Origin: Polaromonas sp. OV174 | Lineage (GTDB): Bacteria; Pseudomonadota; Gammaproteobacteria; Burkholderiales; Burkholderiaceae_C | Length of the DNA stretch: 64,000 nt | Reading direction: 5' to 3' | Assembly: GCF_900112285.1 (NCBI RefSeq) | Contig: NZ_FOKZ01000018.1 | Coordinates: 1 to 64,000, forward strand | Shown here: positions 1 through 64,000 of the stretch, piece after piece | How positions within the stretch are numbered: position 1 is the stretch's first letter | How the letters are laid out: each line of letters begins with the position of its first letter | Notes under the pieces: model-generated | What the model was told of the DNA's origin: nothing | Database searches by the model: none | The model's input: only the letters and a program-made list of their open reading frames with translations | Made by a program: the position numbers and the translations under genes

Positions 1-17
1 AAAAAGCTCGACAAATG

Positions 18-50
18 AAAAAGGGAACGTGTTGAACACGTTCCCTTTTT
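18..50. terminator. Rho-independent terminator, probably bidirectional
   Basis: A perfect 14-bp inverted repeat (18-31 with 37-50) closes a 5-base loop. The arms begin with A5 and end with T5, so it can terminate from either side. It lies 79 bases beyond the stop of the minus-strand OmpA-type gene and may also serve a gene left of the window. Confidence 0.85.
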
Positions 51-128
51 ACCTTCCTTTGGCTTCGTCAGCTCTTAACTGACTGGCATTGACCCGAGGG
101 TGCTTTTTTAGCGAAGCGAGGCGCCGCT

Positions 129-791
129 TCAGCGGGCAGCAGATTGCTCGGCGACGTAAATCTCGACGCGACGGTTTTTGCTGCGACCGGCTGGTGTGCT
201 GTTGTCGGCCACCGGCTCGCGCGAACCGCGGCCGTCAGTGGCAATGCGCTGAGCCGCCACGCCGCGGCTGACCAGGTAGTCACGGGCTGCATTGGCACGG
301 TCAAACGACAGCGGGTTGTTGATGGCGTCAGAGCCGGTGCTGTCGGTGTGGCCAATGATGGTGACCGTGGTGATGGGATTCTGGTTCAGGCTGCTCGCAA
401 AATGGGTCAGGATGGGAGCGAAGTTGGACTTGATGGCGGCGCGGCCTACATCAAAGGACACATCGCTGGGGATGTCCAGCTTCAGGCGGTTATCGGGCGT
501 CTGGCTGACGGCTACGCCGGTGCCCGCCGTGGCTTGCTCCATCGCGGCTTTCTGGTCCTGCATTTTCTTGGACCAGATGTAGCCGCCGCCGGCGCCCAGG
601 GCTCCGCCGAGTACCGCGCCGGTGGCCGCGCCTTTGGAGCCATTCGTGGCCGCTCCCAGCAGCGCGCCTGCGACGGCGCCTATGCCGGCGCCCTTGGCCG
701 TGCCTTGCTGGGTTTCACTCATGTTGGCGCAGCCTGACAGCAGGCCAAGGCTCAAGGCAACGCAGGTCAGGGATGAGAGTAGGGGCTTCAT
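129..791 (-). CDS. OmpA-family lipoprotein with glycine-zipper segment
   Basis: 220-residue outer-membrane lipoprotein thought to anchor the envelope to peptidoglycan. The signal peptide ends in a lipobox LLSGC with the lipidated Cys at residue 21. Residues about 35-75 are rich in Gly/Ala with GxxxG spacing, a glycine-zipper membrane segment. The C-terminal half is an OmpA domain (peptidoglycan binding) with the typical IIGHTDSTG and NRRVEI motifs. The ATG at 791 is chosen because AGGAGA lies just upstream; an in-frame start 42 bases further up lacks this. It is monocistronic, ending before the terminator at 18-50. Family assignment is firm; any specific role (YiaD-like) is inference. Confidence 0.9.
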   Translation of the reverse strand: MKPLLSSLTCVALSLGLLSGCANMSETQQGTAKGAGIGAVAGALLGAATNGSKGAATGAVLGGALGAGGGYIWSKKMQDQKAAMEQATAGTGVAVSQTPDNRLKLDIPSDVSFDVGRAAIKSNFAPILTHFASSLNQNPITTVTIIGHTDSTGSDAINNPLSFDRANAARDYLVSRGVAAQRIATDGRGSREPVADNSTPAGRSKNRRVEIYVAEQSAAR

Positions 792-1037
792 GGTGAGTTC
801 TCCTGGTAAGGGTTTGAAATGACGATTAAACACATGCCGTTGAACAACTGAGACAGCTTGGCATGTAAGCTTTGACGAATAAAGCTTACTGCATCCCTAT
901 GGTATCCATTTGTAAGCCAATGGCGCGTTTTGCGCTTGGCTGCTGACCATGCAGCTCAGCCTTTAAACTTGTTGATTCTTGATGCCGTGCAGAAGTAGCG
1001 CGCGGTTTTTATAAAAAATATTTTCAATTCCACAGAC

Positions 1038-2099
1038 ATGAATAAAGTTCAACTCGGCTCCAGTGATCTGCAGGTAACGTCGGTTTGTCTGGGCACCATG
1101 ACGTTTGGCGAACAGGTCAATGAGACCACGGCGCATGCCATTTTGGATCGTTCGCTGCAACGTGGCGTCAACTTCCTGGATACGGCAGAAATGTATGCGG
1201 TACCGGCGCGCGCCGAAACCTTTGGCGCGACGGAAACCATCATCGGCAACTGGTTGGCGAAAAATCCCGGTGCACGCCAGCAACTGGTGCTTGCCACCAA
1301 GGTGGCCGGCCCCTCGCGCGGCATGCCCTGGGTACGCGAAGGCAGTGGCATGACGGCCCAAGACATCGTCAACTCCTGCGAGGCCAGCTTGAAACGCCTG
1401 CAGACCGAGACCATTGACCTGTACCAGATTCACTGGCCCGAGCGCCATGTGCCGGCTTTTGGCACCTTGTATTACGACCCGTCCAAGGAAAAGTCTGCGA
1501 CGTCCATCCACGAACAACTCGACGCCTTGGGCGGTCTGGTCAAGGCCGGCAAGGTGCGTGCGATTGGCCTGTCCAACGAAACACCTTACGGCGTGCACGA
1601 GTTTGTGCGCCTGGCCGAGCAGCATGGCTTGCCGCGTGTGGCCACGGTGCAAAACCCCTATTGCCTGATCAACCGCACGGTGGAAAACGGCCTGGATGAA
1701 ACCATGCACCGCCTGGGCGTTTCGCTGCTGGCCTATTCACCGCTGGGTTTTGGCCTGCTGACCGGCAAATACGATGTGTCCGGCACCGAAGGCCCTGACG
1801 CGCCCAAGGGCGCGCGAATTTCAGGCTACGAGTCGGTGCGCAAGCAGCGCTGGGGCCGTCCCGAAGCGCTGGTCGCAGCGCGGCGCTACAACGCCCTGGC
1901 GCGCGCGCATGGCCTGACGCCCACGCAATTGGCCTTGGCGTTTTGCTACACCAAGTGGCAGGTGGCTAGCACCATCATTGGCGTGACATCTGTGGCCCAG
2001 CTCGATGAAGACCTGGATGCCTACGGTACAACCTTGTCTGCCGAAGTGCTGGCGGAGATTGACAGGATTCGCTGGGAAGCCCGCGACCCGGCCCTGTAA
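1038..2099 (+). CDS. tas: NADP(H)-dependent aldo/keto reductase, Tas-like
   Basis: 353-residue cytoplasmic TIM-barrel oxidoreductase that reduces aldehydes or ketones with NADPH. The N-terminus (GLGTMTFGEQ-type; here CLGTMTFGEQ), the DTAEMY catalytic Asp/Tyr region and the IHWPER segment match the E. coli Tas branch of the aldo/keto reductase superfamily, and the length is normal. The Tyr of DTAEMY is the expected proton donor. It stands alone: an opposite-strand gene upstream and an R1 repeat downstream. The natural substrate is unknown for this family. The symbol follows resemblance to Tas and is less certain than the family. Confidence 0.88.
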   Translation: MNKVQLGSSDLQVTSVCLGTMTFGEQVNETTAHAILDRSLQRGVNFLDTAEMYAVPARAETFGATETIIGNWLAKNPGARQQLVLATKVAGPSRGMPWVREGSGMTAQDIVNSCEASLKRLQTETIDLYQIHWPERHVPAFGTLYYDPSKEKSATSIHEQLDALGGLVKAGKVRAIGLSNETPYGVHEFVRLAEQHGLPRVATVQNPYCLINRTVENGLDETMHRLGVSLLAYSPLGFGLLTGKYDVSGTEGPDAPKGARISGYESVRKQRWGRPEALVAARRYNALARAHGLTPTQLALAFCYTKWQVASTIIGVTSVAQLDEDLDAYGTTLSAEVLAEIDRIRWEARDPAL

Positions 2100-2163
2100 A
2101 CCCCACACATGTCTTGGCACCCATGATCCCCGAATTGCAAGTTCGAGCCGTGGAACCGGCTTT

Positions 2164-2230
2164 GCCGGGCCACAGGCGGGCGACCCCCTCGGGGGGCAGG
2201 GAGCTACACGAAGTGAGCGACCGTGGGGGC
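2164..2230 (+). repeat. R1 interspersed repeat, copy 1
   Basis: Diverged copy of the R1 element. It keeps the GCCGGGCC start, the central CCCCCTCGGGGGG palindrome, the ACGAAG-GAGCG segment and the terminal GTGGGGGC. The final GTG (2223-2225) is the only good start codon for the following ybaK gene, so the repeat overlaps the coding sequence by eight bases. Confidence 0.75.
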
Positions 2231-2714
2231 TAAAAATCACGTCAGTGAGACTCCGGCCACGCAATGGCTCAAAGCCCACCAGGTGGCCTTCACTGAGCAC
2301 CCCTATGAATACCTTGAGCATGGCGGTGCGCAACACAGTGCCCAGGTGCTGGGCTTTGATCCTTTCACTGTTGTCAAGACGCTGGTGATGCAGGATCAGG
2401 ACGCCAAACCCTTGCTGGTGCTGATGCATGGCAATCGCAAGGTGTCGACCAAAAACCTGGCGCGCCAGATCGGCGCCAAATCGGTTGAGCCCTGCAAGCC
2501 CGAAGTCGCCAACCGGCATAGCGGTTACCTGGTCGGCGGTACCTCGCCCTTTGGCACGCGCAAGGCCATGCCGGTCTATATCGAGGACAGCATTCTGGCC
2601 CTGCCTAAAATCGTCATCAATGGTGGCCGGCGTGGCTACCTGGTTGGTATTGACCCGCAGGTCTGCGTTGCGCTGCTGGGGGCAAAATCGGTGCAGTGCG
2701 CACTGATTGAATAA
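2223..2714 (+). CDS. ybaK: Cys-tRNA(Pro)/Cys-tRNA(Cys) deacylase, YbaK/EbsC family
   Basis: 163-residue single-domain trans-editing protein that hydrolyses misacylated Cys-tRNA(Pro). The whole length matches the YbaK fold, with the conserved Lys in the HGNRKVSTKNLAR segment and the GGTSPFGTRK motif. The GTG at 2223 lies at the 3' end of an R1 repeat, so residues 1-3 (M-G-A) are repeat-derived. No alternative start was found before the conserved core, and the SD-like GAAGTGAG is also inside the repeat. plsY follows 34 bases downstream on the same strand. The symbol is by family; substrate specificity was not tested. Confidence 0.9.
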   Translation: MGAKNHVSETPATQWLKAHQVAFTEHPYEYLEHGGAQHSAQVLGFDPFTVVKTLVMQDQDAKPLLVLMHGNRKVSTKNLARQIGAKSVEPCKPEVANRHSGYLVGGTSPFGTRKAMPVYIEDSILALPKIVINGGRRGYLVGIDPQVCVALLGAKSVQCALIE

Positions 2715-2748
2715 GCACAAAAACAATGGATAAGAAGGGGAGAACACT

Positions 2749-3396
2749 TTGATTTACGCCTACTCAATTGCTGCCACGCTGCTGGCCTATCTGCTTGGCT
2801 CGCTGTCGTTTGCCGTCATCGTCAGCAAGTCTCTGGGCCTGCAAGACCCGCGCAGCTATGGCAGCAAAAACCCGGGCGCCACCAATGTGCTGCGTTCAGG
2901 CAGCAAGGTGGCGGCGGTGACCACGCTGTTTCTCGATGGCCTGAAGGGCTGGCTGCCGGTGGTGCTGGTCAAGTGGTTTGGGGCTGACTATGGCTTGGGC
3001 GATGGCACGGTGGCGGCGGTCGGGCTGGCGGCTTTCCTGGGCCATTTGTATCCGGTGTTTTTTCAGTTCAAAGGCGGCAAGGGCGTTGCCACGGCGGCTG
3101 GCGTGCTGCTGGGCATCAGCTGGATTCTGGGCCTGGCCACCTTGCTGACCTGGCTGATCGTGGCTTATTTCTCGCGCTATTCCTCGCTGGCCTCGTTGGC
3201 CGCGGCGGTCTTTGCGCCGCTCTATTACCTGTTCGGGGACCGGGCCGCTTGGTATGTCGACAAAATCATCCTGATGGCCATGGTGCTCATCAGTGCGCTG
3301 CTGATTTATCGCCACCGCGAGAACATCAACAAGCTGCTAAAGGGGACTGAATCGAAACTCGGCGCTGCCAAGGCGCAGGGAAAAAAGCCGGGCTAA
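2749..3396 (+). CDS. plsY: Acyl-phosphate:glycerol-3-phosphate acyltransferase PlsY
   Basis: 215-residue inner-membrane enzyme that transfers an acyl group from acyl-phosphate to glycerol-3-phosphate, the first step of phospholipid synthesis. About five membrane segments are visible. The three conserved loops are present: [12 protein letters not shown] (near residue 40), the FKGGKGVAT loop near 107, and the RHRENI motif near the C-terminus. It starts with TTG, preceded by a strong purine-rich ribosome-binding site (AAGAAGGGGAGAA). The C-terminus is a basic tail. It probably forms an operon with ybaK. Confidence 0.95.
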
Positions 3397-3413
3397 TCGC
3401 GGCGAAAAGCGCT

Positions 3414-4049
3414 TCAGTAGCGCTTGTCCAGCGTCATCACATTGTTTTCACGCTTCATCTGAAAGCGTGTCAAAAAGCTGTTGCCCAGCAGCAGGTAATG
3501 CATGGGCTGGGGCGTGACGACGGCGTCCACGTCAAACACCTCCACATCGCCCACCCGCACTGAATTGAGCTTGACTCGATAGCCCTGGGTAATGCCATTG
3601 GCCGTGGACATGCGCACCGGCTGGCCGTTTTTGTAGCTGATGCCGGCGCGCTCGGCGTCCTGCATGCTCATGGCGACACTGGTGGCGCCGGTATCGACCA
3701 TGAATTGCACGGCGCGGCCATTGATTTGTCCGGCCGTCATGAAGTGGCCGCCGCTACTTTCGGTGAGCACGATACGGGTGCCGCGCCCGGCACTGACGCT
3801 ATTGCTCAGGCTGACGGGGGATTCACCGACCCGCAGCGTCTGGCGTTTACCGGATTGCTCGATGACGGCCTGCTCGCCCGAGGTGGAGATGACCTTTACG
3901 CCCTGATACGTCTCGCCGGCAGCCACGGACTTGGGTGCGCCGCCATCGACCACCAGCAAAGCCTTGCTGCCCATCATGCCGGCCAGCATGACCGACTGGG
4001 CATTGGCCGCACCATGCGATAAGCCGAGCACACCCAGCAAAATCGTCAT
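3414..4049 (-). CDS. Retropepsin-like aspartic protease, TIGR02281-type, periplasmic
   Basis: 211 residues from the chosen ATG. A hydrophobic signal-like N-terminus (residues 1-17, ending ANA-Q) suggests export. A single retropepsin domain follows, with FMVDTGATS (catalytic Asp 119) and the late hydrophobic LLGNSFL segment, so it should act as a homodimer. Substrates are unknown. The start is uncertain: the frame stays open to ATG 4148, but those 33 extra codons are entirely R1 repeat sequence. Neither start has a clear ribosome-binding site. The longer form would add an Arg-Arg n-region to the signal peptide, so it cannot be excluded. The gene follows yajQ on the minus strand. Confidence 0.8.
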   Translation of the reverse strand: MTILLGVLGLSHGAANAQSVMLAGMMGSKALLVVDGGAPKSVAAGETYQGVKVISTSGEQAVIEQSGKRQTLRVGESPVSLSNSVSAGRGTRIVLTESSGGHFMTAGQINGRAVQFMVDTGATSVAMSMQDAERAGISYKNGQPVRMSTANGITQGYRVKLNSVRVGDVEVFDVDAVVTPQPMHYLLLGNSFLTRFQMKRENNVMTLDKRY

Positions 4050-4066
4050 GTGCGCGGCGGCGAAGG

Positions 4067-4146
4067 TGCGCCGCGCCGGGCCGCCCCAAGCAAGCACAGC
4101 CCCCTCGGGGGGCAGCGCAGTACGCGAAGCGACCAGCGTGGGGGCC
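4067..4146 (+). repeat. R1 interspersed repeat, copy 2
   Basis: Near-consensus R1 element with the core CCGCCCCAAGCAAGCACAG, the CCCCCTCGGGGGG palindrome, AGTACGCGAAGCGAC and terminal GTGGGGGC. It fills the gap between yajQ and the retropepsin-like gene. On the minus strand it is translatable without a stop into the possible longer N-terminus of the protease. Confidence 0.9.
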
Positions 4147-4151
4147 ATGTT

Positions 4152-4637
4152 TTAGTCTCTGAAGTTGTCGAAACTCAAGGGCAGATCCTTGATGTCGCTA
4201 CGTATCAAGGCCATGGCCGCTTGCAGGTCGTCACGCTTGGCGCCTGTCACGCGAACCTTGCCGTCCTGGATGGAGGCTTGCACCTTCATCTTGCTGCCCT
4301 TGATGAGCTGCTGGATTTTCTTGGCTTGTTCGGTGTCAATGCCGTCGCGCACCTTTGTGACCTGCTTGACCCGGTCGCCGCCAATTTTTTCGACCTTGCC
4401 AATATCGAGAAAGCGCACATCCACGCCGGCCTTGGCGAGCTTGTTGCGCAGGATTTCGTGGATCTGGTCGATCTGGAAATCACCATCGCCAATCAAGGTG
4501 ATCTCCTTGTCTTTCAGTTCAATGGCGGCAGACGTTCCCTTGAAGTCAAAACGGGTGCCGATTTCCTTGCCGGTGTTTTCAACGGCGTTTTTCATCTTGA
4601 CCATATCGGTTTCAAGAACGGTATCAAATGTAGGCAT
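4152..4637 (-). CDS. yajQ: YajQ-family nucleotide-binding protein (DUF520)
   Basis: 161-residue cytoplasmic protein, full length for the YajQ family. It starts MPTFDTVLE; the RFDFKGTSA segment and the C-terminal LSFDNFRD are typical. Family members bind nucleotides, and a Xanthomonas member was reported as a cyclic di-GMP effector; the role here is inferred only. It is divergent from murB, with 54 bases between the start codons holding both promoters. The retropepsin-like gene follows on the same strand beyond an R1 repeat. Confidence 0.95.
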
Positions 4638-4691
4638 GATTTTGGCTTTGCTAAGAAAAGAGGGGTAACCCGGGGGTGAGACAATCCCGAG

Positions 4692-5759
4692 ATGTTAGTC
4701 GAGAAAAACGTTCCCCTCCAGTCATCCAACACCTTTGGCATCATGGCCAAGGCGCTCACCCTGGTCCGGGTTGGCAGCGAAGCCGATATTGCCGCCGTGC
4801 TGCAGGATGCCAGCCTGGCCGCCCAGCCCAAGTTTGTCCTGGGCGGCGGCAGCAACATCGTGCTGACCGGCGATGTCAAGGCCCTGGTGCTCAAGGTCGA
4901 GATCATGGGCAAGCGCCTGCTCCGCGAGACCGACAAGGCCTGGATCATAGAAGCCGGCGCCGGGGAAAACTGGCACGAACTGGTCAGCTGGACGCTGCAA
5001 ATGGGCTACCCCGGCCTGGAAAACCTGGCGCTGATTCCGGGCACCGTCGGTGCCTCGCCGGTGCAAAACATAGGCGCTTACGGCGTGGAGCTGCAAGACC
5101 GCTTTGAGTCGCTTGACGCCGTGGATTTGACGACCGGCCAGCCCTTCACGCTCAATGCCGCGCAATGCGCTTTTGGCTACCGCGATTCCGTCTTCAAGCA
5201 CGCCAGCCAAGCCGGTGAAGCGGCTGGCGCGCAGGCCCTGGGTCTGGCGCACAGAACGCTGATTACCCGGGTGCGCTTTTCCCTGCCCAAGCAGTGGAAG
5301 CCCGTGCTGGGCTATGCGGATATAGAGAAAAAGATGCTGCAGTCCAATGTGGACAAGCCTAGTGCGCTACAGATTTATGAGTGGATTTGCGAGGTTCGCA
5401 AGGTCAAGCTGCCCGATCCGCAAGTCGTAGGCAATGCCGGCAGCTTCTTCAAGAACCCCACCGTCTCGCCCGAGCAGTGCGCCGACATCATTCAGCGCGA
5501 GCCCAAGATCGTGCACTATCACCTGGCTGACGGCTCGGTCAAGCTGGCCGCCGGCTGGCTGATTGACGCCTGCGGCTGGAAGGGCAAGTCCATAGGCAAC
5601 GCCGGCGTTTATGAAAAACAGGCGCTGGTGCTGGTGAATCGCGGCGGCACCAGCAACCCGGTGACGGGCGGCGAGGTGATGACCCTGGCCAAGGCGATAC
5701 AGACCAGTGTCTACGAGCGCTTTGGCATCCGGCTGGAACCCGAGCCGGTGGTGGTGTGA
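4692..5759 (+). CDS. murB: UDP-N-acetylenolpyruvoylglucosamine reductase MurB
   Basis: 355-residue cytoplasmic flavoenzyme that reduces UDP-GlcNAc-enolpyruvate to UDP-MurNAc in peptidoglycan synthesis. The FAD-binding GGGSNIVLT motif near residue 55 and the NIGAYGVE region near 120 are visible. The catalytic-Ser motif is [10 protein letters not shown] near 250, and the C-terminus EPEPVVV carries the conserved Glu. This is a type I (E. coli-like) MurB with normal length. The ATG starts 54 bases from the divergent yajQ start. A terminator follows directly, so transcription is probably monocistronic. Confidence 0.96.
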
Positions 5760-5796
5760 GCCTCTGAAGGCATCTGAAAGCCCCGCGCCCATGAAA

Positions 5797-5823
5797 AAGC
5801 CACCCTGGGGTGGCTTCTTTTTT
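5797..5823. terminator. Terminator between convergent murB and argG
   Basis: An 8-bp stem (5797-5804 with 5809-5816) with a 4-base loop is followed by CTTTTTT. A-rich sequence upstream of the stem gives a T tract on the other strand as well, so it can serve both convergent genes. Confidence 0.85.
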
Positions 5824-5870
5824 GATAGCTGCCAGCGCTTACTGCATAAGGGCTAGCGGCTGATTTGGCT
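5821..5870 (+). repeat. R2 interspersed repeat between murB and argG
   Basis: R2 copy with TTGATAGCTG, an AGCGCTT segment, the GGGCTAGCGGC block and a TGATTTGG tail, matching the copies near 10.6, 54.7 and 55.6 kb. It sits between the terminator and the argG stop codon. Confidence 0.75.
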
Positions 5871-5875
5871 TGAAA

Positions 5876-7560
<1,685 letters not shown>

Positions 7561-7701
7561 GGGTGTTTTGATAAACAGGAAAAAAAGGGGTAGCCAGCGA
7601 CCGGCGCGGGAATCAGTAATTTTAGGCTACCCCGCGCACGCGGCCGCCCGGCCGGCGAATCCATTGGGCGATTTGGGCCGTATTAGATAACATGCTTGGC
7701 A

Positions 7702-8286
7702 ATGACATCCCATCAATCAGACAACCCGGACGGAGCATTGATCATGCTGATTGACCGTGTGGCCCTGGCCGACGAGGCCGCGCTCCGGGAGCTCTACGAG
7801 CTGACGTCGTCCAAGCTCTACGGTTTGGCGGTGCGCGTGGTGGGCAATCGTGAATGGGCGCAAGACGTGTTGCAGGAGGCCTATCTGAACATCTGGCGAA
7901 TTGCTGGCGACTACCGCGCCACGCTGTCGCCGCCCATGGCCTGGATGGGGCTGGTGGTACGCAGCCGCGGCCTTGATTTTTTACGCCGCCGCGCTACCGA
8001 GCGTGCGGACCGGATGCAGGAACTCGATGCGCTGATTTCGGACACCGTGGCGGGGGATTCACCCAATCCCATGGACACGACGCAGGCCAGCGAGCAGGCC
8101 TGGGCCTTGCACCAGTGTCTGAGCCAGTTGGAGAACAAGCAGCGCGAAGTGGTGAGCCTGGCCTATCTGCGCGATCTGAGCCATGGTGAGCTGGCTGCGC
8201 AGCTCAAGCTGCCGCTGGGCACCGTGAAAACCTGGATTCGCCGGGGATTGGAACAATTGCGCGGCTGCATGGCGAGGTTTGTATGA
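7702..8286 (+). CDS. ECF RNA polymerase sigma factor (RpoE/SigK-like)
   Basis: 194 residues with sigma region 2 (residues about 20-95, including the EWAQDVLQEAYLNIWR helix) and region 4 near the C-terminus (REVVSLAYLRDLSHGELAAQ, then GTVKTWIRRGLEQLR). It should redirect RNA polymerase to a stress regulon. The partner anti-sigma gene lies 202 bases downstream, beyond two tandem R1 repeats. ATG 7702 is used; ATG 7744 has a better ribosome-binding site (GGAG) and would remove 14 poorly conserved residues. The inducing signal is not evident. Confidence 0.92.
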   Translation: MTSHQSDNPDGALIMLIDRVALADEAALRELYELTSSKLYGLAVRVVGNREWAQDVLQEAYLNIWRIAGDYRATLSPPMAWMGLVVRSRGLDFLRRRATERADRMQELDALISDTVAGDSPNPMDTTQASEQAWALHQCLSQLENKQREVVSLAYLRDLSHGELAAQLKLPLGTVKTWIRRGLEQLRGCMARFV

Positions 8287-8294
8287 CAAATAGA

Positions 8295-8376
8295 GCCCCC
8301 ATGCTCGTCGCTACGCGTACTTCGCTGCCCCCCGAGGGGACTGTGCTTGCTTGGGGCGGCCCGGCGCGGCGCACTC
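8295..8376 (-). repeat. R1 interspersed repeat, copy 3 (tandem, first)
   Basis: Reverse-orientation R1 with GCCCCCATGCTCGTCGC, the central CCCCCCGAGGGG palindrome and TGTGCTTGCTTGGGGCGGCCCGG. It begins eight bases after the sigma-factor stop codon and is followed at once by a second copy. Confidence 0.9.
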
Positions 8377-8378
8377 TG

Positions 8379-8460
8379 GCCCCCATGCTCGTCGCTTCGC
8401 GTACCGCGCTGCCCCCGAGGGGGCGCATTTCGCCTTGGGGCGGCCCGGCGGCGAAACCGC
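8379..8460 (-). repeat. R1 interspersed repeat, copy 4 (tandem, second)
   Basis: Second reverse-orientation R1 unit, directly after the first. The 5' half is nearly identical to it (GCCCCCATGCTCGTCGC). The 3' half has diverged (GGCGCATTTCGCCTTGGGGCGG). Together the pair fills the gap between the sigma and anti-sigma genes. Confidence 0.88.
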
Positions 8461-8488
8461 TGTTCTAAAGTCGGTCGCTTAGTTCACC

Positions 8489-9265
8489 ATGAATATTCAA
8501 AACAACCCGGCCTTGATGGAGCAACTGGCGGCCAGTTATGCGCTGGGCACCTTGCGCGGTGGCGCGCGGCGCCGCTTTGAAACGCTGGCGCGTGATAACG
8601 CCAGCCTGCGTGCAGCGGCGCTGATCTGGCAAAGCCGGCTGGCCTCGGTGGCTGAGCTGCAAGCGCAAGAGGCGCCCAGCCCGGCCGTCTGGACGCGCAT
8701 CGAAAACCTCGTTCGGGCTGACAAACAGGCGCAAGCCACGCAGGCCGCACGCGCACCGGCCAAGCTTGCGCGCGGCGGCTGGAGTAGCCTGGGCTGGTGG
8801 CGCGGCGCGGCCGCCGCGGGGGCTTTTGCCACAGTCGTCGCCGTAGCAACGGGGCTGAACCTGAACACGCAATTGCGCGGGCAGGTGCAGGAGTTGAGCG
8901 CCCAGCTTTCCGCCACCCCGGACATTCAATACGTGGCCGTGCTGGCAGACGACAAGGCGGCGGCCTCCATGCTGGTCACCTTTGATCCGAAAAACAAGAC
9001 CTTGCTGCTCAAGCGCGTCGGTGCTTTTCAAGAGCAGCCCGACAAGTCCCTGCAGTTGTGGGCCTTGCCGCCAGGCGCCGGACCCAGATCACTGGGCGTA
9101 CTGGGCGCCGAGCCGGTGATTCGCCTGAGCGCGGACGGCAGCGATGTCCGCAATGTGCCCATGCTGGCCATCAGCCTGGAGCCCAAGGGCGGCGTGCCGC
9201 CGGGCAGGGGCCCAAGCGGGCCGGTGCTGTTTAAGGGCGCGCTGATTCAGACGCCGGCGCTTTAA
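8489..9265 (+). CDS. Anti-sigma factor, RskA/anti-sigma-K type
   Basis: 258-residue single-pass inner-membrane protein predicted to hold the upstream ECF sigma factor inactive. The N-terminal cytoplasmic part (about 1-100) carries the sigma-binding region, starting LMEQLAASYALGTL and lacking an obvious zinc motif. A membrane helix follows near 110-130 (AAAAGAFATVVAVATGL). The C-terminal RskA domain contains DKSLQLWALPPG and the Pro/Gly-rich end. The unusual feature is the tandem-repeat-filled 202-base gap to its sigma partner; such pairs are normally tightly coupled. Confidence 0.9.
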   Translation: MNIQNNPALMEQLAASYALGTLRGGARRRFETLARDNASLRAAALIWQSRLASVAELQAQEAPSPAVWTRIENLVRADKQAQATQAARAPAKLARGGWSSLGWWRGAAAAGAFATVVAVATGLNLNTQLRGQVQELSAQLSATPDIQYVAVLADDKAAASMLVTFDPKNKTLLLKRVGAFQEQPDKSLQLWALPPGAGPRSLGVLGAEPVIRLSADGSDVRNVPMLAISLEPKGGVPPGRGPSGPVLFKGALIQTPAL

Positions 9266-9277
9266 TTCTGCTGACGT

Positions 9278-9304
9278 AAAAAAAGGGGCTTTCAGCCCCT
9301 TTTT
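9278..9304. terminator. Bidirectional terminator between convergent genes
   Basis: A perfect 10-bp stem (9281-9290 with 9294-9303) has a 3-base loop; the arms are A4-GGGGCT and AGCCCC-T4. It lies between the convergent anti-sigma and glycine-zipper genes and should serve both. Confidence 0.9.
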
Positions 9305-9319
9305 GATTCCATGAATGGC

Positions 9320-10021
9320 TTAGCGCCAGTGACCGCGGTGACCACCCCCAAAACCTCGGCTGTAACCGAAATTCAGCGAAAGCCCTATGGGCGGGTAATA
9401 AGGTGCGTAATACGAGGGGCCGTAGTAAGCCGGGTAGACCACGGGCGCGGCCACCACGGTTTGCGTGTAGACCGGTTGCGGCATCGGCTGGGCATAGGCT
9501 TGGGGCTGAGCCTGCTGCGGCGCTGGCATGGCGCCCACGGGGGTTACCTGCAGCCGCACATAAGGGCCGGGATCGGTGGCCATTTGCGCGTTGTATTGCG
9601 TGCCCTGGTATTCATACACCACGTTGTAGTGGCTGGGGCGGTTTTCGTAATAGGTCTGGGTGCTGCACTGCTGCACGTTCTGCACCTGGCTATTGCTGCC
9701 TTCGATGCGGTCGCCCATCATGGCGCCGCCCACCACGCCGAGTACCGTGGCCGCAGCGCGGCCGCCGCCACTGCCAATGGCATTGCCGACAGCGCCCCCT
9801 GCCAGCGCACCCATCAGGGCGCCAGCGCCAGAGCTGGGGGCTTGCGTGATGACGGGCTGGTTGTTGCAGACCTGCCGGGGCACGGCTACTTGCTGCACCA
9901 CCGGCGTGCTGGAGATGACTCTGGCCAGAATGTCTGTGGCCGCCGATGCCGGCACGGCGGCCAGCGCGGCGGCGGCGGTGACGCCGGCTCCGACCAGGGT
10001 TTTAACAAGTGTGTTTTTCAT
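9320..10021 (-). CDS. Glycine-zipper 2TM domain envelope protein
   Basis: 233 residues with a cleavable signal peptide (residues 1-28, VPASA-A). A glycine-zipper segment around 65-110 (GALMGALAGGAVGNAIG, then GVVGGAMMG) resembles the 17-kDa surface antigen/SlyB family. A tail rich in Gln, Pro and Tyr and a C-terminus rich in Gly/His/Arg follow. It is probably an outer-membrane or periplasmic structural protein. The ATG has a strong ribosome-binding site, AAAGGAG. The neighbouring sigma/anti-sigma pair is convergent, so regulation by it is possible but not shown. Confidence 0.88.
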   Translation of the reverse strand: MKNTLVKTLVGAGVTAAAALAAVPASAATDILARVISSTPVVQQVAVPRQVCNNQPVITQAPSSGAGALMGALAGGAVGNAIGSGGGRAAATVLGVVGGAMMGDRIEGSNSQVQNVQQCSTQTYYENRPSHYNVVYEYQGTQYNAQMATDPGPYVRLQVTPVGAMPAPQQAQPQAYAQPMPQPVYTQTVVAAPVVYPAYYGPSYYAPYYPPIGLSLNFGYSRGFGGGHRGHWR

Positions 10022-10269
10022 GATGCAAGCTCCTTTAACGGCCCATTGCCTGTGGTCAAGCCTGATGGCGGGCCTTTTCCCGCGTTGCGGGTGGCGGCGC
10101 CATCGCCGCAGCTGACGGTTGCTGATTTTAGTAAGTCAGAGCCGCTTCGGGGCGCAAAGTTCGTTTATTCGACTGTAAAGCTGTCTTTTTGTGCGCTTTA
10201 CCTACGCTTTGCCTGCGGTTTACCGATGTGGTTTTAGGCCGAAAAAGCAGCGCCCGCATGGGGCTGGAT

Positions 10270-10614
10270 TCAGAGTTTCGTGGCCCAGGCCGCAGCCTCG
10301 AAGCCGACCGTGATGTCCTGGCCCCAATTGACCACCGGGCGTTTGATGACGCTGGGCTGGGCCTGCATCAATGCCTGGGCGCTGGCGCTGTCCACCACGG
10401 CGGCCTGCACGGCAGGCTCCAGCTTGCGCCAGGTCGTGCCCTTGCGGTTGAGCAGCTTTTCCCAGCCGACGGCCTGCGCCCAGAGCGCCAGTGGTTCTGC
10501 CGGCACGCCTTGCTTTTTGAAATCATGAAATTCGTAGCTCTGTCCGTGCTCGCTAAGCCAGCTGCGGGCTTTTTTGACGGTGTCGCAATTGGGAATGCCG
10601 TAAAGAATGATCAT
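10270..10614 (-). CDS. ArsC/Spx-family reductase, YffB-like
   Basis: 114-residue thioredoxin-fold protein of the ArsC/Spx family. The redox Cys lies in GIPNCDTVKKAR (Cys10), the characteristic motif of the YffB subgroup rather than of true arsenate reductases. The VINWG-type segment (here RPVVNWG) near 88 and the GF end are also typical. Members are glutathione-dependent reductases of unclear physiological substrate. There is no ars operon nearby, so arsenate resistance should not be assumed. Confidence 0.9.
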   Translation of the reverse strand: MIILYGIPNCDTVKKARSWLSEHGQSYEFHDFKKQGVPAEPLALWAQAVGWEKLLNRKGTTWRKLEPAVQAAVVDSASAQALMQAQPSVIKRPVVNWGQDITVGFEAAAWATKL

Positions 10615-10636
10615 CCGGCGATTTTCGCATGTTTTA

Positions 10637-10694
10637 GATGAAATAGGCCTCTAGCCCAATTGCATAGGGCGCAAGCAGCTATCAATTAAATAGC
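10637..10694 (-). repeat. R2 interspersed repeat
   Basis: Read on the minus strand: GCTATTTAATTGATAGCTG, then CTTGCGCCC, a short spacer, GGGCTAGAGGCC and an AT-rich tail. This is close to the R2 consensus. It lies upstream of the YffB-like gene in the intergenic region before pip. Confidence 0.85.
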
Positions 10695-10712
10695 GTTTGA
10701 GGCCTTGGCTGA

Positions 10713-11822
<1,110 letters not shown>

Positions 11823-11844
11823 GAGCGGCCGGCGCCACTCCTTT

Positions 11845-13599
11845 TCAGGGCGGCAATATCGTGACCAGCGCCCGGTACAGATGGCTGGGCGTGATGGGTT
11901 TGTGCAGCAGCGCAATGCCGCTGGCCTTCGCCTCGCGCAATCGATCGGGGGCGGTGTCGCCGGTGATCAGCAGCGCCGGCAGATCGTTGCCCAGTAAGGC
12001 GCGCAAGGCGGCAATGGCCTCGATGCCGGTGCGTTTTTCGCGCAGCCGGTAGTCGCTGATCACCAGGTCCGGCGCCTGCTGCGTCGCCAACACCAGTGCT
12101 TGTTCAATCGATTCCGCGGCCTCGCATTCACAGCCCCAGTCGCGCAGCAGATGGAGCATGGCAGTGCGCACGGTTTCGTCGTCGTCAATCACCAGCGCGC
12201 GGGCGCCCAGCATCTGCGGCTTGCCGTGTTCTACGCTGCTTGCTTCTATGGGCAATGTGTCGGTGATGGGCAAAACCAGCCGGAATACGCTGCCGCGATG
12301 CAGGGTAGACGCCAGCGACAGGCCGTGCCCCAAGGTGCGCGCCAGGCCGTCGGCGATGGCCAGCCCCAGGCCCAGCCCCTTGTGGCGATCCCGTTCCGGA
12401 TTGCCCAATTGGTGAAACTCGCGGAATACCTCGCCTTGCTGCGATGCTTCAATGCCTATGCCGGTGTCCCAGACTTCCAGCACGGCGTGGCCGCCACGTT
12501 TGCGGCAAGCCACCAGCAGTCCGCCGTGGCGGGTGTAGTTGATGGCGTTCGCAACCAGGTTGCGCAAAATCAGTTCCACCAGGGCCGGATCGGACAACAC
12601 GGCCCATGTGTTCTCGCGGGAGCGATAACTCAGGCCCCTGGCATCGGCTTGGGGCTCGAATTCCCGCTCTATCTTGTTGAGCAGCGGTTGCAAGCGGAAG
12701 GCCCGCTGCTGCGGCTCGATCACGCCGGCTTCAATGCGTGAAAAGTCGAGCAGGGTATTGAGCATTTCGGCCGAAGCATGGCTGGCGCTGCCTACGCAGG
12801 CCACCAGTTCGCGCTGGTGCGGGGAGAGTTCCGTGCGTGAGAGCACGTCCAGGAACAAGCCCTGGGCGTGAATCGGCTGGCGCAGGTCATGGCTGGCCGC
12901 AGCGAGGAATTTTGATTTGGCGGCATTGCTGTGTTCAGCTTCGCGACGGGCGCCTTGCGCCACCAGGGTTTCCCGGCGCAGTTTTTCCATCAACTCGGTA
13001 TTTTCGAAGCGCAGCTCAATCGTGGTGCGCGCGGCCCGGGCGCTGCTGCGTGCCTGGTCAACCAGCGAGACGAGGTAGAGCAGGCAGACCAGGCCCAGGG
13101 CGTGGTAGGCCGAGTCGTCCGTCAACCACAGCTTCAAGGCCACGATGGACACCGCCGGAACCACGAAGGCAAAGAACACCGGCAGCACTGCCGATTGCGT
13201 TGACACCGCGCCGCCCGCCATGCCGGCGATCACGGCAATGGCCAGGATGCGTCCTGCCAGCGAGGCGGTATCGAAGGTGATCCAGACCAGGGCGCCCCAG
13301 ATCACCCCTGAAACGGCGCGTTGCGCGACCAGCGCCCAGACGATGCGGTGCGCCAGCCTGATCCGGGTGATGCCAGTGAGGTGCTTGCGCGCATAGTGAA
13401 AGGCGAACAGGTTCGCCAGTATGGCGCCCGCGCACCAGGTCCTCAGCGCCGTGGCATTGCTGTCGTTGGACAAGGAGAAAAGCACCAGCACTGCCAATAG
13501 GCATATAGGGGCGACGGTGCTTCCTACGTTGCCCAGCACCAAGCGCAGTTGCTCCACCAGGATGCGGCTTTCCGCAAAGCGTTGCGCGTTAGCCTTCAT
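11845..13599 (-). CDS. Membrane hybrid histidine kinase
   Basis: 584 residues. The N-terminal sensor has about five to six membrane helices (roughly 28-180) and no periplasmic domain. A HisKA domain follows with the phospho-acceptor His237 in SHDLRQPIH, the variant typical of a Burkholderiales kinase group. The ATPase domain has the N-box around 351, DTGIG at 378 and GLGLGLAI at 408. A C-terminal receiver domain carries the acceptor Asp516 (VISDYRL). A LuxR-type regulator gene lies 14 bases upstream on the same strand and is the likely output partner. The signal is unknown. Confidence 0.92.
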   Translation of the reverse strand: MKANAQRFAESRILVEQLRLVLGNVGSTVAPICLLAVLVLFSLSNDSNATALRTWCAGAILANLFAFHYARKHLTGITRIRLAHRIVWALVAQRAVSGVIWGALVWITFDTASLAGRILAIAVIAGMAGGAVSTQSAVLPVFFAFVVPAVSIVALKLWLTDDSAYHALGLVCLLYLVSLVDQARSSARAARTTIELRFENTELMEKLRRETLVAQGARREAEHSNAAKSKFLAAASHDLRQPIHAQGLFLDVLSRTELSPHQRELVACVGSASHASAEMLNTLLDFSRIEAGVIEPQQRAFRLQPLLNKIEREFEPQADARGLSYRSRENTWAVLSDPALVELILRNLVANAINYTRHGGLLVACRKRGGHAVLEVWDTGIGIEASQQGEVFREFHQLGNPERDRHKGLGLGLAIADGLARTLGHGLSLASTLHRGSVFRLVLPITDTLPIEASSVEHGKPQMLGARALVIDDDETVRTAMLHLLRDWGCECEAAESIEQALVLATQQAPDLVISDYRLREKRTGIEAIAALRALLGNDLPALLITGDTAPDRLREAKASGIALLHKPITPSHLYRALVTILPP

Positions 13600-13613
13600 G
13601 CGGCACAGGCATC

Positions 13614-14216
13614 TCAGCCAATCAGGCCTTGCTGACGCGCAGCCACCACCGCCTCGGCGCGGCTGACCACCTGAAAGAACTCCAGAATGTCCTGCACATG
13701 CCTGCGAACGGTGTTGTTCGAGAGCGACAGCTGGCGCGCAATGAGTTTGTTCGAGAGTCCCTGGTGCAGCAGATCCAGCACGTCACACTGGCGCGGCGTC
13801 AGACGCCGTTCGGCGAGGCTGCTGTCGGCCGGGGGCAGCTTGTCAAAGTGGCCGTCCAAAACCAGAAGGATGGCCTCGATGATTTTTTCAGCCGTTTCCG
13901 CCTTCGAGACAAAACCGGCGGCGCCGCGTTCCAGGGCCAGGCGGGTGGTTTGTGGCTCATCCAGCGAAGACAGCATCAGGATAGGTGTCAGTGGCCATTG
14001 GCGCTGGAGCAGTGCAATGCCTTCCATGCCGCTCAAGCCGTTGAGTTTGATGTCCAGCAATACCAGGTCCACCTGATCCGGCGCATGGCTGGTCGCTTCG
14101 TTGATGGAGGCGGCTTCAAGGATTTTTGTGCCTGGCAGGGCGGCGCGTATCACCATGCTGATGCCCGAGCGGAACATGGCATGGTCGTCAATCAACAAAA
14201 TAGAGGGCGCAGGCAT
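13614..14216 (-). CDS. LuxR/NarL-type response regulator
   Basis: 200 residues. The receiver domain occupies 1-120, with acidic DD at 10-11, acceptor Asp55 (LLLDIKLNG) and Lys near 105 (FVSKAE). A LuxR helix-turn-helix DNA-binding domain lies at about 135-195 (LTPRQCDVLDLLHQGLSNK). It is first in a two-gene operon with the hybrid kinase. A near-perfect 34-base palindrome 27 bases upstream of the start codon is a candidate binding site. Confidence 0.94.
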   Translation of the reverse strand: MPAPSILLIDDHAMFRSGISMVIRAALPGTKILEAASINEATSHAPDQVDLVLLDIKLNGLSGMEGIALLQRQWPLTPILMLSSLDEPQTTRLALERGAAGFVSKAETAEKIIEAILLVLDGHFDKLPPADSSLAERRLTPRQCDVLDLLHQGLSNKLIARQLSLSNNTVRRHVQDILEFFQVVSRAEAVVAARQQGLIG

Positions 14217-14242
14217 GAGGGCAATTTGAACACGATGATTTC

Positions 14243-14276
14243 AATTTCATATGGTCCTTGAGGACCATATGAAATT
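14243..14276. promoter_or_regulatory. Long perfect palindrome, candidate operator
   Basis: Two perfect 16-bp arms (14243-14258 and 14261-14276) are separated by two bases. The core is CATATGGTCC. It lies in the divergent region between the response-regulator gene and the DUF805 gene. There is no T tract and it is not after a stop codon, so it looks more like a protein-binding site or cruciform than a terminator. Confidence 0.6.
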
Positions 14277-14331
14277 TCTCTGACGATTCGTAGACTGCGT
14301 CCTGTTCGAAACCCAACCTTTGGAAAAAATC

Positions 14332-14646
14332 ATGACGTTCTTCGATGCTGTCGCTACCTGTCTGAAAAAATTTGCGACCTTCAGTGGCCGAGCAAGCCGC
14401 TCGGAATACTGGTGGTTCGTGTTGTTCTTCACGTTGATCCTGACGGCCAGCGCCTTGGTGCACGAGTGGGGTGTGCTAGTTGCCCTGGCTGTGCTTCTTT
14501 TGCCGCTGACGGCCGCCGCCACCCGCCGCCTGCATGACACCGGCCGCAGCGGCTGGTTTCAGTTGCTCAACCTGGTCCCGCTGGGCAATTTGTACGTGCT
14601 GTACCTCCAGGTCCAGCAAGGCTCACCGATCAACAACCGGTTCTGA
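14332..14646 (+). CDS. DUF805 family membrane protein
   Basis: 104-residue inner-membrane protein with three to four hydrophobic segments. The DUF805 signatures are visible: FSGRASRSEYWWF near the N-terminus and RRLHDTGRSGWFQLL in the middle. The function of the family is unknown. ATG 14332 is used; TTG 14320, in frame, would add four residues. It is divergent from the two-component operon, 115 bases away, with the palindrome in between, so it is a possible regulatory target. Confidence 0.88.
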   Translation: MTFFDAVATCLKKFATFSGRASRSEYWWFVLFFTLILTASALVHEWGVLVALAVLLLPLTAAATRRLHDTGRSGWFQLLNLVPLGNLYVLYLQVQQGSPINNRF

Positions 14647-14706
14647 TAGCCGTACTTTGCGCGCTTGATTATTTGTTCGAATCCTTAAGCTCTTTAAATA
14701 CGCATC

Positions 14707-15075
14707 ATGAAAATTGCTAAGCATGTTTTGTTCGCGTCTACGCTGGCCTCGCTGATGGTGAGTGCTTCCGCGCTTGCCGGCGATGCGGATTTCACCCTGC
14801 TCAATCGCACCGGTGTGGCGTTGCGTGAAATCTATATCTCGCCGGCTAACCGGGACTCATGGGGCAATGACCGCATGGGCGACGGCATCCTGGACAACGG
14901 CAAGTCGCGTCTTTTCAAGTTCTCTGACAAGAGCGCCTGCAAACAGGACCTGAAAGTTGTTTTTGACGATGATTCGGGTGACGTGGTCTGGAAAGGCTTT
15001 GACCTGTGTGAAATCGACAAGGTCACCCTTAAATTCAATAAAAGCACCCGCTCCGCGACGGCCGATATTGAATAG
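14707..15075 (+). CDS. Small exported protein of unknown function
   Basis: 122 residues with a clear signal peptide (1-24, ASALA-G). The mature part has features seen in a group of small proteobacterial exported proteins: a TGVALREIYISPANRDSWGND segment (two Asn/Trp-Gly-containing turns), a GDGILDNGKS turn, and two Cys residues (about 77 and 100) that could form a disulfide. I do not recognise a function. It lies 60 bases after the DUF805 gene and before a terminator. Confidence 0.8.
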   Translation: MKIAKHVLFASTLASLMVSASALAGDADFTLLNRTGVALREIYISPANRDSWGNDRMGDGILDNGKSRLFKFSDKSACKQDLKVVFDDDSGDVVWKGFDLCEIDKVTLKFNKSTRSATADIE

Positions 15076-15087
15076 CTTGAAATGGAC

Positions 15088-15107
15088 GGGTGTTGACACA
15101 CCCTTTT
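15088..15107 (+). terminator. Terminator after the small exported protein gene
   Basis: GGGTGT (15088-15093) pairs with ACACCC (15098-15103) across a 4-base loop, followed by TTTT. It is 13 bases after the stop codon. The stem is short, so termination may be partial. Confidence 0.55.
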
Positions 15108-15249
15108 GAGGGCCATGCCGCTCAGGCTTGACTGAGCGCATTGTCCAGGGGGGCGCATTGAAGCCAGGCCAGGGCGATGAGCCGCTTGAGGCCGGAAGAT
15201 ACCGTTCGCGCTGTCAGGTTGTCAGGCTACGGCGACAATACGGGCCTGT

Positions 15250-16560
15250 ATGAAAAACTTGCAAACCCTGGACGACTGGCTGGCCTACTGTGAGGGCCTG
15301 CACCCGAAAAGCATAGACATGGGGCTGGAGCGCGTCAAAGCCGTGGCCCAGCGCATGGGCTTGGCCTTTGCCTGCCCCGTCATCACGGTGGCCGGCACCA
15401 ACGGCAAGGGCTCGACCTGCGCCATGCTGGAAGCCATCTTGCTGCAGTCCGGCTATCGCACCGGCGTCTTCACTTCGCCGCACCTGGTGCACTTTGAAGA
15501 GCGCTGCCGGGTCCGTGGCGATATCGTTGGCGCTACTGATTTGATAGCTTCTTTCGCCCGTGTTGAAAGGGCTAGAGTCGAAAATGATGCTGAAATAACG
15601 CTCACCTACTTTGAATTCACCACCCTGGCCATCCTGCAGCTGCTGGCCGATGCCAATCTGGATGTCGTGATTCTGGAGGTCGGCCTGGGCGGGCGCCTGG
15701 ACGCCGTCAACATCATCGACACCGACTGCGCCGTGATCACCAGCATTGATCTGGATCACATGGAATTTTTGGGCAACGACCGCGAAAGCATAGGCCGAGA
15801 AAAAGCCGGCATCATGCGCGCCGGCAAGCCGGTGATCGTCAGCGACCCCGTGCCGCCGCAAAGCATCATTGACCATGCCGCCGAGTTGGGCGCCGATCTG
15901 TGGCGTTTCGGCCAGGACTTCAATTTCTCCGGCGACAAACAGCAATGGGGCTGGGCCGGCCGCGGCCGGCGTTATGCCGGGCTGGCCTATCCGGCGCTGC
16001 GCGGCGCCAACCAACTGGTCAACGCCTCGGGCGTGCTGGCGGCGCTGACCGCTCTGCGCGATCGCCTGCCGGTCACGGCCCAGTCCGTGCGCAACGGCCT
16101 GTCCATGGTGGAGTTGCCGGGGCGCTTCCAGATCGTGCCCGGCCAGCCGACGCTGGTGCTGGACGTGGCGCACAACCCGCATTCTGTGGCGGCGCTGACC
16201 GAAAACCTCGATGCCATGGGCTTTTACCCCTGCACCCATGCCGTCTTCGGTGCCATGGCCGACAAGGATGTGGCGCCCATGCTGGCGCGGATCGGGCCGC
16301 TCATTGATAAATGGTATTTCACCGACCTGCCGACGCCGCGGGCGGCCAGTGGCGAAGACTTGCGCGCCAAATGGCAGGCCCAGCAAATCCGGCCGGAAGT
16401 GATTGCCAACGCTTACAAAAGCCCCGAAGAGGCCTTGCAAGCGGCCGTCAAGGCGGCAGACCCCGCTGATAGAATTGTCGTATTCGGATCGTTTTACACG
16501 GTGGGCGGTATCTTGAAGGACGGCGTGCCGCGTCTTTCGGCACCGCACCTGGCCGCCTGA
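15250..16560 (+). CDS. folC: Bifunctional folylpolyglutamate/dihydrofolate synthase
   Basis: 436-residue cytoplasmic ligase that adds Glu to dihydropteroate and folates using ATP. The P-loop GTNGKGST is near residue 55, followed by the TSPHLVHFEERCR motif, LTYFEFTTLA, the HNPHSVAAL region and a late FGSFYTVG segment. An R2 repeat lies in frame at about residues 95-117 (ATDLIASF to VEND), just before LTYFEF, slightly lengthening a loop compared with E. coli FolC. It is first gene of the cluster folC-SPOR-cvpA-purF-metZ-gltX. In related genomes accD usually precedes it; here the upstream gene is unrelated. Confidence 0.95.
   Translation: MKNLQTLDDWLAYCEGLHPKSIDMGLERVKAVAQRMGLAFACPVITVAGTNGKGSTCAMLEAILLQSGYRTGVFTSPHLVHFEERCRVRGDIVGATDLIASFARVERARVENDAEITLTYFEFTTLAILQLLADANLDVVILEVGLGGRLDAVNIIDTDCAVITSIDLDHMEFLGNDRESIGREKAGIMRAGKPVIVSDPVPPQSIIDHAAELGADLWRFGQDFNFSGDKQQWGWAGRGRRYAGLAYPALRGANQLVNASGVLAALTALRDRLPVTAQSVRNGLSMVELPGRFQIVPGQPTLVLDVAHNPHSVAALTENLDAMGFYPCTHAVFGAMADKDVAPMLARIGPLIDKWYFTDLPTPRAASGEDLRAKWQAQQIRPEVIANAYKSPEEALQAAVKAADPADRIVVFGSFYTVGGILKDGVPRLSAPHLAA
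15532..15599 (+). repeat. R2 repeat inside folC, in frame
   Basis: GATTTGATAGCTTCTTTCGC, then CCCGTGTTGAAAGGGC, TAGAGTCGAAAATGATG. This matches the R2 copies at 54.7 and 55.6 kb base by base in the core. It is translated without a stop as part of FolC, in the same frame and orientation as the partial copy in alkA. Confidence 0.8.
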
Positions 16561-16636
16561 AGCCGGACAGAACGGTCTGACCTGTAGCAGGGAAGGCCGA
16601 CAGCCCACGCCAACCTTTAACGGATTCAAGCCACAC

Positions 16637-17458
16637 ATGCCGTTTTTCAACCTCCGCCGGGGCGGCGCCAAGTCCGCCCCCGTTGCCGGGCCAGCCACTC
16701 CACCGGAAAGCGTGGACGTCATACGAAAACGCGCCAAGCACCGACTGATAGGCACCGTGGTGCTGGTGCTGATAGGTGTGCTGGGCTTTCCCCTGCTGTT
16801 CGATACCCAGCCGCGGCCGATTGCGGTGGATATCCCGATTGAAATTCCCGCCAAAAATGCCGTCAAGCCGCTGGTCATGCCGGCCCCGGTGGCCGTGACC
16901 GCGCCGGCCAGCCCGGCAGTGGCCGCGCCGACGGAAAAAGTGGCGGCCGCTGCCAGTTTGGCGCCCAAGGAAGAAATTGTAGTGTCAAAACCAGCTCTGC
17001 CCCAGGTGGTACCTGCGCAGATTGCTATCAAAACAGAAGCGAAGCCTGAGCCAAAAGTCGAAGCCAAACTGGAAGCCAAAGTAGAAACCAAGTCGCCCGT
17101 CAAGGTCGAGGCTAAACCGGCTCCCAAGCCGGCGGTGCCGGCCGGTGACGATGGCGCGCGTGCCAATGCCCTGCTCAATGGCGGCACGGCCGTGGCGGCC
17201 GCGCCCAAGGCAGCGGCCACCGATGTCGAGGGCCGCATGGTGGTGCAGGTGGGGGCTTTCGCCGATCCGGCCAAGGCGCACGAAGCGCGCGTGAAGCTGG
17301 AAAAAGCCGGCCTCAAGACCTACACCCAGGTGGCCGAAACCAAGGATGGCAAGCGCATTCGGGTTCGCGTCGGGCCGTTTGCCAGCAAGGCCGATGCGGA
17401 AAAGGCGGCCAAGAAAATCAAGGCGCTGGATTTGTCGGCCGCCATCCTCAGCCTTTAA
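16637..17458 (+). CDS. SPOR-domain membrane protein, DedD/FtsN-like
   Basis: 273-residue bitopic protein. It has a short cytoplasmic N-terminus, one membrane helix at about 36-53 (LIGTVVLVLIGVLGFPLLF), a long Ala/Pro/Lys/Glu-rich periplasmic linker (55-190) and a C-terminal SPOR domain (197-273, MVVQVGAFADPAKAHEA onward). SPOR domains bind glycan strands lacking stem peptides at the division site, so a septal role is likely. The linker contains a probable R2-derived stretch. It lies 76 bases after folC, in the standard Burkholderiales order before cvpA. Confidence 0.93.
   Translation: MPFFNLRRGGAKSAPVAGPATPPESVDVIRKRAKHRLIGTVVLVLIGVLGFPLLFDTQPRPIAVDIPIEIPAKNAVKPLVMPAPVAVTAPASPAVAAPTEKVAAAASLAPKEEIVVSKPALPQVVPAQIAIKTEAKPEPKVEAKLEAKVETKSPVKVEAKPAPKPAVPAGDDGARANALLNGGTAVAAAPKAAATDVEGRMVVQVGAFADPAKAHEARVKLEKAGLKTYTQVAETKDGKRIRVRVGPFASKADAEKAAKKIKALDLSAAILSL
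16991..17041 (-). repeat. Probable degenerate R2 repeat inside the SPOR gene
   Basis: GCGCAGATTGCTATCAAAAC-AGAAGC resembles the end of minus-orientation R2 copies (GCGCAAGAAGCTATCAA). A weaker match precedes it. It is read as AQIAIKTEA, in the same frame as the insertions in waaC (AQEAPENIA) and waaA (AQEAMNSGA). Its position in a low-complexity linker weakens the case. Confidence 0.45.
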
Positions 17459-17473
17459 GCAACTGGCAGATTC

Positions 17474-17959
17474 GTGACGGTGCTTGATTGGGTTTTGTTG
17501 GGGGTATTGTTTTTTTCCATGCTGCTGGGCGCCTGGCGTGGATTGGTCTACGAGGTTTTGTCGGTGCTGGGCTGGGCGCTGTCGTTTTATCTGGCCCAGT
17601 GGTTTGCGCCCCAGGTGGCGACCTGGCTGCCGCTGCAGTCGGCCAGTGAGCCGGTGCGTTATGCGGCGGCCTTTGTACTGGTTTTTATTGCCGCGGTATT
17701 TGCCGCCGGCCTGCTGGCTTTTTTGGTCAAGAAGCTGATCGAGGCTATCGGCTTGCGGCCGGTGGATCGCCTGCTGGGTGCGGCTTTTGGCGTGCTGCGC
17801 GGCGTGATTTTGGTGCTGGTGGCGACCGTCGTGATGGACATGACGGCGCTCAAGTCCAGCGACTGGTGGCAGGAGTCCAGAGGGGCAGCCTTGGCGACGG
17901 CCACGCTTTCCGGCCTCAAACCCATGCTGCCGGAGCAGTTTGCCAAGTACCTGAATTAA
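17474..17959 (+). CDS. cvpA: CvpA family inner-membrane protein
   Basis: 161-residue protein with four hydrophobic segments, typical of CvpA: an N-terminal DWVLLGVLFFSMLLGAWRG and a RLLGAAFGVLRG motif near 100. It is known from colicin V production and often co-transcribed with purF, as here (47-base gap). The start is GTG at 17474, 15 bases after the SPOR gene stop. Confidence 0.92.
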   Translation: MTVLDWVLLGVLFFSMLLGAWRGLVYEVLSVLGWALSFYLAQWFAPQVATWLPLQSASEPVRYAAAFVLVFIAAVFAAGLLAFLVKKLIEAIGLRPVDRLLGAAFGVLRGVILVLVATVVMDMTALKSSDWWQESRGAALATATLSGLKPMLPEQFAKYLN

Positions 17960-18006
17960 TTGTTTGAAATTATGTTTAAGAGTCAACACATCATGATCGG
18001 AATACC

Positions 18007-19524
18007 ATGTGCGGGATAGTCGGCGTCGTCAGCAAAGCCCCTGTTAATCAGCTGATTTATGACGGCTTGCTGCTGCTGCAGCACCGTGGCCAGGATGCCG
18101 CCGGCATCGTGACGCAGCAAGGTCGCAAGTTCTACATGCACAAGGCCAAGGGCATGGTGCGCGACGTGTTCCGTACGCGCAATATGCGTGCCTTGCCGGG
18201 CAATGTCGGTCTGGGCCAGGTGCGTTATCCGACCGCCGGCAATGCCTTCAGCGAGGACGAGGCGCAGCCGTTTTATGTCAATGCGCCGTTTGGTCTGGTG
18301 CTGTCGCACAACGGCAATCTGACCAACGCGGCCGAGCTCAAGGCCGAGCTGTTCAATACCGACCACCGTCACATCAACACCGACAGCGACTCCGAAGTGC
18401 TGCTCAACGTGCTGGCGCACGAGTTGGAGAAGACCACGCGTGGCCTGCCGCTCAAGGCGGCCGATGTGTTTGCCGCGGTGCGTGGCGTGCACAAGCGTGT
18501 CAAGGGTTCTTACGCCGTGGTGGCGCTGATCGCCGGCCACGGTTTGCTGGCGTTTCGCGATCCGTTTGGCATTCGTCCGCTGTGTATTGGCCACGGTGAA
18601 AATGAAGGCGGGAAAACCGTCATGGTGGCCAGCGAGTCGGTGGCCCTGGAAGGCACGTCGCACCAGTTCGAGCGCGACATTGCGCCTGGCGAAGCGGTGT
18701 TTGTCGACATGGACGGTGGGGTGCACGCCGAGCAATGCGCCGAGAAATCCCAGCTCAAGCCCTGTATTTTTGAATTTGTCTACCTGGCACGCCCCGATTC
18801 CGTGCTGGATGGCATCTCCGTCTACCAGGCTCGCTTGAACCTCGGCGAGACGCTGGCCAAGCGCGTGATCTCCACGGTGCCGCCCAACGAGATCGACGTG
18901 ATCATTCCGATTCCCGAGTCCAGCCGTCCCAGCGCCACGCAGCTGGCGCACCTGCTGGGCATTCCCTACCGCGAAGGCTTTGTCAAAAATCGCTACGTCG
19001 GCCGCACCTTCATCATGCCGGGCCAGGGCGTGCGCAAGAAATCCGTGCGCCAAAAGCTCAACGTGATTGCCAGCGAGTTCAAGGGCCGCAATGTGCTCTT
19101 GGTCGATGACTCCATCGTGCGCGGCACCACCAGCCGCGAGATCGTGCAGATGGCGCGCGACGCCGGCGCGCGCAAGGTCTACCTGGCCAGCGCGGCGCCG
19201 CCGGTTCGCTATCCCAATGTCTACGGCATAGACATGCCCACCTCGGCCGAGCTGGTGGCGCACAACCGCAGCGTTGAGGAAATCCGCGTGGCGATTGGCT
19301 GTGACGCGCTGATTTACCAGGACGTGGACGGCATGAAGCGTGCCATCGGCGCGCTCAATGACAAGCTGGACGGCTTTGATGCCTCTTGTTTCGACGGCGT
19401 TTACATCACCGGCGACATCACCCCTGAAACCATTGAAAAAATGAATGCACAGCGGGTGGACACCAGCGAAGAGGGCGGCGTGGACGTTTCCCGCCTGGCG
19501 CTGCCCAACCCGGAAGAGGTTTGA
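18007..19524 (+). CDS. purF: Amidophosphoribosyltransferase
   Basis: 505-residue cytoplasmic enzyme making phosphoribosylamine from PRPP and glutamine, the first committed step of purine synthesis. The N-terminal glutaminase domain begins MCGIVGVV, with nucleophile Cys2 exposed after Met removal, and has no long propeptide. The PRPP site VLLVDDSIVRGTT lies near 365. The length equals the E. coli enzyme. Its stop codon overlaps the metZ start (TGATG), suggesting translational coupling. Confidence 0.97.
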   Translation: MCGIVGVVSKAPVNQLIYDGLLLLQHRGQDAAGIVTQQGRKFYMHKAKGMVRDVFRTRNMRALPGNVGLGQVRYPTAGNAFSEDEAQPFYVNAPFGLVLSHNGNLTNAAELKAELFNTDHRHINTDSDSEVLLNVLAHELEKTTRGLPLKAADVFAAVRGVHKRVKGSYAVVALIAGHGLLAFRDPFGIRPLCIGHGENEGGKTVMVASESVALEGTSHQFERDIAPGEAVFVDMDGGVHAEQCAEKSQLKPCIFEFVYLARPDSVLDGISVYQARLNLGETLAKRVISTVPPNEIDVIIPIPESSRPSATQLAHLLGIPYREGFVKNRYVGRTFIMPGQGVRKKSVRQKLNVIASEFKGRNVLLVDDSIVRGTTSREIVQMARDAGARKVYLASAAPPVRYPNVYGIDMPTSAELVAHNRSVEEIRVAIGCDALIYQDVDGMKRAIGALNDKLDGFDASCFDGVYITGDITPETIEKMNAQRVDTSEEGGVDVSRLALPNPEEV

Positions 19525-20741
19525 TGATGAGCGCCAGGAAATTGCCTGAGAATTTGCACCGCGACACACTGGCCGTTCGCGCCGGCATTGAAAGCAGCCA
19601 GTACGGCGAGAACTCGGAGGCGCTGTATCTGACCAGCGGCTTTGTCCAGCCCGACGCCGAAACCTCGGCGCGCCGCTTTGCCGGTACCGAGCAGGGCTTT
19701 ACTTACTCCCGCACCGCGAATCCGACGGTGGCCGGCTTCGAGCAGCGCCTGGCGGCCATGGAAGGCACGGAGGCCGCCGTTGCTGCGTCCAGCGGCATGG
19801 GCGCTATTCTGATGATGGGCATGGGCTTGCTCAAGGCCGGCGATCATGTGGTGTGCTCGCAGTCGGTGTTTGGCTCGACGCTCAATCTGTTCGGCAAGGA
19901 GTTCGCCAAGTTCGGCGTCGAAACCACCTTTGTCTCGCAGACCGACATTGCACAATGGCGCGCCGCCATGCGCCCGACCACCAAGCTGCTGTTTGCCGAG
20001 ACGCCGACCAATCCGCTGACCGAGGTCTGCGACATCCGGGCCTTGGCCGATATTGCCCATGAGGGTGGCGCTCTGCTGGCCGTTGACAACTGCTTCTGTT
20101 CGCCCGCCTTGCAGCGGCCGACCGAACTGGGCGCCGACCTGGTCATCCATTCGGGCACCAAATACCTTGATGGACAGGGTCGGGTCATGGCGGGGGCGAT
20201 TTGCGGTCCGTCCAAGCTGATCGTCGATGTGTTCGGCCCCATTGTGCGTACCGCAGGCATGGTGTTGGCACCTTTCAATGCCTGGGTCGTGCTCAAGGGC
20301 ATGGAAACCCTGCGCATCCGCATGCTGGCGCAAAGCGCCAGTGCGCTGGCCATCGCGCAGTGGCTGGAGGCGCATCCCGCCGTGGCGCGTGTGCACTACC
20401 CCGGTCTGGCTTCGCATCCTCAGCATGAGTTGGCCATGCGTCAGCAATCTGACTTAGGGGGTGCCGTGGTGTCTTTCGACGTGCGCGGCAGCGACCCGGA
20501 GACGGCGCGAGCCAACGCCTTTCACGTGATTGACAGCACGCAGGTGGTGAGCATTGCCACCAATCTGGGCGATACCAAATCCATCATCACCCATCCGGCG
20601 ACCACCTCGCACGGCCGCCTCACCGAAGTCCAGCGCCAGGCCGCCGGCATCGGTCAGGGCCTGATCCGCTTTGCGGTCGGGCTGGAATATATAGACGACT
20701 TGAAGGCCGACCTCGCGCGCGGCCTGGACACTCTGGCATGA
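19524..20741 (+). CDS. metZ: O-succinylhomoserine sulfhydrylase
   Basis: 405-residue PLP enzyme of the Cys/Met metabolism family that makes homocysteine directly from O-succinylhomoserine and sulfide. The PLP-binding Lys is in [11 protein letters not shown] (about residue 213), the LAVRAG N-terminus is typical, and the C-terminal [12 protein letters not shown] matches MetZ. The start ATG overlaps the purF stop, with a second ATG directly after it. The stop overlaps the gltX start (ATGA). Using MetZ implies direct sulfhydrylation rather than transsulfuration. Confidence 0.94.
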
Positions 20742-22132
20742 CACAAAAAACACGTACCCGATTTGCGCCTTCGCCGACTGGCTTTATTCACCTTGGCAAC
20801 ATCCGTTCGGCGCTGTACCCATGGGCTTTTGCCCGCGCTACCGGCGGCGATTTCATCTTGCGCATTGAAGACACCGACCTGGAGCGCTCCAGCCAGGCAG
20901 CGGTCGATGTGATCATCGAAGGCATGCGCTGGTTGGGCCTGGACTACGACGAAGGCCCGTTCTACCAGATGCAGCGCATGGATCGCTACAAGGCCGTGCT
21001 GGCCGAATTGCAGGCCGCCGGCCAAGTCTATCCTTGCTACATGAGTGTGGCGGAGCTCGATGCCCTGCGCGAAAAGCAGATGGCCGCCAAGGAAAAGCCG
21101 CGCTACGACGGCACCTGGCGCCCGGCGCCCGGCAAGACGCTGCCGCCGGTGCCCGCAGGCGTGCAGCCGGTGCTGCGCTTCATGAACCCGCAAAGTGGCA
21201 GCGTGGTCTGGGACGACAAGGTCAAGGGTCGCATCGAGATCAGCAATGACGAGCTTGATGACCTGGTCATCGCTCGGCCCGATGGCACGCCGACCTATAA
21301 CTTCTGCGTCGTCGTTGACGACATCGATATGGGCATGACCCATGTGATACGCGGCGACGACCATGTCAACAACACGCCGCGTCAGATCAACATCTTCCGC
21401 GCGCTGGGCAAGGATGTGCCGGTCTATGCGCATCTGCCAACCGTGCTCAATGAGCAGGGCGAGAAGATGAGCAAGCGCAACGGCGCCAAGCCGGTGACGC
21501 AGTATGCCGCCGAAGGTTATCTGCCAGACGCCATGGTGAACTACCTGGCACGCCTGGGCTGGAGCCATGGCGACGACGAAATCTTTAGCCGTGAGCAATT
21601 CCTGCAGTGGTTCAACCTGGATCACCTGGGCAAGAGCGCCGCGCAGTTCGACGAGGCCAAGCTGCGCTGGGTCAATGCCCAGCACCTCAAGGCCATGGCC
21701 GACGACAAGCTGGCCGAATTGGTGCTGCCATTTTTGGCGACCCTGGGTGTCACGGGGCTGGATGCCAGCTGGTTGGCACGCGGCTGTGCTTTGTTCAAAG
21801 ACCGCTGCAGCACCTTGGTCGAGCTGGCCGGCTGGCTGCAGTTGCTGGTGACGGGCGGACAGCCGAGCGCGCAAGACATCAGCACCCATGTGACCGATGC
21901 GGTACGACCCGCCCTGGCCAAGCTGGCCGAGGCCCTGGCGGGCTGCGAATGGAACAAGGCGGCGATTGCTGCGGCGATCAAGCAGGTGCTTCTGGATGCC
22001 GGCCTGAAGATGCCGCAACTGGCCATGCCGGTGCGCGTACTGGTGATGGGAACGCCGCAAACCCCTTCGCTGGATGCGGCGCTGGAACTCATGGCCAAAG
22101 AAAAAGTGATCGATAAATTGAATTTAATTTGA
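20738..22132 (+). CDS. gltX: Glutamyl-tRNA synthetase
   Basis: 464-residue class I aminoacyl-tRNA synthetase that charges tRNA(Glu). The HIGH-type motif is [14 protein letters not shown] (residues 9-22) and the KMSKR motif is EKMSKRNG near 245. The length is normal for bacterial GltX. It overlaps metZ by four bases, and five tRNA genes, two of them tRNA-Glu, follow downstream, which places the enzyme next to its own substrate genes. Confidence 0.97.
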
Positions 22133-22160
22133 AAAACTCAAAAGGGCCGAATTTTGTCGC

Positions 22161-22166
22161 TATAAT
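22161..22166 (+). promoter_or_regulatory. Candidate -10 box for the tRNA genes
   Basis: A consensus TATAAT hexamer lies 37 bases before the tRNA-Ala gene in the short gap after gltX. No convincing -35 box at 16-18 bases was found, so the assignment is tentative. Confidence 0.45.
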
Positions 22167-22202
22167 TTGAGGCTCGACAGGTTGTTAAGTAATTAACGAC
22201 AG

Positions 22203-22278
<76 letters not shown>

Positions 22279-22301
22279 AGTCGAACAGTTTTAGAAGAGT
22301 T

Positions 22302-22574
22302 TTTGGCAGGTCTTAAAAAGCCTGCTCCGGAAGTTCCAAGGTTTTGACCCTATCGTCTAGAGGCCTAGGACACTACCCTTTCACGGTAGGTACCGGGGTT
22401 CGAATCCCCGTAGGGTCGCCAAGATTTTGTGCAGCGATGCACGAAGACAAGGCACAAGAAGTTAGCACTTGGCTCGAAAGAGCAAACGCTATCTACCAGG
22501 AGTGGTAGTTCAGTTGGTTAGAATACCGGCCTGTCACGCCGGGGGTCGCGGGTTCGAGTCCCGTCCACTCCGCC
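22302..22574 (+). repeat. Duplicated tRNA-Glu/tRNA-Asp unit, copy 1
   Basis: About 273 bases covering a leader (GGCAGGTCTTAAAAAGCCTG), tRNA-Glu, spacer and tRNA-Asp. They recur 388 bases downstream with about three substitutions. The leader itself can form a small hairpin. Confidence 0.92.
22346..22421 (+). tRNA. tRNA-Glu (anticodon TTC), copy 1
   Basis: 76 bases. The acceptor stem GACCCTA pairs with TAGGGTC. The anticodon arm CTACC-CTTTCAC-GGTAG gives TTC. CCA is encoded. The sequence is identical to the second copy. Confidence 0.96.
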
Positions 22575-22575
22575 A
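22499..22575 (+). tRNA. tRNA-Asp (anticodon GTC), copy 1
   Basis: 77 bases. The acceptor stem GGAGTGG pairs fully with CCACTCC. The anticodon arm gives GTC (CCTGTCACG). CCA is encoded. It differs from copy 2 by one acceptor-stem base. Confidence 0.96.
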
Positions 22576-22581
22576 GTACAT

Positions 22582-22620
22582 AAGAGCTTGCTGCTATGAA
22601 AATGGAAGCAAGCTCTTTTT
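22582..22620 (+). terminator. Terminator after the first tRNA-Asp
   Basis: AAGAGCTTGCT (22582-22592) pairs with AGCAAGCTCTT (22607-22617), followed by T's. It lies just after copy 1 of the duplicated unit, so copy 2 may need its own promoter or read-through. Confidence 0.8.
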
Positions 22621-22689
22621 AATTCCTCCACTTTGAAGTGGGTTTGATCAGCAAGTTGCGCTGCCAATCCTTAACAAAGTTGAAGCGGT

Positions 22690-22962
22690 TTTGGCAGGTC
22701 TTAAAAAGCCTGCTCCGGAAGTTCCAAGGTTTTGACCCTATCGTCTAGAGGCCTAGGACACTACCCTTTCACGGTAGGTACCGGGGTTCGAATCCCCGTA
22801 GGGTCGCCAAGATTTTGTGCAGCAATGCACGAAGACAAGGCACAAGAAGTTAGCACTTGGCTCGAAAGAGCGAACGCTATCTACCAGGAGTGGTAGTTCA
22901 GTTGGTTAGAATACCGGCCTGTCACGCCGGGGGTCGCGGGTTCGAGTCCCGTCCGCTCCGCC
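22690..22962 (+). repeat. Duplicated tRNA-Glu/tRNA-Asp unit, copy 2
   Basis: Second copy of the unit at 22302-22574. Visible changes are one base in the spacer (GCAGCAATG for GCAGCGATG), one in GAGCGAAC and one in the tRNA-Asp acceptor stem. Confidence 0.92.
22734..22809 (+). tRNA. tRNA-Glu (anticodon TTC), copy 2
   Basis: Identical to the copy at 22346-22421; anticodon TTC, CCA encoded. Confidence 0.96.
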
Positions 22963-22963
22963 A
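22887..22963 (+). tRNA. tRNA-Asp (anticodon GTC), copy 2
   Basis: As copy 1 except CCGCTCC in the 3' acceptor strand, which gives one G-U wobble pair in place of A-U. Anticodon GTC and CCA are intact, so it should still function. Confidence 0.95.
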
Positions 22964-22970
22964 AAATACG

Positions 22971-23005
22971 AAAGCCGTTGCAAGTTGATTGCAACGGCTT
23001 TTTCG
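22971..23005 (+). terminator. Terminator of the tRNA cluster
   Basis: A perfect 13-bp stem (22971-22983 with 22989-23001) with a 5-base loop is followed by TTCG and TTTTT. It ends the tRNA cluster. Confidence 0.88.
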
Positions 23006-23255
23006 TTTTTGCGTTACACGGTTTGGGTTTTGCTAGCAGTTTTGGTGGCAAAAAATGCTCACTTTCCCATCGATAGGCTTTGCCCCATAGCGGCAAACTC
23101 CATCGCGCGCTCAAGATGTCTGCTTTGAGTGCTTAGCAAAGCGGTAGATGCGTTTCAAACTCAGATGACGCAGCACGCCAGAGTACGCAGAGCCAAATGA
23201 ATATCAATGCGACGCCCGAGGCGGTACCTAGCTTCGGGCGCCTTCTGAAACCACC
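23006..23255. other. Intergenic region without a recognised gene
   Basis: 250 bases between the tRNA terminator and the prpD stop codon. No coding frame with recognisable similarity, no tRNA fragment and no repeat copy was seen. Confidence 0.6.
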
Positions 23256-24707
23256 TCAGATCACATACAAGTCCACATAGTCGTTGACCGCCATGGCATC
23301 AAGCTGTTGCGGGTCCAGGCTGACCTCGGCGATGCGTTCCTGCTGCTTCTTGGGAAAGCGCCGTGCCAGGTTGGTGCGGAACTTGGCTTCAAGCAGGGGC
23401 AGGCCATCGACGCGGCGGCGTTTGTGGCCTATCGGGTACTCGACCACGATTTCGGGCAGCACGGTGCCGTCCTTAAGCTCGACCGTCATGGCATTGGCGA
23501 TGCTGCGCTTATCGGGGTCGTGATAGTCCCTGGTGAACTGCGGGTCCTCGACACAGCTGATCTTGTCGCGCAGGGCATCGATGCGCGGGTCGGCGGCGAT
23601 CTGGTCTTCGTAGTCGGCGGCGGTGAGGCGACCGTGAATCAGCGGCACCGCCACCATGTACTGGATGCAGTGGTCGCGGTCGGCCGGATTGTTCAGTGGG
23701 CCTTTCTTGTCGATGATGCGCAGGCAGGCTTCGTGGGTGCGAATCGTCACGCGCTGTATGTCGTCGCTGGTCTTGTTCAATGCGGCGAGTTGTCCGCGCA
23801 GCGTCATCGCGGCCTCGACCGCCGTCTGGCTGTGGAACTCGGCCGGGTAGCTGATCTTGAACAGCACATGCTCCATCACGTAGCTGCCGTAGGGGCGCTG
23901 GAACTTGAAGGGCTGGCCTTTGAACGACACGTCGTAAAAACCCCAGGTCTTGGCGCTCAGCACACTCGGGTAACCGATCTCGCCGGTTTTGGCGATCAGT
24001 GCCAGGCGCACCGCGCGGCTGGTGGCGTCGCCGGCGGCCCAGCTCTTGCGCGAGCCGGTGTTGGGCGCATGGCGGTAGGTGCGCAGCGCCTGTCCGTCCA
24101 GCCAGGCCAGCGACACCGCGTTGATGATTTCGTCGCGGCTCAGGCCCAGCATGTGTGCGACCACCGCGGTGGAGGCCACCTTGACCAGCACCACATGGTC
24201 CAGGCCCACCTTGTTGAAGGAGTTTTCCAGCGCAATCACGCCCTGGATTTCGTGCGCCTTGATCATCGCTGTGAGCACGTCGCGCATGGGCAATGGTTTT
24301 TTGCCCGCCGCGACGGCCTGTCGGCTCAGCCAGTCGGCAGTGGCCAGGATGCCGCTCAGGTTGTCGCTGGGGTGGCCCCATTCGGCGGCCAGCCAGCAGT
24401 CGTTGAAGTCCAGCCAGCGGATCATGGTGCCGATGTTGAAGGCGGCCGCGACCGGGTCGAGCTGGAATTGCGTGCCTGGCACTTTGGCACCGTGGGGCAC
24501 CACGGTGCCGGGCACCACGGGCCCGAGCAGCTTGGTGCAGGCCGGGTATTCAAGGGCTTCGAGGCCGCAACCCAGAGTGTCGATCAGGCAGGTGCGCGCG
24601 GTGTCATAAGCGAGCGGGCTGTCGATGATGTATTGGCTGACGTAGTCGGCGATATCGACCAGCACCTGGTCGGGCTGGGGGCGGACGTTGGAGATGGAAT
24701 CTGACAT
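23256..24707 (-). CDS. prpD: 2-methylcitrate dehydratase PrpD
   Basis: 483-residue cytoplasmic MmgE/PrpD-family dehydratase that converts 2-methylcitrate to 2-methyl-cis-aconitate in propionate breakdown. Conserved stretches include [30 protein letters not shown] and the [21 protein letters not shown] region (in parts). The length matches PrpD. ATG 24707 is chosen over an in-frame ATG 12 codons upstream because the latter would extend into the prpB stop region. It is last in the operon Bug-prpB-prpD; prpC is not in this window. Confidence 0.94.
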
Positions 24708-24717
24708 GGTGTGCTGC

Positions 24718-25617
24718 TTATTTTTGGGAGGCAAAGAGTGCATCGAGCTTTTGCTCGTAGGCGTGGTAGTTGAGATAGTCGTACAGATCGGCCCGCGTCT
24801 GCATGGTCGGAATGGCCGCTCGCTGGTGGCCGTCGCGGCGCAAGACCTGGTAAAAATTCAGGGCTGCGGCATTCATGGCGCGGTAGGCGCCGCAGCAATA
24901 AAGCGCCATGCCGACATCGACCGAGCGGAGCTCGTCGAGCGAGAAGATAGGCGTTGCGCCAAACTCGGTGAGGTTGGCCAGCACCGGCCGCTGCACCGCT
25001 TTTTTGACCTGGCCGTACATCGCCAGCTCGGTCATGGCCTCGGGGAAAATCATGTCGGCGCCGGCCTCGGCGTAGGCGCAGGCGCGGTCTATCGCGGCCT
25101 GCAGACCCAGCGTTGCGGCCGCGTCGGTGCGGGCCATGATCACAAAGCTGTCATCGGTGCGGGCATCGACGGCGGCCTTGATGCGGTCCACCATCTCGGC
25201 GGTGTCCACCAACTCCTTGCCCGGCCGGTGACCGCAGCGCTTCTGGCTGACCTGGTCCTCCAGATGCACGGCGGCGGCGCCGGCCTTGCTGAAGGAGCGT
25301 ATGGTGCGGGCGATGTTGAAGGCGCCGCCCCAGCCGGTGTCTATGTCCACCAGCACCGGCAAGGTGGTGGCGTCGGTGATGCGGCGCACATCCACCAGCA
25401 CATCTTCCATGGTGCTGATGCCCAGGTCTGGCATGCCCAGTGAGTTGGCGGCCACGCCGCCGCCCGAGATATACAGGGCTTGAAAGCCGCAGGCCTCGGC
25501 CATGCGCGCGGTGTAGGCCGTGATGGCGCCGACGATCTGGAGCGGCGCTGCATCGGCAACCGCTGCGCGAAAGGCCGCGCCTGCGGAGAGGCGTGGCAAG
25601 GAAGTTGGTGTGCTCAT
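24718..25617 (-). CDS. prpB: 2-methylisocitrate lyase PrpB
   Basis: 299-residue cytoplasmic enzyme of the isocitrate-lyase/PEP-mutase superfamily. It cleaves 2-methylisocitrate to pyruvate and succinate. The signature KRCGH at 126-130 carries the catalytic Cys128, and the DIDTGWGG metal-site loop is at 91-98. The length matches E. coli PrpB. It overlaps the upstream Bug receptor gene by four bases (ATGA) and is followed by prpD. Confidence 0.95.
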
Positions 25618-26603
25618 TGGTCCACCTTGATGCCGGCCTGGCGAATCACCTTGCCGTAACGCTCCACTTCGGCCTGCAACAAGCTGCCGAACTGCGCCGG
25701 CGAACCGCCTGCCGTGCCCACACCATTGTTGGCCAGCCTGTCCTCCATTTCCTTGGATGCCAGTGCCGCATTGATCTCACGGTTCAAGGTCTCAATAATG
25801 GGCGCCGGCACGCCCTTGGGTGCAATCAGGCCATGCCATGCCACTACGTCGTAGCCGGGCACGCCGGCTTCGGCCACCGAGGGGATGTCCGGAAACGCGG
25901 CCAGCCGCTTGGCCGTGCCGACGGCCAGGGCTCGCAACTTGCCCGCCTTGACATGCTGCATCACGGCCTCGGTGCCCGCGAACATCATCTGTACGTTGCC
26001 GCCTATCAGGTCCGTGACCGCAGGGCCGGTGCCCTTGTAAGGCACATGGGTGGCCTTGACCTTGGCGAGGTCCAGCATGTACTCGGTCACGATATGAAGA
26101 TGGCCGCCCTGGCCGCTGGAGCCGTAAGCGATTTTCCCGGGCTCCTTGCGCATCAGCTCCAGCAACTCGGCCAGGGTTTTGGCGGGCACCGCTGCGTTGA
26201 CCACCAGCACATAAGCGCCGCGAGACAGCTGGATCACCGGCGTCATGTCGGCGATGGGGTTGAAATTGAGCTTGTAGACGCTGGGGTTGACGGTGTAGCT
26301 GCCCGCCACCAGCAGCAAGGTGTAGCCATCTGCCGGCGACTTGAGTGCGAACTCTGTCCCTAGATTGCCGCCAGCGCCGGGACGGTTTTCTACGATCACC
26401 GGTTGGCCCAGGCGCTCACCCAGCTTGGTGGCTATCACGCGTGCGATGTAGTCGGTGCCGCCGCCCGGGGCAAAGGGGGCAACGATCTTGATGGGCTTGG
26501 TCGGGAAGCTGCCGCTTTGCGCAAAACTGGCCGGTGCCGCAAGTGCGCCCAGGGCGCCAACCGCCAAGGTGCCGAAATCGCGACGCGTGATGACTGGATT
26601 CAT
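25614..26603 (-). CDS. Bug/TctC-type tripartite tricarboxylate receptor
   Basis: 329-residue periplasmic solute-binding protein. A twin-Arg-containing signal peptide (TRRDFG, then a hydrophobic run ending SFA-Q) covers 1-27. The mature part begins with the Bug hallmark [23 protein letters not shown] and includes the [12 protein letters not shown] loop. AGGAGA precedes the ATG. It is the first gene behind the sigma-54 promoter, translationally coupled to prpB, so its ligand may be propionate-related (for example a tricarboxylate such as methylcitrate); this is inference. No TctA/TctB membrane genes are nearby, as usual for Bug proteins. Confidence 0.9.
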
Positions 26604-26661
26604 ATCAGGTCTCCTAATGCTTATTGAATGGCTCGCCTCCAGGTAGAGGCTACCCGTTAAG

Positions 26662-26677
26662 CGCAAAAGGTGTGCCT
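26662..26677 (-). promoter_or_regulatory. Sigma-54 promoter of the prp operon
   Basis: The minus strand reads AGGCACACCTTTTGCG: GG at -24 and GC at -12 with exactly ten bases between, close to the sigma-54 consensus (TGGCAC-N5-TTGC). It lies about 60 bases before the Bug gene start. The divergent prpR encodes a sigma-54 activator, which supports the call. Confidence 0.85.
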
Positions 26678-26756
26678 GCCGGATGCTTTTGAGAAAAAGA
26701 ACAAAAAGCATTGATTTGATTGAAGATTTTTCTATGCCTTCAAGCTGGATGAGATG

Positions 26757-26810
26757 CATGTTTCATTTTTGATGTTGCAAATATGGTTTATTTTTCAAAA
26801 TTGAAACATG
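26757..26810. promoter_or_regulatory. Candidate PrpR-binding dyad
   Basis: CATGTTTCATTTTTGA (26757-26772) and TCAAAATTGAAACATG (26795-26810) are inverted repeats matching at 15 of 16 positions, 22 bases apart. They lie 80-130 bases upstream of the sigma-54 promoter and overlap the prpR start, a fitting place for activation of the operon and autoregulation. Which protein binds is inferred. Confidence 0.65.
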
Positions 26811-28814
26811 GGCGCCATAATCCAGAGCACCTCCTCAGCATTCCCGGACAGTCCTATGAGCCTTAAAGACACAAGTAGCCGCCCCGTGATCTGGGCGGTG
26901 AGCGCCTATCGTCTGACCGACATTTTTCGGAGCATCGCGCCGGAGTTTTCAGCCCAGGCCGACATCCACATCATCAACAAAGGTTTTGCGGATGCGGTGG
27001 AGGAGATTCAGGCGCGCTTAAGGCATGAACGCTGCGATGTGATTGTGGCGGCCGGCTCCAACGGGGCTTATTTGCGCCAGCATCTGGCGCTGCCCCTGGT
27101 GCTGCTCAAGGTCGGCGGCTTCGACCTGCTGGCCGCCCTGACGCGCGCGCGCCAGGTGTCGGACCGCATCGCCATCGTGACCCATAAAACCGCCGCGCCT
27201 GAACTGAGCCAATTCATCCAGCTGTTCGATTTGCGGATCCAGGAACGCGCCTACGAAACGGCGGACCAGGCCAGAGATTGCATCCGGGCGCTGGCGGCCC
27301 AGGGCATAGATGTGGTGGTGGGTCCGGGGCTGGTCGCCAACCTGGCCGATGAGCTGGGCCTGCACGGCGTTTTTCTCTACGCCCCTGATTCGGCACGCCA
27401 GGCTTTTTCGGACGCCGTGGAGATTGCCCGTATCAAACATGTGGAGGCCTCGCGTCATGCGCAGCTGGATGCGGTGTTGCAGCATTTGAGCGACGGCGTT
27501 GTCGCCATAGATATGCAGCAGCAGGTGCTCTCCGTCAATCCGGCCATGCTGCGCCTGGCGGGCAGCCCGGACACCCCCATGGCGCAATGGCTGGGCAAGC
27601 CGCTGCGCGAGGTGCTGCCGGCCGTTCGCGCCGGCTCGGTGCTGACGCGGGGCTGGCCCGACCTGGGCAGTGTGGAGCAGGTCGGTCAGCGCACGCTGGT
27701 CATCAACCGGGTTCCGGTTTTTGAGCAAGGCGTGCAAACCGGCGCCGTGCTAACCGTCATTGATTCGGGTGACGTTGAGCAGGTCACCAGCCGTTTGCGC
27801 CTGCACCAGCAGATCACGACGCGCCACGCACGTTACCACCTGCAACAGGTGGCGGCGGCATCTCCACGCATGAAGCAACTCATCACTCTGTGCGAGACCT
27901 ATGCCAGGCGCAGCGACGCCACCGTTTTGATTTCAGGTGAAAGCGGTACCGGCAAGGAACTGATTGCGCAGGGCATTCACAATGCCAGCCGGCGCGCCGC
28001 CGAACCTTTCCTGGCCATCAATTGCGGGGCGTTCACCGAGTCGCTGCTGGAGAGCGAGTTGTTCGGCTACGAGGACGGCGCGTTCACCGGAGCTCGCCGG
28101 GGCGGCAAAGCCGGCCTGTTCGAGTCGGCGCACCTGGGCACTATTTTTCTGGATGAAATCGGCGAGATGCCGCTGGTGCTGCAGACCCGGCTCTTGCGTG
28201 TATTGCAGGAAAAAGAGGTCATGCGGGTCGGCGGCCGCGAGTCCATTCCCGTCGATGTGCGCGTCATTGCCGCCACCCACCGCGATTTGCTGGCCTTGGT
28301 GGGGGCGCAGCAGTTTCGGCAAGACTTGTTTTACCGCCTGAACATCCTGCAGGTGGTGATCCCGCCGCTGCGGCAACGCCCGGAAGATCTGGCCTTGCTG
28401 GCCGTGACGCTGTTCGATGCCGCGTTCAAACGTGCCGGCCTGCAAGACGAGGCGCGCGACATCATCAAGGCGGTGCTGCCCCTGTTCATGTCCCACAGCT
28501 GGCCAGGCAATGTGCGGGAACTTGAAAATGCCGCCGAACGGCTGGCCATAGGCTGCATCGCCCTTCACGGCATCCCCAGCCCGGACGATTTGCAGCGCCT
28601 GCTTCCCGAGCTGCATGGACCGCGCCTTGTGGTTTGGGAGCCCCGGCCGCCCATCGCCGCAGCGTTAGTCGCCACCGAGCTCAAGGCGGTCACCCGGCAA
28701 ACGGAGAAAGCCCATTTGCAGACCGTGCTCTCGGAATGCGCAGGCAATCAGGCAGAGGCCGCCCAGCGGCTGGGCATCAGCCGGGCCACGCTTTGGCGCA
28801 AGTTGCGCGCCTGA
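26808..28814 (+). CDS. prpR: Propionate catabolism sigma-54 activator PrpR
   Basis: 668 residues. The PrpR_N sensor domain (about 27-200) is thought to bind 2-methylcitrate. A PAS-like domain follows (about 215-325), then the AAA+ sigma-54 interaction domain (about 345-580) with Walker A GESGTGKE at 377 and GAFTGA at 424-429. A Fis-type helix-turn-helix ends it (about 625-668, [20 protein letters not shown]). It is divergent from the prp operon. The start at 26808 lies within the inverted repeat; ATG 26856 is an alternative that would leave the sensor domain intact and free the dyad from coding sequence. Confidence 0.95.
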
Positions 28815-28848
28815 GCCGGGCTGCTTCAGTCTTTCATTCCCGGCTTTT
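28814..28848 (+). terminator. Weak terminator at the end of prpR
   Basis: AGCCGGG (28814-28820) pairs with CCCGGCT (28839-28845) around an 18-base loop, then TTTG. The hairpin starts at the final base of the stop codon. The long loop makes it doubtful. Confidence 0.4.
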
Positions 28849-28865
28849 GTTTTCCAGGCGCCACA

Positions 28866-29534
28866 ATGTGCGCCATGGGCAAACATCTTTCTGAGACCAC
28901 TGGCGCACAGCGCCTGACTTGCGGTTTATTGGCTGGTTTGGTGATAGCGGCTGTCCCACTGCCCCTGGCCTGGCCGTTTCGCGCCTTATTGGGCTGGAGT
29001 GCGGGCATCGCCCTTTATTTGATCCTGGCTTGGTGGCTGTGCGTGCGATTTGACGCCGAACGCACGCGTGAGCGCGCCCAGGCGCAGGACGAACCCAGCA
29101 TGGTGCTTTTTTTGCTGATGCTGCTGGCGACCGTGACCTGCGTGGCGGCCATCACCGTGATGATGCAGCAGAGCAAGGATTTTTCGGGCATGCAGCGCAC
29201 GCTGCAAATTGCGCTGTCCGTGGTGGCGCTGGTGGCTTCATGGTTGTTCATACAGACCATCTTTGCCTTCCGCTACGCGCACCGCTACTACCAGCAGGAA
29301 ATGCAGCGGGAGCCGAACGGGCCTGGCTTGCAGTTTCCGGGCGGGCTGGACCCGGACTATTTTGATTTTCTCTATTACGCCTTTGTGGTCGGCATGACCT
29401 CACAGGTGTCCGATGTGCAGGTCACCTCGCGTCAGATGCGGCGGCTCACGCTGGTACACGGCGTGCTGTCCTTTGGCTTCAATATGCTGATTCTGGCGCT
29501 CAGCATCAATGTGGTGGCAGGCGCATTGTCGTAG
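28866..29534 (+). CDS. DUF1345 family inner-membrane protein
   Basis: 222 residues with about five membrane helices and an RxDAERTRERA loop near 60-70. The DUF1345 hallmark regions are seen: FAYRYAHRYY-like FAFRYAHRYYQQE near 140 and PDYFDFLYYAFVVGMTSQVSDV near 160-180. The function is unknown for the family. It stands between prpR and a convergent DMT transporter gene. Confidence 0.88.
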   Translation: MCAMGKHLSETTGAQRLTCGLLAGLVIAAVPLPLAWPFRALLGWSAGIALYLILAWWLCVRFDAERTRERAQAQDEPSMVLFLLMLLATVTCVAAITVMMQQSKDFSGMQRTLQIALSVVALVASWLFIQTIFAFRYAHRYYQQEMQREPNGPGLQFPGGLDPDYFDFLYYAFVVGMTSQVSDVQVTSRQMRRLTLVHGVLSFGFNMLILALSINVVAGALS

Positions 29535-29557
29535 TTGCTGCCCCACGGCCCGGAGCG

Positions 29558-30508
29558 CTATTTGGCCTGGCGCCCCAGCTTGAGTTTGAGCAAGCCGGTG
29601 GACAGCGCGGTGCCGCAGACAATCACGCCGGCGCAGACCATCATCCACGGCGTGACCGACTCGCCCAGGAACAGCAGCCCATAGAGCACGGCAAACACCG
29701 GCACCAGAAAGGTCACCGTCAGCGCCCGCTGCGGGCCGGCGTTTTCAATCAGCCTGAAAAACAGGATGTAGGCCACACCGGTACAGACCACACCGACGGC
29801 CAGCAGGGCCAGCCAGGCGCTGCTGCTGGGCATGCGCGCCGGCCACAGCCACAGCGCCGGCAGGGCCAGGCCCAAGGTGGCGCCTATCTGGCTGCCGGCG
29901 GCCGTGACCAAGGGCGGCAGGCCGGACAGGTAGCGCTTGGTGTAGCTGGCCGAAATGCCGTAGCACAGGCAGGCCAGCAAACAGGCCAGCACCGCCCAGC
30001 CCGGCGCCACGCCCGAGGCGTCGGGCTTGAAGCTGGCCTTGTCCCAGGCCAGCATGGCGACGCCGGCAAAACCAATGAGCAGGCCCAGCACGCGAGAGGC
30101 GTTGGGTTTCTCCTTGAGCCAGGCCCAGGCAATCAGCGCGCCGAACATGGGCACCGTGGCGTTCAGAATGGCCGACAGCCCGGTGGTGATGGACAGCAGT
30201 GCAAAGGAAAAGCACGCAAAGGGAATGCCGGAGTTGAGCACGCCTATGAAGAAAATGCGTTTCCAGTTTTTCCGCAGCTCGGGCATCAGGCCGCGCAGCC
30301 AGACGATGGGCAGCAGAAACAGCGCCGCAATGGCGACGCGCACGGCGGCCGTCGGCAGCGGGCCGAATTCGACCGTGCCTATGCGCATGAACAGGAAGGA
30401 GGAGCCCCAGATGGCGGCCAGCATGGCGAAATCGGCTATCCAGCTTTTGGGGCTGCTGAGTGCCGTGCCGGCAAGGGGCGCCGTCAGACCGGAAGATGGC
30501 TGGCTCAC
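29558..30508 (-). CDS. EamA/DMT-family transporter
   Basis: 316-residue inner-membrane protein with ten predicted helices in two EamA repeats (about 25-155 and 175-305). The N-terminal WGSSFLFMRIG and the second-repeat GVAYILFFRLIENAGPQRA are typical. It probably exports a metabolite; the substrate cannot be read from sequence. It starts with GTG overlapping the ogt stop by four bases (GTGA), so it is translated after ogt. Confidence 0.9.
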   Translation of the reverse strand: MSQPSSGLTAPLAGTALSSPKSWIADFAMLAAIWGSSFLFMRIGTVEFGPLPTAAVRVAIAALFLLPIVWLRGLMPELRKNWKRIFFIGVLNSGIPFACFSFALLSITTGLSAILNATVPMFGALIAWAWLKEKPNASRVLGLLIGFAGVAMLAWDKASFKPDASGVAPGWAVLACLLACLCYGISASYTKRYLSGLPPLVTAAGSQIGATLGLALPALWLWPARMPSSSAWLALLAVGVVCTGVAYILFFRLIENAGPQRALTVTFLVPVFAVLYGLLFLGESVTPWMMVCAGVIVCGTALSTGLLKLKLGRQAK

Positions 30509-31029
30509 AGCAGTGTCTCCTCAAGCGCATGCTCAAGTTTGAGCAGGGCGGTTTTGCGCTCCAGCCCGCCGGCGTAACCGGTGAGCGAGCCGTTGCTGCC
30601 CATCACGCGGTGGCAGGGCACGATGACGCTGATGGGGTTGCGCCCGACCGCGGCGCCGACGGCGCGAACCGCGGCCGGCTTGCCAATGCGCTGGCTCACT
30701 TCGCCGTAGCTGGCCGTGTCGCCCTGAGGAATGGCCAGCAGCGCCTGCCACACCGACTGCTGGAACTCCGTGCCGTAAGCCAGATCCAGCGGCAGCTCGA
30801 AATGGCTGCGCCGGCCGGCGAAATATTCGCTGAGCTGGCGGCAGGTTTCCTGCAGCAGCGGATGCTCGTCGTTGCGCGGCCAGCTGCCGGCTTGGCCTGA
30901 GAGTTCGGTGGGCAGGTGGCGCTGGCCTTCAAACCAGAGCCCGGCCAGTCCCTTGTCGGTGGCGGCCAGAATCATGGGCCCCAGCGGGCTTTGATAGGTC
31001 GTCTGAACCATGGATTTGTCGAATTTCAT
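30505..31029 (-). CDS. ogt: Methylated-DNA-[protein]-cysteine S-methyltransferase
   Basis: 174-residue suicide repair protein that removes alkyl groups from O6-guanine in DNA. The active-site motif is IVPCHRVM with acceptor Cys139, and the SYGEVSQRIG helix and the GRNPIS segment precede it. ATG 31029 has AGGTGA upstream; a GTG three codons earlier is possible. It is upstream of and coupled to a DMT transporter gene. With the Ada-AlkA fusion 250 bases away on the same strand it forms an alkylation-repair pair. Confidence 0.95.
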   Translation of the reverse strand: MKFDKSMVQTTYQSPLGPMILAATDKGLAGLWFEGQRHLPTELSGQAGSWPRNDEHPLLQETCRQLSEYFAGRRSHFELPLDLAYGTEFQQSVWQALLAIPQGDTASYGEVSQRIGKPAAVRAVGAAVGRNPISVIVPCHRVMGSNGSLTGYAGGLERKTALLKLEHALEETLL

Positions 31030-31071
31030 GATGATCACCTTTGATGCGGCTGTTGCCTGATAGCTGCTTTT

Positions 31072-31138
31072 TTAAGCTTTTTATGGCTGTAGCCCTTTGT
31101 GGATGGGCGCAAGAAGCTATGGATTTGGTAGCGTTTTA
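31072..31138 (-). repeat. R2 interspersed repeat between alkA and ogt
   Basis: The minus strand reads GCTACCAAATCCATAGCTTC, then TTGCGCCC, spacer, AGGGCTACAGCC. It is a clear R2 copy in the gap between ogt and alkA. No other feature was seen in this 249-base gap. Confidence 0.8.
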
Positions 31139-31278
31139 AGTCGTTGCTAGGTCGCTGTGCGGTGCTTTTTAAAAACGCCAAGTTTGATTCATCGGTTGGC
31201 GATGATGGCTTGGCAAAACCTTTCCGTCCAATGAAATCCCGGCGCCTGATTCATTCCATTAGCGCATGAGTCGCGGCG

Positions 31279-32793
31279 CTAGCCGTCGGCCGCCGCTCCC
31301 AGCGTGCCGCTCCAGGCGCGTATGACGGCGTAGCTGCGCCAGGGCGCCCAGGCGGCGCTGGCTTTTTCGGCCTCGCGCGCCGGGTTCTTCAAGCCCTGCA
31401 CGCCCAGTGCCTTGTGCAGCGCCACGTCACCGGACGGAAATGCATCGGGCCAGCGCAGCGCGCGCATCGCGATGTATTGCGCCGTCCAGTCGCCAATGCC
31501 CGGCAAGGCCTTGAGCGCGACCAGCGTGGCGTTGACGTCGGCGCCGCTGTGCAGTTGCAGGCGTTTGTCGGCCACCGCCTGCGCGATGCCGACGATGGCG
31601 GCCTGGCGCTGCCTGACGATGCCCAGCTGGCCCAGCGCATCGCCGCTGGCCGCCGCCAGCACGGCGGGTGCCGGAAAGAGTCGCGTCAGTTGCGGCCACG
31701 GTGTTTCCAGGGCTTCGCCAAAACGCTCCACCATGCGCTGCGCCAGGGTGCGGGCGGCGGCCACGGTGATTTGCTGGCCCAGCACGGCGCGCACCGCCAG
31801 TTCGTAGCCGTCCAGTGCGCCGGGAACGCGCAAGCCGTCGCCGCCCGGAAAACTCGCGTGCAGCACGCCGTTGATGGCCGCCGGGTCGGCGTCCAGATCG
31901 AACAGGGCGCGGACCCGGCGTATCACCAGCGGCAGCACCTCGCGCAGCGAATCGCTGACGCGCAGCACCAGCTGGCAGCGGCTCTCGTCAAAACTGGCCA
32001 GCAGCCAGCCGGTATGCACCTTGCCGCCGGATTCGATGCGAAATGTCCTTCCCAGGCCCGGTGCTTGTCCGCTACCAGCTATGAATTCAATAGCATTGAG
32101 GCAGCGCTTGCCGAAAAATTCCAGCATCGCCGCCACGTCGTAAGGCGGCCGGTAGCCCAGCCTTATGGTGATGCCCTCGCCAGCCGCTCCGGGCCGGGCT
32201 GGGCCCTGGCGCCGCATTTGCGTCGGGTTGAGCTGGTAGTGGTCCAGGAAGGCGGCGTTAAAGCGGCGCAGGCTGGCGTAGCCGCTGATCAGCGCCACCT
32301 GGGTGATGGGCAAGTTGGTGTCGGCCAGCAACTGCTTGGCCGTGTGCAGGCGCCGCGTCTGCAAATACTGCAATGGTGAAACACCAAACTGGGCTTCGAA
32401 AATCCGCCGCACATGGCGGTCGCTCACGCCTAGGCGGGCGGCCAGTTTTTCCACCGAGGGCGCGGCGTCCGTCCAGGCTTCGGTTTCATCCAGCAGCCTG
32501 GCGGCCTGGTGCGCCAGGATGTAGGAGGCGTCCTGGATGGACCAGACCACCGAGTGCGGCGCCAACTCGGGCCGGCAGCGCAGGCAGGGGCGAAAGCCGG
32601 CGCTTTCGGCCTGCGCCGCATGGCGAAAGAAGCGGCAGTTTTCCCGCTTGGGCGCCTTCACGCTGCAGACCGGCCGGCAGTAAATGCCGGTGGAGGTCAC
32701 GCCGGTGAAAAAGCTGCCGTCAAAACGCGCGTCCCGCGCCTTCAGGGCAAGGTAGCAGTCGTTGTCGGCCAGTGGGGCGTTTGCGGTGGTCAT
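31279..32793 (-). CDS. alkA: Ada-type regulator fused to DNA-3-methyladenine glycosylase (AlkA)
   Basis: 504 residues. An Ada zinc/methyl-phosphotriester domain (about 10-80) has the four Cys at 39, 43, 70 and 73. Two AraC helix-turn-helix motifs follow (about 90-195), then an AlkA N-terminal domain (about 210-295) and a HhH-GPD glycosylase domain (about 300-490; LPGIGDWTAQYIAMRAL with the following catalytic Asp). It thus combines sensing of DNA methylation, transcription control and base excision. ATG 32793 is the family start. A partial R2 repeat adds residues around 235-245. The methyltransferase half of Ada is encoded separately by ogt nearby. Confidence 0.94.
   Translation of the reverse strand: MTTANAPLADNDCYLALKARDARFDGSFFTGVTSTGIYCRPVCSVKAPKRENCRFFRHAAQAESAGFRPCLRCRPELAPHSVVWSIQDASYILAHQAARLLDETEAWTDAAPSVEKLAARLGVSDRHVRRIFEAQFGVSPLQYLQTRRLHTAKQLLADTNLPITQVALISGYASLRRFNAAFLDHYQLNPTQMRRQGPARPGAAGEGITIRLGYRPPYDVAAMLEFFGKRCLNAIEFIAGSGQAPGLGRTFRIESGGKVHTGWLLASFDESRCQLVLRVSDSLREVLPLVIRRVRALFDLDADPAAINGVLHASFPGGDGLRVPGALDGYELAVRAVLGQQITVAAARTLAQRMVERFGEALETPWPQLTRLFPAPAVLAAASGDALGQLGIVRQRQAAIVGIAQAVADKRLQLHSGADVNATLVALKALPGIGDWTAQYIAMRALRWPDAFPSGDVALHKALGVQGLKNPAREAEKASAAWAPWRSYAVIRAWSGTLGAAADG
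32068..32100 (+). repeat. Partial R2 repeat inside alkA, in frame
   Basis: On the coding strand: GCTATTGAATTCATAGCTGG, the left arm of R2, followed by a diverged right part. It is translated A-I-E-F-I-A, in the same frame as A-T-D-L-I-A in folC. Listed on the plus strand because that is how the window reads it; the repeat orientation follows the minus-strand gene. Confidence 0.6.
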
Positions 32794-32922
32794 GGCGAAA
32801 TGATACGCCTGGTGCTGCTGTGAACTAGCCGTTTTCGGACATGTCCCTGAGCGGCTTTGGGCGGAGGTACGCAAGGGCTGCCGCCTACAATCGATCCAGT
32901 CTCACTATTGGAAAAACTTGCC

Positions 32923-34308
32923 ATGCTAGTCAATGCCGCCATTTTCAAAGCCTATGACATTCGCGGCGTGGTGCCGTCCACCATCAACGAAGAAATGGCC
33001 GAAGCCCTGGGCAAGGCCTTTGGCATGGCGGCGCTGGCAGAAGGCGAAAAAACCGTGGCCGTGGGCCGTGACGGCCGGCTCAGCGGGCCGGCGCTCAGCG
33101 CCGCGCTGATGCGTGGCCTGGCCGCCGTCGGCGTTGAGGTGGTGGATGTGGGCATGGTCACCACGCCCATGCTGTATTTCGCCGCCAACACGCTGACCCG
33201 CTCCGGCATTCAGGTCACCGGCAGCCACAACCCCAAGGACTACAACGGCTTCAAGATGGTGCTGGCCGGGCGCGCGATTTACGGCGAAGAGATTCAGGCG
33301 CTGCGTCGCGTGATGGAGGCCGATAGTTGGACGCTGGCAGCCCAGCCTGCCGCGATGCGTCAGGTGAACGTCGAGGCCGACTACCGCGAGCGCATCGTCT
33401 CCGGCATCAAGCTGTCGCGGCCCATGAAAATCGTCATCGACTCGGGCAACGGCATTGCCGGCGCTTCGGCCCCGGCCATCTTTCGCGCCCTGGGCTGCGA
33501 AGTGACCGAGCTGTTCAGCGAGGTCGATGGCAATTTTCCCAACCACCACCCCGACCCGAGCAAGCCCGAGAACCTGAAGGATTTGATCCAGGCCTTGCAA
33601 AGCGGCGACGCCGAATTGGGCCTGGCCTTTGACGGCGACGGCGACCGTCTGGGCATAGTCACCAAGGACGGCCAGAACATCTACCCCGACCGCCAGATGA
33701 TGCTGTTCGCCAGAGACGTGCTGTCGCGCGTGCCCGGCGGCACGATTTTGTTTGACGTGAAATGCTCGCAGCGCCTGGCGCCTGAAATCGAGGCGGCCGG
33801 CGGCGTGGCCCTGATGTACAAAACCGGCCACTCGCTGATCAAGGCCAAGATGAAGGAAGTCAACGCGCCGCTGGGCGGCGAGATGAGCGGCCACATCTTC
33901 TTCAAGGAGCGCTGGTACGGTTTTGACGACGGCACTTATGCCGGCGCCCGCCTGCTGGAAATCGTCAGCCGTTCGCCCGATGCCGGCGCCGTGCTCAATA
34001 GCCTGCCGACCAGCTTCAGCACGCCCGAGCTCAACGTCGCCTGTCAGGAAGGCGAGCAGCACACCGCGGTCGCGGCGCTGATCAAGGCCGCGCATTTCGA
34101 TGCCCCGGCCAAAATTTCCACCATAGACGGCGTGCGCGTCGACTGGCCCGACGGCTTTGGCCTGATACGCGCTTCCAACACCACGCCGGTGCTGGTGTTG
34201 CGCTTTGAAGGCCACACGCAAGAAGCGCTGCATCGCATCGAGGCCGACATGCTGGCCTTGCTGCGCAGCGTCAAGCCCGATGCGAGTTTGGCCGCCGCAG
34301 CGCACTGA
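32923..34308 (+). CDS. manB: Phosphomannomutase/phosphoglucomutase (ManB/AlgC type)
   Basis: 461-residue cytoplasmic alpha-D-phosphohexomutase that interconverts hexose 1- and 6-phosphates for LPS and exopolysaccharide precursors. The active Ser101 lies in VTGSHNPKDYNG, the metal loop DGDGDR is near 242, the sugar loop GEMSGH is near 320 and a phosphate-binding RASNTTP is near 410. The order and length match AlgC-type enzymes. ATG 32923 is the family start (MLVNAAIFKAYDIRG). The LPS genes waaC and waaA follow, so it may supply sugar for LPS. Confidence 0.94.
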   Translation: MLVNAAIFKAYDIRGVVPSTINEEMAEALGKAFGMAALAEGEKTVAVGRDGRLSGPALSAALMRGLAAVGVEVVDVGMVTTPMLYFAANTLTRSGIQVTGSHNPKDYNGFKMVLAGRAIYGEEIQALRRVMEADSWTLAAQPAAMRQVNVEADYRERIVSGIKLSRPMKIVIDSGNGIAGASAPAIFRALGCEVTELFSEVDGNFPNHHPDPSKPENLKDLIQALQSGDAELGLAFDGDGDRLGIVTKDGQNIYPDRQMMLFARDVLSRVPGGTILFDVKCSQRLAPEIEAAGGVALMYKTGHSLIKAKMKEVNAPLGGEMSGHIFFKERWYGFDDGTYAGARLLEIVSRSPDAGAVLNSLPTSFSTPELNVACQEGEQHTAVAALIKAAHFDAPAKISTIDGVRVDWPDGFGLIRASNTTPVLVLRFEGHTQEALHRIEADMLALLRSVKPDASLAAAAH

Positions 34309-34324
34309 TCGCTGTGGACGATGA

Positions 34325-34405
34325 CGTGCGCAGCGCCGGGCCGCCCCAAGCAAGCACAGCCCCCTCGGGGGGCAGCGCATTACACGGAGTGAAAAGCGTG
34401 GGGGC
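34325..34405 (+). repeat. R1 interspersed repeat, copy 5
   Basis: Near-consensus R1 (CCGCCCCAAGCAAGCACAG core, CCCCCTCGGGGGG palindrome). The 3' end is changed to ACACGGAGTGAAAAGCGTGGGGGC. It contributes both the GGAG ribosome-binding site and the GTG start of waaC. Confidence 0.9.
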
Positions 34406-35417
34406 AAAAAAGATCCTGCTCGTCAAGCTGTCGTCGCTGGGCGACGTGGTTCATGCCTTGCCGGTGCTGCAAGACATACACGCCGCCTTGCCTGATGCGC
34501 AGATTGACTGGGTGGTGGAGAAATCCTTTGCCCCGCTGCTGGCCAATCACGCCGGTGTGCACCGCATCATTGCCTGCGAGATCCGGCGCTGGCGCAAGTC
34601 GCCGCTGTCGGCCGCCACCCGCCTGCAGTGGAACGCCTTCAAGGCCCAGCTGCGACAAGAGCGCTACGACGCGGTGATTGATCTGCAAGGCCTGACCAAG
34701 TCGGCGCTGGTGGCGCGGCTGGCGCGCATGGCGCCGGGCGGCAAACGTTACGCGCTGGCGAATCAGACCGAGGGCTCGGGTTACGAAGCGCCGACGCGCT
34801 GGGTCGCCGACGTGGCGATTCGCATGAGGCCGCACATCCACGCCGTGCAGCGCTCGCGCGAGCTGGCTGCGCAGGCGCTGGGCTACGCCTTGGTGGTGAC
34901 GCCTGATTTTGGATTAAAAAGGCCTGCAGCCCAGCAGGGACGAGCGCAAGAAGCTCCTGAAAACATAGCGAATCGGGTGGCCTTTGTGCACGGCACGTCG
35001 CGCGCCGACAAGGAGTGGCCGCTGGACCACTGGATCGCACTGGGTCAGCGCCTGAATGCGGCCGGCCAGCAAATCGTGCTGCCGCATGGCAATGCCCGCG
35101 AGCTGGCGACCAGCCAGGCGATTGCCCAGGCGCTCAATGCGCGCGAGCCCGAGCAGGCCGTGGTCTGGCCGCTGCTGGCGCTCGATGCCCTGACGCACGA
35201 GCTGGCACTGTGCGCCGGCGTCATAGGCGTGGACAGCGGCGTCAGCCACATCGCCGTGGCGCTGGATTTGCCGCATGTGCAGATTTACAACTTCGACACC
35301 GACTGGCGCACCGGGCCGGCAGCTGGCGGGCGCCAGCGCAGCGTGTTTGCGCAGCCCGCGCCCAGCGTGGAGGCGGTCTGGCAGGCCTGGCTGGATTGCC
35401 AGTCGGGGGCTGCATGA
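34398..35417 (+). CDS. waaC: LPS heptosyltransferase I
   Basis: 339-residue GT9 glycosyltransferase that adds the first L-glycero-D-manno-heptose to Kdo of the LPS inner core at the cytoplasmic face. The N-terminus KKILLVKLSSLGDVVHALPV and the donor-site FVHGTSRADKEWP and GVDSGVSHIAVAL motifs are typical of WaaC. GTG 34398 lies at the end of an R1 repeat, so the protein begins M-G-A-K. An R2 repeat adds about 20 residues near 172-192 between two domains. The frame is open further upstream through the repeat, but without a good start. It overlaps waaA by four bases. Confidence 0.94.
   Translation: MGAKKILLVKLSSLGDVVHALPVLQDIHAALPDAQIDWVVEKSFAPLLANHAGVHRIIACEIRRWRKSPLSAATRLQWNAFKAQLRQERYDAVIDLQGLTKSALVARLARMAPGGKRYALANQTEGSGYEAPTRWVADVAIRMRPHIHAVQRSRELAAQALGYALVVTPDFGLKRPAAQQGRAQEAPENIANRVAFVHGTSRADKEWPLDHWIALGQRLNAAGQQIVLPHGNARELATSQAIAQALNAREPEQAVVWPLLALDALTHELALCAGVIGVDSGVSHIAVALDLPHVQIYNFDTDWRTGPAAGGRQRSVFAQPAPSVEAVWQAWLDCQSGAA
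34911..34970 (-). repeat. R2 repeat inside waaC, in frame
   Basis: The minus strand reads CGCTATGTTTTCAGGAGCTT, then CTTGCGCTC, spacer, GGGCTGCAGGCC. It is translated as R-P-A-A-Q-Q-G-R-A-Q-E-A-P-E-N in WaaC, between the region after residue 170 and the conserved FVHGTSR motif. It is an extra segment compared with typical WaaC. Confidence 0.82.
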
Positions 35418-36739
35418 GTGTTATGGCACGTCACGCTTATTCGCTGCTCATGCGCCTGGGCCAGCCGCTGCTGCGCCGCAAGCTGGCGCGTCGCGGCCGG
35501 CAGGAGCCGGCTTATCTGGAGGCGGTGGACGAGCGCTTCGGCCACTACAGCCAGCCGGCGCAAAGCACTTCGGAGCTGGTCTGGCTGCACGCCGTGTCGC
35601 TGGGGGAAACGCGCACGGCGGCGATCTTGCTCAAGGCCTTGCGGGCAGAGAAGCCGGGGCTGCGCATACTGCTGACCCACGGTACCGCCACCGGCCGCGC
35701 CGAGGGCAGGGCGCTGCTGCAGCCCGGCGACATTCAGGTCTGGCAGCCCTGGGACAGCCCGGCGGCGGTGGCGCGTTTTTTCAATCACTTCAAGCCGCGG
35801 CTCGGCCTGCTGATGGAAACCGAAATCTGGCCGAATCTGCTGGCCCAGGCCAGGCAGCGCGCCATGCCGCTGCTGCTGGTGAACGGCCGGCTGTCAGCCA
35901 AATCCCTGAAGCAGGCCGAAAGCATGGCGCCACTGTCGCGCCCGGCCTATGCTGCCTTGACAGCGGTGTACGCGCAGACTGAGGCCGACGCCCAGCGCTT
36001 TCGCCAGTTGGGCGCAGCGGTGGCCGGCGTGTTTGGCAACCTCAAGTTTGATGCCAGCCCCCATGAGGCTCAACTGGAAACAGGCCGGCGCTGGCGCCAG
36101 GCGGCGGCCCAGCCGGTGCTGATGTTTGCCAGCTCGCGGGACGGTGAAGAAGATGAATTTCTTAAGGAAATAAGGGCTGCAGCGCAGGCGCAGCAAGCGC
36201 AAGAAGCTATGAATTCGGGAGCAAAAACTACTTTGGCTGGATTCAAGGCGCTGATCGTGCCGCGCCATCCGCAACGCTTTGACGAGGTGGCCGCACTGGT
36301 GGCGCAACATGGCTTGACGCTGTCGCGCCGATCCAGCTGGTCCGGCAGCCCGGCGCACAGCCAGGAGGCGATGCAGGCCGATGTCTGGCTGGGCGATTCG
36401 CTGGGCGAGATGGCGCTGTATTACGGCCTGAGCGATGTCGCCTTGCTGGGCGGCAGCTTTGCACCGCTGGGCGGCCAAAACCTGATCGAGGCGGCCGCCT
36501 GCGCTTGCCCGGTCGTCATGGGGCCGCACACCTTCAACTTCACCGAAGCCGCAGAGCTGGCCGAGGCCGAGGGCGCGGCGCTGCGCGTGGCCGACATGGC
36601 CCAAGCCGTAACGGCCGGGCTGGCGCTGCTCCATGATGCGCCCGCGCTGGCGCAAGCGCAGGCGGCCGGGCTGGCGTTTGCGGCGCGCAACCGGGGCGCG
36701 ACGGCCAAGACGATGGATGGCTTGCGGGGCTATTTGTAA
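35414..36739 (+). CDS. waaA: 3-deoxy-D-manno-octulosonic acid transferase
   Basis: 441-residue membrane-associated GT30 enzyme that transfers Kdo from CMP-Kdo to lipid A precursor. The DERFG acceptor-site Glu region (near 41-45), WLHAVSLGETRTA, GLLMETEIWPNLL, the IVPRHPQRFDEV block and the GGSFAPLGGQNLIEAAA donor loop are visible in order. An R2 repeat inserts about 25 residues (around 253-275) between ASSRDGEE and the IVPRHP block, making the protein longer than usual. The ATG overlaps the waaC stop (ATGA). It ends 78 bases before a convergent gene. Confidence 0.94.
   Translation: MSVMARHAYSLLMRLGQPLLRRKLARRGRQEPAYLEAVDERFGHYSQPAQSTSELVWLHAVSLGETRTAAILLKALRAEKPGLRILLTHGTATGRAEGRALLQPGDIQVWQPWDSPAAVARFFNHFKPRLGLLMETEIWPNLLAQARQRAMPLLLVNGRLSAKSLKQAESMAPLSRPAYAALTAVYAQTEADAQRFRQLGAAVAGVFGNLKFDASPHEAQLETGRRWRQAAAQPVLMFASSRDGEEDEFLKEIRAAAQAQQAQEAMNSGAKTTLAGFKALIVPRHPQRFDEVAALVAQHGLTLSRRSSWSGSPAHSQEAMQADVWLGDSLGEMALYYGLSDVALLGGSFAPLGGQNLIEAAACACPVVMGPHTFNFTEAAELAEAEGAALRVADMAQAVTAGLALLHDAPALAQAQAAGLAFAARNRGATAKTMDGLRGYL
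36171..36222 (-). repeat. R2 repeat inside waaA, in frame
   Basis: The minus strand reads GCTCCCGAATTCATAGCTTC, then TTGCGCTTGCTGCGCC, TGCGCTGCAGCCC. It is translated as R-A-A-A-Q-A-Q-Q-A-Q-E-A-M-N-S. This is the same orientation and frame as the waaC copy 1.25 kb upstream. Confidence 0.82.
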
Positions 36740-36817
36740 GGTGTTTGCTTGGCTGGCTGCCGCCAATCCGTCAGCGGGAGCGGGTATTGGCAACCGGCAG
36801 CTTTCCGGCTACGCCAT

Positions 36818-37249
36818 TCAATCCGCCAATTCTTTGCCAGAGCCGCCGAGCTCTAAGGGCATGTCTGCGTACTTTGGTAGGCCATCGGCTATCGAAAGAA
36901 CTTTTTCTCCATAGTGAACATGCAGTCCTGGCTGGAACTCCAGCTCGGGAAGCATGGCCGAATAAACGTCGATGAGCCCCATTTCAGGGTGGTCTGTCAT
37001 AAGGTGACCCCCGCATTTGGTGCAGAACTTTCGGTGACTCCGAGCCGTTTTATGGAACTCTCCGACATGTTCGGCCCCCTGTGTGATCTTGACGGCACCA
37101 GGGCGCCAGAGGGTAAAACCATTCACCGGGGATGCTGACCACGATCTACAGGACTGACAGTGGCAGTAACCCATTCCTTCGGGTGTCCCCACAACGGAGA
37201 ACTTGACCGCACCGCAGAAGCACTGGCCTGTGTAGGTATTCGTAGACAT
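36818..37249 (-). CDS. GFA/CENP-V family zinc-binding protein
   Basis: 143-residue protein with the glutathione-dependent formaldehyde-activating (GFA) fold. The Cys motifs are GQCFCGAVKF (near 9-18), YCHCQSCR (near 29-36) and FCTKCGGHLM (near 74-83), which bind two zinc ions. Many members are not true Gfa enzymes, so no reaction is claimed. It is convergent with waaA and starts 25 bases after the nitrilase gene stop, probably in one minus-strand transcript with it. Confidence 0.9.
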   Translation of the reverse strand: MSTNTYTGQCFCGAVKFSVVGTPEGMGYCHCQSCRSWSASPVNGFTLWRPGAVKITQGAEHVGEFHKTARSHRKFCTKCGGHLMTDHPEMGLIDVYSAMLPELEFQPGLHVHYGEKVLSIADGLPKYADMPLELGGSGKELAD

Positions 37250-37274
37250 GGCTGTTTCCTTTTTATTGGTTGCC

Positions 37275-38213
37275 CTAATTCGTGAAATCGACCGGTCGCA
37301 TCGCGGTGCGATTCACGTGCAGTTTGAAGACATCGGGTCGAGCGTAATGCCCGCTCACATCGAACTTCCGGCGTGACGCCTGAACAGCGGCGAGGTCCAA
37401 CTCGGCAATGAGAAGCCCCTTTTCCTGATGCATGGGGCCGGCCACTATGCCGCCAAATGGCTTGTAAACCACCGCATCGCCTGGGTTCACCCATTCGTCT
37501 TTGTTCGGGAATAGCTCATCCCGATGGGGAAGGTCGTCCGGGATGTCAGAGGCTTGCAGCGATGTTGCGCATCCAATGACCCAGCAGCCACCTTCGCGCG
37601 CGATATGCTGCATGGTCGCCTGCCACATGGCACCGCTGTCCCAAGTAGGGGCCACATGGATTTCGATGTTTTGGGCATACAGCGCGTAGCGCGCCAACGG
37701 CATGTAGTTTTCCCAGCAAATCAGCGTGCCTATCCTGCCCACTGCGGTGTCAACGACGTTCAGGCCTGAACCGTCGCCAAAACCCCAAACCATCCTCTCC
37801 GCATTGGTGGGCATCAACTTGCGATGATTGTTGGCCAGTCGCCCGTCCGCATCAATAATCGCGCAGCTGTTGAAGATAGTGCTGCTGCTTCCCGAGCCGT
37901 CCACTTCTTGATAACCCAGCACAATGACAACGCCATGCTCCTTGGCTGCCTCCTGCAAGGGTCTGAGCCCGTCTTTGCTACGGTCGACCGAGTTGGCGAG
38001 CAAACGCGCGTAAAGCTCATCGGTTTTCCCCATTCCGCTGCCCGGCGTCAGACGCCAGACGAAGCTGGGGTAACCAGGCAGCCAGGCTTCGGGAAACACA
38101 ATCAGCTCACACCCCTTGCCCGCAGCATTGGCAATCAAATCGACCGCTCTGTCCATCGATTGACTCAGATTCAGATAGACCGGAGGTTCTTGAATGACAG
38201 CGATTTTTGGCAT
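37275..38213 (-). CDS. Nitrilase
   Basis: 312-residue carbon-nitrogen hydrolase of the true nitrilase branch, which converts nitriles to acids and ammonia. The catalytic triad is complete: Glu42 in FPEAWLPGYP, Lys132 in HRKLMPT and Cys166 in TLICWENYMPLAR. The length matches aliphatic and aryl-aliphatic nitrilases. The substrate cannot be read. Neighbours are a methyltransferase and a GFA protein on the same strand and a divergent LysR regulator, suggesting a small inducible catabolic or detoxification unit. Confidence 0.93.
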   Translation of the reverse strand: MPKIAVIQEPPVYLNLSQSMDRAVDLIANAAGKGCELIVFPEAWLPGYPSFVWRLTPGSGMGKTDELYARLLANSVDRSKDGLRPLQEAAKEHGVVIVLGYQEVDGSGSSSTIFNSCAIIDADGRLANNHRKLMPTNAERMVWGFGDGSGLNVVDTAVGRIGTLICWENYMPLARYALYAQNIEIHVAPTWDSGAMWQATMQHIAREGGCWVIGCATSLQASDIPDDLPHRDELFPNKDEWVNPGDAVVYKPFGGIVAGPMHQEKGLLIAELDLAAVQASRRKFDVSGHYARPDVFKLHVNRTAMRPVDFTN

Positions 38214-38270
38214 GACATTTCTCCTTTTGAAACATCCATCGGTGATGACTCAGGCAGGATTGCCTGAATG

Positions 38271-39140
38271 CTATTTAGTCGCCGAAGCGACGAGCATCTC
38301 GCAGGGGCCTTCGAACCTGCCGTCGTGCTCAAACTCACCAAGGGCCTCTTCAATTTCGGCCCAGGCGTCGTCTTTTTCGGGCTCCGATAGTCCACCGAGC
38401 ATCTGATGCAAGGCAGCAAATGACTCTTGCTCAAACTGAAGACAATCGAGGGCGGAGGCCAGGCGAAGCGGGGCAATGACACGCTCGATGCGGACATCCT
38501 TCAACCCTGCATCGGACAGCCGCTTCGCGAGTACATCCGGATCACCCAGGCTGAAAGGCCCTGGCTGCCCAGGAAGCGGCGCAGGCAGTGCGGCACGGCG
38601 GCGAATGATGCCTACGGGGATAGCGAAAAACCCATTCAAAGCGGCGCTTGCATAGGTAATGGCGCCGACCCGTCCACCCTCACGCAACTGATCCCGCATA
38701 CCGGTGAGCGCTTTGTGCTGGTCCGGAAAATAGATCAGGCCGACGCGGGAAATGACAGCTTGAAATGGAGTGGCCTTGATCTCGGCCAGTTCTTCGCCGT
38801 CTTTCACGATGGTTTCGACGTGGCCAAACCCGGCCAACCGAGCATTTTCGGCGGTGTGTCGCAAAATGGCAGGGGAAAGATCGGTAGCAAGGACATAGCC
38901 TGTCGGCCCGACACGGCGGGCGGCGGCCATTGTTTGCCCCCCGGCACCAGCGGCCACATCCAGCACTCGGCTGCCGGTTTGAACCTGGGTCATGTCGAGC
39001 ATCATTTCGGTCGCAGGGCCAAGCCAACGGTCCAATAAAGGCGACCACCGATTCCAGGCATCCGCAGCACCATCCCACTGCGCGCGGGTTGTTTCCTTGA
39101 ATGCAATCGGGTCGAATACTTTTTGCAGCACGCTTGTCAT
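38271..39140 (-). CDS. Class I SAM-dependent methyltransferase
   Basis: 289 residues with a Rossmann methyltransferase core (about 60-170). Motif I VLDVAAGAGGQTMAAA binds SAM, ATDLSP follows at strand 2, and the later segments resemble UbiE/Methyltransf_11 enzymes. The acceptor substrate is unknown. It is the first gene of the minus-strand set methyltransferase-nitrilase-GFA and is divergent from the LysR regulator 118 bases away. Confidence 0.87.
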   Translation of the reverse strand: MTSVLQKVFDPIAFKETTRAQWDGAADAWNRWSPLLDRWLGPATEMMLDMTQVQTGSRVLDVAAGAGGQTMAAARRVGPTGYVLATDLSPAILRHTAENARLAGFGHVETIVKDGEELAEIKATPFQAVISRVGLIYFPDQHKALTGMRDQLREGGRVGAITYASAALNGFFAIPVGIIRRRAALPAPLPGQPGPFSLGDPDVLAKRLSDAGLKDVRIERVIAPLRLASALDCLQFEQESFAALHQMLGGLSEPEKDDAWAEIEEALGEFEHDGRFEGPCEMLVASATK

Positions 39141-39228
39141 GTCGTTCTCCCAGGTTGTGGTGTTTGGTTGTACCTAGGATGCATGAGGCCGATAATTCGA
39201 TCAATTAGCCAAAAATTGCTTTGGGAAA

Positions 39229-39240
39229 TGCAAATTTGCA
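39229..39240. promoter_or_regulatory. Candidate LysR operator palindrome
   Basis: TGCAAATTTGCA is a perfect 12-base palindrome 18 bases before the lysR start. An AATT-N5-AATT element lies just upstream near 39194-39206. Both are in the divergent promoter region of the lysR and methyltransferase genes, where a LysR protein would bind. Confidence 0.5.
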
Positions 39241-39258
39241 CATGGCGGGGGTTTCACG

Positions 39259-40143
39259 ATGCAGTGGGACGATCTGAAAATATTCCTGGCTGTCGCCCGA
39301 GAAGGCTCAATCAGCGGGGCGGCGAAACGGTTGGCGGTTCAGCATTCAACGGTTTCCCGGCGCCTGCGGGCGCTTGAAGAAAGCCTTGCCACGCCGCTAC
39401 TTGAGCGCAAGACATTGGGATTCGAATTAACCGAGGCAGGCGAGGAGTTGAGGCTCTCGGCCAGCAAGATCGAAGCGCAGATCCTGGAGTTTGAGGGGGC
39501 TTTGGGAGGACAGGAAAGCGGTGTTTCGGGCGAGTTAAAAGTGACCGCCATCAACAACATGGCTTCGAGCATCCTGATGCCCATGTTCACGCGCTTCAGC
39601 GCGAATTACCCCGAGATTGAACTGCACGTTCAAGTGTCCAATAAGTTTGTCCGCCTGGCCGAACGTGACGCTGATATCGCCATTCGGTTGACCAACTCGC
39701 CCACGGACACGCTGATCGGTACCCGCTTGGCAACCGTGGCCTCAACCGTTTATGGCGCGCGCGACTATTGCGCGGACGTGCGGGCAGGTTCGGCCGAAAA
39801 GAAATGGTTGGGGATCGAGTGTTGCGGATTTCACATGTCATGGACCAAAGAAGCTTGCCCCGAACATAGTCACAATTTTTTTGTCGACGATACCTTGCTG
39901 ACAGCGGCTGCACTGAGGGAGGGGGCAGGGCTTGCCTATCTGCCTTGCTTCATGGGTGACGGTGACCCGTCACTGGTGCGGTTTTGTCCCCCCGAGAGAC
40001 AGCACGACCTGGGATTGTGGTTGCTCTACCACCAGGATCTTCGACGCACTAAACGTGTCAGGCTTTTTCGGGAGCATATGCTTAGGGAGGTCGCTGATGT
40101 GGCAGCCCTGTTTGAAGGGGGTGCGCCGCCTATTGCGCACTGA
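39259..40143 (+). CDS. LysR-family transcriptional regulator
   Basis: 294 residues. The N-terminal winged helix-turn-helix (about 1-60) contains GSISGAAKRLAVQHSTVSRRLRALE; a LysR substrate-binding domain (about 92-285) follows. It is divergent from the methyltransferase-nitrilase-GFA genes and is their likely regulator. The inducer is unknown. The sequence seems somewhat less GC-rich than the core genes around it, as does the whole block. Confidence 0.92.
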   Translation: MQWDDLKIFLAVAREGSISGAAKRLAVQHSTVSRRLRALEESLATPLLERKTLGFELTEAGEELRLSASKIEAQILEFEGALGGQESGVSGELKVTAINNMASSILMPMFTRFSANYPEIELHVQVSNKFVRLAERDADIAIRLTNSPTDTLIGTRLATVASTVYGARDYCADVRAGSAEKKWLGIECCGFHMSWTKEACPEHSHNFFVDDTLLTAAALREGAGLAYLPCFMGDGDPSLVRFCPPERQHDLGLWLLYHQDLRRTKRVRLFREHMLREVADVAALFEGGAPPIAH

Positions 40144-40462
40144 GAAAGCAGCTAAACGTGGCTTGCCCTTCATGTTTTCATGATTAGCGGGTTCAAAAGA
40201 AAAGGCAATGCTAGGTCTGAAAGCGGCCGGCTACGGGTGTAGATGTCACTGAAATCGACTCCACGTTTCTGACAGTCGATACATCTAACTGGACGGCTGC
40301 TTTGGAGAAGTCAGAACGTGAACCTGTATGACTGGGTTTTGTCGGCACCGGTCATATACCCGATCCAGGGGCTAGTCCCGCCCATGCCCTGGCCTTTGTA
40401 GTTTCCATGCAAAACGCGTAAGATTTCCCTGCACAGCCCGAACAACTCTGGGGAGCAATGCG
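40144..40462. other. Intergenic region, no gene recognised
   Basis: 319 bases between lysR and the dodecin gene. No open frame with family resemblance, no R1 or R2 copy and no strong terminator hairpin was found. The base composition is mixed and more AT-rich than the flanks in the first half. It may mark the right edge of the accessory block. The last 30 bases hold the dodecin ribosome-binding site. Confidence 0.6.
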
Positions 40463-40669
40463 ATGAGCAACCATGTCTACAAGCTGCTTGAACTGACCGG
40501 GTCTTCCAGCGTCAGCATTGAGGAGGCGGTGAGCAACGCCATTGCCAAGGCGCACGAGACGGTGCGCAACATCCAGTGGTTTTCCGTCACCGAAACCCGG
40601 GGTCATGTGGTCGATGGCAAGGTGGCGTACTGGCAGGTTTCCCTGAAAATCGGTTTCACGCTCGATTAG
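40463..40669 (+). CDS. Dodecin flavin-binding protein
   Basis: 68-residue protein matching the dodecin family over its full length: [23 protein letters not shown], then [16 protein letters not shown] with the flavin-stacking Trp, and the [13 protein letters not shown] end. Dodecins form 12-subunit shells that store flavins. GGGGAG precedes the ATG. It is followed after 31 bases by a universal stress protein gene, consistent with a stress-related pair. Confidence 0.94.
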
Positions 40670-40700
40670 GCGTGCCGCAAGCAAGACAGGAGGTGTCACC

Positions 40701-41138
40701 ATGTACCGACGAATTTTGCTGGCTTATGACGGTTCTGCCGCCGGGCAGAAGGCCTTGCTTGACTGCCATGAAATTGCCGAGTGGAGCCATGCCTCGCTGA
40801 CGCTGATCGCCGTGATGGCGCTGCCCCTGGTCACGCTCTGGCCCGAGAGCGGCGTCTATGACGAGACGGTGCAGAACGCCGAGAAACAGCGCTACCAGGC
40901 GATTCTCGACGACGGCGTGCGCAGACTGGCCGATGCCGGGCTGACGGTGCGCGGCGAAGTGGTGATCGGGGATGCGGTGACTGAGATTGCCAATGCCTCC
41001 ACCCGCATCGAGGCCGACCTGATCGTGGTGGGCCACAAGCATCTGGACGGTTGGGCCGCTCGCTGGTGGCGTGGCTCTGTCTCCAAAGCCCTGATCGAGC
41101 AGGCGCCTTGCAGCGTGCTGGTGGTCATCACGCGTTGA
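40701..41138 (+). CDS. Universal stress protein, UspA family
   Basis: 145-residue single Usp domain. It starts YRRILLAYDGSAAGQKAL, and the ATP-site pattern near the C-terminus (VGHKHLDGWAARWWRGSVSKALIEQ) is a variant of G-x2-G-x9-G-S. It ends PCSVLVVITR. A strong AGGAGGT ribosome-binding site precedes the ATG. It probably forms an operon with dodecin upstream and the VOC gene 16 bases downstream. Confidence 0.93.
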   Translation: MYRRILLAYDGSAAGQKALLDCHEIAEWSHASLTLIAVMALPLVTLWPESGVYDETVQNAEKQRYQAILDDGVRRLADAGLTVRGEVVIGDAVTEIANASTRIEADLIVVGHKHLDGWAARWWRGSVSKALIEQAPCSVLVVITR

Positions 41139-41154
41139 CCTTGGCAGGAATCGC

Positions 41155-41565
41155 ATGTTTCGTATCCTGGGCCTGGACCATCTGGTGCTGCGCGTCGTCA
41201 ACCTGCCGGTCATGCAGGCCTTTTACTGCGGGGTTTTGGGCTGCACGCTGGAGCGCGAGCGCTCAGATCTTGGTCTGACGCAGCTTCGCGCCGGCAGCGC
41301 CATCATTGACCTGGTTCGGATTGACGGGCCGCTGGGGTCAAAGGGGGGCGCCGCCCCAGGCATAGAGGGCCGTAACCTGGATCATTTCTGCCTTACCATT
41401 GCCCCCTTCGACGCCGGGCAGATCCGGCAGCATCTGCAGGCCCACGGTGTCTCAGCTGGCGAGGTGCTGCCGCGTTTCGGCGCAAACGGCGAGGGGCCTT
41501 CCATGTATGTGACGGATCCTGAAGGCAATATGGTTGAGCTCAAGGGCCCGCCGGCTGATGCATAG
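41155..41565 (+). CDS. VOC-family (glyoxalase-like) metalloprotein
   Basis: 136 residues with the paired beta-alpha-beta-beta-beta modules of the vicinal oxygen chelate superfamily. Metal-ligand candidates are His in GLDHLVLRV (near 9), His in LDHFCLTI (near 78) and Glu in NMVELKGP (near 127). The function (lyase, dioxygenase or resistance) cannot be told from sequence. It lies close behind the universal stress protein gene. Confidence 0.88.
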   Translation: MFRILGLDHLVLRVVNLPVMQAFYCGVLGCTLERERSDLGLTQLRAGSAIIDLVRIDGPLGSKGGAAPGIEGRNLDHFCLTIAPFDAGQIRQHLQAHGVSAGEVLPRFGANGEGPSMYVTDPEGNMVELKGPPADA

Positions 41566-41645
41566 GTGTTAGCCGCGCTCATCGGGCGAGACGCTAAAAA
41601 CCGGTGCGCCGCCCGAATTTTCTTTAATCGTGATGTGGGTCACCC

Positions 41646-43031
41646 ATGAATGAAAAATCTCCCATGGGGCAGCCCGCAGCCGAATTGCCACGGGCGGGCT
41701 TTAGCTCCGGTTTCGGCGTGCTGGCCGCCACCCTGGGTTCGGCCGTCGGCCTGGGCAATATCTGGAAGTTTCCCTATCTGACGGGCGCCAATGGCGGTGC
41801 CGGTTTTTTGCTGGTCTACCTGCTGGCGACGCTGGTGATTGGCCTGCCGGTGATGATGGCCGAGATCTTGCTCGGACGCGAGGCCAAGGCCAACCCCATC
41901 TCCACCCTGCAGGCGCTGGCGCCCAAGCGCCAGCCCTGGTGGCTGATAGGCGTGGCCGGCATGCTGGGCGCTTTTTTGATCCTGTCTTTTTATTCCGAAG
42001 TCGTGGCCTGGGTCTTCGCCTATGTGTTCAAGGCGCTGCGCGGCTCCATCCTCAGCAGTGACCCGCGGGTGACAGAAGCGGCTTTCAATGCGCTGATCAG
42101 CGATCCGCTGCAGTCGCTGCTGTGGCAGTGGGGCGTGCTGGTTTTCATAGGCGGTATCCTGGTGCTGGGCGTGACCAAGGGCATAGAGGCGCTGACAAAA
42201 AAACTCATGCCCATCCTGTTTCTGCTGCTCTTGCTGCTGTGTGCTTTCAGCCTGTCGCTGGACAAGGCGGCTGAAGGCCTGGCCTTTTTGTTCAAGCCCG
42301 ACTTCAGCAAGATCAGCGCTTCGGTGGCGCTGACGGCCATGGGCCTGGCGTTCTTCAAGCTGTCGATAGGCATGGGCACCATGATGACTTATGGCAGCTA
42401 TTTTCGGGACGACCAGAACATCCCGGTCACGGCATTTCGTGTCATGTGCGCTGATTTGTGCGTCTCCATGCTGGCAGGCATTGCGATTTTTCCGGCGGTG
42501 TTCACCTTTGGCTTCGCGCCCGCGGCGGGCCCGGCACTGGTCTTCATCACCATTCCGGCGGTGTTTTCCCAGATTCCCATGGGGCAGGGGCTGATGGTGG
42601 TCTTTTTTGTGCTGACGGCCGTCGCGGCCACCGGCGCCATGCTGTCGCTGATGGAAGTGCCCGTGGTGATACTGCACGAACGCCTGGGCCTGCCCCGCAC
42701 CAGGGCTACCTTGTTGACCATTTTGCTGCTGGTATTTTTGGGCGCGGGCTGCGCGCTGAGTAACAGCGCGCTGGCCGACTTCAAGGTGTTGGGCATGACC
42801 CTGTTCGACCTGTCTGACTTCGTGTCATCGAACATCATCCTGCCTGCCGGCGGGATTTTTCTGGCCGTGTTTGTCGGCTGGGTCTGGGGTATGGACAAGT
42901 TCCGGCTGGCCTTGTCCAACCATGGCCAGCTGCACAATGAAAAACTGGCGCGCGCCGTATTCTTTGTGCTGCGCTATGTCTCGCCGGTGTTGATTCTTGT
43001 CGTGATGCTCAAGGGGCTCAATCTGATTTAG
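41646..43031 (+). CDS. Sodium-dependent transporter, NSS/SNF family
   Basis: 461-residue inner-membrane Na+/solute symporter with about 11-12 helices. The first helix carries the sodium-site signature LGSAVGLGNIWKFPYL, and the unwound region around TYGSYF near 247 is present. Bacterial relatives (LeuT, TnaT) carry amino acids; the substrate here is unknown. It is monocistronic, convergent with the JmjC-like gene 18 bases away. Confidence 0.93.
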   Translation: MNEKSPMGQPAAELPRAGFSSGFGVLAATLGSAVGLGNIWKFPYLTGANGGAGFLLVYLLATLVIGLPVMMAEILLGREAKANPISTLQALAPKRQPWWLIGVAGMLGAFLILSFYSEVVAWVFAYVFKALRGSILSSDPRVTEAAFNALISDPLQSLLWQWGVLVFIGGILVLGVTKGIEALTKKLMPILFLLLLLLCAFSLSLDKAAEGLAFLFKPDFSKISASVALTAMGLAFFKLSIGMGTMMTYGSYFRDDQNIPVTAFRVMCADLCVSMLAGIAIFPAVFTFGFAPAAGPALVFITIPAVFSQIPMGQGLMVVFFVLTAVAATGAMLSLMEVPVVILHERLGLPRTRATLLTILLLVFLGAGCALSNSALADFKVLGMTLFDLSDFVSSNIILPAGGIFLAVFVGWVWGMDKFRLALSNHGQLHNEKLARAVFFVLRYVSPVLILVVMLKGLNLI

Positions 43032-43049
43032 GGGGCGCGTAGCCCAAGC

Positions 43050-44084
43050 CTAGCGCTTGCCCAGCACCTGATGGCAAGTGCAGTTGCCCCAGGCGTGCAG
43101 ATGCAAATGGTGCGCCCAGTCACGCAAGGTGGCCCAGGCGCCGCCGGTGGCGACTTCATAGGGCGTGAGGCCGAACATGCCCAGGCTGATTGAGGGCTCC
43201 AGCGATACCACCGAATGCCAGGTGCGCTTGGGCACGAAAAGAGCATCGCCGGCCTCTACCCGCGCATAAATGCCATGGGCTTTTTCAAAACTGGCCAGCT
43301 CTTTGGCCTGGCTTGGCAGGCGCGAGACATTGATGTCGCTGAGCGTGGCGCCCCAGTCGTATTTTTTCGCCGGGCACATGTGTTCGCTCTGATCGGGCGG
43401 AAACAGCAGAAATTCCTTGGTGCCCGTGAGCTGGCAAAACCAGTTGTGTGGAAAGTCGTTGTGCAGGCCAGTCACGGTGTTGGCCGGCCCCATGAAGACA
43501 TATTCCCAGGTCATGCGCTGGCCAGGCCACAAGCTTTTGATCAGCAAATCCTGCCGCAGCTGGGGAAACTTTTCCAGGATGTCCCACTGCGCCAGATACA
43601 GCGTGGTGGGGCGGAAGGACTGCATGTGGGCCCAGTTCAGGTGAAAGCGTGCACCGGTCTGGCCCTGGCGCAGCGCTTGCTGCCTGGCTTTGGGCAGCAG
43701 TCCGGCGGCGGGGCTGGGCGCTTTTTGCGCCGCTTTACCAAGCTCGCGCAGGTAAGGCGCCACGGGCAAAAAGGGCCGGCCTTTGGTCAGGCCTTGTTCG
43801 ACCAGGCCGTCGGTGAACTTGACCGGCGCCTCGGCACCCTGGCCTTCGCAGATGCCGGCCAGATGCTCGAAAGACCACTTTTCAAAGGCCGGCCAGTGCT
43901 TGATGCCGCCCTTGATCAGTACCGGGCGTGCGAAGGGCCATTGGCGGCCGGACTGTTTCAGTGCCTCCCAAGTGGTTTCCTCGATCAGCTCGAAGCTGGG
44001 GCCAATGGGCGCTTGTGCGGGGGGCGCCGCCACCAGCTCGGCTTCAATTGGACGCTCAAACAAGGCTTGGGCAGACATGGACAT
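43050..44084 (-). CDS. Cupin-8/JmjC-like 2-oxoglutarate dioxygenase family protein
   Basis: 344 residues with a JmjC/cupin_8 fold. The iron-binding H-x-D is in GLHNDFPHNWFCQLTGTKEF (about 208-227) and a distal His in KRTWHSVVSLEPSISLG (about 284-300); both fit Fe(II)/2-oxoglutarate hydroxylases such as the protein or ribosomal oxygenase relatives. The substrate is unknown. It is 20 bases downstream of tolC on the same strand, so it could be the last gene of the efflux transcript. Confidence 0.87.
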   Translation of the reverse strand: MSMSAQALFERPIEAELVAAPPAQAPIGPSFELIEETTWEALKQSGRQWPFARPVLIKGGIKHWPAFEKWSFEHLAGICEGQGAEAPVKFTDGLVEQGLTKGRPFLPVAPYLRELGKAAQKAPSPAAGLLPKARQQALRQGQTGARFHLNWAHMQSFRPTTLYLAQWDILEKFPQLRQDLLIKSLWPGQRMTWEYVFMGPANTVTGLHNDFPHNWFCQLTGTKEFLLFPPDQSEHMCPAKKYDWGATLSDINVSRLPSQAKELASFEKAHGIYARVEAGDALFVPKRTWHSVVSLEPSISLGMFGLTPYEVATGGAWATLRDWAHHLHLHAWGNCTCHQVLGKR

Positions 44085-44104
44085 GAACAGTGGGAGGCTT
44101 GGAT

Positions 44105-45460
44105 TCAGGGGGTCAGCAGGGCGTTGATCTGCTGCAAGTCGTCTGGGTTCAGGCTGCCGTTGGCCTGGCGCAGGCGCAGGTTGCCCAGCAGCACGTTGTA
44201 GCGCGCCTGCGCCAGGTCGCGCTTGGTCTGGTAGAGCTGGCTTTGCGCGTTGAGCACATCGATGTTGATGCGCACGCCGACTTGATAGCCCAGCTTGTTG
44301 GCGTCCAGCGCAACCTGGCTGGAGAGTTCGGCGGCTTCCAGTGCCTTGACCTGGCCCTGGCCCGACTGCACGCCAAAGAAGGCGGTGCGGGTACTTTGGG
44401 CCACGCTGCGCCGCGCGCCTTCCAGGTCGGTGGCGGCCTTGTCCTTGAGCGAGAGCGTTTCCCGCACGCGGTTTTGCGTGGCGAAGCCGGCAAACAGCGG
44501 CACATTGAGCAGCAGGCTGACGGTGCTGGTGTTGGCGCGCGAAGAAATGCCGGACTGGGCCGTGTTGGATGGGTTGTTGGTGACGTTGTAGCTGGCGCTG
44601 GCGTCCAGCGTGGGCTTGTGGCCGGCTTCGGCCTTGTTGACTTCGAGCTCTGCGATCTCCAGGTTGCTTTGGGCCTGGCGAATGCCGGGATGTATGGCTT
44701 CTGCCTGCTGCACCCAGGTGTTGACATCGGCCGGCACCACGGCAGGCAAGTTCACCGGGGCCAGCAAGCCCTTGGGCTGGGACTCGGCGATGCCGACCAA
44801 TTGGTCGAGCGCGATTTTTTTCACGCGCAAGTCGTTCTCGGCCGCGATTTCTTGGGCCACCACCAAGTCGTAGCGCGCCTGTGCTTCGCGGGTGTCGGTG
44901 ATGGTGGCGGTGCCCACTTCGAAGTTGCGCTTGGCCGAGGCCAGCTGTTCGGCCACGGCTTCTTTTTGTGCCCTGACAAAGGTCAGCGTGTCCTGCGCGG
45001 CCAGCACGTCGAAATAGGCCTGGCTGGTGCGCACAATCAAGTCCTGCTCGGCCGCTTCAAGCTGGGCCCGGGCCAGATCGACCTGCTTGGGGCCTTGCTT
45101 GTAGAGCGCCCAGTTGGCGGGGCGGTACAGCGGCTGCGTGGCGCTCAATACCGCATTTTGCGAGTTGAAGCTGCTGTTGAGGGCCGGGGTGTTGACGTCA
45201 ACGCCGTAACGCGAGGCCGCTGCGGAAAGGCCGGCCGTGGGCAGTATCCCGGCCTTGGTCTGATCGGCCCTGGCAACGCTGGCGTCGTACTGCAGCCTGG
45301 CCGACTGGTAGGTGGCATCGAAAGCACGGGCCGACTCATACAACGCCACCAAGCTTTGCGCCCGCGCCTGGGGTGCCAGCGTGATCAGCACCGAGGCCAT
45401 GGCCATCGACAGGGGCAGCATTGACAGGCATTGCGCCGTCAGTTTCTTGGGCGTTGTCAT
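44105..45460 (-). CDS. tolC: TolC-family outer-membrane efflux channel
   Basis: 451 residues. A signal peptide ends near residue 34 (APQARA-Q). Two outer-membrane-efflux-protein repeats follow (about 40-235 and 245-445), with the TolC hallmark LYESARAFDATYQSARL start and long coiled-coil Ala/Gln-rich helices. It should form the trimeric exit duct for an RND or type I pump. It lies downstream of the RND-adaptor genes on the same strand, separated by pcm and rhodanese genes, a common order in this group. Confidence 0.93.
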   Translation of the reverse strand: MTTPKKLTAQCLSMLPLSMAMASVLITLAPQARAQSLVALYESARAFDATYQSARLQYDASVARADQTKAGILPTAGLSAAASRYGVDVNTPALNSSFNSQNAVLSATQPLYRPANWALYKQGPKQVDLARAQLEAAEQDLIVRTSQAYFDVLAAQDTLTFVRAQKEAVAEQLASAKRNFEVGTATITDTREAQARYDLVVAQEIAAENDLRVKKIALDQLVGIAESQPKGLLAPVNLPAVVPADVNTWVQQAEAIHPGIRQAQSNLEIAELEVNKAEAGHKPTLDASASYNVTNNPSNTAQSGISSRANTSTVSLLLNVPLFAGFATQNRVRETLSLKDKAATDLEGARRSVAQSTRTAFFGVQSGQGQVKALEAAELSSQVALDANKLGYQVGVRINIDVLNAQSQLYQTKRDLAQARYNVLLGNLRLRQANGSLNPDDLQQINALLTP

Positions 45461-45561
45461 AAGGGTCCAGAGGGAGTTGATGAAGCAGGAAGTAAAGGGC
45501 TCACAAAGGGCTCAGCTCTTGGGCCGGGGGCACCGGTTGCGGGGCGTGAACCAGGCGGCTG

Positions 45562-45927
45562 TCAATACAACGGAACCGATGGATCGACCTGCCGCGACCA
45601 GGCGTCAATGCCGCCCTGCAGGTTGACCACTTCGCTAAAGCCGCTTTGCGCCAGGTAGTTGGCCACTTGCAGGCTGCGCATGCCGTGGTGGCACAGGCAG
45701 GCAATCGGCTGGCCGCTGCCCAGCGTGTCTTGCAGTTCGGCCACACGTGCCGGAATCTCACGCATGGGAATGTGCAGCAGCGTGAAACCTTCTGCCTTGA
45801 CCGAGGCCGTCTGCAGCTCCCAGGGTTCGCGCACGTCGATCAGCACGGGCAGGGTGCCGGCTACCGCACCGGCCGTGGCGTTTTCACGCCAGGCGCTGAA
45901 ATCGGATGGGTTCAATTGGGAAATCAT
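45562..45927 (-). CDS. Rhodanese-like sulfurtransferase
   Basis: 121-residue single rhodanese domain of the GlpE/PspE size class. It has the DVREPWE motif near 29 and the active loop CHHGMRS with its Cys near 77, followed by NLQGGIDAW. The six-residue loop marks a sulfurtransferase rather than a phosphatase. ATG 45927 is used; TTG one codon earlier is possible. It sits between pcm and tolC on the same strand. Confidence 0.92.
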   Translation of the reverse strand: MISQLNPSDFSAWRENATAGAVAGTLPVLIDVREPWELQTASVKAEGFTLLHIPMREIPARVAELQDTLGSGQPIACLCHHGMRSLQVANYLAQSGFSEVVNLQGGIDAWSRQVDPSVPLY

Positions 45928-45957
45928 CAAGGTGCCCTTGCAGTTTTCTTGAGGTCT

Positions 45958-46647
45958 TCAGAAGCTGAATTTCGAAGGCTCGGGGAAGTTGAGCAGCCGT
46001 GGCGCCACCGTGTCCCAGTCCTGGGTAGTGCGCCAGGCATCCTGGCCGACACGCGTGATCAGTGTGGCCCGCATCATGGGCTCATCACCGACGATGGCGC
46101 TGAGGCGGCCGCCGACCTTGAGCAGGGCCAGCAGCGAGGCGGGCACTTCGGCGACCGAGCCGCTGAGCACGATCACGTCGAAAGGGCCGCGCAATGGGTC
46201 GCTGCCGGACACCGCCTGCGCCAGATTGGCGGCGCCGTCGCCGGTGCGCACTTCCGCGTTGTAAAGGCCGGCTTTTTGCAGGTTGTCACGCGCGTTTTGG
46301 GCCAGCTTGGGGTCGATTTCCAGCGTGATCACCTGCTGGGCGCGGTGCGCCAGCAGGGCGGCCATGTAGCCGGAGCCGGTGCCGATTTCCAGCACCTTCT
46401 CGTGCTTTTGCACGGCCAGGTCCTGCAGCAAGCGGGCTTCCACTTTGGGCGCCAGCATGCATTGGCTGGGGTTTTGCTGCGGCGGCAGGGGAATTTCCAT
46501 GTCGACAAAGGCCAATGCCTTGTGGGCCAGCGGCACGAAATCCTCGCGCTTGACCACTGCCAGCAGTGAAAGGACCTGGTTGTCCAGCACGTCCCAGGGG
46601 CGGATTTGCTGCTCAATCATGTTGAATCGGGCTTGTTCGTAGTTCAT
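45958..46647 (-). CDS. pcm: Protein-L-isoaspartate O-methyltransferase-like protein
   Basis: 229 residues. The N-terminal ARFNMIEQQIRPWDVLD and the SAM motif VLEIGTGSGYMAALLAH (about 82-98) match the Pcm family, which methylates isoaspartyl residues in damaged proteins. This branch, next to tolC in many betaproteobacteria, has a Gln-rich QNPSQCMLAPK segment in place of the usual QTIS(Q)P motif, so isoaspartate activity is uncertain. ATG 46647 is chosen from the family N-terminus. The gap to rhodanese is 30 bases. Confidence 0.88.
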   Translation of the reverse strand: MNYEQARFNMIEQQIRPWDVLDNQVLSLLAVVKREDFVPLAHKALAFVDMEIPLPPQQNPSQCMLAPKVEARLLQDLAVQKHEKVLEIGTGSGYMAALLAHRAQQVITLEIDPKLAQNARDNLQKAGLYNAEVRTGDGAANLAQAVSGSDPLRGPFDVIVLSGSVAEVPASLLALLKVGGRLSAIVGDEPMMRATLITRVGQDAWRTTQDWDTVAPRLLNFPEPSKFSF

Positions 46648-46709
46648 GGCGGATCTGTTGTTGGACGGGTGGAAGAAGAATATGAGGGCGTCGGGCGCAA
46701 GCTTTGATT

Positions 46710-49700
46710 TTAGTCGGGGTGCGTATCGGTTTCGTGACGGCCGGCCTTTGCCTGGACGGGCGACGCGGCGTGCGCCTTGCCGGCGAACTTGCGCCTGAAC
46801 CATTGGGCCAGATCGTCCATGTAGCAGTAGGTCACCGGCACCACCACCAGGGTCAGCAGCGAGGAGGTGATCACGCCGCCTATCACCGCCTGGCCCATGG
46901 GGGCGCGTTGCTCCGAGCCCTCGGTCAGGGCAAAGGCCAGCGGCACCATGCCAAAAATCATCGCCAGCGTGGTCATCAGTATGGGCCGCAGCCTGACTTT
47001 TGCGGCCAGCAGCAAGGCTTCGCCGCGCTCCATGCCGGGAATGCGGCGGCCGTCCGTGTCCGTGCGGTCTTCGCGCATGCGGATGGCAAAGTCCACCAGC
47101 AAAATAGCATTTTTTGTGACCAGTCCCATCAGCATGACGATGCCTATGATGGAAAACATGGACAGCGTGGAGCCGAACAACAGCAGGGCCAGCACCACGC
47201 CAATCAGGGTTAGCGGCAGCGAGGTCATCAGCGCCATGGGCTGCAGAAAGCTCTTGAACTGGCTGGCCAGAATCATGTAGATGAACAAAATCGCCATGAC
47301 CAGCGCCGACACCGCATAGCCAAACGATTCCGCCATGTTTTTGGTGGAGCCGCTGAACTGGTAGCGGTAGCCGGGCGGGAAGTTGATGCCGCCCAGCGCC
47401 GCCTTGATGTCTGTGGACACCTCGCCGGCCGAGCGGTTGTAGACATTGGCGTTGACCGCCACTTCGCGGCTCAGGTCGCGCCGGTTGATCTGATTGGGGC
47501 CGGTGCTTTCCTTCACGCTGGCGACCTGGTTCAGGCGCACGATGCGCGGCGTGCCGTCTGGGTTGTCGCCCAAGGTGGTGCTGATGAAGGGCAGTCGCTC
47601 CAGATCCTGCGGCGAGGTGCGCGCATCCGGCGCCAGCCGCACATTGACATCGTAGGTCTGGTCATCGGGAGCGCGCCAGTTGCCCACCGTTTGCCCGGCC
47701 ACCAGGGTGCGCAGGGAGGCGGCGATCTGCGCTACCGACAGCCCCAGGTCAGAGGCGGCATCGCGCCGCACATCGACTTCGATCACCGGCTTGTCGGCCT
47801 TGACACTGGAGTCCAGGTCCACCAGGCCGGGGATGGCGCGGATCTTGTCGCTGACCAGCAGCGTCAGCCGCTCCAGCTCTTTCAGGTCAGGGCCCTGCAG
47901 TGAAAACTCCACCTGTTTGTTGCCGCCCACGGCGTCCAGCAGGCCGACATGGGTGACGGTGATGCCGGGCACCTGCTTGAGTCGCTCGCGCAGCACGGCC
48001 GACATCTGGTCGGCGTTGCGGCTGCGCGCCTTGCGGTCAACCAGGCGCACATAGACATTGGCGTACATCTTGCCCTGCGCGCTGCCGGTGTTGACGGTGG
48101 CCAGCGTGTACTTCACCTCGGGGAATTCGCGGATGATGGTCTCGACCTGGCGCGCCTTGGCTTCGGTGTTTTCCAGCGAAGAGCCCACCGGCGTGTAAAA
48201 GCTGAGCGAGGTTTCGGAGAAGTCGGCCTTGGGCACGAATTCGGTGCCCAGCAGCGGCACCATGAGCACGCTGGTGGCGAAAATCACCGCAGCCAGCGCC
48301 AGCGTTGCCAGCTTGTGCGCCAGCGACCAGCGCAATATGCCCTGGTAGGCCTCGCTGAGGGCTTCGGTGCTGCGGTCAAACCAGCCAGTGACACGGCCTA
48401 TGGTTTTGTCGTAAAAGGTGAGCGGCACGGTGCGGCGCCCGTGCGCTTCAATGGCCGGGTCGTGCCAGATGCTGGACAGCATGGGGTCCAGCGTAAAACT
48501 CACAAACATCGAGATCAGCACGGCGGCCACGATGGTGACACCGAACTCGTGAAAGAACTTGCCTATGATGCCGCCCATGAAACCAATGGGCAAAAACACC
48601 GCGACGATGGAGAAGGTGGTGGCCAGCACCGCCAGGCCGATCTCCCGTGTGCCGTCCAGTGAAGCCTGATACGGGGTTTTGCCCATCTGCACATGGCGCA
48701 CGATGTTTTCGCGCACCACGATCGCATCGTCTATCAGCAGGCCGACGCACAGCGACAAGGCCATCAGCGTAATCATGTTGATGGTGAAGCCGAACAGATT
48801 CATGAACAGGAAAGTGCCGATGATGGAAATCGGCAAGGTCAGTCCGGTGATCACCGTCGAGCGCCAGGAGTTCAGAAACAGGAAGACGATCAGCACGGTC
48901 AGCAGCGCGCCCTCTATCAGTGTGCGGCGCACGTTTTCCACCGCCACGCGAATCGGTCGCGAGCCATCGGTGATCAGCTCCAGCCTGACGCCGGGTGGCA
49001 ACTGCGGCTGCAGCTCGGCGATGGCCTTGTTGAGTCCATCGACCACGCTTATGGTGTTCTCGTCCTGGGCCTTTTGCACCGTCAGCAGCAGGGTGCGCTG
49101 GCCGTTATACAGCGCCAGGCTGTCCAGCTCCTGAGCGCCGTCGGCAATGCGGGCCACCTGGTTCAGGGTGACCGCGGCGCCGCCCTTGCGTGCCACGATG
49201 ATGCGGCCGAAGTCTTCGGGCCGCTTCATGCGTGCGTCTATCTTGACCACGCGCTCCTGCGCTAGCGAGCGAATGGCGCCCAGCGGCAAGTCCTGGTTCT
49301 CGTTGCGCACCGCGCTGACCACCTGGTCGGCCGTGATGCCCAGCGACTCCATGGCCTGCGGGTTGAGGTAGATATTGATTTCACGCTTGGTGCCGCCCAC
49401 CAGCGTGATCGAGCCGGTGCCGCGCACGTTCTCCAGGCGCTTTTTCAACACCTGATCGGCCCAGTTGGTCAGCTCTATGGCTGACATGTTTTTGCCCCGG
49501 CTGGCATCGGGCAATACGGCGATCGACCAGATGGCGCGGCTGGCCGGGTCAAAGCGCAGCACGCGGGGCTCCTTCACCTCGTCGCGAAAGGTTGGCCTGA
49601 TGGCGGCCATTTTTTCGCGTACATCTTCGGCCGCCTTGTGCCCGTCCACATAGAGCTGAAACTCCATGATGACGATGGCCTGGCCTTCAACGCTGCGCGA

Positions 49701-49943
49701 TGTCAGGGTGTTGATGCCGGCAATCGAGTTGACGCCTTCTTCAATTTTTTTGGTGACTTCGCTTTCAACGATTTCGGGCGAGGCGCCCGGGTAGTCGGCG
49801 GTGATGACGACTACTGGAAAGTCGATGTTGGGAAACTGGTCCACCTGCATGCGCTGGTAGGAGAACAGGCCCAGCACCACGATGGCCAGCATGACCATGG
49901 TGGCAAACACCGGGTTTTTAAGACTGACCTGGGTGAACCACAT
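46710..49943 (-). CDS. RND multidrug efflux permease (HAE1 type)
   Basis: 1077-residue inner-membrane proton antiporter of the AcrB/MexB superfamily: 12 helices with two large periplasmic loops. It starts [19 protein letters not shown]. The proton-relay Asp pair in [13 protein letters not shown] (helix 4) and the FMGGIIG region are present. The best resemblance by eye is to pumps with an AcrB-like D-D relay, so organic substrates rather than metals. It lies 12 bases after the adaptor gene. Specific drugs cannot be inferred. Confidence 0.95.
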
Positions 49944-49955
49944 GGGCGGACGTCC

Positions 49956-51146
49956 TCAGGGCGCGGGTTTGACGCGGGCAGGCGCGCTGGCTGCGGGGCT
50001 GGCTTGGGCAGCGCTCATGGGCGTGAAACGGACCGGGCTGCCTTCGGGCAGGTTGCCGATGTTGCCGCGAATGACGGGCGTGTTGTCGGCCAGGCCCTGC
50101 ACGGCCACCATGGCTTCGCCGCCGGCCGTGCCGCGCGCACCGAGCGTGACCGCGCGGTGCGCTACCTTGCCGTTTTCAATCGTCTGCACATAAGGCGTGG
50201 GCTTGTCGGTACGCACCGCGCTGACCGGCACGGCCAGCAACTGCGCGCGCGCCGTGCCCAAGGTGCCTTGGGCGAACAAGCCCTGGCGCAAGGGCAGGGC
50301 TTCGCCGCCGCTGTTGGCCAGGCTGAGATAAACCAGCACGCTGCGACTGCCGGCTTGCACGCTTGGGTTGATGCGCACGACCTGGGCCTGCACGGTCTGC
50401 GGGCTGCCTTCAATCTGCAGCTCGGCGGTTTGGCCCGGGCGCACCGTCATGGCATCGGCGGCGCTCAAGCTGGCTTCCAGTTCCAGCCGGCTCAAATCGA
50501 CCACCTCGACGATTTTGCTGTCCACGCCGATGTGCTCGCCGGGCTGCGCCAGGCGCTGCGACACCTGGCCGGCAATTGGGGCTTTGAGCACCGTGTCACC
50601 CAGCGATTTGCTGGCGACCTCTGTGGCGGCCAGTGCGGCCTTGTAAGTGGATTGCGCCGCATTGAGGTTGGACAGTGAGGTGTCCAGGGCGGTCTTGGAG
50701 ATAAAGCCCTGATCCACCAGCGCCTTGTTGTTGTCGTACTGGCGCTGCGCCACATCGACCTGGGATTTGCTTGATGCGGCCTGCTCCCGGGCCTGGCGCA
50801 CGCGCGACTGGTACTCGCCCGCCTCTATGCGTGCAATCACCTGGCCGGCCTTGACGAAATCGCCCTCGCGCACCGTCAGATCCTGCAGTTCGCCCGCCAC
50901 ACGCGCCTTGATCACGGCAGAGTTGACGGCTTTGAGCGAGCCCGAAACCGCCAGCCCCTGCAAAAGTTCGCGGCTCTGGACCTTCACCACGTCGGTGGCG
51001 GCGAGTTCCACCAGGCCCTGGCTCGCGCTCACCGCGCTGGCCAGGGCCTGCTCTTGCGCCTTGCGTGCCGAGAGGGTGCGCAGCACGGCGCCGCCAACGA
51101 GCAAGAGCGCGACAAGGGCCACGGCCCACTTGATCCGGTGTTTCAT
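49956..51146 (-). CDS. RND efflux periplasmic adaptor (membrane fusion protein)
   Basis: 396 residues. A single N-terminal membrane anchor (about 5-25) is followed by the lipoyl/barrel-sandwich domain (near 75-110 and 180-210), an alpha-hairpin with coiled-coil character (about 110-175), a beta-barrel domain and a Pro/Ala-rich tail. The family VIARIEAGEYQSRVRQA segment is clear. It links the RND permease to TolC. It overlaps the tetR stop by four bases (ATGA) and precedes the permease gene. Confidence 0.94.
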   Translation of the reverse strand: MKHRIKWAVALVALLLVGGAVLRTLSARKAQEQALASAVSASQGLVELAATDVVKVQSRELLQGLAVSGSLKAVNSAVIKARVAGELQDLTVREGDFVKAGQVIARIEAGEYQSRVRQAREQAASSKSQVDVAQRQYDNNKALVDQGFISKTALDTSLSNLNAAQSTYKAALAATEVASKSLGDTVLKAPIAGQVSQRLAQPGEHIGVDSKIVEVVDLSRLELEASLSAADAMTVRPGQTAELQIEGSPQTVQAQVVRINPSVQAGSRSVLVYLSLANSGGEALPLRQGLFAQGTLGTARAQLLAVPVSAVRTDKPTPYVQTIENGKVAHRAVTLGARGTAGGEAMVAVQGLADNTPVIRGNIGNLPEGSPVRFTPMSAAQASPAASAPARVKPAP

Positions 51147-51844
51147 GCCTGAGGGATTTCCTGGCTTGGCTCCATATCACCGGGTGACAGGCGCAGGCCG
51201 TACAAAATGGTGCTGAGCTGGGTGGCGATGTATTTTTTCGGATCCAGCTCCACATGGGCCGGAACGCAAGCGCCCACGGCGTGTCTGGACAGCATCAGAA
51301 AGATCATGGGTGCCACCACACTGTAAACGGCATAGTCCAGGTCAAGTGGGCGAAACTCACCGCGATCCATGCCGCGCTGCAGGATGCGGCGTATCAGGGA
51401 CTGGCCGGGCAGCACCACCTCGTGCTGATAGAAGGCGGCGAGCTCGGGAAAGTTTTTTGCCTCGCTCATCATCAGCTTGGTGATGCCCGAGGTCTTGGTG
51501 GCGCCCACGCGCTCCCACCAGCTGTTCATGCAATAGCACAGCATCTCGCAGGTATTGCCTTCAAATGCTTCGAACTCGTCGTTCCAGGCCTTGAATCGGC
51601 CGGAGATGTTTTCTCGCACCACGGCCTTGAACAGCTCTTCCTTGCTCGGGAAATACAGGAATAGCGTGCCCTTGGACACGCCCGCGCGAGCCGCCACTTC
51701 TTCCACCCGGGTCGCGGCAAAGCCTTTTTCAACGAAAAGGTCAAGTGCCGCATTCAGCAACTCGCCCGGGCGTGCTTCTTTGCGGCGTTCGCGCTTGGCG
51801 ACGATGCTGGTGGTTTGGGGGCAAAAAAAATCGGAAATCGCCAT
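51143..51844 (-). CDS. TetR/AcrR-family repressor of the efflux operon
   Basis: 233 residues. The N-terminal TetR helix-turn-helix (about 22-70, ATRVEEVAARAGVSKGTLFLYF) and a C-terminal ligand domain (about 95-210) are visible. It is the first gene of tetR-adaptor-permease. No ribosome-binding site is evident before the ATG, and a near-palindrome ACTGACTAGTCGGT begins five bases upstream, so the mRNA may be leaderless or nearly so and autorepression is likely. Confidence 0.93.
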   Translation of the reverse strand: MAISDFFCPQTTSIVAKRERRKEARPGELLNAALDLFVEKGFAATRVEEVAARAGVSKGTLFLYFPSKEELFKAVVRENISGRFKAWNDEFEAFEGNTCEMLCYCMNSWWERVGATKTSGITKLMMSEAKNFPELAAFYQHEVVLPGQSLIRRILQRGMDRGEFRPLDLDYAVYSVVAPMIFLMLSRHAVGACVPAHVELDPKKYIATQLSTILYGLRLSPGDMEPSQEIPQA

Positions 51845-51848
51845 GGTT

Positions 51849-51862
51849 ACTGACTAGTCGGT
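51849..51862. promoter_or_regulatory. Candidate TetR operator
   Basis: ACTGACTAGTCGGT is a dyad matching in six of seven pairs around the centre CTAG. It lies immediately upstream of the tetR start codon. AT-rich TTATTAATTAAAT follows and could be part of the promoter. Confidence 0.6.
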
Positions 51863-52233
51863 TATTAATTAAATGTAACGCCTTGCCCATAGGGCGTCAA
51901 CCCAAGCCTTGGCTTGGCCAGCATGGCGCCTGGCCAAGCCGTCAGAGTCTCCTCGAACGCTACTGCAGGGGGTTGGCTTGCATCAATGGTTAATGCAGGG
52001 AGCGGGATTCCAAAGGTCTGAAATGAGTTCGGTTTCTTGCTCTGTTGTTTGGATTGAAATGTGTAACAAAGGCCAAGAATGCCAGTCTGTAAGGGTCGAA
52101 AGACTGAATTGGCAGCTTGTTTGGCCTCTGATGTTTGGATCGGGGTGGCGCGAACAGGAATTGTCCGAATGAATAGCCCGCTTGTATGGCCGCACCCGGA
52201 CTCCGGGGCTTTGACTTTGATGAGGAAAGCACG
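51863..52233. other. Intergenic region between tetR and cheW
   Basis: About 370 bases between divergent genes. It contains a 7-bp hairpin (51902-51908 with 51911-51917) and an AT-richer stretch near 52000-52160. No gene with recognisable similarity, no R1 or R2 repeat and no tRNA was seen. It should carry promoters of both flanking units. Confidence 0.6.
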
Positions 52234-52728
52234 ATGACAACAAGACTTCAATCCGGATCAGTCACGGGCGGCCTCAAGCCGCTGGAATTTCTGTCGTTCA
52301 CGCTGGGTCATGAGGAGTACGGCGTGGACATCCAGAAAGTGCAGGAGCTACGCGGCTACGACGCGGTGACCCGCATCGCCAATGCGCCCGACTACCTCAA
52401 GGGCGTGGTCAATCTGCGCGGCATCATCGTTCCCATCATCGATATGCGCATACGCTTTGAGCTGGGAACGCCCAGCTACGACCAGTTCACGGTGGTGATT
52501 GTGCTCAATATGGGGGGCCGTGTGCTGGGCATGGTGGTTGACGGTGTGTCGGACGTGATCACCTTGACGCCCGAGCAGATCAAGCCGGCGCCCGAGATGG
52601 GCACCTTGCTGGATACGGACTACATGCTGGGCCTGGGCGCGGTCGACGAACGCATGCTGATCCTGCTGGACATAGAGCGCCTCATGTCCAGTCAGGAGAT
52701 GGGTCTGCTTGAACAAATCGCGGCCTAA
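52234..52728 (+). CDS. cheW: Chemotaxis coupling protein CheW
   Basis: 164-residue CheW domain protein that links chemoreceptors to the kinase CheA. The [25 protein letters not shown] start, the [14 protein letters not shown] core and [13 protein letters not shown] are typical. ATG 52234 follows GAGGAAA and is preferred over an in-frame ATG 16 codons upstream. A chemoreceptor gene follows 161 bases downstream. No cheA or other che genes are in the window. Confidence 0.94.
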
Positions 52729-52889
52729 ACCTTTTTAAATCCTCTGAATTCACGCAGCGCGTGGCACGACTGGGCCAGGTCAGGCGCCAGCTTGCAAAAA
52801 ATGTGTCGTGAGATCGCGGGGACGTTTCCTGTCCGCACCTTTGGGCTGGCCGCGCAGCCCTTTGTGATTGAATTGAGTGGAGAAGAAAA

Positions 52890-54614
52890 ATGAACTGGTT
52901 GACAAACTTGAAGGTCAGCACAAAGCTGATAGGGGGCTTTCTGATCGTTGCGGCCATAGGTGCCCTGATAGGCAGTCAGGGCATTTTGAAGGCGGCCCAA
53001 ATCAACGATATGTCCACCCAGATGTACGAGCGCGAAACAGTGGGTTTGCGCCATGCGGCCGAGGCCAATATGCATTTGCTGGCCGTGGGGCGCGGGGTGC
53101 GTTCCGCGGTGCTGGCTTCGAGTCTGGAGGACCGCAATCGCCAGCTTGAGATCGTCGACCGGCGCATCAAGGAGATGCACCAGCAACTCGATGCCTCGGG
53201 CGCCTTGTTTACGACCGAGCGGGGCAAAGCCCTGGTCGCCGAAACCCGCGCGGCGGCCCAGGCCTACGAGGCCGGCATCAAGCAGGTCAGCGACCTGCTG
53301 CGCACGGAGGCGGTTGGTGAAGTGAGGAAGTCGGTGGAAGCGCTTTTCGGCGACGTGCGCACGGCCGGCGACAAGGCCGATGACTTGATGACCAAGCTGG
53401 TCGAGCGCAAGAACAGCGATGCTTCCGCGCTCAACACGGCATCCGAGGAGGTCTATGGCCATATCCGTGTGCTGCTGATCAGCCTGACCGTAGGCGGCGT
53501 GCTGGCGGGCATTCTCATTGGCGTGGCGATTTCGCGCAGCCTGACGCGCCAGTTGGGCGGCGAGCCCGGCTATGCCGTTCATATCGCAGGACGTATCGCT
53601 GAAGGCGACCTCACCGTGGCCATCGAAACCCGGGCTCATGACAACAGCAGCTTGCTGGCGGCCATGAAAACCATGCGCGACAGCCTGGTCGGCATAGTTG
53701 GACGGGTTCGCACAGGCACGGACACCATAGCCACGGCCTCGGGCCAGATCGCCGCCGGCAACCAGGATTTGTCGTCCCGCACCGAAGAGCAGGCCAGCTC
53801 GCTGGAAGAAACCGCTGCGTCCATGGAAGAGTTGACCTCCACGGTCAAACAAAATGCCGATAACGCCCGCCAGGCCAACCAACTGGCGGTGTCCGCCTCC
53901 AGCGTCGCCGTCAAGGGCGGCAGCGTCGTATCCCAAGTGGTCAACACCATGGGCGCCATCAATGCGTCGTCACACAAGATCGTCGACATCATTGGGGTGA
54001 TTGACGGCATTGCCTTTCAGACCAACATCCTGGCGCTGAATGCCGCCGTGGAAGCGGCGCGGGCCGGCGAACAGGGCAGAGGCTTTGCCGTGGTCGCCGC
54101 CGAGGTCAGAAACCTGGCCCAGCGTTCAGCCGCCGCCGCCAAAGAAATCAAAGTGCTGATTGACGATTCGGTGGATAAGGTCGAAGAAGGCAGCAAACAA
54201 GTGGCCGAGGCCGGCAAGACCATGGACGAGATCGTGGACAGCGTCAAACGCGTGACCGACATCATGGCCGAGATCACCGCCGCCAGCCAGGAGCAGACCT
54301 CGGGCATAGAGCAGATCAACCAGGCGATTACCCAGATGGACCAGGTGACGCAGCAAAACGCCGCGCTGGTGGAAGAAGCCGCAGCGGCCGCGCAATCGCT
54401 GCAGGAACAGGCCAGCGGCCTGTCCGAAGTCGTGAGCGTGTTTCAGCTGGACCAAGGTGAGGCGACGCAGCTCATCAACCGTGTCCGGGTGGCGAGTCGG
54501 GCGACGCTGCAAGCGCAATCCAGGCCGGGAATGACGGCTGCGCCCAAGCTGGCGCTCAGGAACCATGCGGTCGCCGAGCCGCGCGGCCAGTCCGGAGAAT
54601 GGACTAATTTCTGA
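52890..54614 (+). CDS. Methyl-accepting chemotaxis protein
   Basis: 574 residues. Helix 1 spans about 13-33; a periplasmic four-helix-bundle sensor (about 34-190) follows, with the Tar-type pattern. Helix 2 is about 192-215, then a HAMP domain (215-268) and a cytoplasmic signalling domain with the conserved hairpin tip ([23 protein letters not shown] region near 372-394, given here as family motif). It ends with a Pro/Arg-containing tail. The ligand is unknown. It is probably co-transcribed with cheW. Confidence 0.94.
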
Positions 54615-54745
54615 GTTGGGTTTGAGGCGGTTCGCGCCGGCATTCGAGCCGTGCACCGCCAGCATTGGAGGCCAGTTGCAGCCTTGCTGCGGCTGGCCTT
54701 TGGCGTCTTCTTGGCTGCGCGCTTGGCCGCATCAATATTGCTGGG

Positions 54746-54811
54746 TTGCTATGAAAGTAGTAGCTGTTTGCGCCCGCTGTATATGGGCTAGCGGCCGAAA
54801 TGATCAATAAA
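54746..54811 (+). repeat. R2 interspersed repeat
   Basis: GCTATGAAAGTAGTAGCTGT, then TTGCGCCCGCTGTATATGGGC, TAGCGGCCGAAATGATCAAT (segments given separately). It is one of two best-preserved intergenic copies, after the chemoreceptor gene. Confidence 0.85.
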
Positions 54812-54839
54812 TGGCTGAAAGCGGCGCTGTGACAGGCGC

Positions 54840-55616
54840 TCAGACGGGAATGAAGCGGCCCACGGCCAGCCCCAGCCACTCGCGCAGCACCTGCTGCGAA
54901 GCCAGCAGGCCGTGCGCCGACGGCAGCCACTCCAGCACATCGCTATTGACCGGCAGAATAAAGCCCATGGGGGCTGGCGTCACGGTGAGTCCGGCGCGTT
55001 CAAAGGCGGCTACGGCGCGCGGCATGTGCGAGGCATGGGTGACCAGCGCAATGTGCTGCACGCCATCGCGCTGCAGCAAGGGCGCCAGCAGGCGCGCATT
55101 GCCAGTGGTATCGCGCGACTGGGCCTCGTTCCAGCGCAAGCTCACGCCATAGTCTTGTCGCGCTACCCGCTCGGCTACCTGGGCTTCCGAGTCGGTTTGC
55201 GCACCTTGGGCGGCCCAGCCCACGCCACCGGTAAAGGCCAGCGGCAAGCCCGATTGCCGGGCCAGCCAGATGCCATAGTGCAGCCGGGCTGCCGTATATT
55301 GACTGGGCTGCGACTGGCCGTATTCGGGGGCTTGCGGCAGCAGGCCGCCGCCCAGGACCACGATGGCCTGGGCCTTACCGGTTTTCAGCGCTGTGGCAGA
55401 CAGCGGCGCAAATTGCGGTAGGGCGTTGTGTGCCAGCCACACGGCCATGCCGTGGCAACTGAGCAGCCCGAGCAGGCTGATGGAAAGTGCCGCCAGCGCG
55501 AGGCCGCCGCGCCTTTTCTTGAGTACCAGCAGCAGCCCCAGCAGGGCGAGCAGCAGCAGCGCCAGGGGCGGCAGCGCGAGGCTGGTGAGCAGGGGTTTGA
55601 GTGCAGCGAGTTCCAT
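54840..55616 (-). CDS. YdcF/ElyC-family envelope protein (DUF218)
   Basis: 258 residues. Two N-terminal membrane helices (about 13-60) are followed by a DUF218 domain (about 82-245) with AIVVLGGGLLPQAPEY, the RLHYGIWLARQSGLPLAFTGG segment and VTHASHMPRA. ElyC/SanA relatives act in envelope-carrier or peptidoglycan precursor processes, but the function here is open. Flanked on both sides by R2 repeats. Confidence 0.88.
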   Translation of the reverse strand: MELAALKPLLTSLALPPLALLLLALLGLLLVLKKRRGGLALAALSISLLGLLSCHGMAVWLAHNALPQFAPLSATALKTGKAQAIVVLGGGLLPQAPEYGQSQPSQYTAARLHYGIWLARQSGLPLAFTGGVGWAAQGAQTDSEAQVAERVARQDYGVSLRWNEAQSRDTTGNARLLAPLLQRDGVQHIALVTHASHMPRAVAAFERAGLTVTPAPMGFILPVNSDVLEWLPSAHGLLASQQVLREWLGLAVGRFIPV

Positions 55617-55619
55617 AAT

Positions 55620-55685
55620 TTGCTATCGAGATGATAGCTTCTTGCGCCCGCTGCATCTGCGCTAAAGGCCTAAATGATCAATAAA
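55620..55685 (+). repeat. R2 interspersed repeat overlapping the gcdH end
   Basis: GCTATCGAGATGATAGCTTC, TTGCGCCCGCTGCATCTGCGC and TAAAGGCCTAAATGATCAAT. It is the closest relative of the copy at 54746. Its final bases (ATCAATAAAA) contain the stop and last codons of gcdH on the minus strand. Confidence 0.85.
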
Positions 55686-56874
55686 ACGCCTGCAAACCGG
55701 TTTGCGCGCGGCCCAGGATTAGCGCATGCACATCGTGCGTGCCTTCGTAGGTGTTGACGGTTTCCAGGTTGATCATGTGACGAATCACATGGTATTCATC
55801 GTGGATGCCGTTGCCGCCGTGCATGTCGCGTGCCACTCGGGCAATGTCCAGCGACTTGCCGCAAGAGTTGCGCTTGATCAGTGAGATCATTTCCGGCGCG
55901 GCCCTGTCTTCGTCCATCAGCCGGCCTACGCGCAAGCAGCCCTGCAGGCCCAGCGCGATTTCGGTCTGCATGTCGGCCAGCTTCTTTTGGATCAGCTGGT
56001 TTTGCGCCAGTGGCCGGCCAAACTGCTGGCGGTCCATGGTGTACTGGCGGGCGCGGTGCCAGCAGTCTTCGGCCGCACCCAGCGCGCCCCAGGCGATGCC
56101 GTAGCGCGCCTTGTTGAGGCAGCCGAACGGGCCCTTCAGACCGCTGACTTTGGGCAGCAGGCTGTCGGCCGGCACAAACACCTCGTCCATGACGATTTCA
56201 CCGGTGATGCTGGCGCGCAAGCTCATCTTGCCTTCGATCTTGGGAGCGGAGAGGCCTTTCATGCCTTTTTCAAGGATGAAGCCGCGAATGGCTTCCTGGC
56301 CGCCGACCTTGCCGTCAGCGTCTGCCAGCTTGGCCCAGACCACAAACACGTCGGCGATGGGGCTGTTGGTGATCCACATCTTGCTGCCCTTGAGGATGTA
56401 GCCACCATCGACCGGCTTGGCGCGCGTCAGCATGCTGGCTGGGTCCGAGCCGTGGTTGGGTTCGGTCAGGCCGAAGCAGCCCACCCACTCGCCGGTGGCG
56501 AGTTTGGGCAAATACTTCTGACGCTGCGCTTCGTTGCCGTAGGCGTGGATGGGGTGCATGACCAGCGAGGATTGCACGCTGATGGCGCTGCGGTAGCCGC
56601 TGTCGACGCGCTCGACTTCACGCGCCACCAGGCCGTAGCTGACGTAATTGAGGCCGGCGCAGCCATAGCCTTCAATGGTGGAGCCCAGGAAACCCATGGC
56701 GCCGGCTTCATTCATGATTTCGCGGTCGAACTTCTCGTGGCGCGCCGCCATCAGCACGCGCGGCTGCAGCTTTTCCTGGCAAAAATCGTGGGCGGCTGCA
56801 ACGATGGCACGCTCGTCCTCGCTCAGTTGATCCATCAGGAAAAACGGATCTTCCCAGTTGAATTTGGCTTTCAT
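55678..56874 (-). CDS. gcdH: Glutaryl-CoA dehydrogenase
   Basis: 398-residue flavin enzyme that oxidises and decarboxylates glutaryl-CoA to crotonyl-CoA in lysine, tryptophan and aromatic-acid breakdown. FAD-site motifs [13 protein letters not shown] (133-145) and KMWITNSP (165-172) are seen, and the catalytic Glu377 is in [18 protein letters not shown]. These match the GcdH branch of acyl-CoA dehydrogenases. The last codons and the stop lie in an R2 repeat. A CoA-transferase gene 59 bases upstream on the same strand could supply glutaryl-CoA. Confidence 0.95.
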
Positions 56875-56933
56875 GGCAGTCTCCTATAAAGGGTTCTAGC
56901 AGTGTAGCGAAGTGGATGAATATGCTTTAAGTT

Positions 56934-58091
56934 TCAACTAGTTGACGGGCTGGATTTGTCCCCATCCACAGACAAGTCCGTAGGTGGCGCATGGCGGTAA
57001 GTCGCCGGCGTGCGGCTCAGCTTGATCGGCGAGGCGATGCCGGTGTAGTCCTCGCCTATGCGCACCACCATCTCGCGGTGCTGGGTATGCGGATGCTGCA
57101 GCGCAGCGTCCACCGACAAAATGGGAGCGCAGGGCACGCCCAGTTGCATCAAGGCCTCGGCCAGTTGCGCGCCGTCGTGTCCGGCCAGCGCCTGTACCAG
57201 CAGTTCACGCAATTCCTGGCGTTGCACCGAGCGTGCGCCCGCCTTGCTAAAGCGCGGGTCGCTGGCCAGGGCTTCGGTCCGCAGGTGCTGGCACAGCAGG
57301 CCGAATTGTTTGTCGTTGCCCACCGCCAGAAAGACCGGCACGGTGCGCGTGGGAAAGGCGTCGTAGGGGTAGATGTTGGGGTGGGCGTTGCCGGTGAGGG
57401 TAGGGCGTTTGCCGTTGCCAAACCAGTTGGCCGCATGCGGGTGCAGCAGCGACAGGCCGCAGTCGAACAGGCTGGCCTCGACAAACTGGCCCTTGCCGCT
57501 GCGCTCGCGCTCCTGCAGTGCCAGCAGCACGCCCAGCGCGGCATTGAGTCCGGTCACCATGTCGACCACCGGCAAACCGACGCGCAGGGGCTCGCCGCCG
57601 ACTTCGCCGTTGACGCTCATGATGCCTGTCATCGCCTGCACGGCCGCGTCGTAACCGGCCAGGCCGCCCAGCGGGCCATCGGCGCCGAAGCCGCTGACAC
57701 GGCAGTGGATCAGGCGCGGAAAGCGCTTGGCCAGGTCTTCGTAGCCCAGGCCCCACTTTTCCATGGTGCCGGTCTTGAAGTTTTCTATGACCACGTCGGC
57801 GCCTTCCAGCAGGCCCAGCAGCACCGCCTGGCCGGCGGCGCTGGCCAGGTCTAGCTGCATGCCGAGCTTGTTGCGATTCAGGCCCAGGTAGTAGGAGGCC
57901 ACGCCGTTCTGGAAGGGCGGGCCCCAGGCGCGCGTGTCGTCGCCTTGCGGCGGCTCGACCTTGAGCACGTCGGCGCCGTGGTCGCCCAGGATCTGGCCGC
58001 AATAGGGGCCGCCCAAAATGCGCGACAGGTCGATGACGCGTATGCCGGCCAGTGCGCCTTGCGGCCTGGTGGAGTTTGATTCGGTGTTCAT
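56934..58091 (-). CDS. Family III CoA-transferase (CaiB/BaiF)
   Basis: 385-residue CoA-transferase. The N-terminal IRVIDLSRILGGPYCGQILGD and the KVEPPQGDDTR loop are typical; the expected catalytic Asp is Asp177 in VVDMVTGL. Together with gcdH it suggests transfer of CoA to glutarate (as in the human SUGCT protein), which is inference from context. ATG 58091 is the family start; the open frame extends 21 codons further. It lies 7 bases from the Bug receptor stop. Confidence 0.92.
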   Translation of the reverse strand: MNTESNSTRPQGALAGIRVIDLSRILGGPYCGQILGDHGADVLKVEPPQGDDTRAWGPPFQNGVASYYLGLNRNKLGMQLDLASAAGQAVLLGLLEGADVVIENFKTGTMEKWGLGYEDLAKRFPRLIHCRVSGFGADGPLGGLAGYDAAVQAMTGIMSVNGEVGGEPLRVGLPVVDMVTGLNAALGVLLALQERERSGKGQFVEASLFDCGLSLLHPHAANWFGNGKRPTLTGNAHPNIYPYDAFPTRTVPVFLAVGNDKQFGLLCQHLRTEALASDPRFSKAGARSVQRQELRELLVQALAGHDGAQLAEALMQLGVPCAPILSVDAALQHPHTQHREMVVRIGEDYTGIASPIKLSRTPATYRHAPPTDLSVDGDKSSPSTS

Positions 58092-58098
58092 GACGCCC

Positions 58099-59073
58099 TC
58101 AATCTGCCTTGGCGCCGGACACCTTGATGACCTCACGCCACTTGGCGGTCTCACTACGCATGTAGCCCGCCAGTTGCGCCGGGGTGTATTGCGGCGGTGG
58201 CTCCAGGCCCTGCTCGGCCAGGCGCTGTTTCACGTCGGGCTGCTGCAGCACCTGGGTGAAGGCGGTATTGAGTTTGGCCACCACGTCCTGCGGTGTGCCT
58301 GCGGGCGCGACGATGCCGAAGAACACGCTGGCGTCGAAGTCCTTGACGCCTTGTTCCATCAAGGTGAGCACCTCGGGCAGGGCGCGCGAACGGGTGGCCG
58401 AGGTCACGCCCAGCACGCGCAGCTTGCCGGCCTTGATGTGGGGCAGGGCGGTCAGCACGTCGGTGAAGGACATGGCCACCTGGCCGCCCAGCAGGTCGTT
58501 GAGCGCCGGGCCCGTGCCCTTGTAGGGAATGTGCTGGATGTCGGTGCCGGCGCGCATATTGAACAGCACGCCCGCCAGGTGTGACGACGCGCCGCTGCCC
58601 GAGGAAGCAAAGGACAGCTTGCCGGGATTGGCCTTGACGTAGGCGATCAGCTCTTTCACGCTTTTGGCCGGCACACTAGGGTGCACCACCAGCACATTGG
58701 GCAGGTAGCCGACCTGGATGATGGGCGAGAAGCTTTTGACCGGGTCGTAATTGATCTTCTGGTACAGGTTCACGTTGATTGCCAGCGGCGCCGAAGTGCC
58801 GAACAGCAGCGTGTAGCCGTCTGCCGGGGCGCGCGCGACGTAATCGGCGCCTATGTTGGCGCCGGCGCCGGCCTTGTTCTCGACGATCATGGTCTGGCCC
58901 AGTATGGGCTGGATGGCGTTGGCCAGTGTGCGCGACATGGCGTCGGTCGGTCCGCCGGGCGCATAGGGAACGATCAGCGACAAGGTCTTGTGCGGGAAGG
59001 GGGTTTGGGCCCAGGCGGAGCCAGCGCCTGCCAGGCAGGCCAGTGCGATCAGACAGGTTCTGCGAGTGTTCAT
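58099..59073 (-). CDS. Bug/TctC-type tripartite tricarboxylate receptor
   Basis: 324 residues. The signal peptide is 1-22 (GSAWA-Q), followed by the Bug hallmark FPHKTLSLIVPYAPGGPTDAMSR and VENKAGAGANIGADYVARA. It is probably the periplasmic receptor for the acid handled by the neighbouring CoA-transferase and acyl-CoA dehydrogenases; glutarate or a related dicarboxylate is a guess. ATG 59073 is chosen by the signal peptide; sequence further upstream is out of family. Same strand as its neighbours, 38 bases after the AidB-like gene. Confidence 0.91.
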   Translation of the reverse strand: MNTRRTCLIALACLAGAGSAWAQTPFPHKTLSLIVPYAPGGPTDAMSRTLANAIQPILGQTMIVENKAGAGANIGADYVARAPADGYTLLFGTSAPLAINVNLYQKINYDPVKSFSPIIQVGYLPNVLVVHPSVPAKSVKELIAYVKANPGKLSFASSGSGASSHLAGVLFNMRAGTDIQHIPYKGTGPALNDLLGGQVAMSFTDVLTALPHIKAGKLRVLGVTSATRSRALPEVLTLMEQGVKDFDASVFFGIVAPAGTPQDVVAKLNTAFTQVLQQPDVKQRLAEQGLEPPPQYTPAQLAGYMRSETAKWREVIKVSGAKAD

Positions 59074-59111
59074 GCTTGTCTCCTTGGATGTTGTGATGTG
59101 GGCGGCGGGAT

Positions 59112-60836
59112 TCAGGCGCTCAGAAAAATGCGCTCGACCTCGGCTTGGGCTTCGGGGTCGCTGTCGTGCCCGGTGGCCAGCGGGTCGGCCGGCAGCAGGC
59201 GGTGCCGCAGTACCAGTTGCGCCAGGTGCAGTCGATCGGGTGTGCCTATGCGCGAGGATTCCCAGGCCATCGCCACTGCCGTGGTGGTGTGATAAAGCGC
59301 CGAAGCCGCGCGCCGCGCCAGCGCTTCGCCGCCATCGGCCACGGCGGCCTGGGCCAGCGACGCGGCCCGCGCCATCACGTCCCGCAGGCTGGCGGCCAGC
59401 GCGTCGTCCAGCTTTGTCTCGGCCAGCAGTTGCTCCAGATGCGCCATCAGCGCTGTCAGCGAATCTTCGCGCCGGATCGCGCGTATCACGTCCAGCGCCA
59501 CGATATTGCTGGTGCCTTCCCAGATCGAGCCCAGGTGTGCGTCGCGCACCAGGCGCGGATCGGTCCACTCCTCGATGTAGCCGCAGCCGCCGCGCACTTC
59601 CATGGCGTCGCCAGTGACCTTGCGCGCGTCGCGGCAGGCGCGGAACTTGATCAGCGGCGTCAAAATGCGCGCCAGGCGCAAGGCGTTGGCATCACCGGCG
59701 TCGGCGCGGCGCAGCGCCTCGGCGGTCTGGAACACCATGGTGCGGGCCTGCTCGCTGGGCAGCAGCAGCTTCAGCAGCTGGCGGCGCATCAGCGGCAGAT
59801 TGATGAGCTTCTTGCCGAAGGCCTGGCGGTTGCGGGCGATGAAAAAAGCTTCGCTGACCGCGCGGCGCATCAGGCCGGCGGCGCGCACACCGTTGGACAG
59901 GCGCGAGTTGTTGACCATGTCGGCCATCTGCACAAAGCCGCGGCCCTGTTCACCCACCAGCCAGGCGCGCGCGCCTTCGAGGCGAATCTCGCCGCTGGCC
60001 ATGGAGCGCGTGCCCAGCTTGTCTTTCAGGCGGATGATGCGGTAGTGGTTGTGCGTGCCGTCGTCCAGATCGCGCGGCAGCAGGAACAGCGACACGCCCT
60101 TGAGGCCGGGCTGGCCGCCTTGGCCGTCTTCATCCACGCGCGCCAGCACCATGGCCAGCGCGGCATCGGGGTTGGAGCAAAACCATTTGTCGCCGGTCAG
60201 CAGCCAAGCGCCGGGATGCTCGGGGTCGGGTCTTGCCACGGTTTCGGTCACGGCGATGTCTGAGCCTGCGGCCTGCTCGGTCATGAACATCGCGCCCTGC
60301 GAAAGCTCATCCATGTCCAGGCTGGTGAGTGAGGGCAGGTAGCGTTGCACCAGTTCGGGCGTACCGAATTTCTTCAGCGTGCGCGTCAGCGAGTCGGTCA
60401 TGGAGACCGGGCAGCACAGGCCAAACTCGGCCTGCACGAAGAGGTAGGTCAGCGCGTACTTGGCGATGGACGGCAGCTGGCCCTGCCAGCCCAGCACGTC
60501 CTGGCGGTGCGAGATTGCCGCCAGCGCGTATTGGCTGAAAGCCAGGCGCTCCATCTCGACGTAAGCCGGGTGCTTGATGACCTTTTGCTCGTCGCGCCCG
60601 CTGCGCGAGCGGAGCTGCAGTTCCGGCGGGTTTTTGTCGGCGGTGTTCGCCAGATCGTCCAGCGTGCCGCCGGCCAGCGCGCCCAGCTTTTCGAGATGCG
60701 GCGTCAGGTGCGCCAGCAACTCGGGTTGCAGGTAGACCTGCAGCAGCGCGCGCAGGCCGGGGTCTGTGGTGTAGAGGTTGGCGCCGTGCTGGTCGGGCAC
60801 CGGGTGGCAGATTGCTTCTGTCTGGTTGATGGACAT
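59112..60836 (-). CDS. AidB-like acyl-CoA dehydrogenase family protein
   Basis: 574 residues, about 180 longer than a standard acyl-CoA dehydrogenase, as in the AidB group with its C-terminal extension. The FAD-site segments FMTEQAAGSDIAVTET (near 188-203) and GDKWFCSNPDA (near 219-229) are seen, as is the GCGYIEEWTDPRLVRDAHLGSIWEGTS region (in parts). AidB proteins have weak dehydrogenase activity and DNA binding in E. coli. Context favours a catabolic role here. ATG 60836 follows AAGGAGAG. It is the first gene of the set AidB-Bug-CoA-transferase-gcdH. Confidence 0.91.
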   Translation of the reverse strand: MSINQTEAICHPVPDQHGANLYTTDPGLRALLQVYLQPELLAHLTPHLEKLGALAGGTLDDLANTADKNPPELQLRSRSGRDEQKVIKHPAYVEMERLAFSQYALAAISHRQDVLGWQGQLPSIAKYALTYLFVQAEFGLCCPVSMTDSLTRTLKKFGTPELVQRYLPSLTSLDMDELSQGAMFMTEQAAGSDIAVTETVARPDPEHPGAWLLTGDKWFCSNPDAALAMVLARVDEDGQGGQPGLKGVSLFLLPRDLDDGTHNHYRIIRLKDKLGTRSMASGEIRLEGARAWLVGEQGRGFVQMADMVNNSRLSNGVRAAGLMRRAVSEAFFIARNRQAFGKKLINLPLMRRQLLKLLLPSEQARTMVFQTAEALRRADAGDANALRLARILTPLIKFRACRDARKVTGDAMEVRGGCGYIEEWTDPRLVRDAHLGSIWEGTSNIVALDVIRAIRREDSLTALMAHLEQLLAETKLDDALAASLRDVMARAASLAQAAVADGGEALARRAASALYHTTTAVAMAWESSRIGTPDRLHLAQLVLRHRLLPADPLATGHDSDPEAQAEVERIFLSA

Positions 60837-60846
60837 GATGGGCGGC

Positions 60847-60966
60847 TCTCCTTGCTGCATTGTTTGCCTTGTGCTCATGCCTGTCCAATAGTGAATAGGG
60901 CTTGAGCGATATATTTTTTAATCATGAAATTGCGCTGCTTTCTGGCCCGGGCGGCGCGCCGCCTAC
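60847..60966 (+). pseudogene. Degraded copy of a lysR promoter and 5' end
   Basis: The stretch TCCAATAGTGAATAGGGCTT, then GAGCGATATATTTTTTAATC, ATGAAATTGCGC, CTTTCTGGCC, CGGGCGGCGCGCCGCC matches the region 62352-62505 upstream of and within the intact lysR. Two gaps (about 7 and 24 bases) remove parts of the coding sequence. Even the CTCCTTG-GCATTGTTTGC leader on the left matches. The remnant runs straight into the stop codon of the serine hydrolase gene. Confidence 0.75.
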
Positions 60967-62297
60967 TGCGGATGGGCCAGCAGGTGTTTGGCCAGTGCGT
61001 GGTAGGCCGGCAGTGAGGTGGGGTCGTTAGCCGGGTTCCCCGCCACCGGGTGCGAGGCGAAGCGGGCGATGACCATTTCAGCCTTGGGATCGATATAGAT
61101 CGCCTGGCCATGAACGCCGCGCGCCGAATAGGCGCCGTGCTCGTTGTGCGACACCCACCACATGTCGCGGTAGCTCCAGCCCGCCAGCGTCTTGTAGCCG
61201 GCTTTGGCGAACTCGGCCTTGCCGGCCCCGTTGCGAATGTCGGCCACGACCTTTTGGGGCACGATTTGCTGGCCGTTGTAGCGGCCGCCCTGTCGCATCA
61301 TTTCGCCGAACCTGGCCATGTCGCGCAGGCTCGCGTTCAGCCCGCCGCCGGCGAATTCGGTGCCCGTGCTGTCTATCGTGAAATAGGCGTCCTGCTCGGC
61401 ACCGAGCTTGCTCCAGATGCGTTCCTGCAGGTTTTCACCGATCGACTTGCCGGTTGCGCGGCGTATCACCCAGCCCAGCGCGTCGCTGTTGACCGTCTTG
61501 TACGCAAAGGCCTGGCCGTGCGCGCCTTCTTTCTTGATCGTCAGCAGGAACTCGTAGAAGGACTTTGGCCCCTCGTAGCCGGGCGGGCGCGGCGTCACGC
61601 CGCCGGCACGCGTGTGGTCAAAGATTTCAGCCTTGGGGTTGGCATAGTTCTCGGAGTACTTGATGCCGGTGGTCATGTCTAGCAACTGGCGCACCGTGAC
61701 GTCGCCAAAACCGGTGTCCTTGAGTTCGGGAACGTAGGTCGAGGTGAGCGCGTTCTCGTCGATCACACCCTCGGCCACCAGCATGGCACCCAGTGTGCCT
61801 ATGAAGGACTTGGTCACCGACATCGCGATGTGCGAACCCTGAGGCTTGAGCGCACCGAAGTAGCGCTCGTAGACGATGCGGCCCTTGTGCAGCACCACGA
61901 TGCCGTCGGTGTAGTTGGCGCCCAGCGATTGCGCCCAGCTCATGGTCTCGCCACTGCCCATCACCTGAAAACTCACGCCGTCGATGTCCTGGCGCGGGGC
62001 CACGGGCAACACGCTGACCGGCCCGGTGCCGTGCGCCACGTTGCTGGTGGGCACAAACTGGCGGTAGTTGGAAAAGGACCAGCGTATCTGCGGAAACTTG
62101 CGAAAGCTGCCATCGGCGAACTGAATCATTTTGTCGGCGGGGGGCGGAGAACCCGTCATCCAGCCCATCGTGATCGGATCGCTGGCCTGGGCATCCAGAA
62201 ACTTCGGCGCGGTTTGCGCGCCCGCCTGCAGGCTGGTCACGAGCAAGGCCATGGCGGCCGCCCATCGCGCCGGGTTCTTTTTCACTGAGTCGATCAT
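60963..62297 (-). CDS. Serine hydrolase, beta-lactamase class C/NylB-like
   Basis: 444 residues. A signal peptide covers about 1-27 (LQAGA-Q). A penicillin-binding-protein-like transpeptidase fold follows, with Ser160-x-x-Lys163 (SVTKSF) as the catalytic motif, a Tyr-x-Asn-like YSENYA near 225, and a late HGQ segment. The closest family by eye is the class C/6-aminohexanoate-oligomer hydrolase group. The substrate is unknown; amide or ester cleavage is likely. ATG 62297 is the start with a proper signal peptide. It is divergent from lysR and sits between two copies of the lysR upstream region. Confidence 0.9.
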   Translation of the reverse strand: MIDSVKKNPARWAAAMALLVTSLQAGAQTAPKFLDAQASDPITMGWMTGSPPPADKMIQFADGSFRKFPQIRWSFSNYRQFVPTSNVAHGTGPVSVLPVAPRQDIDGVSFQVMGSGETMSWAQSLGANYTDGIVVLHKGRIVYERYFGALKPQGSHIAMSVTKSFIGTLGAMLVAEGVIDENALTSTYVPELKDTGFGDVTVRQLLDMTTGIKYSENYANPKAEIFDHTRAGGVTPRPPGYEGPKSFYEFLLTIKKEGAHGQAFAYKTVNSDALGWVIRRATGKSIGENLQERIWSKLGAEQDAYFTIDSTGTEFAGGGLNASLRDMARFGEMMRQGGRYNGQQIVPQKVVADIRNGAGKAEFAKAGYKTLAGWSYRDMWWVSHNEHGAYSARGVHGQAIYIDPKAEMVIARFASHPVAGNPANDPTSLPAYHALAKHLLAHPQ

Positions 62298-62351
62298 GGT
62301 GTAGCCCTTGAAGAATTTGCTGGGTTGGGGAATTGCCGTCGCAGGATGGGT

Positions 62352-62505
62352 TGACTCCTTGGCGCATTGTTTGCGCCGCAACCATACATGTCCAATATTG
62401 AATATGGCTTGAACGATATAATTTTTTAATCATGGAATTTCGCCATCTGCGCTACTTTCTGGTCCTGGCCGAAGAGCTGCATTTCGGCCGGGCGGCACGC
62501 CGCCT
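62352..62505. repeat. Intact copy of the duplicated lysR upstream region
   Basis: Contains ATATTGAATATGGCTTGAAC and GATATAATTTTTTAAT, with ATATTGAATAT as an inverted element, then the lysR start and first 24 codons. It is the counterpart of 60847-60966. It should hold the LysR binding site and divergent promoters. Confidence 0.75.
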
Positions 62506-63358
62506 GTCCATCTCGCAGCCGCCGCTCTCCCTGAACATCCAGCAACTTGAAGCCTCGGTCGGTGCGCGCCTGTTCACCCGCAACAGCAAGGAGGTGCGGC
62601 TGACGGCCGCAGGCAAGGCTTTTGTGCCGCGCGCACGCGCCGTGCTGGAGCAAGCGGGCGAAGCGGCGCGCCATGCGCGGGATGTGGAGCAGGGGCTGGC
62701 GGGGCGGCTGCACATCGGTTTCGTGGGCGCCATGTTGTACCGCGGCCTGCCGCAGATGCTGCGCAAGTTCCAGGCGCAACACCCTTTGCTGCGGGTGGTG
62801 CTCAGGGAACTCAATTCGCAAGACCAGCTGGTCGAGCTCGCCCATGACCAGCTCGACGTGGGTTTTGTCCACAGCACCCGGCTGCCGGCAGAGATGCAGC
62901 ATCAGCTGTTTGCCAGCGAGCCTTTTGTCTGCTGCCTGCCGGCAGACCACCCGCTGGCGCGCAAGCGCACTTTGCCACTGCAACTGCTGCAGGGCGAGTC
63001 GTTTGTGATGTTCGCGCGCAGTGCCTCGCCGGACTACTATGAACGCATCCTGACCATCTGCACCGATGCCGGCCTGTACCCCGAAGTCCGGCACCAGGTG
63101 CGCCACTGGCTCAGCGTGGTGTCGCTGGTCTCGCAAGGCCTGGGTGTGGCGCTGGTGCCGGCGGCCTTGCGCCATTCGGCCTTGGGTGGCGTGGTGTTTG
63201 TGCCGCTGGATGCGGGCGTCGCGCATTCGCAGTCCTATTGCATCTGGAAAACGGCACACGACAACGCGGCGCTCACGGCTTTTCTGGCGGTGATGCAAAT
63301 CGAGGCGGCGCGGCAGGCAAAAAGCGAAAAGACGACGCAACCCAAAACAACTTCATAA
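62432..63358 (+). CDS. LysR-family transcriptional regulator (CatM/BenM-like group)
   Basis: 308 residues. The N-terminal helix-turn-helix has the HFGRAARRLSISQPPLSLNIQQLE pattern (residues 17-40, given in parts elsewhere), typical of the CatM/CbbR-like subgroup. A substrate-binding domain covers about 90-295. It is divergent from the serine hydrolase gene. A second degraded copy of its promoter lies upstream of the AidB-like operon, so it may regulate both. The inducer is unknown. Confidence 0.93.
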   Translation: MEFRHLRYFLVLAEELHFGRAARRLSISQPPLSLNIQQLEASVGARLFTRNSKEVRLTAAGKAFVPRARAVLEQAGEAARHARDVEQGLAGRLHIGFVGAMLYRGLPQMLRKFQAQHPLLRVVLRELNSQDQLVELAHDQLDVGFVHSTRLPAEMQHQLFASEPFVCCLPADHPLARKRTLPLQLLQGESFVMFARSASPDYYERILTICTDAGLYPEVRHQVRHWLSVVSLVSQGLGVALVPAALRHSALGGVVFVPLDAGVAHSQSYCIWKTAHDNAALTAFLAVMQIEAARQAKSEKTTQPKTTS

Positions 63359-63433
63359 GCCCCACAGCGCCCTGTGGAAAACAGGGGCGACTACAGTAGG
63401 GCCTTATACGAATCCAACCCCGGAGCCAAGACC

Positions 63434-63970
63434 ATGACGACTGAAACCATCACCCTGGGCGGCGGCTGCTTCTGGTGCACCGAGGCGGTGTACGTCAAGG
63501 TGCGCGGCGTCATCGATGTCGAGTCGGGCTACAGCAACGGCCAGGAAGCGCGCCCCAGCTACGAGGACGTCTGCACCGGGCGCACCGGCTGCAACGAGGT
63601 CGTGAAGCTGGTGTACGACCCGGCCGAGATCACGCTGGGCGAGATCCTCGAAATCTTCTTCGTGATCCATGACCCGACCACGCTGAACCGCCAGGGTAAT
63701 GACGCGGGCACGCAGTACCGCAGCGGCATTTATTATTCGACGCCCGAGCAAAAGCAGGTGGCCGACGACATGATCCGCCAGATGAGTCAGGACAAGCTGT
63801 TTGGCCAAGCGATAGTGACCGAGGTGCTGCCGCTGGCCAATTACTGGCCGGCCGAGGATTACCACCAGGACTTTTTCGAGAAAAACCCCTACCAGGGCTA
63901 TTGCATGGCCGTGGCCGCGCCCAAGGTGGAGAAGTTTCGCAAAACCTTTGCGGCGCGGGTCAAGGCTTGA
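63434..63970 (+). CDS. msrA: Peptide methionine sulfoxide reductase MsrA
   Basis: 178-residue repair enzyme that reduces the S form of methionine sulfoxide in proteins. The active-site motif GGCFWCTEA (catalytic Cys12) opens the protein, followed by VKVRGVIDVESGYSNG and the YRSGIYY and HQDFFEKNP motifs. ATG 63434 is the family start; the frame extends 20 codons further upstream without similarity. It begins 75 bases after the lysR stop. Confidence 0.95.
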   Translation: MTTETITLGGGCFWCTEAVYVKVRGVIDVESGYSNGQEARPSYEDVCTGRTGCNEVVKLVYDPAEITLGEILEIFFVIHDPTTLNRQGNDAGTQYRSGIYYSTPEQKQVADDMIRQMSQDKLFGQAIVTEVLPLANYWPAEDYHQDFFEKNPYQGYCMAVAAPKVEKFRKTFAARVKA

Positions 63971-64000
63971 TGCGTGAGAGAACGGTTTTCGCCTTGAAAA

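Follow-up and report, generated by a model that had tools for sequence, protein, structure and literature searches.

The discussion of protein-coding repeats in bacteria has so far centred on Rickettsia, an obligate intracellular genus, and on a small number of genomes rich in REPs. The Rickettsia palindromic elements (RPEs), which are about 150 bp long (PMC10969869), are dispersed and lie in frame in unrelated conserved genes, where they encode a similar peptide, the TruB gene of R. conorii being one of the carriers (PMC3733652). REPs are described in the same report as sequences of high copy number, found close behind the stop codons of convergent or tandem genes and, for some of them, in frame within genes (PMC3733652). 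The betaproteobacterial repeat BRE occurs in Polaromonas among others, with some copies in coding sequences, and in Bordetella it measures 75-91 bp with a mean GC content of 69% (PMC3110155). Finally, the enterobacterial ERIC and RU elements are MITE-like, small and non-autonomous, can be intragenic and range from 103 to 168 bp (PMC2759123).

The repeat studied here, R2, is present in a 64-kb window (positions 1 to 64,000 of contig NZ_FOKZ01000018.1 of Polaromonas sp. OV174) and is a REP/MITE-like and RPE-like repeat family of one betaproteobacterial family. Many ordinary enzyme genes contain it in frame, and there, as with the Rickettsia repeats, a short and tolerated protein segment is added or replaced. 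The resemblance to RPEs, already put forward in the original prediction, is supported by dispersal, by in-frame presence in at least 20 genes, by similar peptides in unrelated conserved proteins (12 peptides of frame +2 share a mean column identity of 55% when aligned), by relaxed constraint and by placement in loops or helix extensions. When compared by description, R2 nevertheless differs from RPEs in being mostly intergenic and weakly palindromic and in residing in GC-rich betaproteobacteria; the long palindrome of about 150 bp is absent from R2, which has about 66 bp and one predicted 5-bp stem. Like GTAG/CGTC REPs, R2 lies behind stop codons, between convergent and tandem rather than divergent genes, but those REPs are palindromes of 20-40 bp with a terminal GTAG or CGTC, and the R2 consensus ends with neither tag. 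With its 66 bp and a mean GC content of 43% (146 copies), it is set apart from BRE by description, not by BRE sequence, and, again by description, from the ERIC/RU elements, which are longer and belong to another order. Unlike a MITE, it has no terminal inverted repeat in its conservation profile and no target-site duplication, since direct repeats flanking the 146 copies do not exceed those of shuffles. R2 is thus not filed under RPE, REP or BRE, as it fails the size, palindrome and tag features of the first two and the size and GC content of the third. No description of R2 was found in searches of one open-access library, in which its core 14-mers give no paper, and the original prediction likewise knew of none. 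The window also contains, at 2150-2229, 4056-4152, 8288-8384, 8377-8423 and 34326-34405, repeats with a GC content of 71-75% and a length of about 80-97 bp, some of them inverted relative to others, which fit BRE in size and GC content and are likened to it by description only (PMC3110155).

At least 150 full-length R2 copies are present in this Polaromonas genome, the best 150 candidates of a covariance model all having E <=1e-7. The core pattern, with one mismatch allowed, occurs at 158 places in the genome versus 2 for the reversed pattern, and a weight matrix trained on 60 copies, on which the 21 intragenic copies score 46-88, finds no match scoring more than 5 when 1.58 Mb of loci are read in reverse; chance similarity as the source of the matches is ruled out by this control. 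The analysis was carried out on 146 of the 150 copies, after leaving out three with a model-to-sequence length other than 66 and one at a contig end. Conservation over these copies places the borders at about -1 to 67, which defines a directional, 66-position family. The description of R2 as a palindrome holds only weakly: beyond the 5-bp stem, which is conserved, no covarying pairs were found over 126 copies, and folding is somewhat stronger than that of mononucleotide shuffles (folding energies of -19.0 versus -14.1 and -19.5 versus -15.0). An RNA structure under selection was considered and rejected for want of covariation.

In 0.86 Mb, all 41 core 14-mers (41/41) sit inside full-length R2, indicating that R2 spread as a whole unit. 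A short, uptake-signal-like motif, spread by transformation instead of as a mobile unit, would agree with a core conserved both in genes and behind stop codons, but as the core is never found alone, this reading is extremely improbable, and a DNA uptake sequence, whose short core would stand on its own, was rejected on the same 41 cores. Within the host family (Comamonadaceae by record names), 59 of 299 genomes, belonging to 30 of 141 genera, contain the core pattern together with the stem, compared with 0 of 195 genomes outside that family among 200 genomes of the order, the reversed pattern being absent from the rows inspected in both the family and the order tables. Within the genus, the profile of the frame +2 peptide matches 44 of 61 genomes, a count that includes intergenic copies. 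Rfam, at gathering score, gives five matches in the window, every one a tRNA; at 22203-22960, five tRNA genes are contained in a direct repeat whose 282-bp units are 98% identical.

Eleven R2 copies are present in the window, six of them in genes. The two copies first noticed, in waaC and waaA, are real, but they were an incomplete account. Five copies are intergenic, on the plus strand at 10631-10696 (77.2 bits) and 31069-31134 (62 bits), and on the minus strand at 5811-5876 (score 59.8), 54746-54811 (score 65.3) and 55620-55685 (63.5 bits). Besides waaC and waaA, the genic copies are: at 15530-15595, on the minus strand, in frame -2 (score 49.5) and in register with the native peptide, in a plus-strand gene (15250-16560) which shows Mur ligase domains in Pfam and which we take to be folC; at 16977-17042, on the plus strand, a diverged copy in frame +2 (score 23.3) of a plus-strand gene for a SPOR-domain protein (16637-17458; Pfam SPOR), whose counterpart in three further species has R2 too; at 32031-32096, on the plus strand, a diverged and weak copy in frame -2 (score 19.0) of a minus-strand Ada/AlkA-type gene (31279-32874; Pfam AlkA_N and Ada_Zn_binding); and at 5319-5384, on the plus strand, a weak and doubtful R2-like stretch in frame +0 (score 13.1) of murB (4692-5759, plus strand; Pfam MurB_C).

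waaC, encoding heptosyltransferase I of glycosyltransferase family 9, spans 34398-35417 on the plus strand, a start that is likelier than the alternative one at 34314 because a GC-rich repeat sits at the start of the longest open reading frame. It is followed by waaA, encoding the Kdo transferase (35414-36739, plus strand; Pfam and open reading frame). Each carries a full-length R2 of about 66 bp on the plus strand, at 34906-34971 in waaC (about residues 170-191) and at 36159-36224 in waaA (about residues 249-271). A covariance model for which 23 copies, but neither of these two, served as training set gives them 51.8 and 51.7 bits, respectively, and the weight matrix gives 65.2 and 64.4. The reading frame is open through both, in element frame +2 in each case, and the peptides, DFGLKRPAAQQGRAQEAPENIAN and FLKEIRAAAQAQQAQEAMNSGAK, are as originally described. 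The WaaC query matched four unrelated proteins of other species through its R2 residues alone, in the same frame.

The length added is smaller than the 20-25 residues first proposed for each protein, at about 11-14 residues in WaaA and at most about 7 in WaaC. Alignment with orthologues indeed gives a longer WaaA compared with R2-free relatives, the segment measuring 42 residues with R2 versus 31 without, or 56 versus 42 in seven outgroup rows; the WaaA segment of JS666 has a nearly equal length of 41 residues without recognisable R2. The lengths of WaaC overlap those of rows without R2: its loop has 36 or 32 residues with R2 and 29, 33 or 37 in rows without. In four or five Rhodoferax-type rows, the WaaC loop reaches 52 residues, with no R2 reported there (including L153, which was also searched). 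When mapped on structure models, the R2 peptide is predicted to be a disordered loop in WaaC, where the single segment with pLDDT <50 (residues 177-189) falls inside the R2 part, and a helix extension plus loop in WaaA, where a modelled helix (245-267) passes through R2 and is followed by residues 268-273 with pLDDT <50; a second low-pLDDT segment of WaaA, 350-353, is unrelated to R2. Leaving out the first five codons of R2, dN/dS is 0.64 in the WaaC segment and 0.97 in the WaaA one, versus 0.18 and 0.19 in the rest of the genes (15 and 16 pairs, which are not independent). Both R2 peptides are nearly free of constraint.

In Rhodoferax-type records, R2 is also matched in waaA (L155 at 7824-7889, L156 and L157 at 7837-7902), at a position that is shifted onwards by a few residues relative to Polaromonas and that may reflect independent insertion or shared descent; the waaA of L154 is without R2.

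Genome-wide, 21 of the 146 copies lie in open reading frames with good scores on both sides, as judged by a codon-usage score trained on 40 open reading frames of the window. Twenty were kept; the one dropped, C34_76411, has a weak coding signal and was outside the Pfam scans. Pfam names 19 of the 20 products, the last one having no family: tRNA-synt_1c, HAD hydrolase, an AIR synthase-like protein (presumably ThiL-like), DUF3418, DnaX, HemD, TruB, a NuoE/NuoF-like fusion, MoeA, CobU, HscB, GMC oxidoreductase, an aminopeptidase, laccase-like PgeF, a urate oxidase N-terminal domain, EarP, a nucleotidyltransferase, WaaC and WaaA. The emphasis initially placed on envelope genes is thus not borne out, the hosts being mainly tRNA, cofactor, DNA and redox enzymes. 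An aminopeptidase-type gene of another genus (L450, about 1501) carries R2 at what seems to be the same site as in this genome.

The agreement of frame between waaC and waaA is unsurprising by itself, as the probability that two sites drawn at random have the same frame is 0.31. Nor are frame and orientation fixed, as had been supposed from these two genes: even within the window, the six genic copies are spread over three frames (three in +2, two in -2, one in +0) and both strands. Four other genomes, sampled over 0.8 Mb, yielded 91 copies representing 50 sites; of the 11 intragenic sites, four each are in frames -2 and +2, two in -0 and one in +0. Over 31 distinct genic sites, made up of 20 of this genome, 4 of the window (those in MurB and AlkA being weak) and 7 of other Polaromonas, the frames are +2 for 14, -2 for 8, +0 for 6, -0 for 2 and +1 for 1, and -1 is never used; a weak +1 match in G033 at 119557, probably in a spurious open reading frame, had been excluded before counting. 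Among 126 non-genic copies, the stop-free frames are -2 in 69, +2 in 42, -1 in 38, +1 in 17 and +0 in 2. With an expectation taken from such present-day intergenic copies, frame +2 is enriched: where 25% would be expected, it accounts for 12 of 20 sites in this genome (p=0.0009), and it also exceeds expectation among all sites, with 14 of 31 (p=0.02); binomial tests were preferred here because a G-test is dominated by frames with tiny expectations. A single fixed frame for genic R2 is therefore ruled out, and the genome-wide tabulation leaves +2 in excess while other frames are also in use. In eight copy-rich genomes of other genera, eight matches at 30 loci are genic by codon score, six in frame +2 and two in +1, in six genera.

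The excess of frame +2 could mean that the R2 peptide is useful and kept by selection. The peptides of this frame are poor in aromatic residues and cysteine. Tolerance accounts equally well for the excess, though, and the near-neutral dN/dS in WaaA, the high one in WaaC and the use of other frames make a selected peptide very unlikely.

How R2 came to lie in these proteins can be followed site by site. The clearest case is MoeA, where R2-free genomes (e.g., G358, G362, G367 and G369) match residues up to 312-313 and resume at 336-337 with no base between, a gain of exactly 23 codons, and where basal Polaromonas rows are without the segment. CobU gains 10 residues, TruB and MurU gain 4 compared with solved homologues, and EarP has +1 to +9 compared with basal Polaromonas while being 4 residues shorter there than its best solved homologue. 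HscB gains none: its Pfam domain, although it includes R2, is matched over 74 residues at all of its 74 positions. In FolC, a near-identical peptide (...F-A-R-V-E-x-A-R...) of constant length is kept over R2 scores falling from 69 to -65, the changes being largely synonymous, and the peptide motif is present in R2-free basal rows; three species with an R2-free FolC are four residues shorter, so that its gain is none or 4. Judging from these alignments, several sites, WaaC among them, look like loop replacement rather than clean insertion.

One possibility is that R2 overwrote native codons in register, a dispersed copy acting as donor in template switching or conversion, with the length and part of the residues kept. 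The constancy of FolC over its range of R2 scores, its motif in R2-free basal rows, the small changes in EarP and the intact domain of HscB are in agreement with such an event. The clean gain of 23 codons in MoeA, the +10 of CobU and the +11-14 of WaaA are not, and insertion followed by deletion and re-adaptation reaches the same end state; we therefore regard overwriting as unlikely. A further reading, likewise doubtful, is that R2 is able to enter housekeeping proteins in register, a full-length copy taking up native secondary structure in FolC, EarP, HscB and MurU with little or no change in length. If true, functional protein segments would be rebuilt from the material of a dispersed non-coding repeat, and fresh and fossil patches of this kind would be found in many enzymes throughout a genus.

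The explanation that we prefer, and consider quite probable, is that R2 is a directional, AT-richer repeat of about 66 bp that spread as a unit, mostly to the stretch behind stop codons, and that in an ancestor of most sampled Polaromonas it was also taken into genes. Of many insertions, the survivors would be those that kept the frame, encoded a soluble peptide compatible with a helix or a loop and were placed in a linker. Flanking native residues may often have been lost, hence a net gain frequently below 22 residues; insertion plus loss is what we infer from FolC, HscB, TruB, MurU and WaaC, which show no clean insertion. The copies would then decay while their codons stay. Movement could have relied on a transposase supplied in trans, by analogy with REPs. 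Against this explanation stand the lack of clean insertion in several genes, the length of the JS666 WaaA, the absence of target duplication, the presence of only one near-empty site among the comparisons that lack the copy and a RAYT locus without R2: unlike REPs with their RAYT, no R2 lies within the 3.3-kb locus of the one RAYT-type gene (PF01797, the only family searched, in this genome). This gene, G000:C25:64817-65137, may serve another repeat.

The acquisitions are old, as far as shared positions in different species can tell. The copy is kept at the same place in 120 of 128 copy-by-genome comparisons between species; among the other eight, a single site, which two of the genomes reveal, is nearly empty and contains some 11 bases of unrelated origin in place of R2. 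Presence and absence between species thus give no sign of recent mobility, so that the element, first called mobile, is not seen to move at present, although strain-level movement is possible. Six products (HemD, TruB, PgeF, the tRNA-Glu synthetase-like protein, HAD and MoeA) have R2 at the same site in other Polaromonas. Trees of four genes place R2 in large clades, in which scores fall to -80 in scattered members with the segment length kept, as in MoeA of L404 and WaaC of L046; we read these low-score, length-keeping segments as R2 fossils. Equal-length orthologues without R2, which the original prediction took as evidence against insertion, do exist, but the outgroups decide against that conclusion.

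Outside genes, 118 intergenic copies with both neighbours (not counting five further copies in predicted genes and three with incomplete context) are divided into 51 convergent, 61 tandem and 6 divergent contexts, and crowd just behind stop codons, with medians of 8 and 21 nt. This location and the conservation of positions across species could indicate that R2 is a functional DNA or RNA site under selection, for example at transcript 3' ends, its presence in genes being a by-product. Folding stronger than that of shuffles points the same way, as does a first comparison of intergenic sites, in which strongly conserved columns have an identity of 0.909 versus 0.729 in weak ones, a contrast that is biased because the sites were chosen by score in both genomes. 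When sites are chosen in a third genome, the contrast has p-values of 0.38 and 0.004 in two sets of 7 sites each; moreover, no pairs covary and genic copies decay freely. A functional site is rather unlikely, if slightly less so than in-register overwriting.

The hosts of R2 are free-living, GC-rich bacteria with many species available. For each gene, sites in the fresh, the decayed and the empty state can be set side by side, so that a long-standing question, the passage from repeat to protein, becomes testable: how selfish or functional repeats enter proteins, what frames and positions proteins tolerate, and for how long the extra residues persist.

The intergenic copy at 31069-31134 precedes waaC by about 3 kb, and several Polaromonas and Rhodoferax-type records have an R2 at a comparable distance (at 2855 in L121, 2847 in L129, 2846 in L155, 2854 in L156 and 2847 in L157).
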